Origin: Henricia sp. BOLD:AAB3569 | Taxonomy: Eukaryota; Echinodermata; Asteroidea; Spinulosida; Echinasteridae | DNA length: 64,000 bases | Direction: 5' to 3' | Assembly (NCBI GenBank): GCA_037783545.1 | Contig: JBBELK010000921.1 | Coordinates: 682,001-746,000 of the forward strand | Shown here: positions 1 to 64,000 of the stretch, piece by piece | Position numbering within the stretch: position 1 is the stretch's first letter | Layout: each line of letters starts with the position of its first letter | Program-made: the position numbers and the translations under genes | Notes under the pieces: model-generated | Told to the model about the DNA's origin: nothing | Databases searched by the model: none | The model's input: the letters and a program-made list of their open reading frames with translations, nothing else

Positions 1-512
1 TACCATAACAAAGGGACAATAACGTAAATATCTCTCGAAACAGCCGACAGTGAAATATTGAACATAGTAGCTAAGGCATCATACGTTGGGTATTGCCTCA
101 ACCAAATGAGAGTCATGAGGATTCTGTTTGTTGAAGAACGAAGGTGACGTCGTCCGTGCCCGTGGTTTGTGATAAACGGTGTGAGATGAGCCGATAATTC
201 CACAAGCGAATCCGGTGTCTCTCCAGACATTCTAAAGAACCGTGCGGGATCCCTCGCCAACTCACCAGCGACATCCCTCGGATGTATATCGTCTTGTCCA
301 ACAAAATCAGGAAAGAGGAGAGTGTATAGTTTCGGAATCGGCAAAGGTAAACTAAATATGCAGCTGCATAAGAACACTTGAAACAAAGCGTTCAACGAAT
401 TCCAAAGAAAAGCTGTTTGTTCACCGAAGTTAATGCTTGGGGGTAGTGGAATGATGAAAATCAAGGCGTAATAACAAAGCTTTATAAACGAAAATGCTGC
501 AACGGGATCCAT
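1..512 (-). CDS. PIF/Harbinger (HARBI1-like) transposase, N-terminal part, leaves the window
   Basis: Read on the minus strand from an ATG at 512, the frame stays open to position 1, giving about 170 residues of an incomplete protein. The first ~65 residues are hydrophobic and unrecognised. Then come RDVAGELARDPARFFRMSGE and, near the edge, a helix-turn-helix (ALATMFNISLSAVSRDIY). This layout (FRMS motif, then a DNA-binding helix-turn-helix before the DDE core) is typical of HARBI1/DDE_Tnp_4 transposases. The catalytic DDE part would lie left of the window. The frame has no stops, so the copy may be young or domesticated. A Myb-like gene lies divergently at 1873-3625; PIF/Harbinger elements usually encode a transposase plus a Myb-like partner, so the two may be one unit. 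Start choice is by first ATG only. Confidence 0.75.
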   Translation of the reverse strand, partial: MDPVAAFSFIKLCYYALIFIIPLPPSINFGEQTAFLWNSLNALFQVFLCSCIFSLPLPIPKLYTLLFPDFVGQDDIHPRDVAGELARDPARFFRMSGETPDSLVELSAHLTPFITNHGHGRRHLRSSTNRILMTLIWLRQYPTYDALATMFNISLSAVSRDIYVIVPLLW

Positions 513-591
513 GGTTAATTTCACAGAAGAGCTCTGCAAGTACCAACACTTTTCACATATGACCCGCTCTTCAACTCATTGAAGGCCTTTA

Positions 592-629
592 TAAATATAT
601 CTATATATATATATATATATATATATATA
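592..629. repeat. (AT)n microsatellite
   Basis: About 38 bases of almost pure AT dinucleotide repeat, just upstream of the Harbinger-like transposase start and so in its putative promoter region. Confidence 0.9.
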
Positions 630-776
630 ACCGCCGAACCCCGAATAGGACGACACTTTTGGCTAGAATCCCGCCAGTGACCACTAAAACCACAAAATTC
701 TCGGTAAAAAGATCGTAAATGGACACTAATTTTCTCCTGAAAATCTCTATAAAACCATTTTTTGCAATCTAGACGA

Positions 777-841
777 AAATGGTTACAAACCTAATAGAAA
801 TGGTTACAAACCTAATAAAAATGGTTTTTGACCTAATTAAG
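777..841. repeat. Three 21-bp degenerate tandem units
   Basis: Units beginning AAATGGTTACAAACC recur at a 21-bp period (ggtt at 781, 802 and 823). The third unit is diverged. Confidence 0.7.
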
Positions 842-862
842 ATGCTTTTTGGAGCCATTGTC

Positions 863-911
863 GTTAGGACGACCGGTGACCGGTCGTCCTAACGCGACCG
901 GTCGTCCCAAC
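863..911. repeat. Perfect 15-bp palindrome plus a third copy of its arm
   Basis: GTTAGGACGACCGGT and its exact reverse complement are separated by one base (863-893). A further near-copy of the arm (GACCGGTCGTCCCAAC) follows directly. It lies between the divergent transposase and Myb-like genes, the position where Harbinger subterminal or promoter binding sites could sit. A weaker relative (ACCGGTCGACCTAAACGCG) is at about 4668. Confidence 0.75.
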
Positions 912-1194
912 ACTATTGTTTAACCCCAAATCGGTCTTCCTATTCATGAATTAGTAGTAATATATATAAGCCTAGAAAGTGAATATTCATTTATAATGCG
1001 CTGTACACGAACACAATGGGTGCAAAATGTGAGCTTCAATTAAATTACAATCTGGTGTCAACAATGTGATGTCACTTTTTTTCGGGGAGCGGGGGAAGGG
1101 GGTTTGGCCGGCGTGCCGCGGGGTGTTTGTTTTTGTTCTCCCCATGGGAAAAAAAAAAAAAACCCGCGGCATGCATGTGTGACTGTTTGGTTTT

Positions 1195-1660
1195 TCAAAT
1201 ATGAGTTGAAGCGTTAACGTATAATGGAATGTACAACGGTCTGGTTCGTAGATGCCTTTCATATGGGTATGAGCTGAACCGTTGACGTGCATCGGAATTT
1301 AGATAGAACGGTCTGGTTCGTAGATGCCTTTCATATGGGTATGAGCTGAACCGTTGACGTGCATCGGAATTTAGGTAGAACGGTCTGGTTCGTAGATGCC
1401 TTTCATATGGGTATGAGCTGAACCGTTGACGTGCATCGGAATTTAGATAGAACGGTCTGGATTGTAGATGCCTTTCATATGGGTATGAGCTGAACCGTTG
1501 ACGTGCATCGGAATTTAGATAGAACGGTCTGGTTCGTAGATGCCTTTCATATGGGTATGAGCTGAACCGTTGACGTGCATCGGAATTTAGATAGAACGGT
1601 CTGGTTCGTAGATGCCTTTCATATGGGTATGAGCTGAACCGTTGACGTGCATCGGAATTA
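1195..1660. repeat. 72-bp tandem repeat array, about 6.4 units
   Basis: Units start at 1235, 1307, 1379, 1451, 1523 and 1595, nearly identical, with a degenerate half unit before them. Each unit carries AACGGTCTGGTTC and, 37 bases on, GAACCGTT, so each can fold into a short hairpin. The array sits directly upstream of the Myb-like gene. It is not CRISPR-like: the units are contiguous with no variable spacers. Confidence 0.92.
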
Positions 1661-1872
1661 AAAGTGGGAGTTTTAGTTAGTATTACATATGCACCACCAT
1701 TGTTCCCTCATTGTGTCTTAAACATCCAAGGAATATTCAAGGAATACTTTTCAGTTTTTAGGGGGTGTTGGTGCGTTAATTAACAAAAGGGAATAGTGTG
1801 TTGAGGTATGTGGGAGTGGGTATAAAGTATTTATCCAAACGCATTTGCAATTCGTATTTGATGGTATACGGT

Positions 1873-3625
1873 ATGGCGGAGAGAGTCCTTGCGATCCGTG
1901 TTTCGGAAGAGGAGCGACGTCTCATACTAGACGGTTATAGACTGCATGGTAACAACTGGGCACACGTTGTTCAGTATGTGTTGGGGCATGCAGATCCTAA
2001 TCACATGTTACATCAGCAATATTTGGAGAGAACTCCCGCACAGCAAAGACGCCGGGTTAGAGATGTCATCCTGAGAGACATTGTGAGGTAAACGTTTTCG
2101 CTTTTTTTCAGGTATATTCTTGATGTGTATACCATAATATGTAGTCGCATCCGAGATATGGGACATTCCATGAAGTTGAGGAACAAAGTGTGACATTTCT
2201 TTATTTCCACAAAAATGGTCAACAAGGGAGCAATGAATCACCATTTATATAACGATGTTGCATGATGTGGTGGCTTACACTGTTTGGGGGTAATTTGGGA
2301 GTCTTCAGATTTGACAAAGTGATGCCGCCATTTTGAATTATTTAACAAAGTGGTGGTTGTGGATGTAACTCGGAAACCTAATACAGTTCAACTGATTTCA
2401 CTCCAACTACAAATGTTTTCATGTTGAATTCGAAATTAACACAGTTCTCAAAACTAAACAATCCTTTTTATTTTGAATTTGAAGGATTCTAGCTAAAATT
2501 TCTTTGTGATTCAAGAAAATCTGCTAAAAGGCCCCAAATGTCGCACAACATTTGAACAACATTATATTTAGTTGACATGTAACAAAATCCTCATGGATTT
2601 AAATTTATAAGTAATTAATGTTTTTAATTTCTCTCATCCAACAGCTTGAATTTCTGAAGAGTATTGATTCATGGGGTTATCAAGGGCAAAACAAAGTAAA
2701 GATGGTTGTGGATGTAACACGGAAACCGTGTTCCTCAACTTCATGGAATGACCTCTATCTGCCCTTAAATTTTAGGCTGCAAGATCAGCGCGAGAGAGAT
2801 ATGAGATATGCTGCTATAGGCAATCCTGCCGAAAGGAGAAGACGATTTCTTCAGAACCAACAACCTCCGCCGTTGCCGCCTCAACCAAACCAACCCGGAC
2901 CGCTTCAGCCGCCGCCTCAACCCATCCAGCCCGCTCCGCCGCCGCCTCAACCCAACCAGCCCGCTCCGCCGCCGCCTCGACCCAACCAGCCCGCTCCGCC
3001 GCCGCCTCGACCCAACCAGCCCGCTCCGCCGCCGCCTCAACCCAACCAGCCCGCTCCGCCGCCGCCTCAACCCAACCAGCCCGCTCCGCCGCCGCCTCAA
3101 CCCAACCAGCCCGCTCCGCCGCCGCCTCAACCCAACCAGCCCGCTCCGCCCCCGCCTCAACCCAACCAGCCCGCTCCGCCCCCGCCTCAACCCAACCAGC
3201 CCGCTCCGCCCCCGCCTCAACCCAACCAGCCCGCTCCGCCGCCGCCTCAACCCAACCAGCCCGCTCCGCCGCCGCCTCAACCCAACCAGCCCGCTCCGCC
3301 CCCGCCTCAACCCAACCAGCCCGCTCCGCCCCCGCCTCAACCCAACCAGCCCGCTCCGCCCCCGCCTCAACCCAACCAGCCCGCTCCGCCCCCGCCTCAA
3401 CCCAACCAGCCCGCTCCGCCCCCGCCTCAACCCAACCAGCCCGCTCCGCCCCCGCCTCAACCCAACCAGCCCGCTCCGCCCCCGCCTCAAGGCGGTAATA
3501 TTCCACTGCCAAGGTGGGAGCCCGGTAGGCTTCCGCTCCACGAGGTTATTAGGAGGAGTCACGAGGCGTTTTATGGCTATGTTAGTCGCACTCTACCACA
3601 AGTCACAGAGGAACTCGTTCGGTGA
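1873..3625 (+). CDS. Myb/SANT-like protein with long proline-rich repeat (two exons), Harbinger accessory gene candidate
   Basis: Exon 1 runs from ATG 1873 (1861 is an alternative in-frame ATG) to 2087 and exon 2 from 2776 to the stop at 3625; the intron 2088-2775 has GTAAAC and TTTTAG borders and joins in phase (AG|G, Arg). Residues ~10-60 hold EEERRLILDGYRLHGNNWAH, which has the spacing of a Myb/SANT helix pair, then an Arg-rich stretch (QQRRRVRDVILRDIV, later ERRRRF). The middle is about 19 copies of PNQPAPPPPQ. The C-terminus (about 45 residues) is ordinary sequence. Harbinger elements encode such Myb-like proteins that help the transposase bind DNA and enter the nucleus, and a Harbinger transposase lies divergently next door; that role is inferred. 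The proline repeat is unusual for this family. It could instead be a host regulator. Confidence 0.7.
2088..2775 (+). other. Intron of the Myb-like gene
   Basis: Donor GAG|GTAAAC and acceptor CCCTTAAATTTTAG|G. It holds two copies of a phrase reading GGTTGTGGATGTAAC (near 2351 and 2702). A rival acceptor, CATCCAACAG at 2644, would give another frame and an early stop, so 2775 is preferred. Confidence 0.7.
2920..3490 (+). repeat. 30-bp coding minisatellite (about 19 units)
   Basis: Units of CCCAACCAGCCCGCTCC plus a CCGCCGCC or CCCCCGCC tail repeat every 30 bp. Unit variants differ mainly at synonymous third positions (GCCGCC versus CCCGCC), and a few units have CGA for CAA. Because 30 is divisible by 3 and the unit lacks stops, other frames on both strands are open too; these are shadows. 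Confidence 0.95.
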
Positions 3626-3835
3626 TTATATCGCAAATGAAAACATTAACCGACCGCACGAAAATGAGAACTAAGACGGATTGCATAATTATTTAGTAAA
3701 CTTTTAAAAACAGGAACGGCATTAATTAACGAAACAATAGTTTGACAAACGGCTTTGTAGACATTTCAGCCACACAGATGCAGTAATATATCGGAAAAGA
3801 TGTAAAATTCATTACTTTTTGTGTATGTATAAATG

Positions 3836-3841
3836 AATAAA
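3836..3841 (+). promoter_or_regulatory. Polyadenylation signal AATAAA
   Basis: A canonical AATAAA about 210 bases after the stop codon of the Myb-like gene; the first good candidate downstream. Confidence 0.5.
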
Positions 3842-5089
3842 TGTTAAAGTTTAGAACGTTTACAAAACGCCTTTAATTGGCAATTTCTGCAACAAAGGTA
3901 CACTTTAAAAAAACAAAACCATCATGTGGTGTTTGTTACCATTATTTAACAGTTTTAATCTGTTTGTTTTTCTTGTCAACTCGTGAAGTAAAATGTTGGG
4001 AAACTTAAAATGACGTAGTGGTGATTTACGCTCTGGTTTGTTGTAATTTACATTACGTAAATCTGAATAAATCATCCGGAAATTTTCAAAAATTTGTTAT
4101 AACAATGAATATAGTTGCAGTTGATTTTGCTCGTACCCACCATTATTACAGAGCGCCGGATCGGGTGAATGTGCTTGCCAAATTTTCAGGAAGGAAAAAC
4201 GTCACCCGTAGTAGCTCGAAGCTACAGACGCGCGGAGAATTGTAGGTTGCTTGCTGCCAGCCAACAAATAAATCGTATGCTAATGCTTGTGTACGTCTAG
4301 CGCAAAAATCCAATTTACGAATGAAATAAGTGTACTTTGTGAAAAACTTGCCTCGGGGAGGTGGAGGAGGTGTGCGTTTACAAGAAAATGATGTGACCCT
4401 GTCGTCGGGTGTTGCATAAAATTTTCCCAATAAGGGCGCAAACATTAGACCATCCTAGCTTCCATACATGCACCATTACACTAGTTTAGCATATAATATT
4501 CATATATGAATATTAAAACGGGGCGTGTCGCAATGCGCGTGTATGATTGGAGGGCTTTCGTGTAAACTGTCTCTATTGTCTGCCGGGAAATTTGATTGGA
4601 TAGTCGTCGTTTACGGTTACTGCACGGTTCAAAACGAAAGAACACTACTACGCCGTTTTTACCCATAACCGGTCGACCTAAACGCGAAAGAGTAAGTTGT
4701 TTATAGTTGTTATACCTTTTATATAGATACATACTATGTATTTGTATTGTAGGCACAGGGAGGTTGCAAAGTACTACTGTAGTTGTGCATATGAAGAGGG
4801 AAGGAAAAACATTTTGCTTTGCACTTGTAGCATTCGTTATCAACATACATTGTTGTAGTGGGAGTAAAGGCAACTCTCTGAGCAAAATGACAAGGATGAC
4901 TTATTTCAGAAATTGTGTTGTAGTGGAATCATTGTTTGCATAAATTACATGTAGACAATGAAACTCGTGCTGTAATGTGATGAGCTTCTATAAAGTCTGT
5001 TTTCGTTGTAAACAAACTTGGAGTTTATACTTCTGTGCATTCAATAAGAAATGTATTATTGTCTCGCACTGCCAATAATTCTCGTTCAG
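3842..5089. other. No gene recognised
   Basis: AT-rich sequence with only short, shadow-like frames. Near 4668 is a weak relative of the palindrome at 863, which might mark the far side of the Harbinger-like unit. Confidence 0.5.
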
Positions 5090-5248
5090 AGATCTACAAG
5101 ACTTCATCGGGATCGGCACTGAGGATTGAGCCGCTACAAGATGGGAGTGACGATGCCGAGTTTCAGTGTGTCGCCACTAATATTGGCGGCATAGTCAGAC
5201 GTACTGCCAGACTTCATGTGTATGAGAATGCTGTTGTCATAAATAAGT
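5090..5248 (+). CDS. Immunoglobulin-domain exon, LAR-type receptor tyrosine phosphatase-like
   Basis: After the acceptor TTCTCGTTCAG the frame reads SGSALRIEPLQ ... DDAEFQCVATNIGG ... TARLHVYE. The pattern LRIEPL, then DDAxxxCVAxNxxG, then the final beta strand is that of the C-terminal half of Ig domain 1 in Lar/PTPRD/PTPRF/PTPRS, cell-adhesion receptors of axons and synapses. The exon starts in phase 1. The first half of the Ig domain, the fibronectin repeats and the phosphatase domains are not in the window, so this is either one exon of a very large gene or a stranded copy. No good donor follows VYE directly; the nearest GT (GTATGA at 5249) adds about eight odd residues, so the right border is uncertain and the exon could be decayed. 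Confidence 0.65.
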
Positions 5249-5289
5249 ATGACACTATTTGCTTCATGGCTGTTAAAGGACTATAATTG

Positions 5290-7060
5290 TCCTCGAGCAA
5301 TGACAACATCATCTAGAACAAGAAACACCTTAAAATATATTAACATCAGTATACATGTAGATGAGGTATTCAGTTGACCTGCACAATGATTGGTTTTTAC
5401 CATACACATCCTAAACCACACATGGAAATAACAGTAACGGTTTTCCAATCATGAAATGGTGCTTCCAGTTTATTTCCGAGAAAATTTGTTCAAGAAGTGT
5501 CTATGACATAGAGTTATATATGTACAAATCTAAAGTAATGCTCAATACGTACTCCATTGACGATTTGGGCAATGCCTTTTTGACTAGACACTTTGAATAC
5601 AATCCGGGCAAACACGTTGCCCATTTGCTCAGTGTCGTCACAGCACAAGTTGAACATGCAATGTGATTTCACACTTTAGTTTCTCTATACCTTATTCTCG
5701 TTCAATGATTGGTTAAAAGCAGATCACGCGACATGGATTAGTTCAATCATTTCGGTAGGCGTGTGAAATAAGTACTATTCTTTGACCTTTCTCATCACAG
5801 GTAAATATATGTTTTCTCAAAATAATTCATCAGAAATGCATTCGATTTCATTTGTGGAAGTATGTATTCAGCAATTTCTCGGGTTGTTATCCAATTTCAT
5901 TTTTTATCCAACAGCTAGAATCCCCCATCCACATTTTTTTTTAGTTTTCCTGTTTATCGTGGAGGTTTATGTTTCTACAACGCGATTACAACGTGTTTTC
6001 CGCCAAAAACCGACAGTATTTGGTTAAAACGCAATTCAGTTTCGACCCTCTTCACCCGAGATTCTGAAACGCTCGAGGTCACTTGGCTTGTTTATCAACA
6101 GGGTTTTGACGTCATCCTGAGAAACACACAAAACGGCCCGTGCAGTATTGAATGGAAAATATACGAAGTGTATGTTCATCATGCCTGTTTTGTCCTTGTA
6201 ATTCAAAATACAAACGTGAAAACACCTGATGTAAAACGACAATAATCTACTATTAACTTTTTTGTGAAAAAAACCGTAAAATTGTGGCTCACAATGAAGT
6301 CGAGTCTTTTGAAGGAAACACTGGTGCATTGCGACCGGTGTTTGTCACGGAACGAACAGCGGTCCGTGTACAGCAGTGGGAATGGTGCATGCGGGCCGCG
6401 CCGTAGTTCCCACGTGTTTGAAATGGGCACACGGTATATGCACATCGGCCGGTACAAGTTAGAATGAGCGACTCATTTTTCTCTCTCTTCGTAATAAAAA
6501 AGGATCTTAGCTTCTGCTCTTTTTTTTCATGATGTCTGGTAAAACATACCATCACGCAACTACTGGGCATATCTATGGCTTTTTGGACCAAAACAATTCT
6601 TCAAAAAAACACCATCTAACAGAGACGGTGTTCCAAGTTTTTTGCGTGTAAACGTATGGAGCTAACAATCGTGTTGACTTTTCTTTCTCAGGATTGCGTC
6701 ACGGGGTCACGCGCATATCATGAATACCTAATCAGCGTTTCAGAAATCGCGAAAATCTCATTTTCGAAAAGCGCACTTTTGCTTGAAATTTATCCACTTA
6801 AAACCGACAAATAAAAAATAATAAAAATCCACGTCGGCAAGAGGGATGTTTGGACTATCGAAAAAAGCCTAAATGCTGGATTTTCGTCTAGGGGGATTCT
6901 TCCTCTTTAAGACATTCACATTTGTTCGCTAAGACATCCATTTTAGAATTTGCGTCATTCAAATACAAAGCATTGAATCTTCCTTCATTTTAGCACAAGC
7001 TCGGGCAATTGTGAATGATTTTCGCTGGTATTTTCATATTAAATGCACGAGTTTTAAAAT
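5290..7060. other. No gene recognised
   Basis: AT-rich non-coding sequence. Short frames on both strands around 6036-6591 overlap each other and show no domain. If the SAM gene downstream extends this way, part of this may be its intron. Confidence 0.45.
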
Positions 7061-7061
7061 G

Positions 7062-8695
7062 TATTATTATTTTTATTATCTTTGTTTTACCAGGGAGACC
7101 CATTCACATAAACATGTGGTCTTCCATGGGGCCCTGGGAAATATAATTAAAAAAAATAAAACATAAATAGAATTTCAAATATACTATTAAAAATGTACAC
7201 CAGACATAAAATGTTAAAACACAAGAACAGAAAGGTTAAAACAATAATATACAGAAATAAAATAAAAATAGGTAAATTACCATCAAAGTACACATAGATA
7301 CATACGGGAATCCGAATAAAACTAAACTAATTTCAAAATCTGTCAAAAATAAATAAAGGTTACGATTTGTAATAGTTACAATAATACAAGTAAAATTATA
7401 TAAATAAAACTGGGTGGGTTTAAAAATAATAATAATAATGGGTTTATACAAATAAAACAGCGAAAGATAAAATAGTTAAGAGGCAGAAGCTAAAAGACTT
7501 GTCTTCAGAAGTGATTTAAAATGTGATAGAGATGGCGCCGAACGAATTTTAGTACTTAGGGTATTCCATATTCTGGTGCAATTAATAATTGGACTGTGTT
7601 TGTAGCACTCCGTTTTGTACTTTGGGATAATTAAATTATTAGCAGTAGCTCCTCTAGTATTGTAATCGTGTGCATCTGAAAGTTTTATTACATTATTGGT
7701 TAAATACGACGGCGCAAGTCCATGAGTACATTTAAACATAAAAACCGCCAAATTCGTGCTCGAAACACGCAGCTCCATAGCAAAGGCATGGATTGCGTGG
7801 CACACATTTAGCGGGCGCGCATTGCTGACGAGCCTGTGCCTTTAAGTAAAACAATCGTTCATGTAATGGCAACCATCGTAATTCTTTAAAAAGTTCACTT
7901 GATGGAGTGTCAAAACCTTTAGACAAGATTAAACGGGCTGCATACTTCTGTAACTTAATTAATTTATCATTGTGCATCTGAAAGCTATCCGACCATATTT
8001 GTGAGCAGTAGTCGAAGTGTAGTAAAACGAAAGCATTATACATTGTTTTTAGTACATTAAATGGAATACATGGTTTTGCGCGTCTCAAGATTGCAAGTTT
8101 TGTCCGTACCGTCTTGACAACATGATCGACATGGTCAGTCCATTTTAACTCATCATCAATTATTACGCCAAGGCATTTGATACTCTTGACCCTTTTAATT
8201 AAACACTGGTTAAGTGACACTGTAATTTCGCTCGAATTCTTCAATTTTGATCATAACATTCGTTTTATCAAATTTGAGCACAAGTCTATTATTCTCTAAC
8301 CATCCGCTTATTTGGTCTGTCGCAACAGATAATTTGTTTGCAACTTCATTCGCCGTTTTGCCGTTGACAGTAACAGTAGTGTCATCGGCAAACATGTCTA
8401 GTGTACCATCAGTAACTGCAGACGGCATGGAATTCACATATATATATAATAATAGCGGACCTAGAATTGAGCCTTGCGGAACTCCGCTAACAACCTTTAA
8501 TCGATCAGAGAAAACCTTTTTAAAACAGACCCTTTGAGTCCGGTCTGACAAGTAGCTGGAGAACCGATTCAGTGTACGATTTGAGCAACCAAGTGCTTTC
8601 AATTTTATGAGAAGAATATTATGGTCAATTGTATCAAATGCCTTCCTTAGGTCAATAAAAGCCACTCCATTAAGTTGACCGTTTTCAATATTACC
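7062..8695 (-). mobile_element. LINE (CR1/L2-like), 5'-truncated, reverse transcriptase C-terminal half and 3' UTR
   Basis: On the minus strand the sequence reads NGVAFIDLRKAFDTIDH, GVPQGSILGPLL, the catalytic FADDT box (residue pattern F/Y-A-D-D), then KCLGVIIDDELKWTDHV and the C-terminal LRWLPLHERLFYLKA and HGLAPSYL blocks typical of CR1/L2-type LINEs. The frame is broken in at least two places between 8210 and 7730. The 3' UTR runs to an ATT-rich tail at 7062-7080, near which is a ccagggagaccc phrase. The 5' side is cut at about 8695, before the first reverse transcriptase motifs, as expected for incomplete reverse transcription. Confidence 0.9.
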
Positions 8696-9063
8696 ACTCC
8701 ATCACTCCGCACTAGGCATGGGAGGGTAGGCTAATCATAGGGCTAATATTTCGAACAAAATGTGCTTTTGATGAGGTTATGTGGAGTAAGTCATTTCAAT
8801 TCTACTTCGATCGGAATTCAAAGCAAAGCAAGGAAAAATGTGGGGATTCGCAAGGATGAGGAAGGTTCCTTTTAATATAATTGTTACTTTCAGGCACCCG
8901 TTCCTATATTTTATCCCCCATGAGTATGGGAATGAAAATACGAGGTAAAACTATGACAATGTACTGGTAGGTTATGGGCTATATGTACCAGGGTGTCAAT
9001 ATCCCCCTCTCCCCAATCCGCAGAGTGCAGAAAACATTAAATCAATTTTTTTTTCCTTTTCAG

Positions 9064-9173
9064 AAGAGGGCTTTGATGACGAGTCGTTTGGTCTTCTAAC
9101 AGAAGAGTCAAAGAAGGAGGTGATTCCAAAGCTGGGAATTCGTCTGAAATTTATGGCCCTTCATCGTGCAGAG
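9064..9173 (+). CDS. SAM-domain exon (second half of the domain), SAMD3-like gene
   Basis: A pyrimidine-rich acceptor (TTTTCCTTTTCAG) and a donor GAG|GTAATT frame a 110-bp exon, entered in phase 1 and left in phase 0. It reads EEGFDDESFGLLTEESKKEV then IPKLGIRLKFMALHRAE, the last three helices of a sterile alpha motif domain (a protein-protein interaction fold). The first half of the domain is not visible upstream of 9064. The exon at 41615-41684 has the missing half and would join it perfectly (ends GCC G; this exon starts AA), but it lies 32 kb downstream, so it belongs to a paralogue. Confidence 0.85.
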
Positions 9174-9305
9174 GTAATTTCACTTGTACCTTCAGTTCAC
9201 ATGCTGCTGAACATGTTCAAAACTGTGCACTCAGTTTTTAATTATCTGCTTAATTAGAATAAATCTGCCAGTAAACAACACAGGCATCTTCAGTGAAACA
9301 AAATC

Positions 9306-10076
9306 ATGAAATCCTTTACATGCTGCAAATGTTTGATAAGAGTACCAGGAGGAATCCGCGGTCTGTTTGCACACCTGAAGTTTGTACACATTATTCTTAC
9401 TTCTACTTGCACAAAGATGGTATGTGCAGAGCAAAACTGCCACAAAATATTCTGGCGTGGTTCAACTTATAAACGTCATTTGCAACAAAATCACGAGGCC
9501 CGAGATGGTGAAGTACAGGGAAGGCCTCATGTTGAACAACCTGGACAGAATGTTGAAATACACCACCTTGTAGAGCAACAAGAAGTAGCTGAAGAGCAAG
9601 ACGATGCAGTGGGAGAAGAAAACATCCCAGGTGACATTCCCACATGGATGGGGCCCATATTGGCACCATATGGGCAAGTATATGGGGCCCATATGGGTCC
9701 TGTATGGGCTGCACCCAACGCCCATGTGCGGCCCATATGGGTCAACCATTGTTCTCCTGCCCAGATCATTCCTACATGGGTCCCATGTGGGTCGTGTCGT
9801 GGGTGCAGCACATGGGCGTTGGGTGCAGCCCATATGGGCCCCATATACTTGCCCATATGGGGCCAATATGGGTCCCATGTGGGAATGTTACCTGGGATAC
9901 TTGCGGATGGAGACATAAAGTATTCCATATTAGCTTATGTAGCAAGGTTGCGAGGCACTGGAAATCCTGCAACAACGATGCAGTACGTCATTAATGAATC
10001 CAAGGAGGTGTTGGGTAATGTTATAGGACAGGTTCAACAACAATTGGCACCATTATTTATAGGTTTAAGAAATTGA
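9306..10076 (+). CDS. C2H2 zinc-finger ORF of a DNA transposon, extended in frame by a MITE
   Basis: A 256-residue frame. Residues 4-29 (CCKC...HLKFVH) and 40-62 (CAEQNC...KRHLQQNH) are two C2H2-type zinc fingers. About residues 107-198 are encoded by a palindromic MITE (9624-9898), which has no stop in this frame. The last ~55 residues (YSILAYVARLRGTGNP onward) resume the transposon protein, ending GQVQQQLAPLF. C2H2 fingers followed by a DDE-type transposase block are a combination I know from fish and marine invertebrate DNA transposons. The downstream transposase region (10105 on) is in another frame, so the element is not intact. Expression is unknown. Confidence 0.7.
   Translation: MKSFTCCKCLIRVPGGIRGLFAHLKFVHIILTSTCTKMVCAEQNCHKIFWRGSTYKRHLQQNHEARDGEVQGRPHVEQPGQNVEIHHLVEQQEVAEEQDDAVGEENIPGDIPTWMGPILAPYGQVYGAHMGPVWAAPNAHVRPIWVNHCSPAQIIPTWVPCGSCRGCSTWALGAAHMGPIYLPIWGQYGSHVGMLPGILADGDIKYSILAYVARLRGTGNPATTMQYVINESKEVLGNVIGQVQQQLAPLFIGLRN
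9624..9898. mobile_element. Palindromic MITE rich in GGGCCCATATGGG, inside the zinc-finger ORF
   Basis: The arms (ATCCCAGGTGACATTCCC at 9624; its near reverse complement ends at 9898) pair along almost their whole length of about 110 bases, with internal CATATGGGCAAGTATATGG and GCACCCAACGCCCATGTG blocks on both sides. Several frames on both strands are stop-free through it, which explains a cloud of overlapping frames here. No clear target-site duplication was found. Confidence 0.85.
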
Positions 10077-10104
10077 GAGCAGCCAACTGAGGAATTGATA
10101 AACA

Positions 10105-12119
10105 GTTTGGAAATAAGGTGTTTTTGGTGACTTTGAAACTGAATATAAACAAAAGAAATACCTAAAGGATGCAGATCTTCTAGTTGAGCCTAAGGAAATG
10201 GAACTGGGTCAAGTTTTCAGAGTTCAAACTAACAGAACTACTGGCCGCAACTATCAGGAGCAGCAGAAAGAATGTTTTCAATACATCCCTCTAAGTAATG
10301 TGATTACCAGGTTTCTTCAGCAGCCAGGCTTCATGTCGGCAATTTTACAAGGAGCACAGTCCGAAGATGATGAAGTGTTGCAGTCATACCGTGATGGATT
10401 GTACTTCAAAGAGAGCCTGAACTTTGGGAGTTCAAGAGAAACTGTAATACCTATTTGTCTGTACTCGGATGACTTTGAAACTGCTAATCCACTGGGTTCA
10501 AGAAAAGGCATCCACAAACTTACTGCAGTGTACATATCTTTCCCATGCTTGCCTATGCAGTACCAAGCTAGTCTGCGCAACATTCTGTTGACCGCTTTAG
10601 CTCCCACACGATGTCAAGAAATATGGAATGGAAAGCATCTTGTCTCCAATTACGCAAGAGCTACTAGACATGGAGAGAATTGAAATACATATCAACTGCC
10701 CCAATGAGTATGTTGGAAGTATCAAGCCAAAAGTACTGCAAGTGACAGGGGACAACCTTGGATTGAATTCCATGCTTGGGTATGTAACAAGTTTTGTGAG
10801 CAACTACTATTGCCGATTTTGTAAAATGCATCGAGAGCAAGCTCGGAGAGAAGCAGTTAAAGACGGAAGGCTTCTTAGAAACCAGGGATGATGATGATGT
10901 GGCCACCAATGATCCTTCTGCAACATGAATACGCCACATGAGCGTATTGAATTCTCTACCATATTATCATGTCATTCATAACAAGGCATTAGATATAATG
11001 TGGGGTTTTATGGCCGAGCGGTCTAGTGCGTCGAACTTAAGTTCTTGTGTTAGTACTAGAATGTAGGTTCGATTCCGGGCCGCGACGGGTTGTGGCACCT
11101 GTGCCCTTGAGCAAGGCACTCAACCACACTTGCTCCCATTCCTGTAATTGGCGGTCCCTCCGCTGTTGGATGTGGTATCTAAATAAATAAAAATAGAAAA
11201 GAAGGGGTTCTACCACTCGAGATGAAATTAGTACTCGGCGAAATACTTCAAAGGGGGCAAATCACCCTGTAAAACTTCAACAGCAGGCTGCAGTCCTTTA
11301 ACTACGGCTTCATAGATAAAAAGAACCGACCAAGCTCTCTGTCTGCACATCAGATAGCTAATCCAGCTGGACCTAGTGGCCAGAAGGATGCGCAAAAGAA
11401 ATGCCTCATCCTGTATTTCCCCGCTCTTAATCGGGGACAAAGTAGAGGAAGAATCTGAACACTGGGATTTGTTGCTCCAGATACTGGAAATTTTCAAGCT
11501 AGTGAGTGCTCCAAAAATAAGCAAAATGGCGACCTTCTTCCTAAGATCCAAAGTTGAGGATCATCATACACTCTTCCTGAAGCTCTTTCCAGGTAGGCAG
11601 TTGACACCTAAACAACACAACTGTATTCATTATCCTTCTGCGATAAGATGTCTTGATCCTCTTTCTCAGTACTCAGTGATGAGAATGGAGGCAAAACACA
11701 AAGAGCTGAAAAAGTGGGCAAAAGTTTCCAACAACTTCAGGAATATAGCAAAGACCCTAGCAGAGAGACACCAGCAGGCTCAAGGATTTGAATTCCTCAT
11801 GAAACAAGAAATGAGCAGCCGATCTGTGGAACTGGGAATTTTAGTGGTGGTAAAGGCTTCTGCACTTGAAAATTCTGATCAAGTTGTAAGAGCTCTTCGG
11901 TGCCTTCCAGAGCAAGATATAACTGTTGTTACTAGTGTCAAAATCAGTGGATATACCTACAGACCAAATGTTCAAGTTTTGATTAGTTGGGATGATGAAC
12001 CACACTTTGCTAATGTTGAGCAGATGGTGATTGCTGATGGCAGCCTAAGACTGATTGTCAAACCTTGGACCACTTTGTACTTCCACCAGTACTACAATGC
12101 ATATGCAGTGAAATAATCC
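10105..12119 (+). pseudogene. DDE-type DNA transposase relic (zinc-finger/EnSpm-like family), interrupted by a SINE
   Basis: The protein signal runs through several frames: FRVQTNRTTGRNYQ..., then a first catalytic-type block SDDFETANPLGSRKGIHKL (10470-10527), then VTGDNLGLNSMLGYVTS (10742-10797) with YCRFCKM just after, then a SINE, then SFNYGFIDKKNRPS (about 11300) and a C-terminal block LTPKQHNCIHYPSAI, MRMEAKHKELKKWAKVSNNF, KTLAERHQQ (11600-11775). These motifs in this order are those of a transposase family of fish and marine invertebrates; assigning it to CACTA/EnSpm is my inference. At least three frame changes are seen (between 10076 and 10198, near 10680, and between 11260 and 11376). 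Terminal repeats were not found. Confidence 0.75.
11008..11203 (+). mobile_element. tRNA-derived SINE, copy 1 (full length)
   Basis: Begins TTATGGCCGAGCGGTCTAGT, a Leu/Ser-type tRNA head with A box, and carries a B box GGTTCGATTCC about 50 bases later. The body includes TTGAGCAAGGCACTCAACC and CCATTCCTGTAATTGGCGG, and the tail is AAATAAATAAAAATAG. GGGGTT flanks both sides (11002-11007 and 11204-11209), a likely target-site duplication, and the transposase reading resumes in GVLPLEMKLVLGE after it. Confidence 0.9.
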
Positions 12120-13188
12120 AACCATCACATTACTCCATACAGTTAAGTGCTATGATGTGAGAAATCCAGTTTGATTTATCGTCACACGTTTCAAGATGGC
12201 CTGATGACCTTGTCAAGAGCACCAATACACACAGGTACATGTTGTTAAGTTATAATGCTTACAATCGGTAAATTTAATAACTTATCTGATAATGCTTGAA
12301 TCGTCAACAGAGGGCGCTGTTACACTGGACCGTACATTGTGGGGAATTCACCTTTCACAGGCGTGACGTTGCAAACATATTTGTTTTGTTTTTGTAGTCG
12401 CCATTTTTTGTCGTCGCTAACACGTCATCCCAAAGTCGTAAGTTAAACAAACTGTTCATTATTTGAGTGCAAACTTCATTGATCTTTCCAGCTGCAATGT
12501 ATTTGATATACTCAGTAAATTGGATGTAAATTTGGGGTCTTATTTGTAGCGTAAGAACTGTAAACAAAGGAACACAGTCACTTAAGTTATTGGTGTATGC
12601 AAGGTGCGATACACGTTTTGTTTTAATGCATGTGGACATGACATGTAGAAACTTACGTAGCCACGTTTAAGCCTTAATATGAGCCCGGTTGATATGTGCC
12701 ATTGTTTAATTATAATCGCTTTTCCTTAATTTAAATACTATCAGAGATGTTAATTCATACCCGTGATTTATGACTATTTGAAGTTGATTTGTGTCATGTG
12801 TTCTTTTTGATTGGACAGATTAAACCGTGCAACATGCAAGTTATGTCCATAAATCAAGTTTCGTAAAAGTTTCTTGACAACCGTCACTCTACCCGTCACA
12901 CATGTACACTAATAAAAATTGCAGAGCCACAAAGAATAGCACAAATTCCTCCTCTCACCAACATTTTGTAATAAATTTCTACATTCAATGCAGGTGCAAG
13001 GCTCAGCTCTAGTTGTAGATGTCTCATTTAAAGTCAAAGCTCTCATCAGCGGTAGTTATTTATAATATATTGTGGCAGAGTTAATTTAATTCAGAAATAC
13101 ATTCATTCCTAAGAGTGATGTAAATGTTCGCACAATATTCTGCACCTGATTCACAGTTTACTCTAAAGTATCAGCTGCATCATTTCGT
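12120..13188. other. No gene recognised
   Basis: AT-rich sequence between the transposon relic and the next MITE, within the presumed SAMD3-like intron. The right end of the transposon probably lies here but no terminal repeat was identified. Confidence 0.45.
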
Positions 13189-13807
13189 CGGTCGCCCCAC
13201 GAAGTGGCGTATTTTTGCAATTTCTGTTTTTGGTATAATTTGACTTTATTTGGTGTCCTTAACATTTATGCAAGGTTACGAGACTTGACAATTTGTATTT
13301 TTTTAATTACAGAAGTTGCCTTAAACCACGTAACTAATGGGTTTGCAAATTTACCTTTTCACGAAGTGGCGTATCGTGATACGCCACTCATTGAAAAAGA
13401 TGGTATGTGCATGAATTGCTTTTTCACGAAGTGGCGTATCGCAATACGCCACTGCGTGAAAATGCCACGCGCTCGGGCGACGTTATAAATATTACGCGCG
13501 CAGAGAAATACAGACAGGGGGCGAATTCTGTGGCAAATCACGCATGGTCGGCATTTTTCTTTTTCACGAAGTGACGAATAAGTTTTAAGATAAAGTGTTC
13601 TTTAATTAGACAATCAATACAACAAAAAAGTATATTTTTACGTCATTTAACTCATACTAAAAAGTATCACCTAAAAAGACTAACGGCTTTTCATAGAATA
13701 ACCGGCGAAGTTGGAGTTTTAAAAAGTGACCAACTTCAAAAGCGATTTTCTCAAAACAAAGTTTTACTACTGCGTTCGCGGATACGCCACTTCGTGGTGC
13801 GACCGAC
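13189..13807. mobile_element. TIR element of the CCACGAAGTGGCG family, copy 1
   Basis: The left end CGTCGGTCGCCCCACGAAG and the right end (reverse complement CGTCGGTCGCACCACGAAG) form terminal inverted repeats of about 27 bp with one mismatch. Inside are two near-perfect hairpins built from the same word (13362-13389 and 13423-13461) and a further single copy at 13563. It has no coding frame. ATTT on both sides could be a target-site duplication, but another copy of the family shares bases on the right side, so this is uncertain. Confidence 0.85.
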
Positions 13808-13855
13808 GATTTGTGTGCTTAATTTTATTTACTTATTGTTTTCACTTCCTTGCAG

Positions 13856-14141
13856 CATGCTGCCTGCCTTCCAGTTACCAGTACATTTATGGATGGTGCA
13901 CCTCTGCGGTTTCTAGAGAGCATTTCCTCAGCCTCAGACATTGATAGCGTTGTGAGCGACAGTTCAGCAATCACCTTGATAGTCCCAGAGACCCCTAGCC
14001 CCGTTGAGAGCCCTTCTCCCTCGTCTAGCCAAGCAGCCTACTGTCTACCAGTCAAAATCTACTTCACTGATGTACCGGTAACAGAAAAGGCTCGGCCAGG
14101 TTCACCTGATAAAGCTTTTGATGTCTCAGCAGCAATTATTT
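13856..14141 (+). CDS. SAMD3-like gene, serine/proline-rich linker exon
   Basis: Acceptor TTCACTTCCTTGCAG and donor ATTATTT|GTAAGG frame 286 bp, entered in phase 0, matching the phase-0 exit of the SAM exon at 9173. It encodes 95 residues, rich in Ser, Pro and acid (ETPSPVESPSPSSSQ), ending PDKAFDVSAAII. That type of linker followed by a (S)FDV segment precedes the conserved C-terminal block in SAMD3-like proteins. The exit phase (1) does not match the next recognised exon (phase 0): a direct join would make a TGA. Either an exon is missed in the 4.6-kb intron, or the weak donor GAT|GTCTCA at 14117, which would be in phase, is used. Confidence 0.7.
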
Positions 14142-14495
14142 GTAAGGTTTTTTTTTAAAGGTAGTTTTCTGTCCTTAGTCTGATCAATATGTATGATGAC
14201 GAACTTGACGACGATCAAAAAATAATCCAAGACATCGGTATAGTAGATAACCAGTAATGCACAATTTAGCAATACCTTTTTAAAATGTTTCAAAATGTGT
14301 GAGAATTGTATTTATGATTATATTCACTAGTTTGTCATATATTCTCTCCTTGTTGTCCATAAATTGCATGAGTTTTGTGTTCCATAAACCATGAACAGTG
14401 TTCTCTAGGAGCTAATAATGTGGATTTACACATGGGAAACCACACATTGGCCTGTAATCAAAAGGGCAAATTAATGCACCCTGAAGTAACTTTAT

Positions 14496-14525
14496 TAGGT
14501 GATCGGAACTCATTCCGATCACCTA
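14496..14525. repeat. 30-bp palindrome opening a repeat block
   Basis: TAGGTGATCGGAA and its perfect reverse complement around CTCA, followed by a run of T (14543-14567). It marks the left edge of the repeat block described next. Confidence 0.85.
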
Positions 14526-14579
14526 TTACTATTGTACGATTTCTTTTTTTTTTTTTTTTTTTTTTTTCTTCTTTTTCCA

Positions 14580-16240
14580 CTCAAACGTTTCCAGAGCTTT
14601 TCTTCAAAACGGTTCAAGCTATCAACTTGAAACTTGGTAGGAACATCAATCCCAATGTGAAGGTGTGCACTGAAGTGTGACGTCATTGTGACGTCATCGG
14701 GTATCAAATTACAACCCAAATATGACTAAAATATGCATGTTTTAAAATGCTTCCGTCTAGAAAACCACGTGACCCATGATCTTCGTATTTGACAGGCTTA
14801 TATATCAGATCATGGCCTACAATTTTCTTTGTGTGGGCATTTTCATCTGACCCTTCCTTCTGGGGTCAATCTGAGGTCAAAGTTCAACGAAAACGAAAAT
14901 CTCAATTTTTGCACTTATTGAGCAACAATGCCCATCAAACCAAGCTGAATCTTTAAGTAACTAGGTACAGGCATAGGTCCTATGGCAGACTTTCACCAGC
15001 GTGTATAATATTATGATGGCATCAAGCGTGACGTCATCGTGACGTCATCAAGTATCAAATTACACCCCCAAAAAACCAAAATATGCATATTTTAAAATGC
15101 TTCCGTCTTGAAAACCACGTGACCCATGATCTTCGTATTTGGCAGGTTTATAGATGACATTCTGTTCTACAATTTTCTTTGTGTGGGCATTGTCATCTGA
15201 CCCTTCCTTCTGGGGTCAATTGGAGGTCAAAGTTCAACGAAACTGAGAATCTCAGTTTTTACACTTACCAGTAACAATGCCCATCAAACCAAGCTGAATC
15301 GTTAGTAAATTAGATACAGACATAGGCCCTACGGCAGACTTTCACCAGAATGTATAGTATCATGATGGCATCAAGTGTGACGTAATCATGACGTCATCAG
15401 GTGTCAAATTACAAAAATTCAAAGGTTATTATTTCCAAAATTCATATCTCAAGAACCGTAATAGATACTTGAACAATTCTTTCACAACATGATAAGTCTA
15501 AATGAACTGAACAAATCATACAATGTCATGACCCCTGTGTGACGCCTACTTCCGGTCCAAACCGGAAGTTGTTCGAAAATGTGCATTTTTTAAAGCGTTT
15601 TGAATGCAAATAGATTCAAAGTGGTAGTGAATTTGACCATATTTCTACGGAACGAAATGTTTCCACACATGTGGACTTTTTGACTATACCATTGGTGACG
15701 TCATCACATGGACGGTAGTTACGTAATGTGGTGTCAAAATACGCAAATTTGGAGCTGAATTGTTTAAAAATGCTGTATCTTGAGAACTACAGCAGATATT
15801 TGCGTGATTCTTTCGCCACATTTAAGAACTTGATGTTTATCAAATTGTTGAACAATTTGTGCACAACATTGTGACGTCATGATATCGTCACAGGTGTCAA
15901 ATTACAAAAATTAAATGGTTATTATTTCAAAAATTCATATCTCAAGAATCGTAATAGATACTTGAACAATTCTTTCACAGCATGATAGGTCGCAATGAAC
16001 TGAACAAATCATACAATGGCATGACCCCTGTGTGACCCAAACCTCCGGTCCAAACCGGAAGAGGTTCGAAAGTGTACACTATTTTAGCACTTTGAATGCA
16101 AATAGAGCCAAAGTGGTAGGGAATTTGACCATTTTTCTACGGAACGAAATGTTCCCTCACATGTTGACTTTATGACAACATATATACTACTGATGACGTC
16201 ATCACGTGCACGGTGGTTACGTAATGTGGAGAAATTATTT
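14580..16240. repeat. Composite tandem repeat dense in TGACGTCA
   Basis: Two units of about 350 bp (phase marks GACGTCATC at 14690, 15041 and 15390) share long blocks such as AAAACCACGTGACCCATGAT and CCCTTCCTTCTGGGGTCAAT. They are followed by two units of about 493 bp (from 15409 and 15902) sharing CATATCTCAAGAA and GGTCCAAACCGGAAG. TGACGTCA, the cAMP-response-element palindrome, recurs through the block. No coding potential. It sits in the presumed SAMD3-like intron. Confidence 0.88.
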
Positions 16241-16779
16241 GTTGGGTCCCTTGATAATTAAGCTAACTCAGTCGTTTGAGGGCGCTATGCCAAGCCTCCA
16301 CTAATCTGACGATTTGCGCCCATATATAGTGCTCGACTTCTAATAATAGAACTTGTATCTAGGCGCCTGTCTCGGGTCAGAGGTCATAATGTATCTTTTA
16401 GTAGTGAATAAGTCAGACAGACGAGACATAATAAGCAGGGCTTGATTTACAACTCGGAAAATTTGACTTTTGAAGATGTAAAACTGCTCGTTGCCGTGGC
16501 ATCATCGCCATGAAAGTTGAATAAACACTAGATAGCACAAGGGCATTTACTTTTGGTGACTTAGCTGTTGTATCTTGGGTGTAATTATGTACGGCTAGCC
16601 TTAGTCGGCGGACCAGAGTAAATATGTCTTCTCCCCGAAAACTGTGAATGTGACATGCTGGAAATCGTTGCTGTGTTGGAAATAAAATGGACATGGTGGA
16701 CCGCAACTCAAGTTGACTGGAGCGTCAGTTTATTCTAGATGCAATTGAACCCCAACTCCCCACACGGCGATATACTACA

Positions 16780-16965
16780 GTAATATGATCTCAAATGACA
16801 AAATCTTTAGAACTGTAATAGATATTGTAAAGATTCTTTCACCACATATGGGCCTAGGCCTACATGTCAAAACTTGTTCTTCAGTAGATACTTTAACAAT
16901 CTGTGCACACAATAGTAACGTTATGATGAGATTGACAATTATGACGTCATCAGTTTTTCAGTTCG
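16780..16965 (+). repeat. Diverged extra copy of the TGACGTCA repeat
   Basis: The order of phrases (AGAACTGTAATAGATATTG, GATTCTTTCACCACAT, CAATCTGTGCACACAATAG, then TATGACGTCATCAG) parallels 15775-15900, at lower identity. Confidence 0.65.
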
Positions 16966-18275
16966 ATTGTACGAGACTGAAGCCCTCTGCACACACAGCG
17001 CACAGCCCGCACCAAAATCTTACTATTTTTCATCTCAAAAATTCATCCACTTTTACCTGTCCAAATCTAACGAGCAACAGTTCATTAGAAAGCTTAGAGT
17101 TTCAGTCATTCACTAACGTACATAAAACAGCCGTCGGAGGTATGACCGACAGCCCAGGCTTTTATGAATGAACTACTCTCGCCCCGACCAGCTTTTCCCA
17201 AAGCGTTGCGATCGCGAGTATTCGGCCCATAAAAATTGCCGCTCGGCTGGGCGCGCATGCACTTCGGGTGCTTTCCGCGGATCCGAATACTTGTGACGTA
17301 CATGAAAAGGGTTTCCCTGAATAGCTGAAGGGGTACTGTACACGTCATTGCGTCCTTGTTATCGGTAGGTGGTCTACAACCGAAGTTACGAAAAAGGGAA
17401 AAGTAAACTCAATTTCTTGAGGTGAAATCTTCATTTTGAAAGGTAGGAGGTTTCACTGAATGAATTTTACATGTCTTAACAATTATTTGTGCGAGTTTGG
17501 AATGTTAAATGTGTTTATTTTTTTACGGAGAGCGTATTTTCTATACCCTTTCAAAAGCTCTTTTGATAGACACGAACGCCACGCTGTACGTGTGTGTGTG
17601 TTGGCCTATTGAATGGGGCACTCGCCCGTAAAAGGACGGCGTGATGCATGGCGTGACCCCGGTCGTTGGAATCTGGTTGTGTCAACCACTAAGTCTTAAA
17701 ATCATGCTGTTTTGGTAATTTTATAACAAAATACACATCTCACATATATGCCGGATATATTTCTAGGGACGTCAGAATTACAATTAGCCGAATTTTTTAG
17801 GCCTCGTGTCCGTTAAATTTTGAAAGGAAGGTATAACCCTCCCCAAATTTTAAAAAAATGGTACAATCGTAGTTCGTACATAGGATGCACAATGCCTTTT
17901 TTTGGGCGATACCATTATTACTAGAGGTATGTTTTTCCGCATTCCTGGAGGGGCAGATCTAAGTAATCAAAATTCAAATTGAATTTTTTGTTTTGGTTGT
18001 CGAATTGATGTGTTTTATTTTGTTCACTATATCAGCTGTAAATACAATTAAAACAATAAATACAAACCAAACTTTAAGTATTAAAGAGAATAGGCCTACA
18101 ACTTACAAGTTTTTAAAAGTCATACTCATAGCCGCCCTAATTGTTTCAGTCAGGTCATTAAAAAAAGAAAAGGAAAAAAAAGGAGAAAGTTAACTAAATC
18201 TTAAGTGAGGGCATGGTATAATAAAATATCCTGTTGTCTCTACTTAATAAACTATCCTGTTGTCTCTACTTCCAG
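16966..18275. other. No gene recognised
   Basis: Mixed-composition non-coding sequence. A 17-bp phrase, ATCCTGTTGTCTCTACT, occurs twice near 18227-18272, just before a candidate exon. Confidence 0.45.
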
Positions 18276-18396
18276 TATCAAGATTAAAGACTATGGCCGA
18301 GCCAGAAGAAAACCAGGAAAACCCTCCACCTCGGAATATCACACTAGCATCCGCATCCTCCACTTCTTTAAATTGACTTTTGACCTTGAAGATGAG
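18276..18396 (+). other. Candidate exon, unassigned
   Basis: A good acceptor (TTGTCTCTACTTCCAG) and a moderate donor (GATGA|GTAATA) frame 121 bp. One frame is open throughout (KIKDYGRARRKPG ... FKLTFDLEDE). Another begins MAEPEENQENPPPRN but stops before the donor. Neither fits the phases of the neighbouring SAMD3-like exons, so it is left unassigned. Confidence 0.25.
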
Positions 18397-18441
18397 TAAT
18401 ACAATACCTCAAATAATGTTACTGGCCTTTATTTATCACTT

Positions 18442-18482
18442 GTTCAGCTATATCATTCAGCTATATCATTCAGCTATATCAA
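18442..18482. repeat. 13-bp tandem repeat x3
   Basis: TCATTCAGCTATA repeated three times head to tail. Confidence 0.85.
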
Positions 18483-18748
18483 TTTTAGCGTTGAATAGTC
18501 AGAGTCATGTCTTGAGAATTCCAATACTTTTTTCAACAACAAACAACTCAAGTTTTCAAACAATCTCAAAACTGTGTCGTCATCATCATTTCAATGTTTA
18601 TGTCACCCGATCACCTTGCGTTTGTAAAAAACACAAACGCGAAGCTCTAGTTCTTATTAATTTTAATTTGTAGACTTTGAGCATGAGTGTGTTTTTTTTT
18701 TGCAGATCTAACTTCAGTATTTTGTGCACTGATTTTCTTGTAATTTAG

Positions 18749-18891
18749 GATGTGACAAAGATCCTGAGTGACTCATCAACCGGACTAAAACTGGTGGAGC
18801 GCATCAAGACCGATAAATATGTATCAAAAGCTGACAAAAAGACAATGGTGCACAAATTATGTGCCCACCTTGTGCAGCTGTATGGAAACCT
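18749..18891 (+). CDS. SAMD3-like gene, conserved C-terminal block, exon 1 of 2
   Basis: After acceptor TTCTTGTAATTTAG the frame reads DVTKILSDSSTGLKLVERI, KADKKTMVHKLCAHLVQLYGN. This is the segment seen in SAMD3-like proteins before the FPFLKD motif (helical, with a Lxx..LYG ending). The donor at AACCT|GTATGG (phase 2) joins the next exon as CTG (Leu), giving LYGNLPSSF. A 12-base duplication (CTGTATGGAAAC) supplies a second donor at AACCT|GTGTCT, 12 bases on and in the same phase, so the protein could gain four residues (LYGN). Confidence 0.8.
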
Positions 18892-19287
18892 GTATGGAAA
18901 CCTGTGTCTTTGTGTATTGATCAAAATACTTGTGTAAAAAACAAGGTACTCACCTAAGCATACTATTTGATTGAAATGTTGGGCCTGTAGATTCTGATGA
19001 TTTCTAAGGGCTTAATTTGTGGACCCATATTGGCGAATGCTATGTTCTGCCAAAGATCTGATTAAGTTCAGGTGTGTAAAAAAATGTCATTAAAATGCAT
19101 TTAGTTTTAATCGGTAGGCCCTTTCTGTATGTTAAATGTGTGTGTGGTGGAAGAGAGTAAGGAGGGCCATATAGGCGGGTGCCTAAGCTTGTAGACAGCA
19201 GGCCATTGACTTATGCACAAGTTTCCACTTCCACCACTTCCATACTGCTAAGACAATGAACATGTATAATATCATGTTTCTTTTTAG

Positions 19288-19375
19288 GCCTTCTTCCTTT
19301 GTGAAAGCGGAACTGGCAAAACAGATCATAAAGGACTTTCCATTCCTCAAAGACCCGCAGGGCTTTACTGGCTAT
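19288..19375 (+). CDS. SAMD3-like gene, conserved C-terminal block, exon 2 of 2
   Basis: Acceptor TTTCTTTTTAG, donor GGCTAT|GTAAGT, 88 bp. It encodes PSSFVKAELAKQIIKDFPFL then KDPQGFTGY, the hallmark AKxIIxxFPFLKDPxGxxGY motif of this family. It leaves in phase 0; the family normally continues with a Glu-His-Trp-type segment, for which I found no convincing exon downstream. Confidence 0.85.
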
Positions 19376-20571
19376 GTAAGTTTACTTCTTGAATAGAAAA
19401 CTTTTTTCTTGTTTATTTCATTAGTGTATTTCACTGCAATACATATGTTAAAAACTATAGGTTTTTACAGTGAAAGTAATTTTAAAATGTGGTTTGCGAA
19501 GTACTGCGGCGGTTGCGACTTCAAGAGCGCCCTCTCTAAGACACTCGGGTCGCACAACTTCCGACGAGTCGACCAAAGTTCGATGACCCGGAATCGACTC
19601 CACCTGATTAGGCGGCAGTGTTCCAGTCAGAACTCTGGCTAAACTCGGACCTAAGAAATTGCTACGAGCAGCCTCAAGGCCCAGGGAAATGGATTCGTTT
19701 TGAAGGGAAATATACCGACTGTTGTAGCTGATATCTTCCCCGGGGTAGGGGAAGGGACTCGGTACTGCAAATAATTCAAGAGTGGACACGTGTGTTCAGT
19801 GATTGAGAGAGTATGATTGGTTTATTCACAATGACCTGGGACTTGTAATTAAATATACAAATAGGAAAACCTGGGCGCCTTCATTTCCTCTCCCGTACTG
19901 GGGAGTTACACAGTGTATTTATACACTGACGGCAGTACAGCATGGCAGGGTACACACCGCGCAATACACTCGCGATTACCTGGCGAATGTTTACCCGAGC
20001 ACGCTCAACTCGCGCTATACGCTCACCGTGTGCCGCGCTGTAGTCCGCTGACCACAGCCAAACGTACGCTAGCCGTATTGCCAAACCACGAGGCAAGGCA
20101 ACGCAAATCACCCGAAATGCCTGCGCGAGCGAGACTGAATTCACTCACCGAATTCACCGACACAATCCGCAATATGTGGACACCCGACTGCTGTACTCTC
20201 GCCCTAAATTAAGGCCTAAACTGACTGCTTTATCTTCAGCAGAAACACCAGATTTCTCGTGAAATAAGGTCTTTTCACGACAAAAGCTAACTTGCAACTT
20301 CGAAAGCTAACTCGCGACTGACTAGACGTACGTACATATGGCGCGCACAGCGCCCCAAATGCTGGGCTCTAGTCCCGCCCAGCAACAATAAACTAAGCTC
20401 GGATTGGCCGAACTAACGTCATACGTTGACGATCATGCACTGCGTGCATGGGACTTATCGTACACCGTGCAGTACTTCTAGGGCGTGACTACGGCACGGA
20501 TTGCATCATGTCTGGAAATTATGAATGGGAGAAGACTGGCTGTCAGTATGGAATTCCAAAGCGGACAGGCA
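19376..20571. other. No gene recognised; GC-richer stretch
   Basis: From about 19500 to 20450 the sequence is richer in G, C and CpG than its surroundings, with short overlapping frames on both strands and no recognisable domain. It could be a regulatory region or an old unclassified element. Confidence 0.4.
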
Positions 20572-20712
20572 AATGTCGTACATCTGTTTTCAAACGTCGT
20601 ACATCTGTTTTCACTACGTCGTACATTTGTTTTCAAACGTCGTACATCTGTTTTCAAACGTCGTACATCTGTTTTCAAACGTCGTACATCTGTTTTCAAA
20701 CGTCGTACATCA
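20572..20712. repeat. 21-bp tandem repeat, about 7 units
   Basis: Unit CGTCGTACATCTGTTTTCAAA; one unit is altered (CACTACGTCGTACATTTG). Contiguous and without spacers, so it is a minisatellite rather than a CRISPR array. The 21-bp unit lacks stops in several frames, giving shadow frames. Confidence 0.95.
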
Positions 20713-21718
20713 GTAAATGTTACACAGATTTACTAGAATTGTATACATACCCAGTTTAATTTGTGTTTATTCTAACCAAATAAGCCAAAGGCATGATGCT
20801 CGGTTTCCATATATCACAATTAATGCTCGGTGTGCACGTTCTACCTTCTCGATATTACTGCACCATGTTCGGTGTGAGTGTTGCATCATAGTTGGTGTCA
20901 ATGTTCAACGTTCGCCGTATCAATGTTAGCCTTTTGTTAAAGTGGGATGGAAAGCTCACTTCACTTTCATGGTTTTCAACAGTATTCCTTTCTTTATATA
21001 GTCCTTTATGTACTAAGAACATTATATTCAGGATTTCATCCTGAAAAAGTCAGAACATTTCAGTCTTTTTCCGAGACCCTTTTCACGCGAAACTGAAAAC
21101 GAAAGGTCACGTCAATCAACTCGAGCCATGTGTGTGACGTATTACGTAGGAGACACACGAGCTGCTTTAACTGACTATGATCGTGTACCTTGCTTGTCGC
21201 AACAAACACGTACACGTTGTATGCGCTATACAGTACATGCACAGAACTTCCGTGTTGACGTGGCCGATCTGATCGGGTTTTGGGACGATTTTTTAGCGTA
21301 GAATCAGCCGGCTTAGCGACTCAAATTTGTATTTGGAAGATGCAGAGAACCCAAGTGAACGTCCTGTTGAGGGGAACAAATTTTCCGCGGTGCCGAACTG
21401 TCACCTTTTGAGCCGCTTTCCATGCTGCTGGTCGCAGCCTAGCCGTGGGGCGTGGGCGATGCGATGAGATCGATCATGCCGATAAAAATGACTTTCCACC
21501 GGGTCCATTTATACGTGTAGCTTCAACCCAATGAACACGTACAGTTCACCGAAGCCGTTTGGAATTATCGACTGGTAAGAAACTCTCAAAAGTTTCCGTG
21601 TTTTCGGTGGTTGTTGCAATGTGTTAAGAGTATTTTTTGAAAAGCCTCGAGCCTCATCAAGTCCATGCACTTTGTTTCACATGCATGTCTGAGAACCGGG
21701 CGGATTTGCCAGCAGCGC
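20713..21718. other. No gene recognised
   Basis: Ordinary non-coding sequence, with a GC-richer part at 21230-21480. Confidence 0.45.
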
Positions 21719-21783
21719 CTGCCCACTTGTCCCCTGCTCACTCGTCCCCTGCTCACTCGTCCCCTGCCCACTCGTCCCCAGCT
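21719..21783. repeat. 15-bp tandem repeat x4
   Basis: CTGCTCACTCGTCCC-type units, four in a row. In one frame they code AHSSP repeats within an open stretch starting near 21686 (MSENRADLPAAPAHL), but no splice sites or domain support a gene. Confidence 0.85.
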
Positions 21784-22261
21784 GTGCCAAGCCCTAACCA
21801 GGCAATTGTGTTCAGTTTTGCCACCATTTGCAAGATTGTGCACAAGTTTAAGCTCTGATCATAAAAAAAATACATGTTTTTTTCTCACATGCAGGAAATA
21901 ACACCAAGTTTCGTAACGACAAGTCATGAGATCTTGGGACTTCTTGGGAAAGCATGCACAACCGTGTCCCTTTGCCCTTATACATCATCAGGAAAGTGAG
22001 GGAAACATCAATCTGGACACTGATGAGAACTATATTCTGGTTTTAAGTTCCTGATTTGGACGAATTAAAAAATGCAATAAAGCAAGCATTTCTTTAATTA
22101 AAAATTTTAGGAAATTACATGCGTACATGTACGTACACTCATTTAGCAGTGCTTTACGCAACCGCTTTAGCTTAATTGCTCGGCTCAACCACTGCTAAAG
22201 ATTGCGACCTTTCCTGCGAAGCGCCTGTGTGACATCACTCAACACCAAGCCTGGATGACAC

Positions 22262-22352
22262 TTGCTACGATTGGCCAGATTCGAAGTGGCCAAAATCACC
22301 CTCATTGAAGTGGCGGTGGGGCGAAGTGGTACTAATAGGGCGAATTGACTGT
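22262..22352 (+). repeat. Degenerate GGGGCGAAGTGG repeat, copy 1
   Basis: Irregular recurrences of GAAGTGG and GGGGCGAAGTGG, ending in GGGCGAATTGACTGTAAA. It resembles 43940-44048, which ends GGGCGAAGTGACTGTAAA. Confidence 0.6.
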
Positions 22353-22474
22353 AAAGCTATACAATTTACTTGATTTCTTGCAGTAAGCTCCTTTCAAGTA
22401 TCATATTTGCATCGTTTGATAAAGTCCGTGTCCTAACTTGAGTTTTGTTACAACGAGACTGGTGATTTTGAAAT

Positions 22475-22672
22475 ACTTTATTTATTTTTATTTATTTATT
22501 CACCACATCCAACAGCGGAGGGACCGCCAATTACAGGAATGGGAGCAAGTGTGGTTGAGTGCCTTGCTCAAGGGCACCACAACCCGTCACGGCCAGGAAT
22601 CGAACCTACATTCTAGTACTAGCACAGGAACTTAAGTTCGACGCACTAGACCGCTCGGCCATAACACCCTAC
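22475..22672 (-). mobile_element. tRNA-derived SINE, copy 2
   Basis: Reverse orientation of the SINE at 11008: A/T-rich tail at 22475-22499, then CAACAGCGGAGGGACCGCC, B box complement GGAATCGAACC, and head complement CCGCTCGGCCATAA near 22651-22664. Full length with intact A and B boxes. Confidence 0.9.
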
Positions 22673-22756
22673 TTGTACAGAAAAATGTTTATTTTCCTTG
22701 TCGCTGGTAAGGGGTCGTCCATAAAGTACATACGCATGAAATGCCAACTTTGTAGA

Positions 22757-22821
22757 CACCCCCCGCTCCCCCTCCCCCTCCCCCTCCCCCTCCCCCTCCC
22801 CCTCCCCCTCCCCCTCCCCCC
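22757..22821. repeat. (CCCCCT)n, G-quadruplex-prone on the minus strand
   Basis: About ten CCCCCT units; the minus strand is (AGGGGG)n. Confidence 0.92.
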
Positions 22822-22829
22822 CGTACGCA

Positions 22830-24917
22830 AAATTAGTAACGTCACCCATATATACTTTAATGTTTGGTGTACGCATTGGCTATATATGACCCCCCTCTGC
22901 CCCTCCGTGCATACACACTTTATGGATTGCCCCTACATGGTATTACAGTTTGGCCGGTAACACTGCTGCAGTTAGTTTGGGGTCCAGGGTTCGATTCAAG
23001 TTTGTTTCCTCAAGTCTTCATGGTCGCCGCTGTTCTTGATTCGGACTGACTCAGAACCAGACTAAGTCGGACCAAGACCGAGTAGGACCTATGCATGACC
23101 GAGTTATCCGAATAAATGAATTTTACAAATGAATTTTATTTTTTACAGTAACTTTTATAATGAACATTTTAAAAAATCCTAAATTTTAAAAAGTGGCAAC
23201 AACCTGACTTGGTCCAAGTCAGCCAGGGTTCGGCTCGACTCAAAACCCAGACTTACTGTACACGAACAGACTTTTTGCCAATGGAATATAATTGTAATAA
23301 TCATAGTTCCTTTAAAAATATTAGAAAACACTTATTGGTCATTGCTTCTTTCCTTGTGTACAAAATATACAGACAGACTGAATTTTGTTTTCACATACTA
23401 TTCCTTTTAGGTTTTCTCGTCAAATATTGCACTAACCGATGCTTGATGAGTCATTTGAAAGAAAACAAATATGATCAACTTTTTAACCCTTCCTCGTGTG
23501 TTTTGCACACACGGTCTGAAGACATGGTCAATTATTCAGTTCTTTCCCAAGAGGGGAAGTCAAATGACTAGGAGGACGAGTTGTCCGTAGCGGGTACGAG
23601 TTCTGTTTGGCTTTCCAAACTTTGAAAAAGAAAAATGAAATCTCACGTTCTGCCCAAACACCATTTGAACTACTTGCTACTCTATCTCCACCAAAATATA
23701 TGAAATATATTAACCTCTAAAATTTAGTGTTTTTCTTACTCTAACACGTTCGCTTTTAAGAAAATAATGAATCTCCAAAACGTCGCTGGTAGCGGTTGGT
23801 AGTAGCGGAAGCACGGTTCAGTGCAGGCCGCATGGACAGCCCGCACAGCCCGCGAAGCGGACATGATGACGGCTGCATGTGGGCAATTCCCGGACTTTTT
23901 GGAATCCCGTTTTCGTGCACTCGCTATAGGTGCTGTCACGGACCTTGCTTTCCCCTTAAACCTTTCTGTAAACGTGGGATCCCTCTTCAGTTTCTCTCTA
24001 TCGTTGATGGAGTCTTGGGTGAAGTCCTGGGTGAAGTGTGCCGAAGAAATTTGGTAAGTTTTGCTGAGCAAAAATTCCGCTCGGGTGTTGTTGACCGAAA
24101 AGACATATCGCACATTCTTTCTTTGGAGATCGCAGATTTTCGCAGTGCTACCACCAACAAGGCACGAAGCTAGCATTTTATTGATATCCAAAATGAATTC
24201 AGTGTAACAACCACTGGGAAAATACACCGAAAACTTGTGAAAAGAAAACGACTATATGAGTGTGTTTGTGCATGCATAAAGCATGCAACTTGCTTTGCAA
24301 CTAGTGACTGTCTCATACGTATGACGTGCGGGGTCAATGCATATCATTATGACGTCATCACCCCGTTTTCATTTTGGCCTGTTGCCGGTTGACGAACACG
24401 GTCTAGTTTTTCATTTTTCTCTCTAACATAAAGTCAGCAATGAAGATAAGAAAAACGCAACTTTATTAAATAACATCTGTTTTATAAAATAACTTTCTTC
24501 GTCGCCAAATAGCTCCAAGCTTTCAATCCCACTTTAAGGCTGTGCTTTACAAGCGCCAGTATAGCGCCCTCACAGTGCTCGCGCCATCGATGCGCCTGTA
24601 TAGCGCCCTCTTCCCGGTGAGCTGAAACCACAGCCCTTTTCGCATTTATTCGAATTGTTAACTTTTTCTTTATATTACGGGTGATTTCGCCCGTAAAAAA
24701 TATGATCGCTGATTGGCTACCGGTGATGTCATCATTGTCTCAAAATATTAAGTCGATAACAAAAGTATGCCTCATCGATACGCAATACGGTGGAGGTGGT
24801 ATCCATGGTGGTATTAAACGGTCGAGTTGACGGTAGGACAGAAATTGGATTTCTAAAATTGCCATATCCGTATAAATGTGCCTAAACCTAGAGCTGAGAG
24901 GCGGACGCCAAGTCGGC
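22830..24917. other. No gene identified; one unrecognised long frame
   Basis: A minus-strand frame of 163 residues (24227-23736) and a plus-strand frame of 125 (23796-24173) overlap; neither shows a domain. A GTAAGT-type donor (TTTG|GTAAGT at 24054) follows a plus-strand open stretch. A short relic of the dispersed repeat described at 29770 (AAATATGATCAACTTTTTAACCC) lies at 23468. Confidence 0.35.
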
Positions 24918-25125
24918 AAATGCTGCAAAGGGGAAAAATCATCAGGGATTCCCTTCATGGCGAGGGAGTCCGTGTAAAGTCCCCCGTACGTGTAGCACGC
25001 TCTCCCCCAACCGCGCCGTGGCTATACGGCGCGTGTTGCATTGCGAGCTAGCGTGGAGCGCGTACTCGGACTTTCCATTACAAAGGGAATCCCCGATGAT
25101 TTCTCACATTTGCACCATTTCTGTT
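24918..25125. mobile_element. Foldback element, about 200 bp
   Basis: AAATCATCAGGGATTCCCTT (24936) and its near reverse complement AAGGGAATCCCCGATGATTT (25083) lie about 150 bases apart in inverted orientation, with further pairing on the outer side (GCTGCAAA / TTTGCACC). Non-coding; a MITE is the simplest reading. Confidence 0.65.
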
Positions 25126-25441
25126 TCGGGACATGTTTGTCAGTATGTTTGATATGTATCAAAGAAAAAGTGGCGAGAGGTTAATTCTTGAACTCTTTTT
25201 AGTTTTCGTGAAAATTAGTAAAAATGTTGCCTCATCATACGTGCACACTTTGTTGAAGGCGTTACAGAGTTGTGGCCATTTAAATGGCCGAAAAAGGGAT
25301 TTTTTTTTCCATTTGCTCAATTACAATCATGGTATAAAAGTACTGCCATACTTTGGATGTTTACAATAGTAAACAATTTTAATCAGTATATTTACTGCAT
25401 GAATTGTTAATACATGTATATTTCCTCTTTTTTTTGAGTCA

Positions 25442-25486
25442 ACAGAGTCGTATTCACTGGCACAAAGCGTATCTGAGCTCTGAGGT
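25442..25486 (+). other. Weak candidate micro-exon
   Basis: TTTTTTTTGAGTCAACAG then 39 open bases (SRIHWHKAYLSSE) then GAG|GTTTGT. Acceptor good, donor moderate, no homology known. Confidence 0.15.
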
Positions 25487-25631
25487 TTGTATCAGGTATT
25501 GAGGTAAGCTGTTTACAATAGTGGTTGCCATAGAAACGTGAGTAATTACTTGTTTGCAGAATTGACTGTAACGGGGACTAATCATACATTTTCAGTTCTG
25601 TGAACTAATGGAAAAGTAGTGTGTTCAGTTA

Positions 25632-25777
25632 AAATTTAAATGAAACTGTGATTAAATTTAATGAGTTAATTTTGTATACCAATTTTCTAGTAAAGTATTA
25701 CATGTACTTCACTAGAAAATTGGTAAACACTAATTTATTTAAATAACTCATTAAATAAAACCATTTCATTCAAATTA
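25632..25777. mobile_element. Long hairpin (foldback MITE), about 146 bp
   Basis: The centre (25677-25725) has 21-bp arms, TACCAATTTTCTAGTAAAGT against its complement with one mismatch, around TTACATG. The outer parts pair further: TTTAATGAGTTA on the left against TAACTCATTAAA on the right, and AATTTAAATGAAA against TTTCATTCAAATT. A hairpin of this length could also be transcribed as a small-RNA precursor; there is no evidence for that here. Confidence 0.8.
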
Positions 25778-25799
25778 AACAAAGTTGTAAACTAATTTA

Positions 25800-26557
25800 A
25801 ACTGCTATCTCTTGGGATACTAATATCACAGAAGAGTTGTTTTCAATTTCTTACAGACTAACATCTCGGACTCCTTCCATTTTCAAGATGACTTCAGGGT
25901 GGAATAGCTGATCTTGGAAAAGAATGGTTGCCATGAAAACGGACATGAAGTTTCTGTTTCAAAACAGCCCGTTTACTATATTTCGTGGCATAAAAAGGCT
26001 GGGATATTGCTATTTTCTATATTTTACAGTACATTGTCTATTTCTGGTTGATATTTAGATGTCACAACTAAACTGTCTGGGAGATCAGTATTGTATTTTT
26101 GAAGTTGTCATGGAAACTGAAAAATATAGTAATTACGCATTATACACATTACATGTAGTATACGAGAAAAAACTTCTTGTCAAGACTGTCTTGACCAAAA
26201 TGAATGTAGGCCTAGTTTATTTGATTTTTTGGTCTATACAATCCATATCTGACCACCAAAAGTTTATCTTGCTAAACCATTTAAAATTGCAAGTTGGATG
26301 ACAAACAAAAATGCAAATTAGTGGGAGAACTGTAAGTTTTTGAAAATAAAATTGACTTGTCCGACAGGTTTTGTACATAGATAATTTTGTTCAATATTCT
26401 TGATTTTAAAAAATGCAATTCCTACTCATCATTTTACAAGTTTGCATGAAAGCTATATAAACTGGCAAACCAAAAGAAAACATCGACATTTTAAAAAAAG
26501 AAGCCGTTTTCTCAACTGAAACGCTTAAAAACTGCATGCCGCGCCACCGTACTATAT
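25800..26557. other. No gene recognised
   Basis: AT-rich, no domain-bearing frame. Confidence 0.45.
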
Positions 26558-26725
26558 GACCAAACGTAGTCTTTGTGAAAGACGGTCTAACGTTGCTTGG
26601 TTCGTGTGGACAGGGAACTAGTTTATGCGCCGTACGTGCGGTCGATATTGCACTGTGTGGACAGGGAACTAGTTTATGGGTAGTGTTTGTAAGACCGTCT
26701 TTGGAATCTCTTCACGTGTCACGTG
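26558..26725 (+). mobile_element. GGACAGGGAACTAGT element, copy 1 (with an internal duplication)
   Basis: Outer parts are inverted (GTGAAAGACGGTCTAACG / GTAAGACCGTCTTTGG). The core TGGACAGGGAACTAGTTTAT occurs twice, at 26607 and 26658, so one 51-bp block is duplicated. An inverted relative is at 31070-31220. Confidence 0.75.
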
Positions 26726-27600
26726 GTTTGCTCGCGAAATTCCGAGCACATTCCTACGTGACGTAATGATTAGCATATCCTGTTTCCGAATGTACGGCGT
26801 GTGAAGGTCGTGTACCCTGTACCTCGAAGTAGTTGTACTGTATGCCTATACAACTCTATACAACTCTATGACTGTATGCAAGACTTTCCACACGACGTAA
26901 CAAAAAAGTACGATAAACAAAAATGTACGTCCGTGGTGATTTTGAGGATTTATGATGGCGGATCTTCACCGTGTTAACAGAAGCGACGAGGATTATATCA
27001 AAAGACAGACAGTTTAGCAAAGGATGCAGGTACTTCTTAGCGGCGTAGGTGCAAGATTTGAAGAAAGGTAGGAATGCTGTAAAATGATGGTGTTTACAAA
27101 ATATCCGCATATGCTGAAGGAGAATTGTAACGAACGACATGTTTGCATAGGCCATGGAGGAAGAAATCATGGAAATGTTTCTTCCTCCATGCATAGGCCT
27201 ACACACATGACACACTACACATGCTACATGATGCAGATTCACTCGCATCGTGGTAAAATTTTACTGAAATGCCTGCACTACATTTGTCTTAAGTTATTAC
27301 GGCATAATATCACCAAAACGTGAAATTCCGTTAAGAAATCGTAATTTTATTGTGGAAATGTTAATGATTTCGGAAAGAATTGGGAAGTTGATCACGGCTT
27401 CAGACCTTGCGTGCATACTGCTTGCAAAACATATGAGACAAGTTTGTAAATTTCTAAGGGATTCCTCGCAAAATGTTAAATTTTGCCACTCGAAATGTTG
27501 TTAATTTCCCATTAAATATGCACATTCCAATGCTAGATCTGAGATGATTCATTTTAAAGAAAACAATTATGATAAACTTCCCAAATCTTGTCACGGCGAC
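26726..27600. other. No gene recognised; one hairpin
   Basis: Near 27152-27195, CATGGAGGAAGAAA pairs with TTTCTTCCTCCATG around an 11-base loop. Otherwise non-coding. A dispersed-repeat relic begins at about 27354. Confidence 0.45.
27354..27570 (+). repeat. Dispersed repeat family R1, partial copy
   Basis: Shares with 29770-30470 and 37040-37370 the phrases GGCTTCAGACCTTG, AAAACATATGAGACA, GCACATTCCAATGCTAGAT and AATTATGATAAACTTC. Confidence 0.7.
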
Positions 27601-27601
27601 G

Positions 27602-27760
27602 ACCCTCCTGAGTTTGTCCTCCAGATGGGGGGCTGGGGGAGGGGGTGGGGTGGACAAGGTGGGGTGGGGTGGGGTGGGGGTGGGGTGGGGTGGGGGTGGG
27701 GTGGGGGGTGGACAATATAGCCATGTGGGGAAACGCACATAGCAGCTAACTAACAGGAAA
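27602..27760. repeat. Repeat shared with 63515-63580, split by a G-rich microsatellite
   Basis: TTTGTCCTCCAGATGGG at the left and CATGTGGGGAAACGCAC at the right also occur close together near 63517-63570. Here about 75 bases of GGGGT repeat separate them. Confidence 0.65.
27625..27712 (+). repeat. (GGGGT)n, G-quadruplex-prone
   Basis: A run of GGGGTGGGGT-type units, many G4 tracts in a row on the plus strand. Confidence 0.92.
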
Positions 27761-27949
27761 GCAACATAGCATGGGCTCTATTTGTTCACACTTCCAATCT
27801 GGAGGACAAACCGGTTAAATTTGGTCTGCAGGAAACACGTTTTAGCAATGAAAATATTTCAAGTGTTTGCTTGAAAACACTTTAATTATGTCATGCTCCA
27901 TTGCATTCTAACCATTTCTTTCACTTTCGTTTCTCTTTTTTCTCCTCAG

Positions 27950-28024
27950 ACCCACAAATTAGCAGAGTTTCAATAAAGTACGGTACAGAAGATGGAATCT
28001 CTGTCGGCAAAGTATTTCTGCGAG
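27950..28024 (+). CDS. Candidate 75-bp internal exon, product not recognised
   Basis: A strong acceptor (TCTCTTTTTTCTCCTCAG) and a donor CGAG|GTAAAA bound 75 bases in which only one forward frame is open: PQISRVSIKYGTEDGISVG then KVFLRG. That frame is phase 1 at both ends, a symmetric exon as used for modules of extracellular proteins. I do not recognise the peptide. It lies on the same strand as the Ig and SAMD3-like exons, but nothing links it to either gene. Confidence 0.4.
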
Positions 28025-28878
28025 GTAAAATTTGTTGTAATTTATAATCTTTTCTTTAACAAAAATTCCAATGTCACAAGATAGCAGTCAATCCACCCAT
28101 GATGTCACACACAAACCCCGGGCACAAACCCATGTTGAGCATTTACTGGTATTTCCTTTTGCAGTCTCTGTACAGGGGAACAGTGACAATAATCACATAA
28201 TTATTAATACAAGATCCACCTTATAAGAAGCTTTTCATGCTGATATTACAAAAAAAAAGTTAAAACGGGGCACTTTTGCCGACACAAGTGTTCAGTTCAG
28301 CTTTATGCATGAACAACTCGTACCTGTTTGAAACAGTGTAGTAGAGACCAGACCTGTGGAAAATGCTGTGTCCTTGATGAGTCACGGGGGGAAATGAATT
28401 TAGTAATTACAATTAAACGCCGTTTTAGACAGATTCTTACCAAATTCTCACGATTTACTATCGTATGCGATTCTTTTGCTTTTTTCTTCAGAAAATGAGG
28501 AATAAGATTGACCTCCATCTACACGGGATTCTCATCAGTCCGTATACTTCGCGACTACTTGCGGCTTCTCCCAACAGAAGAGTGTGCAATCCTTTGTCTC
28601 CACGCTTTGTTCTTCTTTTAATGTAAAATGTCCTGTTGCTGCTTCGTGTCTGGGGTTACCATATTTGATGAATAATGGAAAATTAAAGCTACACAAGACT
28701 TTTTATTTCAAATGTCCTGCAGCTAGCTGCACGACTTTGTGACTTATGTCAATTGCAACGGACAGCCACACACAAAACAGTAGTCTTTAATCAGAATGAA
28801 TTAGACTGTATTGAAGCCTTGCTTGACAAATTCTCTTTTGAGCATGTAATCGGCTACATGTAAGTACATGTACACTCC
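28025..28878. other. No gene recognised
   Basis: AT-rich non-coding sequence. Confidence 0.45.
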
Positions 28879-28881
28879 ATG

Positions 28882-28973
28882 CACTATGAACATCTAACAA
28901 TGGAAATTGGGCACACACCATTGTTACTAACAATGGGGTTACAATGAACATGTACATGTTTTTGCTCATAGTG
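28882..28973. mobile_element. 92-bp MITE with 3-bp target duplication ATG, family M1
   Basis: Begins CACTATGAACATC and ends GCTCATAGTG, a 10-bp terminal inverted repeat with one mismatch, flanked on both sides by ATG (28879-28881, 28974-28976). The same family is at 37403-37497 with TTA duplications. Three-base duplications fit a PIF/Harbinger origin. Confidence 0.8.
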
Positions 28974-29281
28974 ATGGTGTATTCACATAACATGGAGGCC
29001 TAATTGAAAGGTACAACTTCCATGCAGATGTACATGTAACTAGGACAGTTCTTTAATAATCATGAATGAACCTACATGTTGAAATTTTGAGCAAACTGTC
29101 CAAGGAGGGAATAGACACATTTTGTGCCCTTGTAAAAGTGCCCAATTTCATGGTGATGCTTGGCTTACTGATGTCATGAGATTAGCTAGTGGATTTTGAA
29201 AGTTCATTTTTCTGAGCTATAAAGGTACATGTACATGTATATTCCTGCTTAAACTTAAAGAGCAGAATGAATTTGGGCCAT

Positions 29282-29406
29282 GGGGTCAAAGACTTGCGAC
29301 GTGTCACAAGTATACCAAATCCATCACATCTCGCAACGGGTTCAGCGAGTTCCGATGGATTTGGCTACTTTTGCGACACGTCACAATTCTTTGTGATATC
29401 AACCCC
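29282..29406. mobile_element. 125-bp foldback element
   Basis: TGCGACGTGTCACAAGTAT...CCAAATCCATC on the left pairs with GATGGATTTGG...TACTTTTGCGACACGTCAC on the right; outer GGGGTCAA / ATCAACCCC also pair. No frame. Confidence 0.75.
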
Positions 29407-29754
29407 TGCTCCTATATAGAAAAGCGTACATGTAAACAAAATTTGACAGTTTGAGTCCACTGGGAAGCATGCCTCCAACTACACGAAATAAATGCTACTG
29501 TACATAACAATTGAACTCTGACCAAGTTTTTGTTTATTCTTTACATGTATAGTCATCAGTGCTTGGAACAATTATTTTTTTGGAAAGACAAGTAAATTCA
29601 TAAGAGTGCCTGCATTGATATAGCAACACAGCAAGCTGTATTAATAACGTCACTTATAAGATTTGTACTAATTATTAGTACTATAGTAAAACAATATGCT
29701 TATCACAAGAAAATGTTTATGCCCTATCTTTCAATCATTGCTTTCATTCCTTAG

Positions 29755-30500
29755 GTTTAAAGACATGATTGGTAAACTTTCAAAAATGGTACCAAACGCA
29801 TTACAGAACTATAGTATGCCTTTTAAAATTTCACTCGGCCATAATTCAAAACCCTTTAAAATACATGCATGGTTTTTGTGTTGAATAAATGGTAAATAAT
29901 TCATTTGCAAATTGTCAACAAAAAAAACAAAAAACTATCGGGCAATTTCTCGCACGAAGGTACCGGATCATGGCTTCAGACCTTGTGTGCAAAACATGCG
30001 AGACAGGCTGAACAAATGCATGGTTTTTGTGTTGAATAAATGGTAAATAATTTATTTGCAAATTGTCATCAACAAAATAGTTGGCAATTTCTCATAATAA
30101 GGTACCAGTACCCGAAAGAATTGAGAAGGTGACCATGGCTTCAGACCTTGTGTGCAAAACATATGAGACAGGCTGAACAAATGTGTTTTTTCCCAAAATC
30201 TTAAATTTTTGCCACTTGATATAGACCCCTTGCACGGCGGCCATGACAGAGGGCAGGTTTTTATATTTAAATGTGTGACAATAGATCCATCAAGTGCATA
30301 CTCGTGCATGATGCAATGTGACCAGGTGATGCCTTCTGTCATGGCCGCTGTGCAAGGGGTCTATTTTTTCCCATCAAATCTGCACATATTACAATGCTAG
30401 CCGAGTCATTTTGTTTTTAAAGAAACAATTATGATCAACTTCTCAACCCTTTTAATCCAATGGTATTATTTTATATGAAAAAGGAAAGAATTTACAAGTC
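29755..30500 (+). repeat. Dispersed repeat family R1, longest copy, with a tandem duplication
   Basis: Starts with GGTAAACTTTCAAAAATGGT, continues with TTTCACTCGGCCATAATTC, then a segment duplicated in tandem (CATGGTTTTTGTGTTGAATA at 29868 and 30018; GGCTTCAGACCTTGTGTGC in both), then GATCAACTTCTCAACCCTT. A 142-bp MITE has inserted at 30222. Related pieces lie near 23460, 27354, 35490 and 37040, all on this strand. Family unknown; no coding part seen. Confidence 0.75.
30222..30363. mobile_element. 142-bp MITE with TA ends nested in repeat R1
   Basis: TAGACCCCTTGCACGGCGGC at the left and its near-perfect reverse complement at the right (33-bp arms, 2-3 mismatches). It is flanked by and ends in TA, as mariner-type insertions do. 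The uninterrupted R1 copy at 37240 lacks it, so it inserted after R1 spread. Confidence 0.85.
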
Positions 30501-31069
30501 AACTTCATCTAGGCCTACTTACTAACTTTTGTCCAAATTAAAATATAATCGTCATTTCTTCCTGCCAAATTTGTTTTTCTATCAGATCTGCACCTAATGA
30601 CGGCTAACATTGGTTATTTAGTAATTTTGTCAAGGAATAGTGATGTCCGACTTGTAAATTCTTACTCGTTAAATCATAGAGCAAGGTTAAATCAACAGAG
30701 GAAGGAAAACATTTATCGTTGCTGCATGGCCCAGTTTCCGGACACGGTTCGAATTTTTTAATTTTGTAAAATGTCCTTCGTCTCTCCTAATTTTGATTAG
30801 CCCCTGCTTCTGGCGGTCATTATTTTATACTCAGAAATCTATAGAAGCAAACCTAAAAAAGTCCAACGACGAACGTTTTACGCTGCCGACTTGGGGAGCA
30901 CATCGGTACATTCGTAGGGCGTACAGTGCGCTTCCGTACGTCCATATCCGTAAGAGTATGTCACCAGTCTTGCATCATTATTCATGAGCAATGATATCAT
31001 CTTTGCGATTGGGCGATTCCAAAATGACCTTCGTTTCAATATGTATGTTCAGGTCAAAGTCCCTGGTCT
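30501..31069. other. No gene recognised
   Basis: Non-coding, average composition. Confidence 0.45.
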
Positions 31070-31220
31070 CACGTGACAGGTGAAGAGATTCCAAAGACTG
31101 TCTTACAGACTGAACCCAATGGCACATAAACTAGTACCCTGTCCACACGGTGCAATGTCGACCACGCAGTACACAAACCAAGCAACGTAAGACAGTCTTT
31201 CACAAAGACTAGACCAAACG
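31070..31220 (-). mobile_element. GGACAGGGAACTAGT element, copy 2 (inverted relative to copy 1)
   Basis: Reverse complement of 26558-26725 at roughly 85-90% by eye, with one core (GGACAGGGTACTAGTTTATG) instead of two, so the doubling in copy 1 happened after they separated. Confidence 0.75.
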
Positions 31221-32480
31221 CCGTGCGCGGACGGCCAACAGCCCATGTAGAGCTAGCTAGCTAGCTAGACACGCACTGAAATAGCGGCGAGTCACGTAGA
31301 CAGCATCCTGAGATCTCAGGGAATTTCCACTATGCGAAGCGACGTGACAATACCCTGAGGAAATACACGCAAATCTGTGGAGCGAGCCGGCTGTTGTCTT
31401 GAGCCAGCTCACGCCCGAGTCATTTTGATGTAATTTAATCAATTCGGTCATGTTATGCCGAAAAGAAACAATTTCTATACTTTCCAGAAAGTGTATTGGG
31501 TTCCGTTCCTTATGACTGTCCCATTCCTACCAAACTTTCAAACGACGAACCTTATTTACTCCGCAGTTGTTCACATTAATAACAGGGATGCATGCTGACG
31601 AATGTAATGGAACGGATTCCCCAGTATGCTTTAAATAGCAGCCAATCGCCGACGCGGACAACGGCCAGCATTACCGAGTACATTTGAACGCCTGCAATCG
31701 TGCTACAATGTACTGCAAGCGTCCTGATTGGTCCAGCAGAGGCGACAAGATTTCTGTCGCTAGTCCCACCGCCAAATGGGGCCTTTTTCAACAGGGCCAC
31801 TGTACGCAGGAGTAAAGGGGCACTGTTGCAAGAGGATGCGTAGACAGTAGGGCCTACTAACAGTAGCCGACCGCATGACGGTGGGCTATATGTACGGTCA
31901 TGTGGCATGTCCCGCTCAAATGCGCTACCACTATACCAGTCTGTGTTTCAAATCCAACATTCCAAGGGTATTTATACCCTGAAATTTCTAAAAATGGACG
32001 CTAGTTTCTTGTATATGCGATATAAACCGTGGAAATGGCAGCAGGGAAAATGCAATATTTTTCGTGATTTTTCTCGAACACGAAACATTTGCGATGGAAA
32101 TGTATGTAAATATTCATATTCTAAAATCATCCAAGCCATCGATTCCAATAATTATTTTCGTTAAATTCCAGTTGTGACCTAAAGTAAAAAAATACCGAGT
32201 TGACTTCAGTTGAACGCACGGTCGAGTTGGTACAACGGTGGAGTTGGTTCGAGTTGACTTGCGCCAATGTGGCGATAATCGATACCATCGATAAGGTACA
32301 ATACGAGAGGGCGGTGCTACCTCCGGATTTCTATGGCGACACGCTTATGATTGACATAAAAACTTTGCACAAGCATTATGCGATATGCGCAAAGACGGGG
32401 TTTCGGAAAAAATACACCAGCCACTAGACTTGACCAAGTCCGACTTCGAATAATTTGTAATGTTGGCGCAAGAGGGCGCG
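31221..32480. other. No gene recognised
   Basis: Contains a (GCTA)n stretch at 31253-31270. Near 32215-32262 the word GGTCGAGTTGGT and a variant occur, as in the foldbacks at 33226 and 47414. Confidence 0.45.
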
Positions 32481-32598
32481 TAGACTTGGTTCCAAGTCCG
32501 AGATCCTGTTTTGTTTTCCGTTTCCGATTTTTGAAATGTATGGACAGGGAACTAGTCTATTTCGGTTCAGTATCTCGGACTTGGGAATCCTGCACGCC
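32481..32598 (+). mobile_element. GGACAGGGAACTAGT element, copy 3, 118 bp
   Basis: Near-identical (one difference in 118 by eye) to the reverse complement of 36221-36338. Internal inverted arms TTCCAAGTCCGAGAT / ATCTCGGACTTGGGA enclose GTATGGACAGGGAACTAGTC. Confidence 0.85.
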
Positions 32599-33225
32599 AG
32601 CTACATTCATATATTCACCAGTTGGATTTACATACAGCGCGGTTTCCGTAGCGACGGCCAATTGGAACGTATACAAATCCGGGTGGTCGGGTCTATAAGC
32701 TTCACAGGTAAGATGCGGTTTACCATTTTTGCAGCCTTCTTTCTAATACTGTTTCTGTGGTTTGTTGTTATGAAGAACTAGTGCCATAAGCATGAAATGT
32801 TGTAATATTTTGAATGGAAATAAAAATAAAACGTACTCCTGACACTTACTCGTGTCAAATTACACATCAGTTACCTTTTGATAGAATGGAATAGTCGCTT
32901 TGTAATCCTCTCAGTGCATGTATTTTAGCGCAACTGCTGTTGCGAACATGGGTGCGATAAACTTGTTTTCAAGGCAAATGCCGAGACCAAAACGCGAAAA
33001 AAAAGCAGGTACCAGGGTACATGTATTCATGGTATTTGTCAAAACTGGGGACACGCAACAGCAGAACCTTTCTGATGACAAAATCTACTGTTGCAGTATA
33101 TTCTTTTGAAGCGGTTTGAGAGTGATCGTTACCGATTTGCCCGGCCGATTTGATAACGTGTGGCCCCAGCGAGCTCCCCGGCCCCGCACCCGTGCAAATG
33201 ACGAGGCGACCGTCATGACCGTTTG

Positions 33226-33446
33226 CCAACTCGACCGTAAACCAAATCGACCGCAAACCGACCGTAGTTACAGTTTTTCTTTGAAAAACTTGGGATTTTT
33301 ATGTCCAAAAATAGTGCCACTATTAATGATGTGTCACTGTACACTCGTAAATTCTGTCAGTCAATCGGTGGACGTAAAGCAAAGTGATTTGTTGCATGCA
33401 CTGCGTGGTCGAGTTGGTTCACGATCGAGTTGGGAAAACGGTCGAC
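33226..33446. mobile_element. Foldback element with GGTCGAGTTGG arms
   Basis: CCAACTCGACCGTAAACC on the left; GGTCGAGTTGGTTCACG and ACGGTCGACTTGACC on the right. Similar words recur at 32215 and 47414-47568. Confidence 0.55.
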
Positions 33447-35030
33447 TTGACCCGAGTCCATAGTATTATACAGCATCCATTTCGTAACAAATTTACCTAC
33501 TTTCCTGATGAAGGGTTCGACGTCACATAAGCCCTCCTGCATTTAAACCTATGAGACAACTCAAGAATCCTTCTGCCCGACTCCCAAGTCAAGTCAAGCT
33601 GCCTTCGAGTCTCAAGTCAAGTTGGGCATATTGGTCAAGTTTGCTGGTTAAGTCAAGTAGTCACGACAATAAATTGTCAAACTAATTTCAAATTGAGTCT
33701 AAACACTGAAACTCACATGCTTTTAGCCAAGGTTTCTTTAGTGCTGAAATTCGGTCCCCAAAATAACGTAAAATTCATAAAAGATTTATTTTATTTTTGG
33801 CTGAATCAAATAACAAAATCTGACTCAAGTCGAGTCTTTTGAGTTTCGAGTCTCAAGTCAAGCCATATCATTTGGAGTTGGAGTCTCGAGACCGCCTGCA
33901 CAAAATAAGGCAAATTTTAGCAATCATGTTCAAGATCAACATTCAATTTTATTTGGGGCTCTTTTAAACAGCATGAGCAAATATGCTTGCAACACTGTTG
34001 TAATTCATATAGTTGGTTTTATACTGCTGTATTCCTTTTAAAACAAAAAATGCTCTACATTAAAGGAGTGTGACCAGATCACTTTTTTTTACCCATAACT
34101 CCCCGGGACTTACCTTATGGGTCATGAGATTTTTATATCATAACATCCGTTATATTTTTCTGATTACGAAACTGAAACTCCCGCGCTTCTAGGCCGTATA
34201 TATTTCCGAGGATATCGTCGAAAATCCACCGATTATTTGTAAACTAATTTTCCAGTATCAACGTTTATCCGCTGAAAGCCGACTCGATAGTTTTGTTCAA
34301 TTTTTTACTGGAAATTGAGAATGTTTTCGGGTTTTTGGGACATGGGAGGTGTGTATGGGAGTTACTTGATAATATTGGTAAGTTACATCGAAAACTATTT
34401 TCCAGAAACTCTGGTCACGCTGTACTTATTTTTGTTGTCAGGTTGTAGGTGGTCCAATAATGTTTTCCCAAGGCTGTGTGTTGGAGCTAGGATGTTGCAA
34501 AGTACTCAAATTGTGCTCTAATCACCGTAGGAAAATATCATGCTGTCCATATCATGCTGAACTCCTCTTTAAGTTTTGTGCCAGTTCCTTGGTACCCCAG
34601 TTCCTTTCAAGCTTGTACTTGTGAATAGTCCCTGAGAATCTGCAACTCATCACAAAGGCATTGCCAAGGATTCCTGCAGTGAGTTCAAGCTGAGCTCTCG
34701 AAGAAGTCCTGCCTCAGTTGGACTCTGTGCACAATTACAAGTAAAAAGGTTATTGGTATAAATTACCATACTTTGCCTTTCCTGACATATACATGTGTCA
34801 CAAGAGCTAATTAACAGATGCAGTTTTTGGATGCATGTTTCTGAATTAAGAGCACCTGACCAAAATAAAAATAAAAAATCAAGACAATATACCAAAAATT
34901 AAGCTTATTTAAAAGCACCCCCCACACACCCCTCCACCGCACCCAAAAAGTGAATCTACGTAAATCTACCTGCTTGTGCTTACTAATTAGGGTAATATTT
35001 CCTCTTAGGTGAGGGTTTGGTCACATTTTT
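33447..35030. other. No gene recognised
   Basis: Includes a stretch rich in AAGTCAAG/GAGTC words (33570-33890), probably degenerate simple repeat, and AT-rich sequence. Confidence 0.45.
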
Positions 35031-35034
35031 TTCA

Positions 35035-35240
35035 TGCACCCAGGGTGGGGATTTTGAAAAGGAAAAAGGAAATCAGATTGTCTGTGCAAAACGTGCATGA
35101 TTTTGCATCGCACACCCGTACCCCTATAGGTGAGATTTTGTCACCTAGATTTTGCCCCAGGAGTGGGATTTTGTCACTTGAAAAGTGACAATCCCCTTCT
35201 CTGAGGTGGGGTAGAGCGGAGAAGTGGTTGGGGAAACCAT
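35035..35240 (-). repeat. Dispersed repeat family R2, copy 1
   Basis: Reverse complement carries CCCACTCCTGGGGCAAAAT and AGGTGACAAAATC; an inverse-oriented copy at 42565-42730 has CCCACCCCTGGGGCAAAAT and AGGTGACAAAAATCC. One frame reads PLLGQNLGDK here and PPLGQNLGDK there. Confidence 0.75.
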
Positions 35241-35382
35241 TCATACATGTGCATATGGCCTATATCATGACATGTAGGCTATATGTTTTGCCCTTTCCCA
35301 ACTATGGAATTACTAACGGTGTACAAGTATACTAAATGTTTTCCCCCAAGATACTATCTGGAAAACTTCATAGCGTACGTGC

Positions 35383-35460
35383 TCGGATCAGGTGGGATTT
35401 GAACCCACGACATCCAGCTAACAAAGCAGATGCCTGCTTCTAGCTCACTAGCATCTGAGC
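35383..35460 (-). tRNA. tRNA-Thr(TGT)-like pseudogene or tRNA-derived fragment
   Basis: The minus strand has a perfect T arm, GTGGGTTCAAATCCCAC (B box GGTTCAAATCC), and a possible anticodon loop TTTGTTA (anticodon TGT) on an imperfect stem. The D arm is poor and the acceptor strands do not pair properly, so it is unlikely to be a working tRNA gene. Confidence 0.4.
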
Positions 35461-35489
35461 ATGCTTGCTCAAGTTTGACTTTTTGGCAA

Positions 35490-35735
35490 GATTTAATACC
35501 CGAAAGAATGGAGAACTCTGGCTTCAGTCTTCAGACAATGTCAGACCTCAGGCCTATTACTTATTTTATTAGGACAACAAATAAGAGATTGGCTTAAAAA
35601 AATATGTTTCTTGATAAAATCGTTAATTGTTCTCATTCCTAAATTTGGTTTTTTCATCAAATCAGCAAGTTACCAAGGTTTGATAAGTATTAATTTTAAA
35701 GAAAAATTCTTTCTGCTCAACTTCTCCATTCTTAC
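35490..35735 (+). repeat. Dispersed repeat family R1, decayed copy
   Basis: Weak matches in order: ACCCGAAAGAATGGAGAA, GGCTTCAGTC, TTTTCATCAAATC, TGCTCAACTTCTC. Confidence 0.5.
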
Positions 35736-35769
35736 TGCATATTAAAGTCTTAGTCATATGTGAACATTA

Positions 35770-35895
35770 ACGTACCGTGAAAACCGGGTAGAGGCTGCCC
35801 GTCCCGCGCCGCAGCCGGCCCCGGCCCACGACCGCCTGGCCCAGGCAGCGCTAGGCCGGCTAAACCAGCCAGGCATGTGCGGGCACTGTCCGCGT
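35770..35895. other. Short GC-rich island
   Basis: About 125 bases of strongly GC-rich, CpG-containing sequence (GCCGGCCCCGGCC) in an AT-rich setting; no frame or motif assigned. Confidence 0.5.
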
Positions 35896-36220
35896 ATGGT
35901 AATCTTTTCTAATTTTAAGTGATTACCTGTTGAAGATTCAATTCACATGTCATGTGCCCCCAGATGCTTTCACCTTCTCAACCATATGCGAATGTCAGTA
36001 AATTCTCAACCGATATGTCAGAATTTTGTAGATAATTTACAACATTTTTTTGTAAACAATCCGACACGACCATGTACCAGCAGACGACACGACTCGCAAA
36101 AATACATCCTCTACAAGATTTTTAATGAATATGCACAACACAGAGGGCTTCCAGCGATTTCAACCAATCAAATCGTTACGTCCAGTTTTGGACTTAATTC
36201 CCATAGACCGTGTTACAACA

Positions 36221-36338
36221 GGCGTGCAGGATTCCCAAGTCCGAGATTCTGAACCGAAATAGACTAGTTCCCTGTCCATACATTTCAAAAATCGGAAACG
36301 GAAAACAAAACAGGATCTCGGACTTGGAACCAAGTCTA
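36221..36338 (-). mobile_element. GGACAGGGAACTAGT element, copy 4, 118 bp
   Basis: Inverted twin of 32481-32598 with one mismatch by eye; homology stops abruptly at both ends. The near identity suggests a recent event or gene conversion. Confidence 0.85.
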
Positions 36339-37039
36339 CCTATACGGCAAACCATTCGTAGGCCTACTTGAAACAGACCACTAACCGCTAGCTGACGTTC
36401 ATGCAGAAAACTAAGTTAGCAAACCCTAGGATTATGCGCTGGGCATTATCACTCCAACCTTACCGGTTTACGATCGAAGCAATTAAAGGTGCATATAATG
36501 TCGGAGCAGACTACTTGAGCCGTAATTCGTAAATCCCGCACATGTCTCTTTGAATTAAATGGACACATTTTAAATTAGAACGAAAATGTACACCATTCTC
36601 TTTTAAAAAACGGAGAAAATGTCAAAATATTTCTCATTTTTATATTCCTGCGCGATGCGGTTGCTCGCGACAATTTAATTGTTATATTGCGCAACAGTTT
36701 TAAAGTTTACTCTGTTACGCGGTGACCTCGAACTCTAGCTGTATGAACAGGGACAAGGCAGACTCGCAGACATGCATAGCACTGAACCTTTCATAGGTGA
36801 AACTCCGGTACTTGACATTGGTTCAACAATACATGATAGGCCTGTAACAGTAAATGCTCCTCCAGAATTTGCCGTTCCTCTCATCATGGAACATAGTGCG
36901 CACTACAACAATGGCTATGGTAATTAAGCTTTTTGGTATGCTAGCCTCTATTTCTCGGGTCGTTATGAAGACAATGATTAGTAAGGTTGAGCGCGTTTTT
37001 CGTTTTGGAGAATTAGTGAACTTGAGTAGGCGAGACACG

Positions 37040-37375
37040 ATTGATTGGTAAACTTTTAAAATGGTACGCACAGCATTACAGAACTTAAGGTGCCTTTAAA
37101 AATTTCACTCATCCATAATTCAAAAACCTAGGCCTAGGCCTAAATAATTAATTTGCAAATTGTCAAAAAAAAAACTGTAGTTGGCAATTTATCGCAAAAC
37201 AAGTACAGGCTGAACAAAATCTGAAATGTTTTCCACTTGAAATTTAATCCATCAAATCTGCACATTCCAATGCTAGATGGGTCATTTTAAAGAAAATAAA
37301 TTCTGATCAACTTCTCAACTCTTGCCAATGGTACCATTTTATATGAAAAAGGAGAGAATTTACAAGTCAGACTTC
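37040..37375 (+). repeat. Dispersed repeat family R1, copy without the nested MITE
   Basis: GATTGGTAAACTTTTAAAAT, TTTCACTCATCCATAATTC, GCACATTCCAATGCTAGAT, GATCAACTTCTCAACTCTT, TTTTATATGAAAAAGG in the same order as 29770-30500. Confidence 0.75.
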
Positions 37376-37402
37376 TTCCACTGCCTCATAAATTATAGCT
37401 TA

Positions 37403-37497
37403 CACTATGAGCAACCAACAATTGAAATTGGGCACAAACTATTGTTATTAACAGTGAGTGGTGTGTGCCCAGTTTCCCTTGTTAGTTGCTCATAGTG
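37403..37497. mobile_element. 95-bp MITE with TTA target duplication, family M1
   Basis: Begins CACTATGAGCAAC and ends GTTGCTCATAGTG, perfect 13-bp terminal repeats, flanked by TTA (37400-37402 and 37498-37500). TTA is the classical PIF/Harbinger target duplication, and a decayed Harbinger transposase starts only ten bases away. Confidence 0.88.
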
Positions 37498-37507
37498 TTA
37501 TGTGTCT

Positions 37508-38430
37508 GAAGATCAACCATTTATAAAATCATAAATGAGACATGCCAGGCCATTTGGGAAGTGCTGCAACCAATTTATTTGAGACCACCACAGACAAAGA
37601 AGGAATGGAAAGAAGTCGCTGTAGGATTTCATGACAAATAGGACCTGCCTCATGTACTGAGCGCAGTCGATGGAAAACACACAGCTATTCAGTGCTCTAC
37701 AAGAGGCGGAAGCCTGCACTATATTTACAAACATTTTAACGGTGTTGTGTTAATGGCTGGCTGTGATGCCAACTGTGCTTTCACATTTATTGACATTGGT
37801 TCATATGGTGGCTGGAATGACGCCGCAATTTTCCAGAGAATGGACATCTACGAGGATTTAGAGAGAGGTACATTTCCATTTTCCGATGCACAGATGGTCG
37901 GCAACCATATCACACCTTACTACTTGATCGGATATGAGATATTTGCTCTTAAGTTTTGGCTTCTAAAGCCATATTCAGGAAAAAAATATAACTAAAGAGA
38001 AAATAAATTTTAATTATAGACTGTACAGGGCAGTCGGAATTCAACGCCTTCGGAATTCTTACAGCTCGATGGAGGATCTTCAGACGACCTATTATTGCCA
38101 ACACAACAACAGTCGACAATATAGTTGAAGCGACTACCAGCCTGCACTTAACTTCCTCATCAAGACAAACCCAGACACCTACAGCCCAAGAGTGGAGACA
38201 AGAAGTTGGTGGGGACACATGCCTAGTAAAATTGGCAGGACATGGATCGAACAACTACCAATTTGAAGCAAGAGTAGTCCGTGACAACCTGTGTGAATAT
38301 GTGAACAGTGAGGAGGGGGCACTCGAATGGCAGGACGAAGAAATGAGAATGAGTAAAACATGTACTTACAGTCTCTCCTGGCATCAAAACTTTGCCATGC
38401 TTTGGAAAGAAGAAAAGACACTTGTTCATT
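37508..38430 (+). pseudogene. PIF/Harbinger (HARBI1-like) transposase pseudogene
   Basis: The reading goes KIINETCQAIWEVLQPIYL, QTKKEWKEVA, LSAVDGKHTAIQC (first catalytic Asp in VDGKH), HYIYKHFNGVVLMAGCDANC, FIDIGSYGGWNDAAIFQ (second Asp in WND), FWLLKPYSG, then in another frame NAFGILTARWRIFRRPI, NTTTVDNIVEATTSLH, and in a third NNYQFEARVVRDNLCEYVNS. This is the DDE_Tnp_4 core of HARBI1-like transposases from before the first Asp to the C-terminus. An in-frame TAG replaces an expected Trp near 37652, a stop follows the PYSG block at about 37993, and at least two frameshifts lie between 37990 and 38230. The N-terminal helix-turn-helix is absent; the MITE M1 sits where it should be. Confidence 0.88.
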
Positions 38431-38965
38431 AAATATATTGCTTTAGATATTCATTTGTTTCAAATATTCAGAGTAAACATACATTTTGAACCAACAACCG
38501 TTGAGAGTCACACATATGGAATTGGGTATTTAATTAATTATTTAAGTAGGGTCTGATTTGGTTTGTATTTCGTGAATTTTTATGGACTGTAAGTTGGGGT
38601 TGTGGCAATAATGAAATCTCGGAATATGCTCTAACATTTTAAAATTACATAAACTGACACTAGTGTTTGTATATAATCAAAGCGAGATAGAGTAAATTAA
38701 TTATAGTTGTATTCTTCGAAGATTTCACATTTGATATTGCATTTTTTGGATTACTCCTTTTTTTGTATGGTAATGGTGGTTGGAAGTAAAGTTGAATGTA
38801 AATAAACTGTAATTGAATTAAAAGTGGTTGGAAGTAAAGTTGAATGTAAATAAACTGTAATTGATCAAGGGTAAACATTACGCGAATGAATTTTCAGTTT
38901 TTGGGAGTTTATTTTCAATGAATCCGGGCGCACAGCTTGACCTATGGTGGGCAACCTGTGACAAA
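38431..38965. other. No gene recognised; small tandem repeat
   Basis: A 50-bp phrase (GGTTGGAAGTAAAGTTGAAT...) is repeated at 38778 and 38825. AT-rich. Confidence 0.5.
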
Positions 38966-38967
38966 TG

Positions 38968-39003
38968 GGGGCTTGTCCGGGAATCGAACCCGGGACCTCT
39001 CGT
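38968..39003 (-). tRNA. tRNA-Pro 3' half with encoded CCA (fragment)
   Basis: Minus strand: CGAGAGGTCCCGGGTTCGAT then TCCCGGACAAGCCCCCA. It matches the 3' half of animal tRNA-Pro from the 3' strand of the anticodon stem to the CCA end. Eukaryotic tRNA genes do not encode CCA, so this is a copy of a processed tRNA or a primer-binding-site-like sequence. The 5' half is not present. Confidence 0.6.
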
Positions 39004-39189
39004 AATATAGTGTGGGTGTAGTAAAGCATGTCTAAACAAAAGGCTGTCCTGAGTCATAGCTATGCATAGTGTGACATGAAACCACGATCCCTATTGAGTC
39101 CAGCTTCAATGCAGCCAAGTCTCTGGATGATCTTTTGTTCCTCTGCTTCTCTACTTTATTTCCTTCATAGTTTTGCTCGACTAACACGG

Positions 39190-39770
39190 CTACCCACAGT
39201 ATATAGTTAAGTACAAAGATTAGGAAGTATATGGCAACACTTACCCAGGCCATGGATCTCACACCAAATCAAAAGGAATGGGTGTGCAAACACCTAGGTC
39301 ACACTAAAAAAATTCATTTGGAACACTATCGGCAGATGAGCCATTTTATTGAAAGGGTCCAAATATGAAAGCTGCTGCGGATGTAAGACATGAATGTTCA
39401 TTGAAGGTACATGTATGTAGGGAAACAACTCCAGGATGTCGACTTCGGTGACATTTTGGCACAGGAGAATGCAGGTGAGCAAAAGCAGGTTCACGTACAA
39501 GACGATATTGTCGATGTCAGTTCTGATGATGATGATAATGATGGTGTGAAACCCTATAAAAAGAGAAGGAAAGTGATTAGTCGGCAATGTTGGTCTTGAA
39601 AAGAAGTAGAAGAGCTGAAGACTTACCTTCAGGCAAATGTTGACACAAAAATTACACCAGGGAAGGCAGAATGTGAAAGAGCAATCAAATTGAGCCGTGC
39701 AATTGGTGGCGAGTTGCACAAACGACACTGGCACCACATAGCATAGTGAAAAAAATGTCCACTATGCTCA
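39190..39770 (+). mobile_element. Relic resembling a tyrosine-recombinase (Crypton-like) element
   Basis: The first block reads STKIRKYMATLTQAMDL, then KEWVCKHLGHTKKIHLEHYR. The HLGHxxxxHxxxYR box looks like the GH...Y region of tyrosine recombinases. A second block, after an acidic and basic linker (VSSDDDDNDG, KPYKKRRKV), reads EVEELKTYLQANVDTKI, TPGKAECERAI, HKRHWHHI, a pattern I know from the C-termini of a large family of uncharacterised fish and invertebrate proteins. The copy is a broken fossil. Family assignment is inferred. Confidence 0.5.
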
Positions 39771-40275
39771 GGAAGTTGAAAATAAAAGCAAAATAAAGTG
39801 TTAAGGTTAAAGCCAAAAGATTAATTATTTGATTTAGATCACTTCGAGTAGTGTGGTTTATCAAAAAAAATGGCGATGACCTTTGACCTTGCTCACTTCC
39901 CGTCGAAACCAGAAGTGGCCCTTAGTTTGAAAATGGTAGGAGGTATTGGGATGTGATCAAATGTGTCATTGTCAGAGTACCTCAGGCTTTCCAAATATAT
40001 AAATAATGACATCATCGAATGAAATACCGCACTCCATCAACAAAATTAATAAAAAATAAAATCTTATAAACTCAATGTAGGTCATAACAGGTCACTTCGA
40101 ACACCAAACACGTTCATAAAAATGAGTCGGAACAGCCACGTGTCAAGAACGAACACGAGTCTAAACATTGAAAGTGTTAGTAACTCAAACAGGAATGTTA
40201 GAGTGCACAGCCTAATAATGTGGTTACTGTTATAAATCATATAATAAATTCAAACTACTATTGCAATTAAAGTAA
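39771..40275. other. No gene recognised
   Basis: AT-rich non-coding sequence. Confidence 0.45.
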
Positions 40276-40607
40276 AACTAAACCCAAGAAACAAGACATT
40301 TTGGTGAACGAGTGCAACTTGTACATTGTTATACAAACAAGAAATATGCCCCACTGAAAAGCAAATACGAACTTCACAACGAATGTTGTACCATTGGCAT
40401 CGTCATTTTTGTCTGAAAACTTGGCGAAGAATTACGTTTTTATGCAAAACTCCTTTGTGCATTCCAATGGCAATACACGAAAAAGTTCTCCGCAAAAACT
40501 CTTTGGACAAGATACAAAGCATTGCTGCAATTCCCATTCCTTTTGAAGTTCGTATTCTTGTTTATTGCACTTGTTTATCACAAGTCTTTTGTTTCTTGGG
40601 TTTAGTT
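40276..40607. mobile_element. TIR element M2, copy 1 (332 bp)
   Basis: AACTAAACCCAAGAAACAA at the left end and its exact reverse complement at the right end, with looser pairing inward (GAGTGCAACTTGTAC / TTATTGCACTTG). No frame of note. Confidence 0.85.
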
Positions 40608-40707
40608 CTACTTGAATTTTTATTAATTTAACATTGAAAGCTGTTACTGATTTAAATGTGAAACGAATGAAATCAGACTACTCTTGAAATAAATACAGTC
40701 ATTGTTA

Positions 40708-40940
40708 AAGGGGAATTATACCCAAGAAACAAAAGACATTGTGCAGAACAAGTGTAACTCGTACAATTTTGTAAACAAAGAACAAGGAATTTGACCCGCT
40801 GAAAATTGGTTACAAACGTCACAAAGAATTGCAATTACAACAACATTTTGTCCGGAAACTGGGCAAGAAATGACGTTTTTGTAGACAACTCCTTCGTGCA
40901 TTCCTTTTGCAGTACTACGGAGCTCTGGAAGTGCCATCCT
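40708..40940 (+). mobile_element. TIR element M2, copy 2 (right end missing)
   Basis: GGGGAATTATACCCAAGAAA, then blocks matching copy 1 in order (TTGACCCGCTGAAAA, TTTTTGTAGACAACTCCTTC, GTGCATTCC). The matching right terminal repeat is absent. Confidence 0.75.
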
Positions 40941-41614
40941 ATTTGTTCAGATTTCGAGGGAATTTAAAAATTGAGCTTCATAATTGCTGGAATTGTACAT
41001 ATTCTGTGCAAACCTGTCCAGACAGTTGACTATGTGCAACATGTTCATGCCTACGGAATATCTGCCGAGTGTGAAATTGAAAACAATCTGCTCAAAGTGA
41101 CGAAACTGGCAGATCACTATCCACTCGGCATATATAATAGTCTGTATTATACAGACTATGGAAAGCTTATTGTCATCAGACATCACATTTTGTAAGCTGT
41201 ACAAGTAAACATGTAACATGCTCTAACATGTCAAATGACACTGACTCAAATCCTTGGCCAGAAATGTACAACACTGTCATAAAGTACATACTTTGTACAC
41301 TGTAAAAATAATGGGCAATTTGAATTCTGGGTAAAGCTTCATGTGCAAAAGTTGGGAAATACTTGCACATTTTTGGGCAATTCTCAACGTTGGACAGCTT
41401 GACCAAGGAATGGGACCTCATTGGCATAAAAGTTGGTATTTTATTATTCACTAGTTGAGCAATAAATATTCTGCTCAACTTATGAGAAAGAGTTTTATAA
41501 AAGTAACCAGTTATTGGGAATAGCGTGTTCGAATTTGCTCAATAAATGTCAAAGGACTAGTGCAAGTTACCCAACAAATGGGATACCGACGTGTACATGA
41601 AGCTAAAACACGCA
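40941..41614. other. Upstream region of the second SAM gene; no other gene recognised
   Basis: Contains the perfect 23-bp palindrome at 41138-41160. Any promoter of the gene starting at 41615 should lie here; no TATA box stands out. Confidence 0.4.
41138..41160. repeat. Perfect palindrome
   Basis: ATAGTCTGTA and its reverse complement around TTA. Confidence 0.9.
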
Positions 41615-41684
41615 ATGGAGATGGACGAACTACAAAATATTCTTGAAGGATGGGGATTACAGGACCTGAAAACTGTGTTTGCCG
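41615..41684 (+). CDS. First coding exon of a second SAM-domain (SAMD3-like) gene
   Basis: From ATG 41615 (or 41621) to the donor GCCG|GTAAGT: MEMDELQNILEGWGLQDLKT then VFA. This is the first half of a SAM domain (xLxxILxxWGLxxLxxxF). It ends in phase 1, exactly what the second-half exon at 9064 needs, and the fusion would read VFA-EEGFDDESF. Since the present order puts the first half 32 kb after the second, this must start another gene copy whose second exon is further right; I found none before 64000. The downstream first intron (41790-42190) is CpG-rich, as near promoters. Confidence 0.75.
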
Positions 41685-42459
41685 GTAAGTTAAACAGATG
41701 CAGTGTTGCGTAGATTTAGTTTTGAGTTTTTAGTACTAGTTTTAACTGTCTTAACCAATTATTCGATTGGTTTTATGACTGACACGTGCATGACTTGTGC
41801 CGTGCCCCACGTCGTCGATCGATCGCGTGGTCGTGGACCCCATCTATGCGTGCAGTGTGCATGCCAGACTTTACTTTACAGAGCTTAAGCCACGTGTATC
41901 CACTATAGCCTAGGCCTCTTGTTTTCAGCGTAGCTTATATTTAGGCTAGGCGCTAGCCTAGCCTCGTCCGCATGTACCTTATTGAGCAACTCCTCCGCGC
42001 CCCGCACAACCCCCGCCCTCCCCCAAAGGAGAGCAATGTGTATGGCGCCCTCTCTTAGCAATTCGTCTTGCAGATCGATCATTCTTTCTTAGATCTTTTG
42101 CGTGTCGCGTACGCGCATCGGCTGCTGCGTTTCTGAGCAGCTAGCTGTCGCCACGCCGCCGGCCGGTCAACATGATGGCCTATGACTGGTGTGACTATGA
42201 GCATGATGAGTATGACATCATGTCCAGATATAGGCCTATATGCATAGCCATAGGCCTACATGTCATCAGTTGTCATCACTTTTCATGTCGGGGAAAAACA
42301 TTATTTATAGTTCGTTGGCCCGTCGTCTTCGTGGTAAGAATTTAGTATGGCCTACTCGGACCATCTTTTCCTATACCTGATCCATGCTCTGACATCACTA
42401 TTTTAGTATTTATTCCTTAAAATAATGCACAGATTATATCCCAACCCCGCCCCCATCGC
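41685..42459. other. CpG-rich start of the intron after the SAM exon
   Basis: GC- and CpG-rich at 41790-42190, with TCGATCGATCGCG near 41815. No coding signal. Confidence 0.45.
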
Positions 42460-42562
42460 CCATGTCCCATCTCCCCCCACCCCCTCCCCCCATACCCCCC
42501 CCCCCCCACCCCCTCCCCCCATACCCCCCACCCCCTCCCCCATACCCCCCCCCCCCCGGGCT
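42460..42562. repeat. C-rich low-complexity sequence
   Basis: Runs of C with CCCCATACC units, about 100 bases; G-quadruplex-prone on the minus strand. Confidence 0.92.
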
Positions 42563-42564
42563 GC

Positions 42565-42730
42565 CCCACCTAGAGGTGGCGATATTTACTTTTCGCGTGA
42601 CAAATCCCCACCCCTGGGGCAAAATTTAGGTGACAAAAATCCCCACCCACGGGCCCAAAACTTACTTCCAGATAGGGGTAAGCCTAGGTGTGGGTATTTT
42701 CGATCAGGGCATTTTCTTCCTCCATGATCA
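42565..42730 (+). repeat. Dispersed repeat family R2, copy 2
   Basis: See 35035-35240; the same phrases in the opposite orientation. The left end abuts the C-rich tract. Confidence 0.75.
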
Positions 42731-43939
42731 GGGGGAGAATTCGATCAGCTCAAAAACTTTAAAGCTGTCGGTGCATAAAAAGTAGAAGAATGTCCTGAGA
42801 CCAACTCAAAGTAGTTAACCATGGCCCGCATTCCCCGCAACTCTTCTCCTTTCGGTATTTTTTTCATATATACATTGAACACGGATTTGGGTAAATTTTT
42901 ATATTGGAATCGATAGCTTATTCAATTTTAAGATGTACAATGTACTTCCCACCATGCCCACTGACACTTCCGTCGCAAATGTTGAATTTCTGAGATAAAT
43001 AAATGATAAAATCACTGCATAAAGTAATGCACGCGGCGAGCGGTCTGTGCGTAAGCGCGACAACAGAGGGAATGCGCGCGCGCGTGAATGGTTGTCTTGT
43101 GCACTAACTGAAGGCAATTTTTGAAGAAGAAAACGTGATTTTTCTACAGAAAAGCAACATTTGCGACAAAAGTGCAAGTGGGAAGTATATCTTAAAATTA
43201 CATTGTGTTGATTCCAGGAGGTAATTTCCTTAAAATCTTTGTTCAATGTATACGAAAAAAAATACCCTCCTTTCTTCTGAATCAAAATACCAACTGAAAA
43301 GGAACTTCTTGATATTAAAGATTAACCTTGTTCAAACTTGAGATGAATAATCGGCAGTTATTTTATTGATTTGTCTCACAGGATCCAATAAGAAAGAACA
43401 TATTTGTCAAAGACCCCTTTAATAATTTTGACATCAACTGGTGTCAAGGACAAGGAAGTAATAATTATAACAGTTTAGTCACATCTTTATTAATTTATAA
43501 CATAAAAAGCTGAAATAAGGTGAAAATGGAGATTTAATTTTTCCACCAATAGAGGATGCTTTGAGTGAGTATTCAACCGCAGTTGAGTGAGTATTAAATT
43601 GATCACGTTCACAGACGCCATCTTCGTAGGAAGAAATGCTACTGCGTAATAAACGCCATAAACGCGCACGCACACCCTGGAACATGTTCTAAACACGCGC
43701 GTGTGTTGCTCGAAATTTGTTCCAAATACGGCGCAACCGATGCGCGACACACAAAAAATATGCTCAAAATCATGATGCACGTGGCAATTTGTAGGAAGTG
43801 ACGTCATTTGAACGTGATCAAATGACGTGATCAAAGTGTTTTTTTTTACACATCAAATTCATAAAACCAGTGGCGCAGTGTAAGTTAATTAGGTCTACTC
43901 TTTTCCTTTTTTTTAAACTGACTGCGCTGCCGGCTAAAT
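42731..43939. other. No gene recognised
   Basis: A possible exon-like stretch after TTTGTCTCACAG (43381) has no good donor. Otherwise non-coding. Confidence 0.4.
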
Positions 43940-44048
43940 AGCATAGGTGGGGCGAAGTGGCAATGGGGCGAATTAGTAACAGGGCGATGTGGTATGGGGG
44001 GAACTGACATGGGGCGAAGTGGAAATGGGGCGAAGTGACTGTAAACCC
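43940..44048 (+). repeat. Degenerate GGGGCGAAGTGG repeat, copy 2
   Basis: Six variants of GGGGCGAA(G/T)TGG at spacings of 16-20 bases, ending GGGCGAAGTGACTGTAAA. Confidence 0.65.
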
Positions 44049-44206
44049 TCCATTCATAGAGTAAACTTGAGATCATCTAGCCTATTCTAGGCTGCACAAC
44101 TTTCCCATGTCTTTTTGTTGCCAAGAATGGCCTCAGATCATTCCTAGAAAAATCATTTTTAGTTTTTACATTAGTTTTAGACATTCTTATCAATACTTGT
44201 TTACAA

Positions 44207-44485
44207 GGCTTGCTTGAAACATTTGTGTGAATGGGCTGTAAACGGCGACCTTTATTTTCAATGCTCATCTATATCTGCAGCGACGGTTTGTATTAGACTG
44301 GTTCTTGGTCCACATATTCCACATATACACACTAATACTCATTTTCGTATTTGTATATTATGTGGAATTCTTGGCCCGGGAACCATTAATAATAGCAAAA
44401 CAAAATCGTGACGCTGCAGATGGGCGTAGAAAAATCTTGTCGTTTACAGCCGTTATATTCACAGAATTGTTTCAAGCAAGCCTAC
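44207..44485. mobile_element. TIR element, about 279 bp
   Basis: AGGCTTGCTTGAAACA at both ends in inverted orientation, pairing further inward (TGTGAATGGGCTGTAAACG and CGTTTACAGCCGTTATATTC; ATCTGCAGCG near both centres). Non-coding. Confidence 0.8.
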
Positions 44486-45355
44486 CACCAACATGCACTC
44501 CCTCGCTGTTACAGTAGTGTTCGTTCGTTTAGTGTTCGTTCGTTTTTAACGTACGTCGGACCGTGGGTTGACTGACTGGTCATCAGTGACCTTACTTATT
44601 TTATTTTAAAAAATAAACAAAATATAAAATGTGTAGAGGTATTGAAATTTCTTTTCGTGAAGAAACTTGTTTGTAAAATTAATAACGAAAGTAGCATTTA
44701 CATTGTGTGATTCCACATTTGACATAATTGACTCAAATTTTTTAAGCAGTAAATTTCGAATTGAAAAGCTATAAGACGCATGTCTTTCCTTAGGGCCCCG
44801 TACCTTTCAAAGCGCCCTCTTTTGGACATGTTGAAAAGTTAAACATGATCAATAGTTTTTTAGTGCCTGGAGACTGAGTAGACGATCGGCGGTGAACGTT
44901 TTCGTGAATTTTAAAGATTTCTCAGAACCATTTTGATTGTAGTATTTTGTACCTTGTCTATGTATAAGGTAACATTTTGTACCCTAAACTAACAGTTATT
45001 CAATTAGTTACCGAGAAGGCCTTAATTTTTCACATTTGCATGCAAATTGAAAGATGATGTGACAAACAGACAAACAACTTTCAAGAAAAATTTGACGTCA
45101 GTGCGTGATTTTGTTGGGAAGATACGCCGAGGTAAGCGTCAGCTCGCGAAATTACGTGCGCGCGAATTTAGGTGCCTGCAAGATACATGTATCGCACATG
45201 TCACTGGAACATGAGTACATGTTACACATTGTGTGCCTTCGGAAAAATGAGGTTATATTACTGTCAAAAGTTATCACTAAAAGCTATTACCAGAAAGAAC
45301 TGGACTGTTTCAGTTGCTACCTTACATGTTCACAACATGACAATTCCATACAATT
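44486..45355. other. No gene recognised
   Basis: AT-rich; no domain-bearing frame. Confidence 0.45.
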
Positions 45356-45357
45356 TG

Positions 45358-45530
45358 GGGGTGTTATGGCCGAACTTAAGTTCCTGTGCTAGTACTAGAA
45401 TGTAGCTTCGATTCCGGGCCGTGACGGGTTGTGGCACCTGTGCAAGGCACTCAACCACACTTGCTCCCATTCCTGTAATTGGCGGTCTCTCCGCTGTTGG
45501 ATGTGGTGAATAAATACATAAATACAATTA
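45358..45530 (+). mobile_element. tRNA-derived SINE, copy 3 (internally deleted)
   Basis: Same family as 11008. About 17 bases including most of the A box are missing after ATGGCCG, and about 8 bases are missing before CAAGGCACTCAACC. The B box region reads GCTTCGATTCC. Probably unable to be transcribed by RNA polymerase III. Confidence 0.88.
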
Positions 45531-46760
45531 TTTTAGTATGATAAGGGAACCATTGCTTTCTTGAGGTCACAACTCCTGGAACTTTTGATTCCTTGAAGAA
45601 GAAAAAAAGCACAACGTTAAATATGTAATCTTTTTTTGTTTGTAGATTATCACTTCAAGGTACCGTATTACAATTTTACACTACATGTACTTACACATAC
45701 CTTTATACCACAAAATGAAAGGCTGTTCAGATGGCCGTTTTCAAATTTGTCCCTTGGATCAACCTGCTGGAAATAGGGCCTTACTGGCCAACTGTGGAAA
45801 ATTGTTAACAGACAAAAATTGAGGATAAAACATCTGTGACTATACCATGTCACAGTGCTTTGTTATTTTACTACATCTACGTACCGGTAGTTTACTATTC
45901 AAACGAAGAGCTTCAACGCAAAACGCAATAAACGCACATAAAAAATGGTGTCAGTTGATTTGTGGTTTCATAAAACAGATTATTGGCAAACTCTGTTGCA
46001 CCCCATAGAAAACTGTTTTACTAATATTCGAATTTGTCGTTGACTGCTGTGCTTACAAATGTAGTTGTAATACAAAATGCCAAAAATGGATATGTATGTA
46101 TGTATGTATAACGTATTGCGTAGAAACTCTTCATATGTGGATATTTTCATAAAAACAGGAGCCATAGTGAGACATTTTGAAGCATTGTTAACAATCGTTT
46201 AAAGAAATGTATGTGCACTTTACAAACGGTTGGACATGTCTTGGTACATGTAGGCCTACATGTATCATCATAGTCTTGAAAATATGAAAGAAAATTGTTT
46301 CACGACGTAATGGGCGACTCCAAGGGATTTTTCCAAGTCCTTTTAACCAGTTTTTTTTCTGGAAAAGGTACCGGTAGTTGCTGATTTTACCCAGCTGTAG
46401 AAGCTGGACTTTATTGATTCAAAATACATTACATGTACATGTATGAGCGAAATTTACTCCATTTTGAGCGAAAGTTTCAAAATGTCATATTTGCATTTAG
46501 AAGAACACACTGGTATATTGAATGCTGTAGTTGTCGTAATGTTTTGGGTAGTATCAACAGATAAAGTGTCGCGTATAAAGAAGTGTCACGACGTAAATGG
46601 GGACACTGTGTCCTGTTTTATGGAAACATCCATGTACATGTACACATTACAGGCAGCATGGAATTCCGCTTTGCCAATTTTTTTTTCATGTATACTTGTA
46701 CATGTATGTAGTGACCCGTGTGTCTTACATGTACTGTACAGGCAAAGTCCAACAAATATA
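45531..46760. other. No independent gene recognised
   Basis: AT-rich. A plus-strand frame at 46443-46982 is antisense to the SET exon and shows no domain. Confidence 0.4.
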
Positions 46761-46761
46761 C

Positions 46762-46956
46762 CTTTTTTGGCGCCAGGGAAGGTCAGGAACCCCATAGTCG
46801 TAACGCAATTCAGCACCCTTTGGTGTCTTTGGTGGCAAACAAGCAAATGCGGGTTTCCGAACAGTAGCAGAATGTCACCATTTTGCAGTTGGCAACTGGC
46901 CAGACCAACCATCGTTGACCTAACGGCCAAGACCATTATACTTTGTGGCATCAACA
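46762..46956 (-). pseudogene. SET-domain exon B, KMT5A-like lysine methyltransferase (broken)
   Basis: After the acceptor TGTTTGTTGCAG the minus strand reads (C)VDATKYNGLGR, then VANCKMVTFCYCSETRICLF and ATKDTKG in a second frame, then AELRYDYGVPDLPWR in the first frame again, ending at AAAAAG|GTATAT. These are the CVDAT, (N)xxN and ELxYDYG motifs of the SET C-terminal half, which bind S-adenosylmethionine and the target lysine. A TAG stands in place of the Leu after GLGR, and two compensating single-base frameshifts bracket the middle part. It joins exon A in perfect phase (TG|T, Cys). Confidence 0.8.
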
Positions 46957-47111
46957 CTGCAACAAACATTCAGTTTCATTGAAATACACTGCACTGAAAA
47001 AGAAGTGGAGGGATGGGAAACAAAAATCCACAATGTTTTCGAAACTGGCAGCTAAACAAAATATGGCGTGTAATAGCAGTACCTACCACACATGTTCTGT
47101 GCCACACTTAC

Positions 47112-47274
47112 CATTGTATTTGTCCCATTTTATTCTTAAAAAAGAACATGAAACTTTCATCCGATTCTTCATATTTTTTCTCTCGAGCTGTGGCTTCCTT
47201 CTTCGAGAGAAGTTCCCCGTGGTATTCAAGCAGGAAATCACCCTTGTGAAATGGCTTGGTAGCAAAAATGCCCA
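47112..47274 (-). CDS. SET-domain exon A, KMT5A-like lysine methyltransferase
   Basis: Acceptor GATCATACAG and donor CAATG|GTAAGTG bound 163 bases, open throughout: GIFATKPFHKGDFLLEYHGE, LLSKKEATAREKKYEESDES, FMFFFKNKMGQIQ. GIFAT and GDFLLEYxGE are the SAM-binding start of the SET domain, in the wording of KMT5A/SETD8-like enzymes (histone H4 Lys20 monomethylation in the known members). This exon is undamaged. With exon B broken, the locus is probably a recent pseudogene or one allele of a multigene family. No upstream exon was found before 47400. Confidence 0.8.
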
Positions 47275-47413
47275 CTGTATGATCGACATTATATTTATAA
47301 GCAAATTAACCGGTCCATCATGCTTCACATTGATGCTACTTGTACATCATGTACAGTACATCATACCGGTACCTTCCAACATTGCTGAGTAAAAAATCGG
47401 ACTGTAGTGAAAC

Positions 47414-47568
47414 ATCCAACGGTCGAGTTGGTACAACGGTCGAGTTGGTACACAATTGACATGTAAGTACAACGGTCAAGTTGACCTACATGTACATTTA
47501 CATGAATTACTGCACACGTTTTCATGTACGAGTCAGGTCAAGTCGACCGTTTACCAACTCGACTTAAA
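47414..47568. mobile_element. Foldback element with GGTCGAGTTGG arms
   Basis: ACGGTCGAGTTGGTACA twice in tandem at the left; GGTCAAGTCGACCGT and ACCAACTCGACTT at the right, inverted. Compare 33226-33446. Confidence 0.6.
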
Positions 47569-47569
47569 T

Positions 47570-48088
47570 ACCACTTCGCCTAGCCCAGGTTGGGCGTGGT
47601 TGTCTTCATCGCATTATGACCATCCACTATGGAGTCCAACCTGCATCACGCGTGGATTAGTCTTTGTTCAAAGATGCCTTTCGTGGTGCGCATTCCGATT
47701 TATCATTCGTGCAGCACGCACACACGGTATGTTATGCGATTCACTATGACAGCACTAAGAACGTCTTGAATTTGCACAATACTGTGTGCGCGTCATGATG
47801 TTGTAGCAATACATGTATGCCTGGTCGCTGCGCACCGCCATGGCAACTATCTATAGAGGGCGCTATACTTGGATGATTATTTTTTACATGTATATACTAA
47901 ATAAGAGCAACTTGTATGACCATACAATATCCTGTGCACATAAATAGTCACAAATAACCTGCTCTTCAGTGGTGCATCTTGCCAGCTGCATTGTAAGGCA
48001 AATTGTATATGAAAAGCGACTATTAAAAACTATTAAAAACATATAGAAAGTTGGCAACAGCCAATTCATTTAGCTGCAGGGTTAACTT
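47570..48088. other. No gene recognised
   Basis: Non-coding sequence without repeats I could define. Confidence 0.45.
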
Positions 48089-48090
48089 CA

Positions 48091-48272
48091 TTGTGTTAGG
48101 GAACAGCGTGAGTCGATGGCAACCTCAATCTGCCCGAGACTTCCAAGTGCCTATCACGGGAGATACCAGAATCTTCAAGTTACACCGTTCTCAGATCCGA
48201 GATACCTCTGGTATCTCAAAACTGACTTGACCATTCTTGTCCTTTACACACGGAGTAACCAACTCCCTAACC
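48091..48272. repeat. Imperfect inverted structure
   Basis: GTTAGGGA (48096) and TCCCTAAC (48262) are inverted, and inside GAGATACCAGA pairs with TCTGGTATCTC (48162 and 48213). It opens the A/C-rich block. Confidence 0.55.
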
Positions 48273-48274
48273 CA

Positions 48275-49760
48275 ACAAAATATTTGTAAAATCCATCTCC
48301 ACCAAATACACTTGAATAACGGAAATCTCCATTTAACTTTGGTAGAACACGTCACTGATCCTATAAACTCGGAAAGAAAAAAATACTAATTCGTTATCAA
48401 AAATAGTCCAAAACATACAATTAATCGGGATAGCCCATACAACAAAAATCAGGTAATTTACCAAAAAACCACACTCAAGGGTAACTATTGAAATTACCAA
48501 AACAAAAACTATACCTCAAAAATAGCTATCCCACCCAACGGATTCTTAAATTTAACGTGTACGAAAATGTAAACTGTGGAAATAAAAAATAAACAAAATA
48601 ACACAACACATCGGTAAAACTCCAACTATAAAGGACTACAACACATTGCAATTAACTCGATTTTGATTGCAAATACCCAAAAAAGGTCATTTTCCACACA
48701 AAAATACACAATCCGATGATAAATTTCCACCTACGGATCACACGCAGATATCAGGATTTTCCTCTCTGCTGAACACGAACGCTCATTGGACAACGGAACC
48801 AAACAATGGGAGGTCACGCAGAGCATGATGCATCCACGACGCATAAAGAGCTGGGGAAACCCACACCAACTAACTGCAACAATGACGTGGTCGAAACAGA
48901 GAAAGCGCAAAAAATAGATCTCTAAACTCAAAACAAGAGATAAACGCCTTGACCAAAATTTCCCAAACACTACAGAATATAACAAACAGCAGCATATCGT
49001 TGACATACCGAAACGCCTAAAAAATGTCAAGGCTAAACAAAACTCAAAGAAACTAAGAGATCACCAAACTTTGAAAAAAGCAAACCAACTACAAATGGAT
49101 GCGAACGCAAACTGTAAAAACCTAACTAGCAACAACCTGTGAACAACTACCAACCTATCCAAAGCAAATCCTTCAGGAACTAAAAAATATACCGCTTTGG
49201 GTAAACAACTAAGAGTTTGTTCCGACAATTGCTAAAACATTGGGAAAAATCTACGAGCGGTATAGATAACCTTGAAACACCCATAAATGAGAGTGGTCAA
49301 TATGTTAAACACGCAAAAATCCTTTCTAACACCAAACAGCGACAAAAAGAAAGCATGCCGGCACACGCCTAAATAAGCCAACGGATCAAAATAATGAAAT
49401 GACACTTCAAAAAGACAAAACTCCACTCGGTGTTAATATCCATAACAATACCAGTAACAAACCAGAACTATAAAAAGAGCAGTCACTGAACACTAAACAA
49501 TCCTGCTCTAACTAAACAAAATAAAAAAAGCTGGTTCTATCGCTCTCAAGATTTACCCAAATGCGAGGTAATCCGATTCATTTTAAATCGACCCGCAACT
49601 GATGAAGGGCAGACGGAAGCCCAGAAAGCTAGGTCTTGCTAAACCTAAAGGAACTGAAAAACGTTCCTTTACTCGCACAACCAAAAACCGGGGGAACTCT
49701 CCCATACCACCAATGTACATTTAACCCAGTAAACACGGTACAATTAGACAAAATACAAAA
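48275..49760 (+). mobile_element. A/C-rich block, possible old retroelement (Penelope-like?) fossil
   Basis: For nearly 1.5 kb the plus strand is strikingly rich in A and C and poor in G, unlike both neighbours. A broken frame gives basic peptide pieces (SKLKTRDKRLDQNF, NVKAKQNSKKLRDHQ). It ends with a hammerhead-like core (see 49600). The combination resembles Penelope-like elements, but no reverse transcriptase motif was recognised, so the assignment is tentative. Broken. Confidence 0.3.
49600..49640 (+). ncRNA. Hammerhead-ribozyme-like core
   Basis: CTGATGA, then a stem GGGC...GCCC, then GAAA: the conserved boxes and spacing of hammerhead stem II. After it TAGGT/ACCTA and then AAAGGAAC/GTTCCTTT can pair. 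The closing pair of stem II is an A-A mismatch and the NUH cleavage site is not obvious. Confidence 0.3.
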
Positions 49761-50040
49761 TTGGAATAAAACAATCAACATAGTGGCATAGGATTCATTG
49801 TTCACCAACTGCCTGTCTGTATTTTATTGCCATAACCACCTGCAGTAACAGCGTAATTAATATTATGCCAACCCATATGCCAAAGGATGTACATATAATG
49901 GAATTATCATGTAACTTAATGACAAAACACAAAACTAAGAAAACAGAGACTAAGCTGCTCATTTGGAGATGCTATCACATGTGCCAAATGCTTTGTAGGA
50001 TCGACCTAAGTATAATGTTTTGCCACCTTGGGTGGTACCA

Positions 50041-50640
50041 ATATCTAGTCGGGCCCATGGACTAATTGTCCATGGCTGAAAGAATATCGTTGTTCACACG
50101 GGTGTCTTTCTATAAATTAGGGGTCCACTGTTGGTGTCCCCCGTTACATTTTACATCTTGTTTTTGTAAATTCAGGACACATTCTTTAAACACTTTCCAT
50201 CTCAAAGAGTGAGTACATAAAGTACAATTCATACAAAATGGTTTAAAAGCCATTTTAATGATTTTTGTACGAAAAATAACGCATATCAGGTGTAACGGGG
50301 GACACCAAATGTCACACTTTTGGACCCCTAATTTATAGAAAGACCCACGGACTAGTGCAACTTCCGTCCCATGGAAAGCCTTGTATGCCGACTGGAACAT
50401 GTCGGACAGGTTGAAAGCATAAATGTGATAGCGAATGCGTGATGAAACTACTCGTTCAATTACTTTTCCGAGATACTTTAAGTTCGCAACTGGTCTGTAG
50501 TTTTCGAATACCTCCTTGTCCAGGTTGGGTTTCTTAATGAGCGGCCTGATGTAGGAAATCTTTAGGCTATCGGGGAAGCGACCGGAGCTGAGAGATTTGT
50601 TTACAAGAGCAGTGATGTACGGAACAAATCAATGTTTTGA
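50041..50640 (-). mobile_element. LINE fragment (reverse transcriptase N-terminal part), split by a MITE
   Basis: Minus strand: SSGRFPDSLKISYIRPLIKK, ENYRPVANLKYLGKVIERV, SDMFQSAYKAFHGTEVALVR, then a 243-bp insertion, then VNNDILSAMDN. This is the standard start of a CR1/L2-type reverse transcriptase domain (NYRPVxNL, QSAYxxxHxTExAL). Both ends are truncated. Confidence 0.88.
50104..50346. mobile_element. MITE inside the LINE fragment
   Basis: GTCTTTCTATAAATTAGGGG at both ends, inverted, continuing TCCA and GGTGTCCCCCGTTACA. The LINE reading VR|VNNDIL shows where it landed, and CCGTG (4-6 bp) appears duplicated at the borders. Confidence 0.88.
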
Positions 50641-50649
50641 TGTTGATAC

Positions 50650-52060
50650 TTGATCCAGTTCACAGGATTGTGAAGAGGATTTCATGATAATTCATATTTA
50701 CCTAACATCCCCTTTTCATGTAAGTCTTGCTAATATTTTCTTCATTCACTCGGTATCTTTATTTGACTTAACACAACAGAATGTGTGTCTGTTTTGTTCT
50801 GTTTGTACATAAGGGCATGTCACCACAAGATCAGGCTTATTGATGATGCTCTATGCTTTTCTGTCAATATTACGCTATAATTGCATCTATTATAATTTAT
50901 TGAAAGCGTGTAAATAAATGTGCAAATTGAATAACAGAGTAATAGTAATATACCTATATGTAGGCCTATACACGTAGCCAAGCTGTAATACATTATATGT
51001 AAATAACCATTGTTGCTATAGGTAGCATTTGTGTTGCACCGCAGGAAATGGTTTTGTTGCCGAATTGAACTTGAATTCACCGTCCCCTTGAAGATGACAA
51101 AATGCTGAATGGCACACACATCTACATTGAAGAACGAAACATGATTGGACGTTTATGTCTGCTTTTCTGCTCACAGAGACTGTCTTTTAAACATGTCAGC
51201 AGACCGTTGATTTTGCTCTGCTTCATTCTTTGCGAAGTGGAGTTGCTGACAAATCTAACTGACAGTCTAGAACAGCTTGTTTGACGTCGATACGCACTGA
51301 CGCTAAGGTCAATTTTAGTGTCATATGTCTCTTCTGGCAATCAACAATTCCGAGGTCGACACGGTGCCGTATTGTTGTCGAGGTTCGCTGAAACTAGTAA
51401 GAGTGAGTCTGTTCGGGATGCATTTTCAGCTTTAGCGGGCTCAATCTCACTAGCAGAGTAAATAACACTTATTGATAATGTAAGTGTTATTATTGCAAAT
51501 AGGCCCGAGTATATCGTTAGCATCCAACAAATGAATGTAAATGCTGTATGTTTTGACCGACTGTGTAGAGAGCCAGGCTAGGCCGCGCCTAGGCTACGCC
51601 CGGGTAATCATGGTAGGCTACTCATGCAGTATAGGCATAGGCCCTACTTACTAGTTCGCTACTGCTTCTAGTACGTCATTCTCCAGTAAGTGTCTATTTT
51701 TGTGTCCCGACACTTGGAGATGCTACATCTCAAAAACTATACGATGAAAATCTTATTTTTAAGCGGTAAAATAATCTTTAACATATTTCTGGTTATATGC
51801 AGTGGGGTACAAATTCTTGAAAACAATCGACAGGGTGCTTATGTTTTACGATGAACCTTAAATAAAAAACCAAAAACGCATGTCCCGGTGGTGTCTCTCA
51901 AAATGTCCCCACTGCCATAATTTTTAAAATAAGCAGCTTAAAAAGATAATTAAACTACCAGAAACCAAGTATAGTTGGTCTCCTACAAAATGAAAATTAC
52001 ATCATTAAACCATATTTGCATGAAATCCGAAATTTTAAGAGTCAAAAATCGTGTCCCTGG
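50650..52060. other. No gene recognised
   Basis: Short frames around 51102-51523 overlap on both strands and show no domain. Confidence 0.4.
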
Positions 52061-52064
52061 ATTT

Positions 52065-52710
52065 GTGGTCATCTCCGTCACGATATTTTGGAGCATCATA
52101 TCTTATGCAGAACTGACCATGAACAAGACTTGCATTAGTCCATCGGATACCTAAGAGCCTATAGAGCATTAAATAATCCATTAAAGAAAACTGCAACCCG
52201 TAATAGCCAAGGAATTGTGGACTTTCTCAAAAAATGTCAATAGTACATTTATTCAACGTCATCTCCGAACGCTTTATAGAATATCTTATTTGTGTTTTTA
52301 ATCTTTAAAAGTATTCATGAAACGATCACAATTGTGCAAACTTTCAACCTTCTGTGGTATTTGGGCTTCAAACAGACTGTGGATGGTGTTATAAAAGTTT
52401 AATTGTTTATTTAGTCATATCCGTCACAGTCAGTTCCATCACTTTTTGCCGTGACGGAGATGATTTTGGGTCATCTCCGTCACGATATTTTGGGGCGTCA
52501 TGTCTGTTTTTTTTGTTGCATTCTCATTTACCAATAATGGCAATAAAATGAGAACAATAAGTTGTGTTAAATTATGTTTAAAGCCCTCTGTTGACTGGTT
52601 GTTATTATATGTTTAAACTTTAAATTATCTTGATTGAATTTACTCAGCTTCCGAAGTCATTGTCAAAATTTGTCATTTCCGTCACCAAAGTGTGACGGAT
52701 ATAATTTTGG
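52065..52710. repeat. Cluster of GTCATCTCCGTCAC words in both orientations
   Basis: Exact or near copies at about 52068, 52258, 52413, 52452 (reverse), 52470, 52672 and 52691 (reverse). TCCGTCACGATATTTTGG is also repeated (52075, 52479). The spacing is irregular, so this is not a simple tandem repeat. Confidence 0.7.
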
Positions 52711-52878
52711 AAAATTTGTCCTATGCTACAACACTGCAAATATAATGTTAATGAAATTAAATAAAAACTCCCCTAAAGATTGTGCCGAACGTTAATTATA
52801 GTTGTTGTGTACCTTAATAAACATGTTCCACTAAAAAATAATCAAAATTTGAAAAACTTGTTTTTCACGATTTCTTAA

Positions 52879-53308
52879 AGTTGCATTGCCCGTGTTTCGG
52901 TGAAAGGATTAAAAAAATTAATTTACACAAGCGAACGAATTTAGAAAGCTTACGTGTCTCTGTAACGAAAAATATTAAAAACTTAAATTTTCGACGTCGG
53001 GAATTGGAGATACAAGCCTTTTTCTTGAAACGTGCTTCACATGTTGTACATGTGCGCGTACGCTCATATGTACAATGTACACATGTACGCGCACATGTAC
53101 ATTTACGTCATAACCCTGTCGATTAATTGACCTGCCAGCCTTTTAATCATTTCTTGTTTTTAATCGACTGGCATTAATCCTTGACGGATTTTTACGTTCT
53201 TGGTACCAAATGAAAGCTGATAACTTTTTCTATTCTAGAAAAATACCTTTTTAACTTTTAAAAAACAAATTTGACGCTCAAATCGGCCCAAACACGGGCA
53301 GTGCAACT
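52879..53308. mobile_element. 430-bp MITE with TTAA target duplication
   Basis: AGTTGCATTGCCCGTGTTT at the left and its near-exact inverse (AACACGGGCAGTGCAACT) at the right, flanked by TTAA on both sides (52875-52878, 53309-53312), the piggyBac-type duplication. A central palindrome, TACATGTGCGCGTAC against GTACGCGCACATGTA, is at 53047-53102. Confidence 0.85.
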
Positions 53309-53460
53309 TTAAGGCCAAAAATATAAAATTACTGAAAAATTACCCATACACTACACTATAGGTCTAGTATACACACGGCATATTACCTATCTGATCATTA
53401 ATCAACGGAGCTGAGGGGTTCTGTTTCATTCTGGGCATAGCGCAGTGCTCTTGAACATTA

Positions 53461-54181
53461 ATTTGTAGCAGACGAATTTCGGGTGTATTTGAGCAGCATC
53501 ATCCCACTTACTAATATAAAACACAGTGTACATTTCTTTTCTGTATTTAGAACACTGCACAGGTATTGTGGACGTTTAGCATCTCGCTTAAATTGTTTGG
53601 CTGTTTCAAGTCGCCTTCCACACACACACGGCATAATTGTGATACGATTGACTGATGATGCTCCATAATTTGACAATATTTAACACAGCCTAAACCAAAT
53701 GTCTATACTCCGAGTTTGAAACACGCATACCAATGAGTGCTTTAGAAATATCCCAGTCCCGCACAATTATTTGGTTCCCCACAAAACCCGTCACAAGCTT
53801 ACCTTGCCAGAGTAACGTCACAGGAATGTTCAGTCCAGTCAAACATAACTTAATGTTATGGGTACGATTCACATGTATTGGCGTCGCACAGCTGCACGAA
53901 AACAAAAACCGAAGATTGATTTTCCCTAGTTACATGAATAACTTGTTATTACATTATTAATGGCAGAAATAATCCCGCCGACACTCTAAAAGTAGAAATT
54001 AAAGTACTAATTGAATTGTAGAAGTATGCAGCTTTAGCTACCAGTAATAACACTTGTTAAAAACTCCATCATACCGATGTTAACGTAGGTTAAATCTTTT
54101 TAACAAAAACAAACTATATCATATACAGATCAGCATATCATTTGCCATAACAATATTTACAATAAATAAATATTGAATTAA
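53461..54181 (+). repeat. Segmental duplication, left copy
   Basis: About 720 bases nearly identical to 57131-57857: ATTTGTAGCAGACGAATTTC, CATCTCGCTTAAATTG, CCCACAAAACCCGTCACAAG, AATCCCGCCGACACTC in the same order. Frames in it are open only by chance and differ between the copies. Confidence 0.92.
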
Positions 54182-54201
54182 TTAAGTGCAGGGCCAATTA
54201 A

Positions 54202-54306
54202 TGCCCCCCCCCCCCCTCCCCCCACCACCCCCCCCCCCCCCCCCCCCCCCCCACCACCCCCTCCCCCCCCCCCCCCCCCCCCCCCCCTCCCCCCCCCTCC
54301 CCCCGC
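54202..54306. repeat. Poly-C low-complexity tract
   Basis: About 100 bases of C with rare T and A. Such runs are prone to assembly and sequencing error. Confidence 0.95.
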
Positions 54307-54847
54307 TCCGCTTCCGTTGTCAGAAGGTGGCATGGTCATCAAATAGTCAAATATCAGGAAAATAGAACTACCAGTATTTGGGATTGGAAATTAACACAAA
54401 AGGTGCTCCTCTTTAGCAACGCATAAATTTGTTGTGATTTTGATAAATTACTAATATTGCACTGATACGATTAATATTTATTGTTCGGATTTCTATCAAA
54501 TTGCTTTCACTGATGAACTGTTTGAAAATTACGAGTATCTTAGTAAACATTTAATTCATCTGGGGTTTTATTATGTTGATGCTGATGCAGATGAATAATA
54601 AAATTTGTTGATTGAATTGAAGAGATTCCATTATTTTTGATGCAAAGTTCTTTGCGTAGTTGCTTTGAACTGAGACAAGGAGAGAAAGTGTTGTGTAAAA
54701 CATTCCCAATTCCTATTAACTTGTGAAATCAAATACATTGTGAAATAATAGTATTGCTTGTCTTCACCTTGCTTGGTGTTATTTAAAGTCACAATACTGT
54801 CGCAGAGTTGTGAGTTCTTTCAGAGGATGCACACAAAAATAGGGATG

Positions 54848-54935
54848 TTACATGCGCCAAAGGGTTACGCATGCGCAGAAGATGCAGTTTGCCACATTTT
54901 CTGCACCACGAAGTGACGAATAACTAGGGATTGAC
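54848..54935 (+). repeat. Second duplicated piece, left copy, with a CCACGAAGTG fragment
   Basis: CGCATGCGCAGAAGATGCAG, then GCACCACGAAGTGACGAAT, then ACTAGGGATTGAC. All three elements recur at 56766-56856, but ACTAGGGATTGAC comes before the others there. Confidence 0.75.
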
Positions 54936-54947
54936 TAGTCTAGGCCC

Positions 54948-55026
54948 TAGACGTTGTTATTTTTTCGTTTTGAACGTCCGTCCCGAAAACCGATCGCCGC
55001 GAGACAGTCAATAACAACGTCTAGGG
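54948..55026. repeat. 17-bp perfect inverted repeat
   Basis: CTAGACGTTGTTATT near 54950 and AATAACAACGTCTAG near 55010, separated by about 46 bases. Confidence 0.85.
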
Positions 55027-55029
55027 AAT

Positions 55030-56640
55030 CTCGTAGTGACAGCGCCGTGCGCGCGCACCTGTTATGCATAATGTTATGCAGAGCGCACTGTCGCCTGCTT
55101 AATATGCATGTATATGCACGATGTCTAGTCCCCTGTGTCCTCACATCGTGGCATGACTGCACGGGGAAGCCGCGGGCTGGAAAAATCGTAATGCCCTCGG
55201 CAAACCTTACGATTTCGACACGGCAATTTAGAGATTTTGTTGGAAATACAATTGTATAGGACATTGCAAATGATAGGTACTGTTCCACAGATAATCGAGG
55301 CCACAGTTGAACCTATTCGCCAGTTTAAAACCCGCCGGTTCGGAAAAATAATCTTTAAAGCTGTAGATTTTTTGTGGAATGAAAAAAAAACCGGGTGAAA
55401 TTAGAACACTGCTTGTTGCCGTAGCTTGATCGTGTGTTGAACAGTTTATTGGCCTAAATCTCCATGGCTCAGAAATCTTCGGAAAATATGCCGATACGTG
55501 CCATTCAGTCTACTACAACAACAACATCTTCGGAAATAATCTGGAATATTTGACAGATACACATTTAATTTTACCATCCCATAACAGAGAAAATCGCTCA
55601 CACCATGGAGCTATAAATAGCTCCATGCTTAACGAAATCTGGAAGAAAGGAACTCGCAAAAAGCAAATACTGCACACCGGGCGACTCGCCGCGTGCGGGC
55701 ACAAAAACATAGAATCGACAAGAGAGAAACATTTTTTTCGTGACTTAAATTCCCCTTCCCTCCCAGTGGGTTTTCAAAATGTCAACTTAAAACCAGCAAT
55801 AGCACTGTCATAAGATTGTTTTGGTTCAGGCCTATTGGGGCTGGTTTTCTTCGTACTTTGTGCCAAATATCACGCAAATCCAGCTATGCAGTGGTGAGAT
55901 TTTCCGCCCCAAAATATCACCAAAATCACATCACAAATTATGAAGTCGCTGTCTATTTTTTTTTATTGACGATTCCGCACGTAAATTTAGCACATTTTAA
56001 CAAGCATAAAACAGGAACTGCTTGATGAATTTTTGCAACAAAAGTATCTTTGATAGCTGTTGCAACTTGTCTGTTGTGTGAAAATGGTTTTAACTCAAGA
56101 TAGAAATGTTTAAATTTAATTCCAAGAAGCTACCCAGGCCATTGACTTAGTGTACGAAGTCTCAACTGATAAACTATGGTATTATGTTTCGTTGGGCTCT
56201 CACTTATCGGGCCGGTATATAATTGTTTTATTTTTTTGAAAATCCTTTTTGTTTTTAGTCGGGCTCTATACTCTATGCAAAATTCAAAACTCGTGCGGTC
56301 TAGATGGATTTTTCCCTAGGTATTTTTTTCCGGGGTATTTTTCAGACCGACCGAAGCCTAACCGCCAACGTCGGCCAGGTTATGTTGCTTCGCCACCCGT
56401 CCGTTGCAAAGAGTCTTCGCCTACCCTTGCAACCGCGCGAGCCACCCGGCGAAATCAACAACGCGTACCATTACCTACAAAACAACAAGAAATTTTCAAA
56501 TCAACACGATAAGCGCCGAACGTACGGTGCATGTACCAGGCTATTTGCTCTTAAGTGCGCGTGCGTTAAGAAAAATCTACCCGTATCTGCATACAAAACT
56601 AAGGCATGCGCACAAATTTCCCCCCTGTTTCGGGGGGGAG
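55030..56640. other. No gene recognised
   Basis: Mixed sequence, CpG-richer near 55030-55210 and 56340-56530. Frames there show no domain and no start context. Confidence 0.4.
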
Positions 56641-56654
56641 ATTTTACGAGTTTC

Positions 56655-56764
56655 ACTAGACGGTCATTTTGACAAAACGATATGGTGATAGGACTACGAA
56701 TGAGTCTATTGCGTGATTACGCCCTCTTGCGGCAGTCGGGTATCCAACACATAATGACCGTCTA
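56655..56764. repeat. Inverted repeat TAGACGGTCATT / AATGACCGTCTA
   Basis: Two 12-base arms about 85 bases apart, ending directly before ACTAGGGATTGAC at 56766. Confidence 0.7.
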
Positions 56765-56825
56765 AACTAGGGATTGACGGCCACCACAGTGTTGCGCATG
56801 CGCAGAAAATGCATTTGTGCAAAAT

Positions 56826-57130
56826 TTTGCACCACGAAGTGGCGAATAGCTAAGCGTCTCCTCATGCGAGTCATATAATTGAAAAAACAATTTCCACGAA
56901 GTGACGGATCGATTCAAGACCCAAATTCTTCGAAAACGTGCACAGAAATAACAAAAATTAAATTGCACGATGTAGCCAGTGTCCTCTTTTGTCACTAACA
57001 AACTGTTTGAAATTATATCGAAAAAACGCGTCTGGAAATTGCAGTTCCTTATAATTATTATAATTATTATAATTCACTTTTCTCGGAATGACAAATAAGC
57101 GATATACGTCACTTCGTGGTGCGACCGACG
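56826..57130. mobile_element. TIR element of the CCACGAAGTGGCG family, copy 2 (left end trimmed)
   Basis: TTGCACCACGAAGTGGCGAA at the left and GTCACTTCGTGGTGCGACCG at the right. The outermost CGTCGGTCG of copy 1 (13189) is present only at the right end. The next copy of the segmental duplication begins at its right edge. Confidence 0.8.
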
Positions 57131-57857
57131 ATTTGTAGCAGACGAATTTCGGGTGTATTTGAGCAGCATCATCCCACTTACTAATATAAAACACAGTGTA
57201 CATTTATTTTCTGTATTTAGAACACTGCACAGGTCTTGTGGACGTTTAGCATCTCGCTTAAATTGTTTGGCTGTTTCAAGTCGCCTTCCACACACACACA
57301 CGGCATAATTGTGATACGATTGACTGATGATGCTCCATAATTTGACAACATTTAACACAGCCTAAACTAAATGTCTATACTCCGAGTTTGAAACACGCAA
57401 ACCAATGAGTGCTTTAGAAATATCCGAGTCCAGCATAATTAGTTGGTTCCCCACAAAACCCGTCACAAGCTTACCTTGCCAGAGTAACGTCACAGGAATG
57501 TTCAGTCCAGTCAAACATAACTTAATTTTATGGTACGATTCACATGTAATGGCGTCGCACAGCTGCACCAAAACAAAAACCGAAGATTGATTTTCCCTAG
57601 TTACATGAATAACTTGTTATTACATTATTAATGGCAGAAATAATCCCGCCGACACTCTAAAAGTAGAAATTAAAGTACTAATTGAACTGTAGAAGTAGGC
57701 CTATGCAGCTTTGGCTACCAGTAATAACACTTGTTAAAAACTCCATCATACCGATGTTAACGTAGGTTTAATCTTTTTAACAAAAACAAAATATATCATA
57801 TACAGATCAGCATATCATTTGCCATAAGAATATTTACAATAACTAAATATTGAATTA
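57131..57857 (+). repeat. Segmental duplication, right copy
   Basis: See 53461-54181. Small differences include one extra CA in the CACACACA run and GTAGGCCTATGC in place of GTATGC. Confidence 0.92.
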
Positions 57858-57886
57858 AATTGGTCCATTTAAAAACATTTAAATAA

Positions 57887-58078
57887 TTAAATAACTACAC
57901 CTACGACTTTGCTGGGCCTTCTGGTACCATGCAAACTAAATAATGAGTGACGTTGACTCTGTTCTTCCTTAAAGCTAGACCATGCCTGAGAATTCCAAGG
58001 AATCGTTTCCTGGAATCGTCTTGCTTGGAAATTACATTTAATAGGTTTTTGAATTTCACTTTTGTTGGGATTTGCCAA
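57887..58078 (-). other. Unrecognised coding-like frame
   Basis: Minus strand frame CNFQARRFQETIPWNSQAWS then SFKEEQSQRHSLFSLHGTRR. Composition looks protein-like; no family recognised. It may go with the two frames upstream on the same strand. Confidence 0.3.
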
Positions 58079-58495
58079 TTGCTTAGCTTGGCTGGAGATT
58101 TTATGGAGCTTTATCTACAGCCCATTTCAATTCTTTGTCACTCAATGATTTTAAATTATCAAGTTGTTCTCTTCTGGTTATTTTGTACTTTAAAACCTCT
58201 CTCGGTGTGTATTCCGAACATACCGACTCCTTCGTTCATCTCTTGTGTGTTTCACTAGTCCAGTAAATGCACTGTCGATTTCACTTTTTATAGCTAATTT
58301 AAATGTTCCAGTGCAGTCATTAAAATTACAATAGCCACATGCACTAACGACTAACTTTGTCCGCTTTCTGTTTGATTTTGCAGCAATAAAATGTCTCCGA
58401 AATTGAAATGAACAGTACTGGGTGGACTGAACGCAAACCTTTTATGAAGACATTCACTCAATGCTTTGGGAATGTTTATGATGGTGTGCATATGT

Positions 58496-58759
58496 TTATG
58501 CACACCATCCAGTTTTTGTTGGCGTACGTAGTGGCATTTGGCGTACGTTGGCGTACGTAGTGACATCGTCAATGTAGGGTTCATTTATGAACATTGATAT
58601 GTTAGTGGTATCTTGACTTAAATACAAGTCCTCGTTTAATGGATCAGTTGGAAAATAGGGACATATTTGGTCTAAAAGTTTTTGGGTAAACTTGACAGAA
58701 CAGCAATTTTTCTGAGTAAACAGTAGTTTTCTTGAGTTTTTCCTGACAATATCGTATAT
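58496..58759 (-). other. Unrecognised coding-like frame
   Basis: Open for about 87 codons without an early ATG: IYDIVRKNSRKLLFTQKNCC, FTQKLLDQICPYFPTDPLNE, DLYLSQDTTNISMFINEPYI. It looks like an exon or part of an old mobile-element protein. No family recognised. Confidence 0.35.
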
Positions 58760-59343
58760 TTAGTAACCGCATCACACCACGAGGGTGGAAATATTACAGC
58801 TACATTTCGCTACATTTGTCTTTTTAAATGCTAAAGTCATCGGTAATTGTGTGTACTGTTAGCATTACACAATATTAGTCTTGAGTATTGACGACTGCAG
58901 GTGCATAGCGCAATATGGAAAACATATAATGCACATACAGCCAGTTTGCTGCTCACACCGATCTCATCATAAAAGGTACTATATCGGATATATCATCTGT
59001 ATTATTCTTTGAAGGGGGTTCCTTTCCGAATTGCCCCCATGTCCCATACATGTATCTGATATATAGTTTGATGGACTTCGATGTCTAGACTCATCAAAGT
59101 CATGTTTAAGTGGTATCCTCAATGCTGACTGAGCGGAGCTTGTTTATTTTTTTGCATTTGACGACTGCACGCATTCCATGGATAAATCGGGAGAGTAGTC
59201 AGGACTTGCATTTATCTGCAGCGTACCCAATTTAAAATTTGGTGTGGGTGATTTGTTCGTTGCACACTTTTTTTCATTACTGACATATTTAGGATGAACT
59301 TTCTCTCTCCATCATTACTATTCAGACCACACACGATCGAAAG

Positions 59344-59505
59344 TTACATCAAAATATGACAACGTTTAGATTTGGGTTTAAGATCGATGCATGTGTGATG
59401 ATACCATACGCCGCATATATCACATGCAATCATGTTTTGCGTTTCAACATATGGTTGTCGACAAACACAGTATTCTGTTTGATAACTATTACTTCGTTGT
59501 GACAT
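59344..59505 (-). CDS. PHD-type zinc finger, short frame (53 residues)
   Basis: From ATG 59505: MSQRSNSYQTEYCVCRQPYV then ETQNMIACDICGVWYHHTCI. The pattern CxC-x11-CxxC-x4-HxxC with an aromatic WYH is the first three quarters of a PHD finger, worded like those of PHF8/DIDO-type H3K4me3 readers. The last Cys pair is missing because the frame stops after KPKSKRCHILM, so this is either an exon whose donor I cannot place or a truncated finger. A basic frame lies just upstream on the same strand (60000-59647) and coding-like frames downstream (58759-57887). They may be one gene or one old element. Confidence 0.6.
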   Translation of the reverse strand: MSQRSNSYQTEYCVCRQPYVETQNMIACDICGVWYHHTCIDLKPKSKRCHILM

Positions 59506-59646
59506 TTTTTGGAGGAAAGCTTTGACCTGTGAGAACTATAATTATCTTCACGCAAAAAACCTCATTCTGAATGTGCACTAAATTTGCAATCAAGACTGTG
59601 CTCGAAATAACTTTGAGAAGTAACGGCAGAGACCATAGAACCAACG

Positions 59647-60000
59647 TTACTTGTTTTGGATTGTGTGTGTAGCGATTTTGCTAACCTGACCGATTGCGCT
59701 CGATTTTACTGGACTGACAGTTGTGCATCGATTTATCTTTCTGGAATCCACTAAGACCTTTATTGGATTCGTTATTTGCTTTTTACACTCTTCAGATTTA
59801 CGATTTGGCCAAAGGTTGAAGGCTTTTATTTCGACTCGGTGGTGTTTTTGCAGGATGTCGAGATTCAGTTCTTGTTTTATTCTTATTAACACTTTCACGA
59901 ACCTTCTCACGGATTCAAAAACGGTTTTTCTCCACTTGAGCATGCTAACATACTTTCGACAATCCCTCTGTCGCACTAGGCACCAATGTAGCTTACGCAA
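59647..60000 (-). other. Basic 117-residue frame upstream of the PHD finger
   Basis: Lys/Arg-rich (KWRKTVFESVRRFVKVLIRI, FNLWPNRKSEECKKQ); no domain recognised. Same strand as the PHD frame, 140 bases apart. Function unknown. Confidence 0.3.
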
Positions 60001-60004
60001 GCTA

Positions 60005-60685
60005 AGTACAGTCGATAAGGATATTTCAATATAATCATCCTCTGTCGGATAGTCTTAAAGACACTACCGCTGTATCTTCCTGAAATGAGACACAATGGTT
60101 GGTAAATTGTTGAAAACAACGTTAATTTAGCCTTGGCCGGTAAGGAGAAAACTAACTTTTGTAAAAATTACACCCACATCAATTTAGTAATAATTCAGAA
60201 AACCCAAAATTCACAAAATTATATAATTTGTGTACAATAATTTGTCTCCACCAGTCGATTTCACTAACAATCGCGCTGCTTGCGCGATTTTTGAAAATGG
60301 CATAAGCCCCATAGGCTTGCATGTAATTATCACATGGATGTTGTGCAGCTTACGCAATAAAACGTTGCGCAAGCGGGCTTACGCAGTGCGTAAGGATTCC
60401 TGAAATAGGCTGCAGAACACTCTCTTGCATCAATCTCTTCCAAATGGAGCAGTTAATACAAGAACCAACTCGAGTAACGCAGTTCACCCAAACAACTATT
60501 GACCTGATTTTTAGGACGCATCCCGGTCTTGTTAGCGCATGCAAACCCTCATAATTGATAATTTACGGCATACATAATAAATTGGAAAACGCTTCGCAAA
60601 AGATGTCGTCTAATTAATTTTCGACGCCTGAAGGATATTGATATTGAAACGTTTCCGCAATGCTCTATGGGAGTATGTTTTTATG
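60005..60685. other. No gene recognised
   Basis: Contains short hairpins such as AATCGCGC / GCGCGATT near 60268 and inverted TTACGCA words near 60350-60390. Confidence 0.4.
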
Positions 60686-61110
60686 TCAACATGTTGACTC
60701 GATTTTTATTGCTGTTATTAACCACCATGATCCAATCAAGTCCAAGCGTGCTCAAAGCGGCACTATACCATGGCTTGATGGAATTGCTCTAACTAATGCG
60801 CCAGCGAGATCATGCACATAATGTAGCTAAAAAGTCGCGCTCATCAAATAATTGGGATATGTACAACAAGTTAAGAAATGCTGTTACTAATAAAGTCAGA
60901 AAGAAGAAAAGCGAATATTTTACTTCGGCAATTGAGGAAAATAAGGATAACTCATCACTCTTATGGAAGAAACTTAAAGAAGTCCTTCCAAAAATTGTGT
61001 CCCGGGTTCAAACATCTCCTCAAACGGAGAATATCTTGATGACCCTACCAACATCGCAAACAATTTCAATAAATATTGTTCAACAATTGGTGTACGTATA
61101 GCCGCTGAGA
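60686..61110 (+). mobile_element. LINE fragment (region between endonuclease and reverse transcriptase)
   Basis: Reads HHDPIKSKRAQSGTIPWLDG, then RQRDHAHNVAKKSRSSNNWD, YNKLRNAVTNKVRKKKSEYF, LLWKKLKEVLP, and in another frame DDPTNIANNFNKYCSTIGV. This is the standard linker of CR1/L2-type LINE proteins. Truncated at both ends, with at least two frame changes. Confidence 0.85.
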
Positions 61111-61615
61111 ATCACACAAGTTCAAATTAGGCCAATGATTCCTACGACCATTCTCCTGCTTCTTCACCAGATTACGAACATTGTACTCTCTCTAGTATCC
61201 CGTACCACATTCGTTGCGAATTTGCCATGCATTATGTCAGAAAGCCAGAGCCTGTCATGCTGACCGTAAAGGTACCCTGACACTTGCCCGATTTTCGTTC
61301 CCGCAATGCTACGCACTTCGGCGTGCCAATTATTAAAGTCTTCGGAAACGAGCATGAGGAGTGTGTGAAGGGTGCGGGGGTGCGTGCCATGTCATCCAGA
61401 GAATTTTGAAATGTTCAAAAACTCGGCATGCATAAATGTTCGTGCCACTTGCGTGAACCATGCGTGAACACTGCGCGAACTCGGCGCGAACACTGCCGAC
61501 GCACAGTGGCCCAGAATGCAGTCAAAGTGTGCCAAAACTAAATACTCGCTGAAAGGGCTTGAAGTTAATGTTAGAAGTTAATAAGGGGTTTTCAGACCCG
61601 TCGAATTCAATGGAA
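61111..61615. other. No gene recognised
   Basis: Near 61445-61500 the word GCGTGAAC/GCGCGAAC recurs four to five times in slightly different forms. Confidence 0.45.
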
Positions 61616-61618
61616 GCG

Positions 61619-62300
61619 TTTTATTATTATTATTATTTCCTTTATTTATACAGGGTAAAAGCTCAAACAGCATATAGCTGGTTTTCATTGAGGCCCTGTT
61701 ATAATGACAGTACATCATTCTTTGTTTCCAAAGTAAAACCACAAGAAAGTAAAATAACGTGTTTAGTGATAGATAAATTTAAAACAAAACACAAACAGAA
61801 ACAAAAACAAAAACAAAAACAAAAACGAAACGAAACGAAAATGATTAAAATTAAAATTGATAGACAGTAAAATAAAGATAAAGATAAGGGTAAATCTGGA
61901 CCCAGCAACGTAAAAACAAGATGACAATATACATGTATAAAACACCACGAACGACAGGATAAAATTATATAGAATCTAAAGAAAAGTTGCTAAAATAAAA
62001 GTTGCGGAGTTGTGATTTAAACATGGTTAGTGAAGGGGCGGTCCTTACATGGGGTGTCAATTGATTATAAATATTGGCACCACTGACTGAAAAGCTGGAA
62101 GCATAATATTCTGTACGGACAGCGGGAACTCTCAAAGTGCGGTTACTGGACTGTCTAGTTCTATATTCATTTTCAAATTTAGTAAAATAATTTCGCATGT
62201 AGCTTGGGGTCATAGAGTGTAAGCATTTAAAAACAAGAACAGCCTTTCTTAGTGGGGTTTTTGAACCATACCCGCAGAGGTGTCGACCGTGGGCCAAGAG
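61619..62300 (-). mobile_element. LINE 3' end (C-terminus of the protein plus 3' UTR)
   Basis: Minus strand: AVLVFKCLHSMTPSYMRNYF ... RTRQSSNRTLRVPAVRTEYY ... APSLTMFKSQLRNFYFSNF, the C-terminal block of CR1/L2-type LINEs. The 3' UTR has a (GTTTT)n-like low-complexity part (61795-61845) and an ATT-rich tail at 61619-61640, as in the element at 7062. Confidence 0.88.
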
Positions 62301-63102
62301 AGGGCGCTATGCAAGGTCACAGTACAAGTGTATTGTACACACGGACATGACTGATCCGGAAGATGTGAACGTTTGACATGTGTAAGAGCGATATAAGCCC
62401 TATACTTCATGCACAGCTACCCTGTTTAGACCTGGGATTCCTATATGTGAACAATTTTCCACGATTGTCTAGGACAGACTGAACTGTGAACATGATATGC
62501 AGAGCTGTAGGCCTATCATACAGTACGAGATACAATTGTAATGTTATTTTATAAAATGAAGGCTATTCCAAGAGCTTTAAAATGATGTACAGTTGATATA
62601 TATAGGTCCATTACTTTTAGAGATACAACTGTCCAAATATTACAGGTCATGCTAATTGGTCAAAAGTTCGTCGACCGTATCTCAAAAATTAATTGACCGA
62701 AATAATGACATAAAATGTTAGTTCTCTGGGTTTTTCAATGAGTCCAATCAGTTAACCAAATTTCATTTCAATACGGGATGGTCGGGTCCAAAAGCGTGTT
62801 GAATTGACACGGAATGACCCCAAAGCAACTATAACTTCGCGCTGGTTTCTACGGCTGGAAATAAAACTAACTCCAAGAGCACGTGATTTATCTGAACCAG
62901 AATCTGGTTACGATAAATCATGTGACCTTGATTTTTTGAAAAATTCTCAAAAACGGCCAAATTTGGTGGTTTCTTTTCAGGTTCTCTTCAGCTTTCAGAA
63001 TCATGTATGGGTCTATTTCGAGCCCAAATTAGCCCAACAAAGCCGGTATTTTCCTTTAACCGAACTGAAGAAGAAAAAAACGTCTGTCTTGCCTTTTACA
63101 GT
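62301..63102. other. No gene recognised
   Basis: Non-coding; a frame at 62804-63151 overlaps the repeat to its right and shows no domain. Confidence 0.4.
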
Positions 63103-63290
63103 CATGCAAACGACTTTCCGTCCTTGGTTTTCACATGCAAACGACTTTTAGTTACCTGCATTGCACGTGGGCATTGCCTTTCACATGCAAACTACTTTCC
63201 GTCCTAGGTTTTCACATGCAAACGACTTGTTGTTGCCTGCATTGCACGTGGGTCTTGTCTTTCACATGGAAACTACTTTCCGTCCTGGGT
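63103..63290. repeat. About 81-bp tandem repeat, 2.3 units
   Basis: CAAACGACTTTCCGTCC (63112), CAAACTACTTTCCGTCC and GAAACTACTTTCCGTCC recur, with TTGCACGTGGGCATTGCC and TTGCACGTGGGTCTTGTC between them. Confidence 0.85.
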
Positions 63291-63514
63291 TTAGAAATAA
63301 TGTGAGTAGAAATTAGGCTACAGCTATTAGCACTATGAAAAAGGAAACTTCAGTCCGATTTTGAATTCCTGTATATGAAGCTAAAAAATACCCACACGTT
63401 TGGTACCAGAATCGTACGAGAATCAAATGACTCGTAACGGACTCGTGCGATCGTAAAATCGTTGTTTGTATGGGGCGCTTTCACAGGGGGTAAAAAAAGG
63501 TCACGGGTCACTGT

Positions 63515-63585
63515 TGCTTGTCCTCCAGATGGGAGAGAATAATAGAACCACGTGGGGAAACGCACGTGCTAGCAGAGAATCACGT
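63515..63585. repeat. Repeat shared with 27602-27760
   Basis: TTGTCCTCCAGATGGGAGAG and CCACGTGGGGAAACGCACGT. Confidence 0.65.
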
Positions 63586-63860
63586 GACTCTGTTGTTTTC
63601 TCCCATGACCTTTTGACCCCTGATACCTGTGAATAACAGGCTTGCCGTATCAAGATTACCCCAGGCATTAGTTTGCACCATTCGGCAATCAAAATTATGT
63701 ACATATAGTGGGACCCGTTAGTGGGCAATCTATAGTAGTTCCCTCAGCACCCGCCTCTTGAACTAGTTTGCTTCAGAGAGAGCTTTACTATCCATCCTAT
63801 GTCATCCGCACGTACCGTCCAAGGAGACATTTTCCGGGAGACAACAATATCCTAGATCAT

Positions 63861-64000
63861 TCAGATATTTTGGTCGTCGGTGTCTCTTTCTATCTCGTTC
63901 ATGTCTTGGTACATGTATTGCTCATCACGTTCTTCCTCACCATGGGATTGCTCCACATCACTTTCCTCAATTTCATTGGGAGTGCTCTCCATCTCCTCTC
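63861..64000 (-). CDS. C-terminal end of an acidic protein, enters from the right edge
   Basis: The minus strand is open from the window edge to a TGA at 63863-63861: EEMESTPNEIEESDVEQSHG, EEERDEQYMYQDMNEIERDT, DDQNI. Very rich in Glu and Asp, as in disordered C-terminal tails. It may be a terminal exon. No family can be named from 45 residues. Confidence 0.5.
   Translation of the reverse strand, partial: EEMESTPNEIEESDVEQSHGEEERDEQYMYQDMNEIERDTDDQNI

Follow-up and report, generated by a model that had tools for sequence, protein, structure and literature searches.

In-frame palindromic or MITE-like inserts are already known, namely the Rickettsia palindromic elements (RPE), the enterobacterial RU elements and the Submariner MITEs, and there is reportedly published work on selfish elements in the coding exons of ciliates and on MITEs in these organisms. 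In the case of RPE, it has been reported that 11 of 12 homologues in three other Rickettsia species are in frame (PMC10969869). The enterobacterial RU-1, RU-2 and RU-3 have been described as MITE-like sequences with open reading frames that are found within annotated genes (PMC2759123). For the Submariner MITEs of Pandoravirus salinus, 10 of 30 copies have been reported to be part of predicted ORFs; eight of these 10 extend the end of the ORF and the other two make up the whole ORF (PMC4495683).

Here we describe a palindromic insert at positions 9624–9898 of a 64 kb stretch of DNA (40% GC, no N), the whole of which was analysed and is referred to below as the window. Like an RPE, this insert is a short palindromic repeat that lies in frame within a protein gene; however RPE, as described, are bacterial, approximately 150 bp long and present in many copies in metabolic genes, whereas the insert is a single copy, apparently eukaryotic, in what appears to be a dead transposon (PMC10969869). 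With RU-1, RU-2 and RU-3 it has in common that a MITE-like sequence is open in a gene, but according to their description these elements are bacterial, have a length of 103–168 bp and occupy several gene loci (PMC2759123). Submariner, as reported, is of the Tc1/mariner type with a TA duplication, while the insert is internal in its ORF and has AT at its ends (PMC4495683). The insert and its ends are made up as follows.

9624–9898, no strand assigned: palindromic MITE-like insert of 275 bp counting both AT copies, characterized by arm complementarity, stops, folding energy and self-alignment
9624–9647, plus strand: left terminal inverted repeat, including AT, with donor-like CAG/GTGAC and a TGA in frame 2
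9875–9898, minus strand: right terminal inverted repeat, including AT, which on the minus strand reads CAG/GTAAC and has a TAA in frame 2
9624–9625, no strand assigned: AT, left copy of the proposed target-site duplication, from flank comparison
9897–9898, no strand assigned: AT, right copy of the proposed target-site duplication, from flank comparison

A preliminary description of this locus had spoken of a 275-bp palindromic MITE. The palindrome itself is borne out by three pairs of complementary arms (9624–9647 with 9875–9898, 96%; 9648–9697 with 9829–9878, 96%; 9691–9732 with 9805–9846, 90%) and by folding. As DNA, the hairpin formed by 9624–9898 has an energy of −124.3 kcal/mol against a shuffle mean of −55.97 (z −17.3), and as RNA of −215 kcal/mol against a shuffle mean of −120.78; in both cases none of 200 shuffles was as stable. 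An alignment of the insert with its reverse complement pairs the arms, apart from a few substitutions and two gaps of 4 and 11 bp, and leaves the centre unmatched. The longer gap has the same length as the period (11 bases) of a degenerate repeat, GCCCATATGGG, which was detected inside the insert at 9828–9883 using Tandem Repeats Finder. At 275 bp and with terminal inverted repeats at its ends, the insert is a short element of the MITE kind, and we read it as a MITE-like insertion, its mobility being suggested by its structure and one copy being known. As for a MITE family, one copy is what the window contains.

The sequence of the insert largely consists of degenerate units of CCCATATGGG, which is self reverse-complementary and has zero stops in any frame on either strand. 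Four exact matches to CCCATATGGG are present in the window and all four lie within the insert, as do nine of the 11 matches with up to one mismatch and 13 of the 36 with up to two. Since CCCATATGGG is its own reverse complement, the tripeptides PIW, PYG and HMG appear in similar form across the six frames of the insert.

The complementarity of the arms is sharp-edged and stops at ATCCCAGG...CCTGGGAT. The flanks fit a duplication of either AT or AC, 2 bp each, and a 2-bp duplication is weak evidence; in addition, because AT is self-complementary, its duplication would mimic two extra bases of inverted repeat. If AT is the duplicated target, the element is 271 bp long (9626–9896) and the added DNA amounts to 273 bp, and upon deletion of these 273 bp the flanks join in frame as ...AVGEEN-ILADGDIKYS... 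and stay open to the stop at 10074. The ORF would then have 165 residues without the insert and 256 with it, so that the read-through in the ORF frame that had been noted before is upheld, but with 91 added residues under the AT model rather than 'about 92'. With AC as the duplicated target, 277 bp are added and the reading across the join hits a stop five residues further on. We prefer AT over AC, partly on account of the joining of the frame, an argument which assumes that the downstream frame was coding.

Autonomous partners of ISL2EU elements encode a THAP/DDE transposase together with a YqaJ ORF and share terminal repeats with them. It has been reported that the ISL2EU group, which belongs to the PHIS superfamily, produces a 2-bp AT target-site duplication, with the target inferred to be A/AT/T (PMC4482050). 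An AT duplication of the insert would agree with this, though AC fits its flanks too. However, the context of the insert is C/AT/A and not A/AT/T, and for this reason we have not filed it under ISL2EU; the comparison with the published description covers the target context, and no autonomous partner of the insert was seen.

A blastn search of the 64 kb with the insert gave only the insert itself and chance matches of 13–14 bases, that is, one copy, and its terminal pattern, with up to three mismatches allowed, was found in the window only at its own two ends. No other copies were found by exact pattern in viral_contigs or genome_contigs or by blastn in phages. The pattern scans of the collections were exact and diverged copies escape them; furthermore, the collections contain mainly prokaryotic and viral DNA and the misses therefore say little on a eukaryotic element. 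Literature matches to short motif strings included, by title, none on such an element.

The ORF that carries the insert is followed by several further pieces on the same strand.

9306–10076, plus strand: ORF of 256 codons carrying the insert, apparently the first piece of a decayed transposase-like gene
9321–9389, plus strand: C2H2-like motif 1, C-x2-C-x13-H-x4-H, from a six-frame regular expression search, not backed by Pfam
9423–9494, plus strand: C2H2-like motif 2, C-x4-C-x12-H-x4-H, from the regular expression search, not backed by Pfam
10074–10076, plus strand: stop TGA that ends the ORF, probably prematurely
10117–10683, plus strand: second transposase-like piece, shifted to frame 1 with respect to the ORF and unmatched in Pfam at E values up to 10
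10601–10891, plus strand: third transposase-like piece, shifted to frame 2 with respect to the ORF and unmatched in Pfam at E values up to 10
11000–11195, plus strand: SINE between the third and last transposase-like pieces, from its blastn relatives in the window
11358–12116, plus strand: last transposase-like piece, back in the frame of the ORF (frame 0), with a match to Pfam DUF7049 (E 0.00083) that falls below the cut-off

We read the ORF and the three stop-to-stop ORFs that follow it as pieces of one putative decayed transposase, as judged from their motifs, and the pieces presumably resemble the CACTA-like (CMC) transposases of animals. The ORF at 9306–10076 looks like the opening fragment of a transposase that is already broken; introns may explain one frame change but would not readily explain all of them plus the stop at 10074. 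To say that the insert sits inside the ORF 'without breaking' it and ahead of a 'C-terminal part', as in the preliminary description, is misleading: the ORF ends with the TGA at 10074, pieces follow in other frames and the SINE is found at 11000–11195.

In searches against Pfam with E values up to 1, the sole match of the ORF was Mut7-C (E 0.1, below the cut-off), and with E values up to 10 the part at 9306–9623 matched Mut7-C (0.026, below the cut-off) and zf-BED (3.2), with no support for C2H2. The C2H2 fingers that had been placed upstream of the insert were recovered as two motifs matching the regular expression (at 9321 and 9423), which are two of the four stop-free matches in the six frames of the window, but they are not backed by Pfam. 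No match to a Pfam transposase domain was obtained with the ORF or the following pieces. Comparison with viral_contigs (two of the four pieces) and genome_contigs (one of the four) gave no confirmed relatives, and none of the 7, 3 and 38 stretches matched in pattern scans with the pieces was confirmed by tblastn. Among the 25 longest of 53 inverted repeats in 8680–13200, none is convincing as terminal repeats of the host gene; the pair in this set that spans the gene, 8865–8887 with 12551–12573, is weak (74% over 23 nt). The fold predicted for 10117–10680 with no alignment has a mean pLDDT of 33.7 and is unusable for a structure search. A SAM-like exon upstream of the ORF (approximately 9064–9172, by eye) was considered and rejected: 8949–9254 had no Pfam match at E 0.01, and among solved structures it matched, with E values up to 1, nothing but a myosin light chain (E 0.074).

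Several other repeats are found in the window. The SINE at 11000–11195 has relatives at 22672–22483 (92%) and, for part of its length, at 45371–45522 (89%), giving three copies in the window. Its head appears tRNA-like by eye; ARAGORN reported no tRNA in the window and Rfam, at gathering thresholds, no match in the window. On the minus strand, 8210–8665 matches Pfam RVT_1 (E 7.6e-20) and is a piece of a LINE-like reverse transcriptase; the minus-strand ORFs beside it look, by eye only, like parts of the same LINE. Together with the SINE copies, this piece points to a eukaryotic source. A weak RVT_1 match (E 0.006, below the cut-off) was obtained for 50110–50628, also on the minus strand, in a scan of 10 of the 106 stop-to-stop ORFs. 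A satellite-like array with a 72-bp unit (5.9 copies, 98% matches) occupies 1235–1659.

The 275-bp insert contains five stops over the six frames and three of the six frames are open (plus 0, plus 1 and minus 0). Both of its ends have a frame 2 stop at offset 8, which is TGA in the left end and TAA in the right end, and as a result one phase is closed in either orientation. The remaining three stops are located in the non-palindromic centre, in minus frame 1, and the outer 110 bases of both arms are stop-free in six frames except for offset 8 in frame 2. Dinucleotide shuffles of the insert (n=2000) had a mean of 12.35 stops and 0.79 open frames, with five or fewer stops in seven and three or more open frames in 39 of them, and mononucleotide shuffles (n=2000) had a mean of 20.1 stops and in no case five or fewer. 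Slides of the size of the insert along the window (n=12745, a set that includes the insert itself and its neighbourhood) had a mean of 28.3 stops and 0.179 open frames; the 137 with three or more open frames include some in a proline-rich array near 2900. This array is a 30-bp tandem repeat (2900–3490, 19.7 copies) within 2615–3625, which codes for the Pro-rich repeat PPPPQPNQPA, and five of six frames are open in some 275-bp slides there. When the right half of the insert was turned into an artificial perfect palindrome, six stops and two open frames resulted, and therefore symmetry alone does not yield openness. The stop depletion of the insert is real but partial and goes beyond its dinucleotide make-up, and the stop-free CCCATATGGG unit is a plain source of it. 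The earlier wording, 'almost no stops in any frame', is thus right in that stops are fewer than by chance, but it is overstated. The earlier interpretation, in which insertions of this kind tend to be tolerated, is partly supported, in that the insert fits a frame-neutral length (273 bp, AT model) and is depleted of stops; the stop at each end closes one phase per orientation. At random phase and orientation, the frame would be open for this copy in three of six cases, that is, with an even chance.

In our opinion the insert is quite probably a non-autonomous foldback-type MITE nested in a pseudogenized transposon gene, and its open frame is incidental. A nested insertion is indicated by the sharp edges of the palindrome, by the AT at either end, by a length of 273 bp that is frame-neutral if AT is the duplicated target, and by the interrupted reading of the surrounding gene. 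According to this proposal, the foldback MITE would have inserted into the transposon gene before or after its decay, and may have been moved by the transposase of another element, which would have used the inverted repeats of the MITE and a 2-bp AT target. The open frame would then come from three ordinary facts, an added length that is a multiple of three, the stop-free CCCATATGGG units and a phase that avoids the stop of the terminal repeat, and selection for coding would be unnecessary. The host ORF seems to be a piece of a transposase that is broken, so that its frame need not have been under selection; and since three of the six choices of phase and orientation stay open, selection is not required to account for openness within a dead gene. 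A search for long ORFs would turn up just such cases.

Alternatively, the palindrome could be an old and fixed part of the host transposon, such as a regulatory foldback, and not a later insertion. Although no empty site has been seen and the window contains a single copy, in line with this idea, the sharp ends, the AT on both sides, the seamless in-frame join without the insert and a composition unlike that of the surroundings (GC 0.564 compared with 0.402 for the window) argue against it, and we regard it as unlikely.

Somewhat less likely again is that the insert behaves like an introner, with the terminal repeat supplying a 5′ splice site and most or all of the insert being removed from the mRNA. 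Introners with terminal inverted repeats, and some with their own 5′ splice site, have been described (PMC9860276), and both ends of the insert carry the donor-like CAG/GTRAC. This sequence is found three times on the two strands of the window, and two of the three are the terminal repeats of the insert, reading inward; the looser CAGGTRA, however, is found 13 times. Splicing from the donor at 9631 to the AG ending at 9912 would excise 282 bases, keep the frame and yield ...GEENIP-DIKYS..., which is close to the empty-site reading. Unlike in introners, this acceptor lies 14 bp outside the insert, it is weak, with a pyrimidine tract whose 6/15 is reached by 82% of the 3223 AGs in the window, and even unspliced the frame is open. 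Six of 12 AGs tested downstream of the donor (ending up to 10004) keep the frame, those at 9678, 9828, 9912, 9933, 9942 and 9954, which makes one near the end of the insert unsurprising, and the AG with a good tract, at 9764 (12/15), breaks the frame and sits inside the insert. The splicing of transposons out of mRNA is known as SOS splicing, a phrase that was absent among the literature matches listed.

It is very unlikely, in our view, that a functional zinc-finger protein retains the MITE as part of its coding sequence and that the MITE family is adapted to survival in coding DNA. Although the insertion is in frame, adds 91 residues and has fewer stops than 1993 of the 2000 dinucleotide shuffles, the host gene appears to be broken, three of six frames are closed and a one-phase stop is present at each end. 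In addition, a hairpin of −215 kcal/mol in any mRNA would presumably be a poor start for a new protein segment. The earlier suggestion that the insertion is tolerated by a working protein is not supported, given the apparently fragmentary state of the host ORF. The broadest proposal, a eukaryotic MITE family built of self-palindromic, stop-free CCCATATGGG units, rich in PIW, PYG and HMG in all frames and with a donor-like site at each end, which selection on the unit and the end sequences has pre-adapted to coding DNA by read-through or splicing-out, is highly improbable.

Most likely, then, the insert is an ordinary nested insertion and not a new protein part. If its family were to stay open, or to be spliced out, in coding DNA above compositional expectation, it would be a eukaryotic parallel to the Rickettsia palindromic elements, and such an excess, if true, would make it a test case for mobile DNA making protein segments. 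As it stands, the locus illustrates that a nested insertion in a pseudogene can pass for a tolerated coding insertion, because the long ORF catches the eye and the remainder of the dead gene does not.
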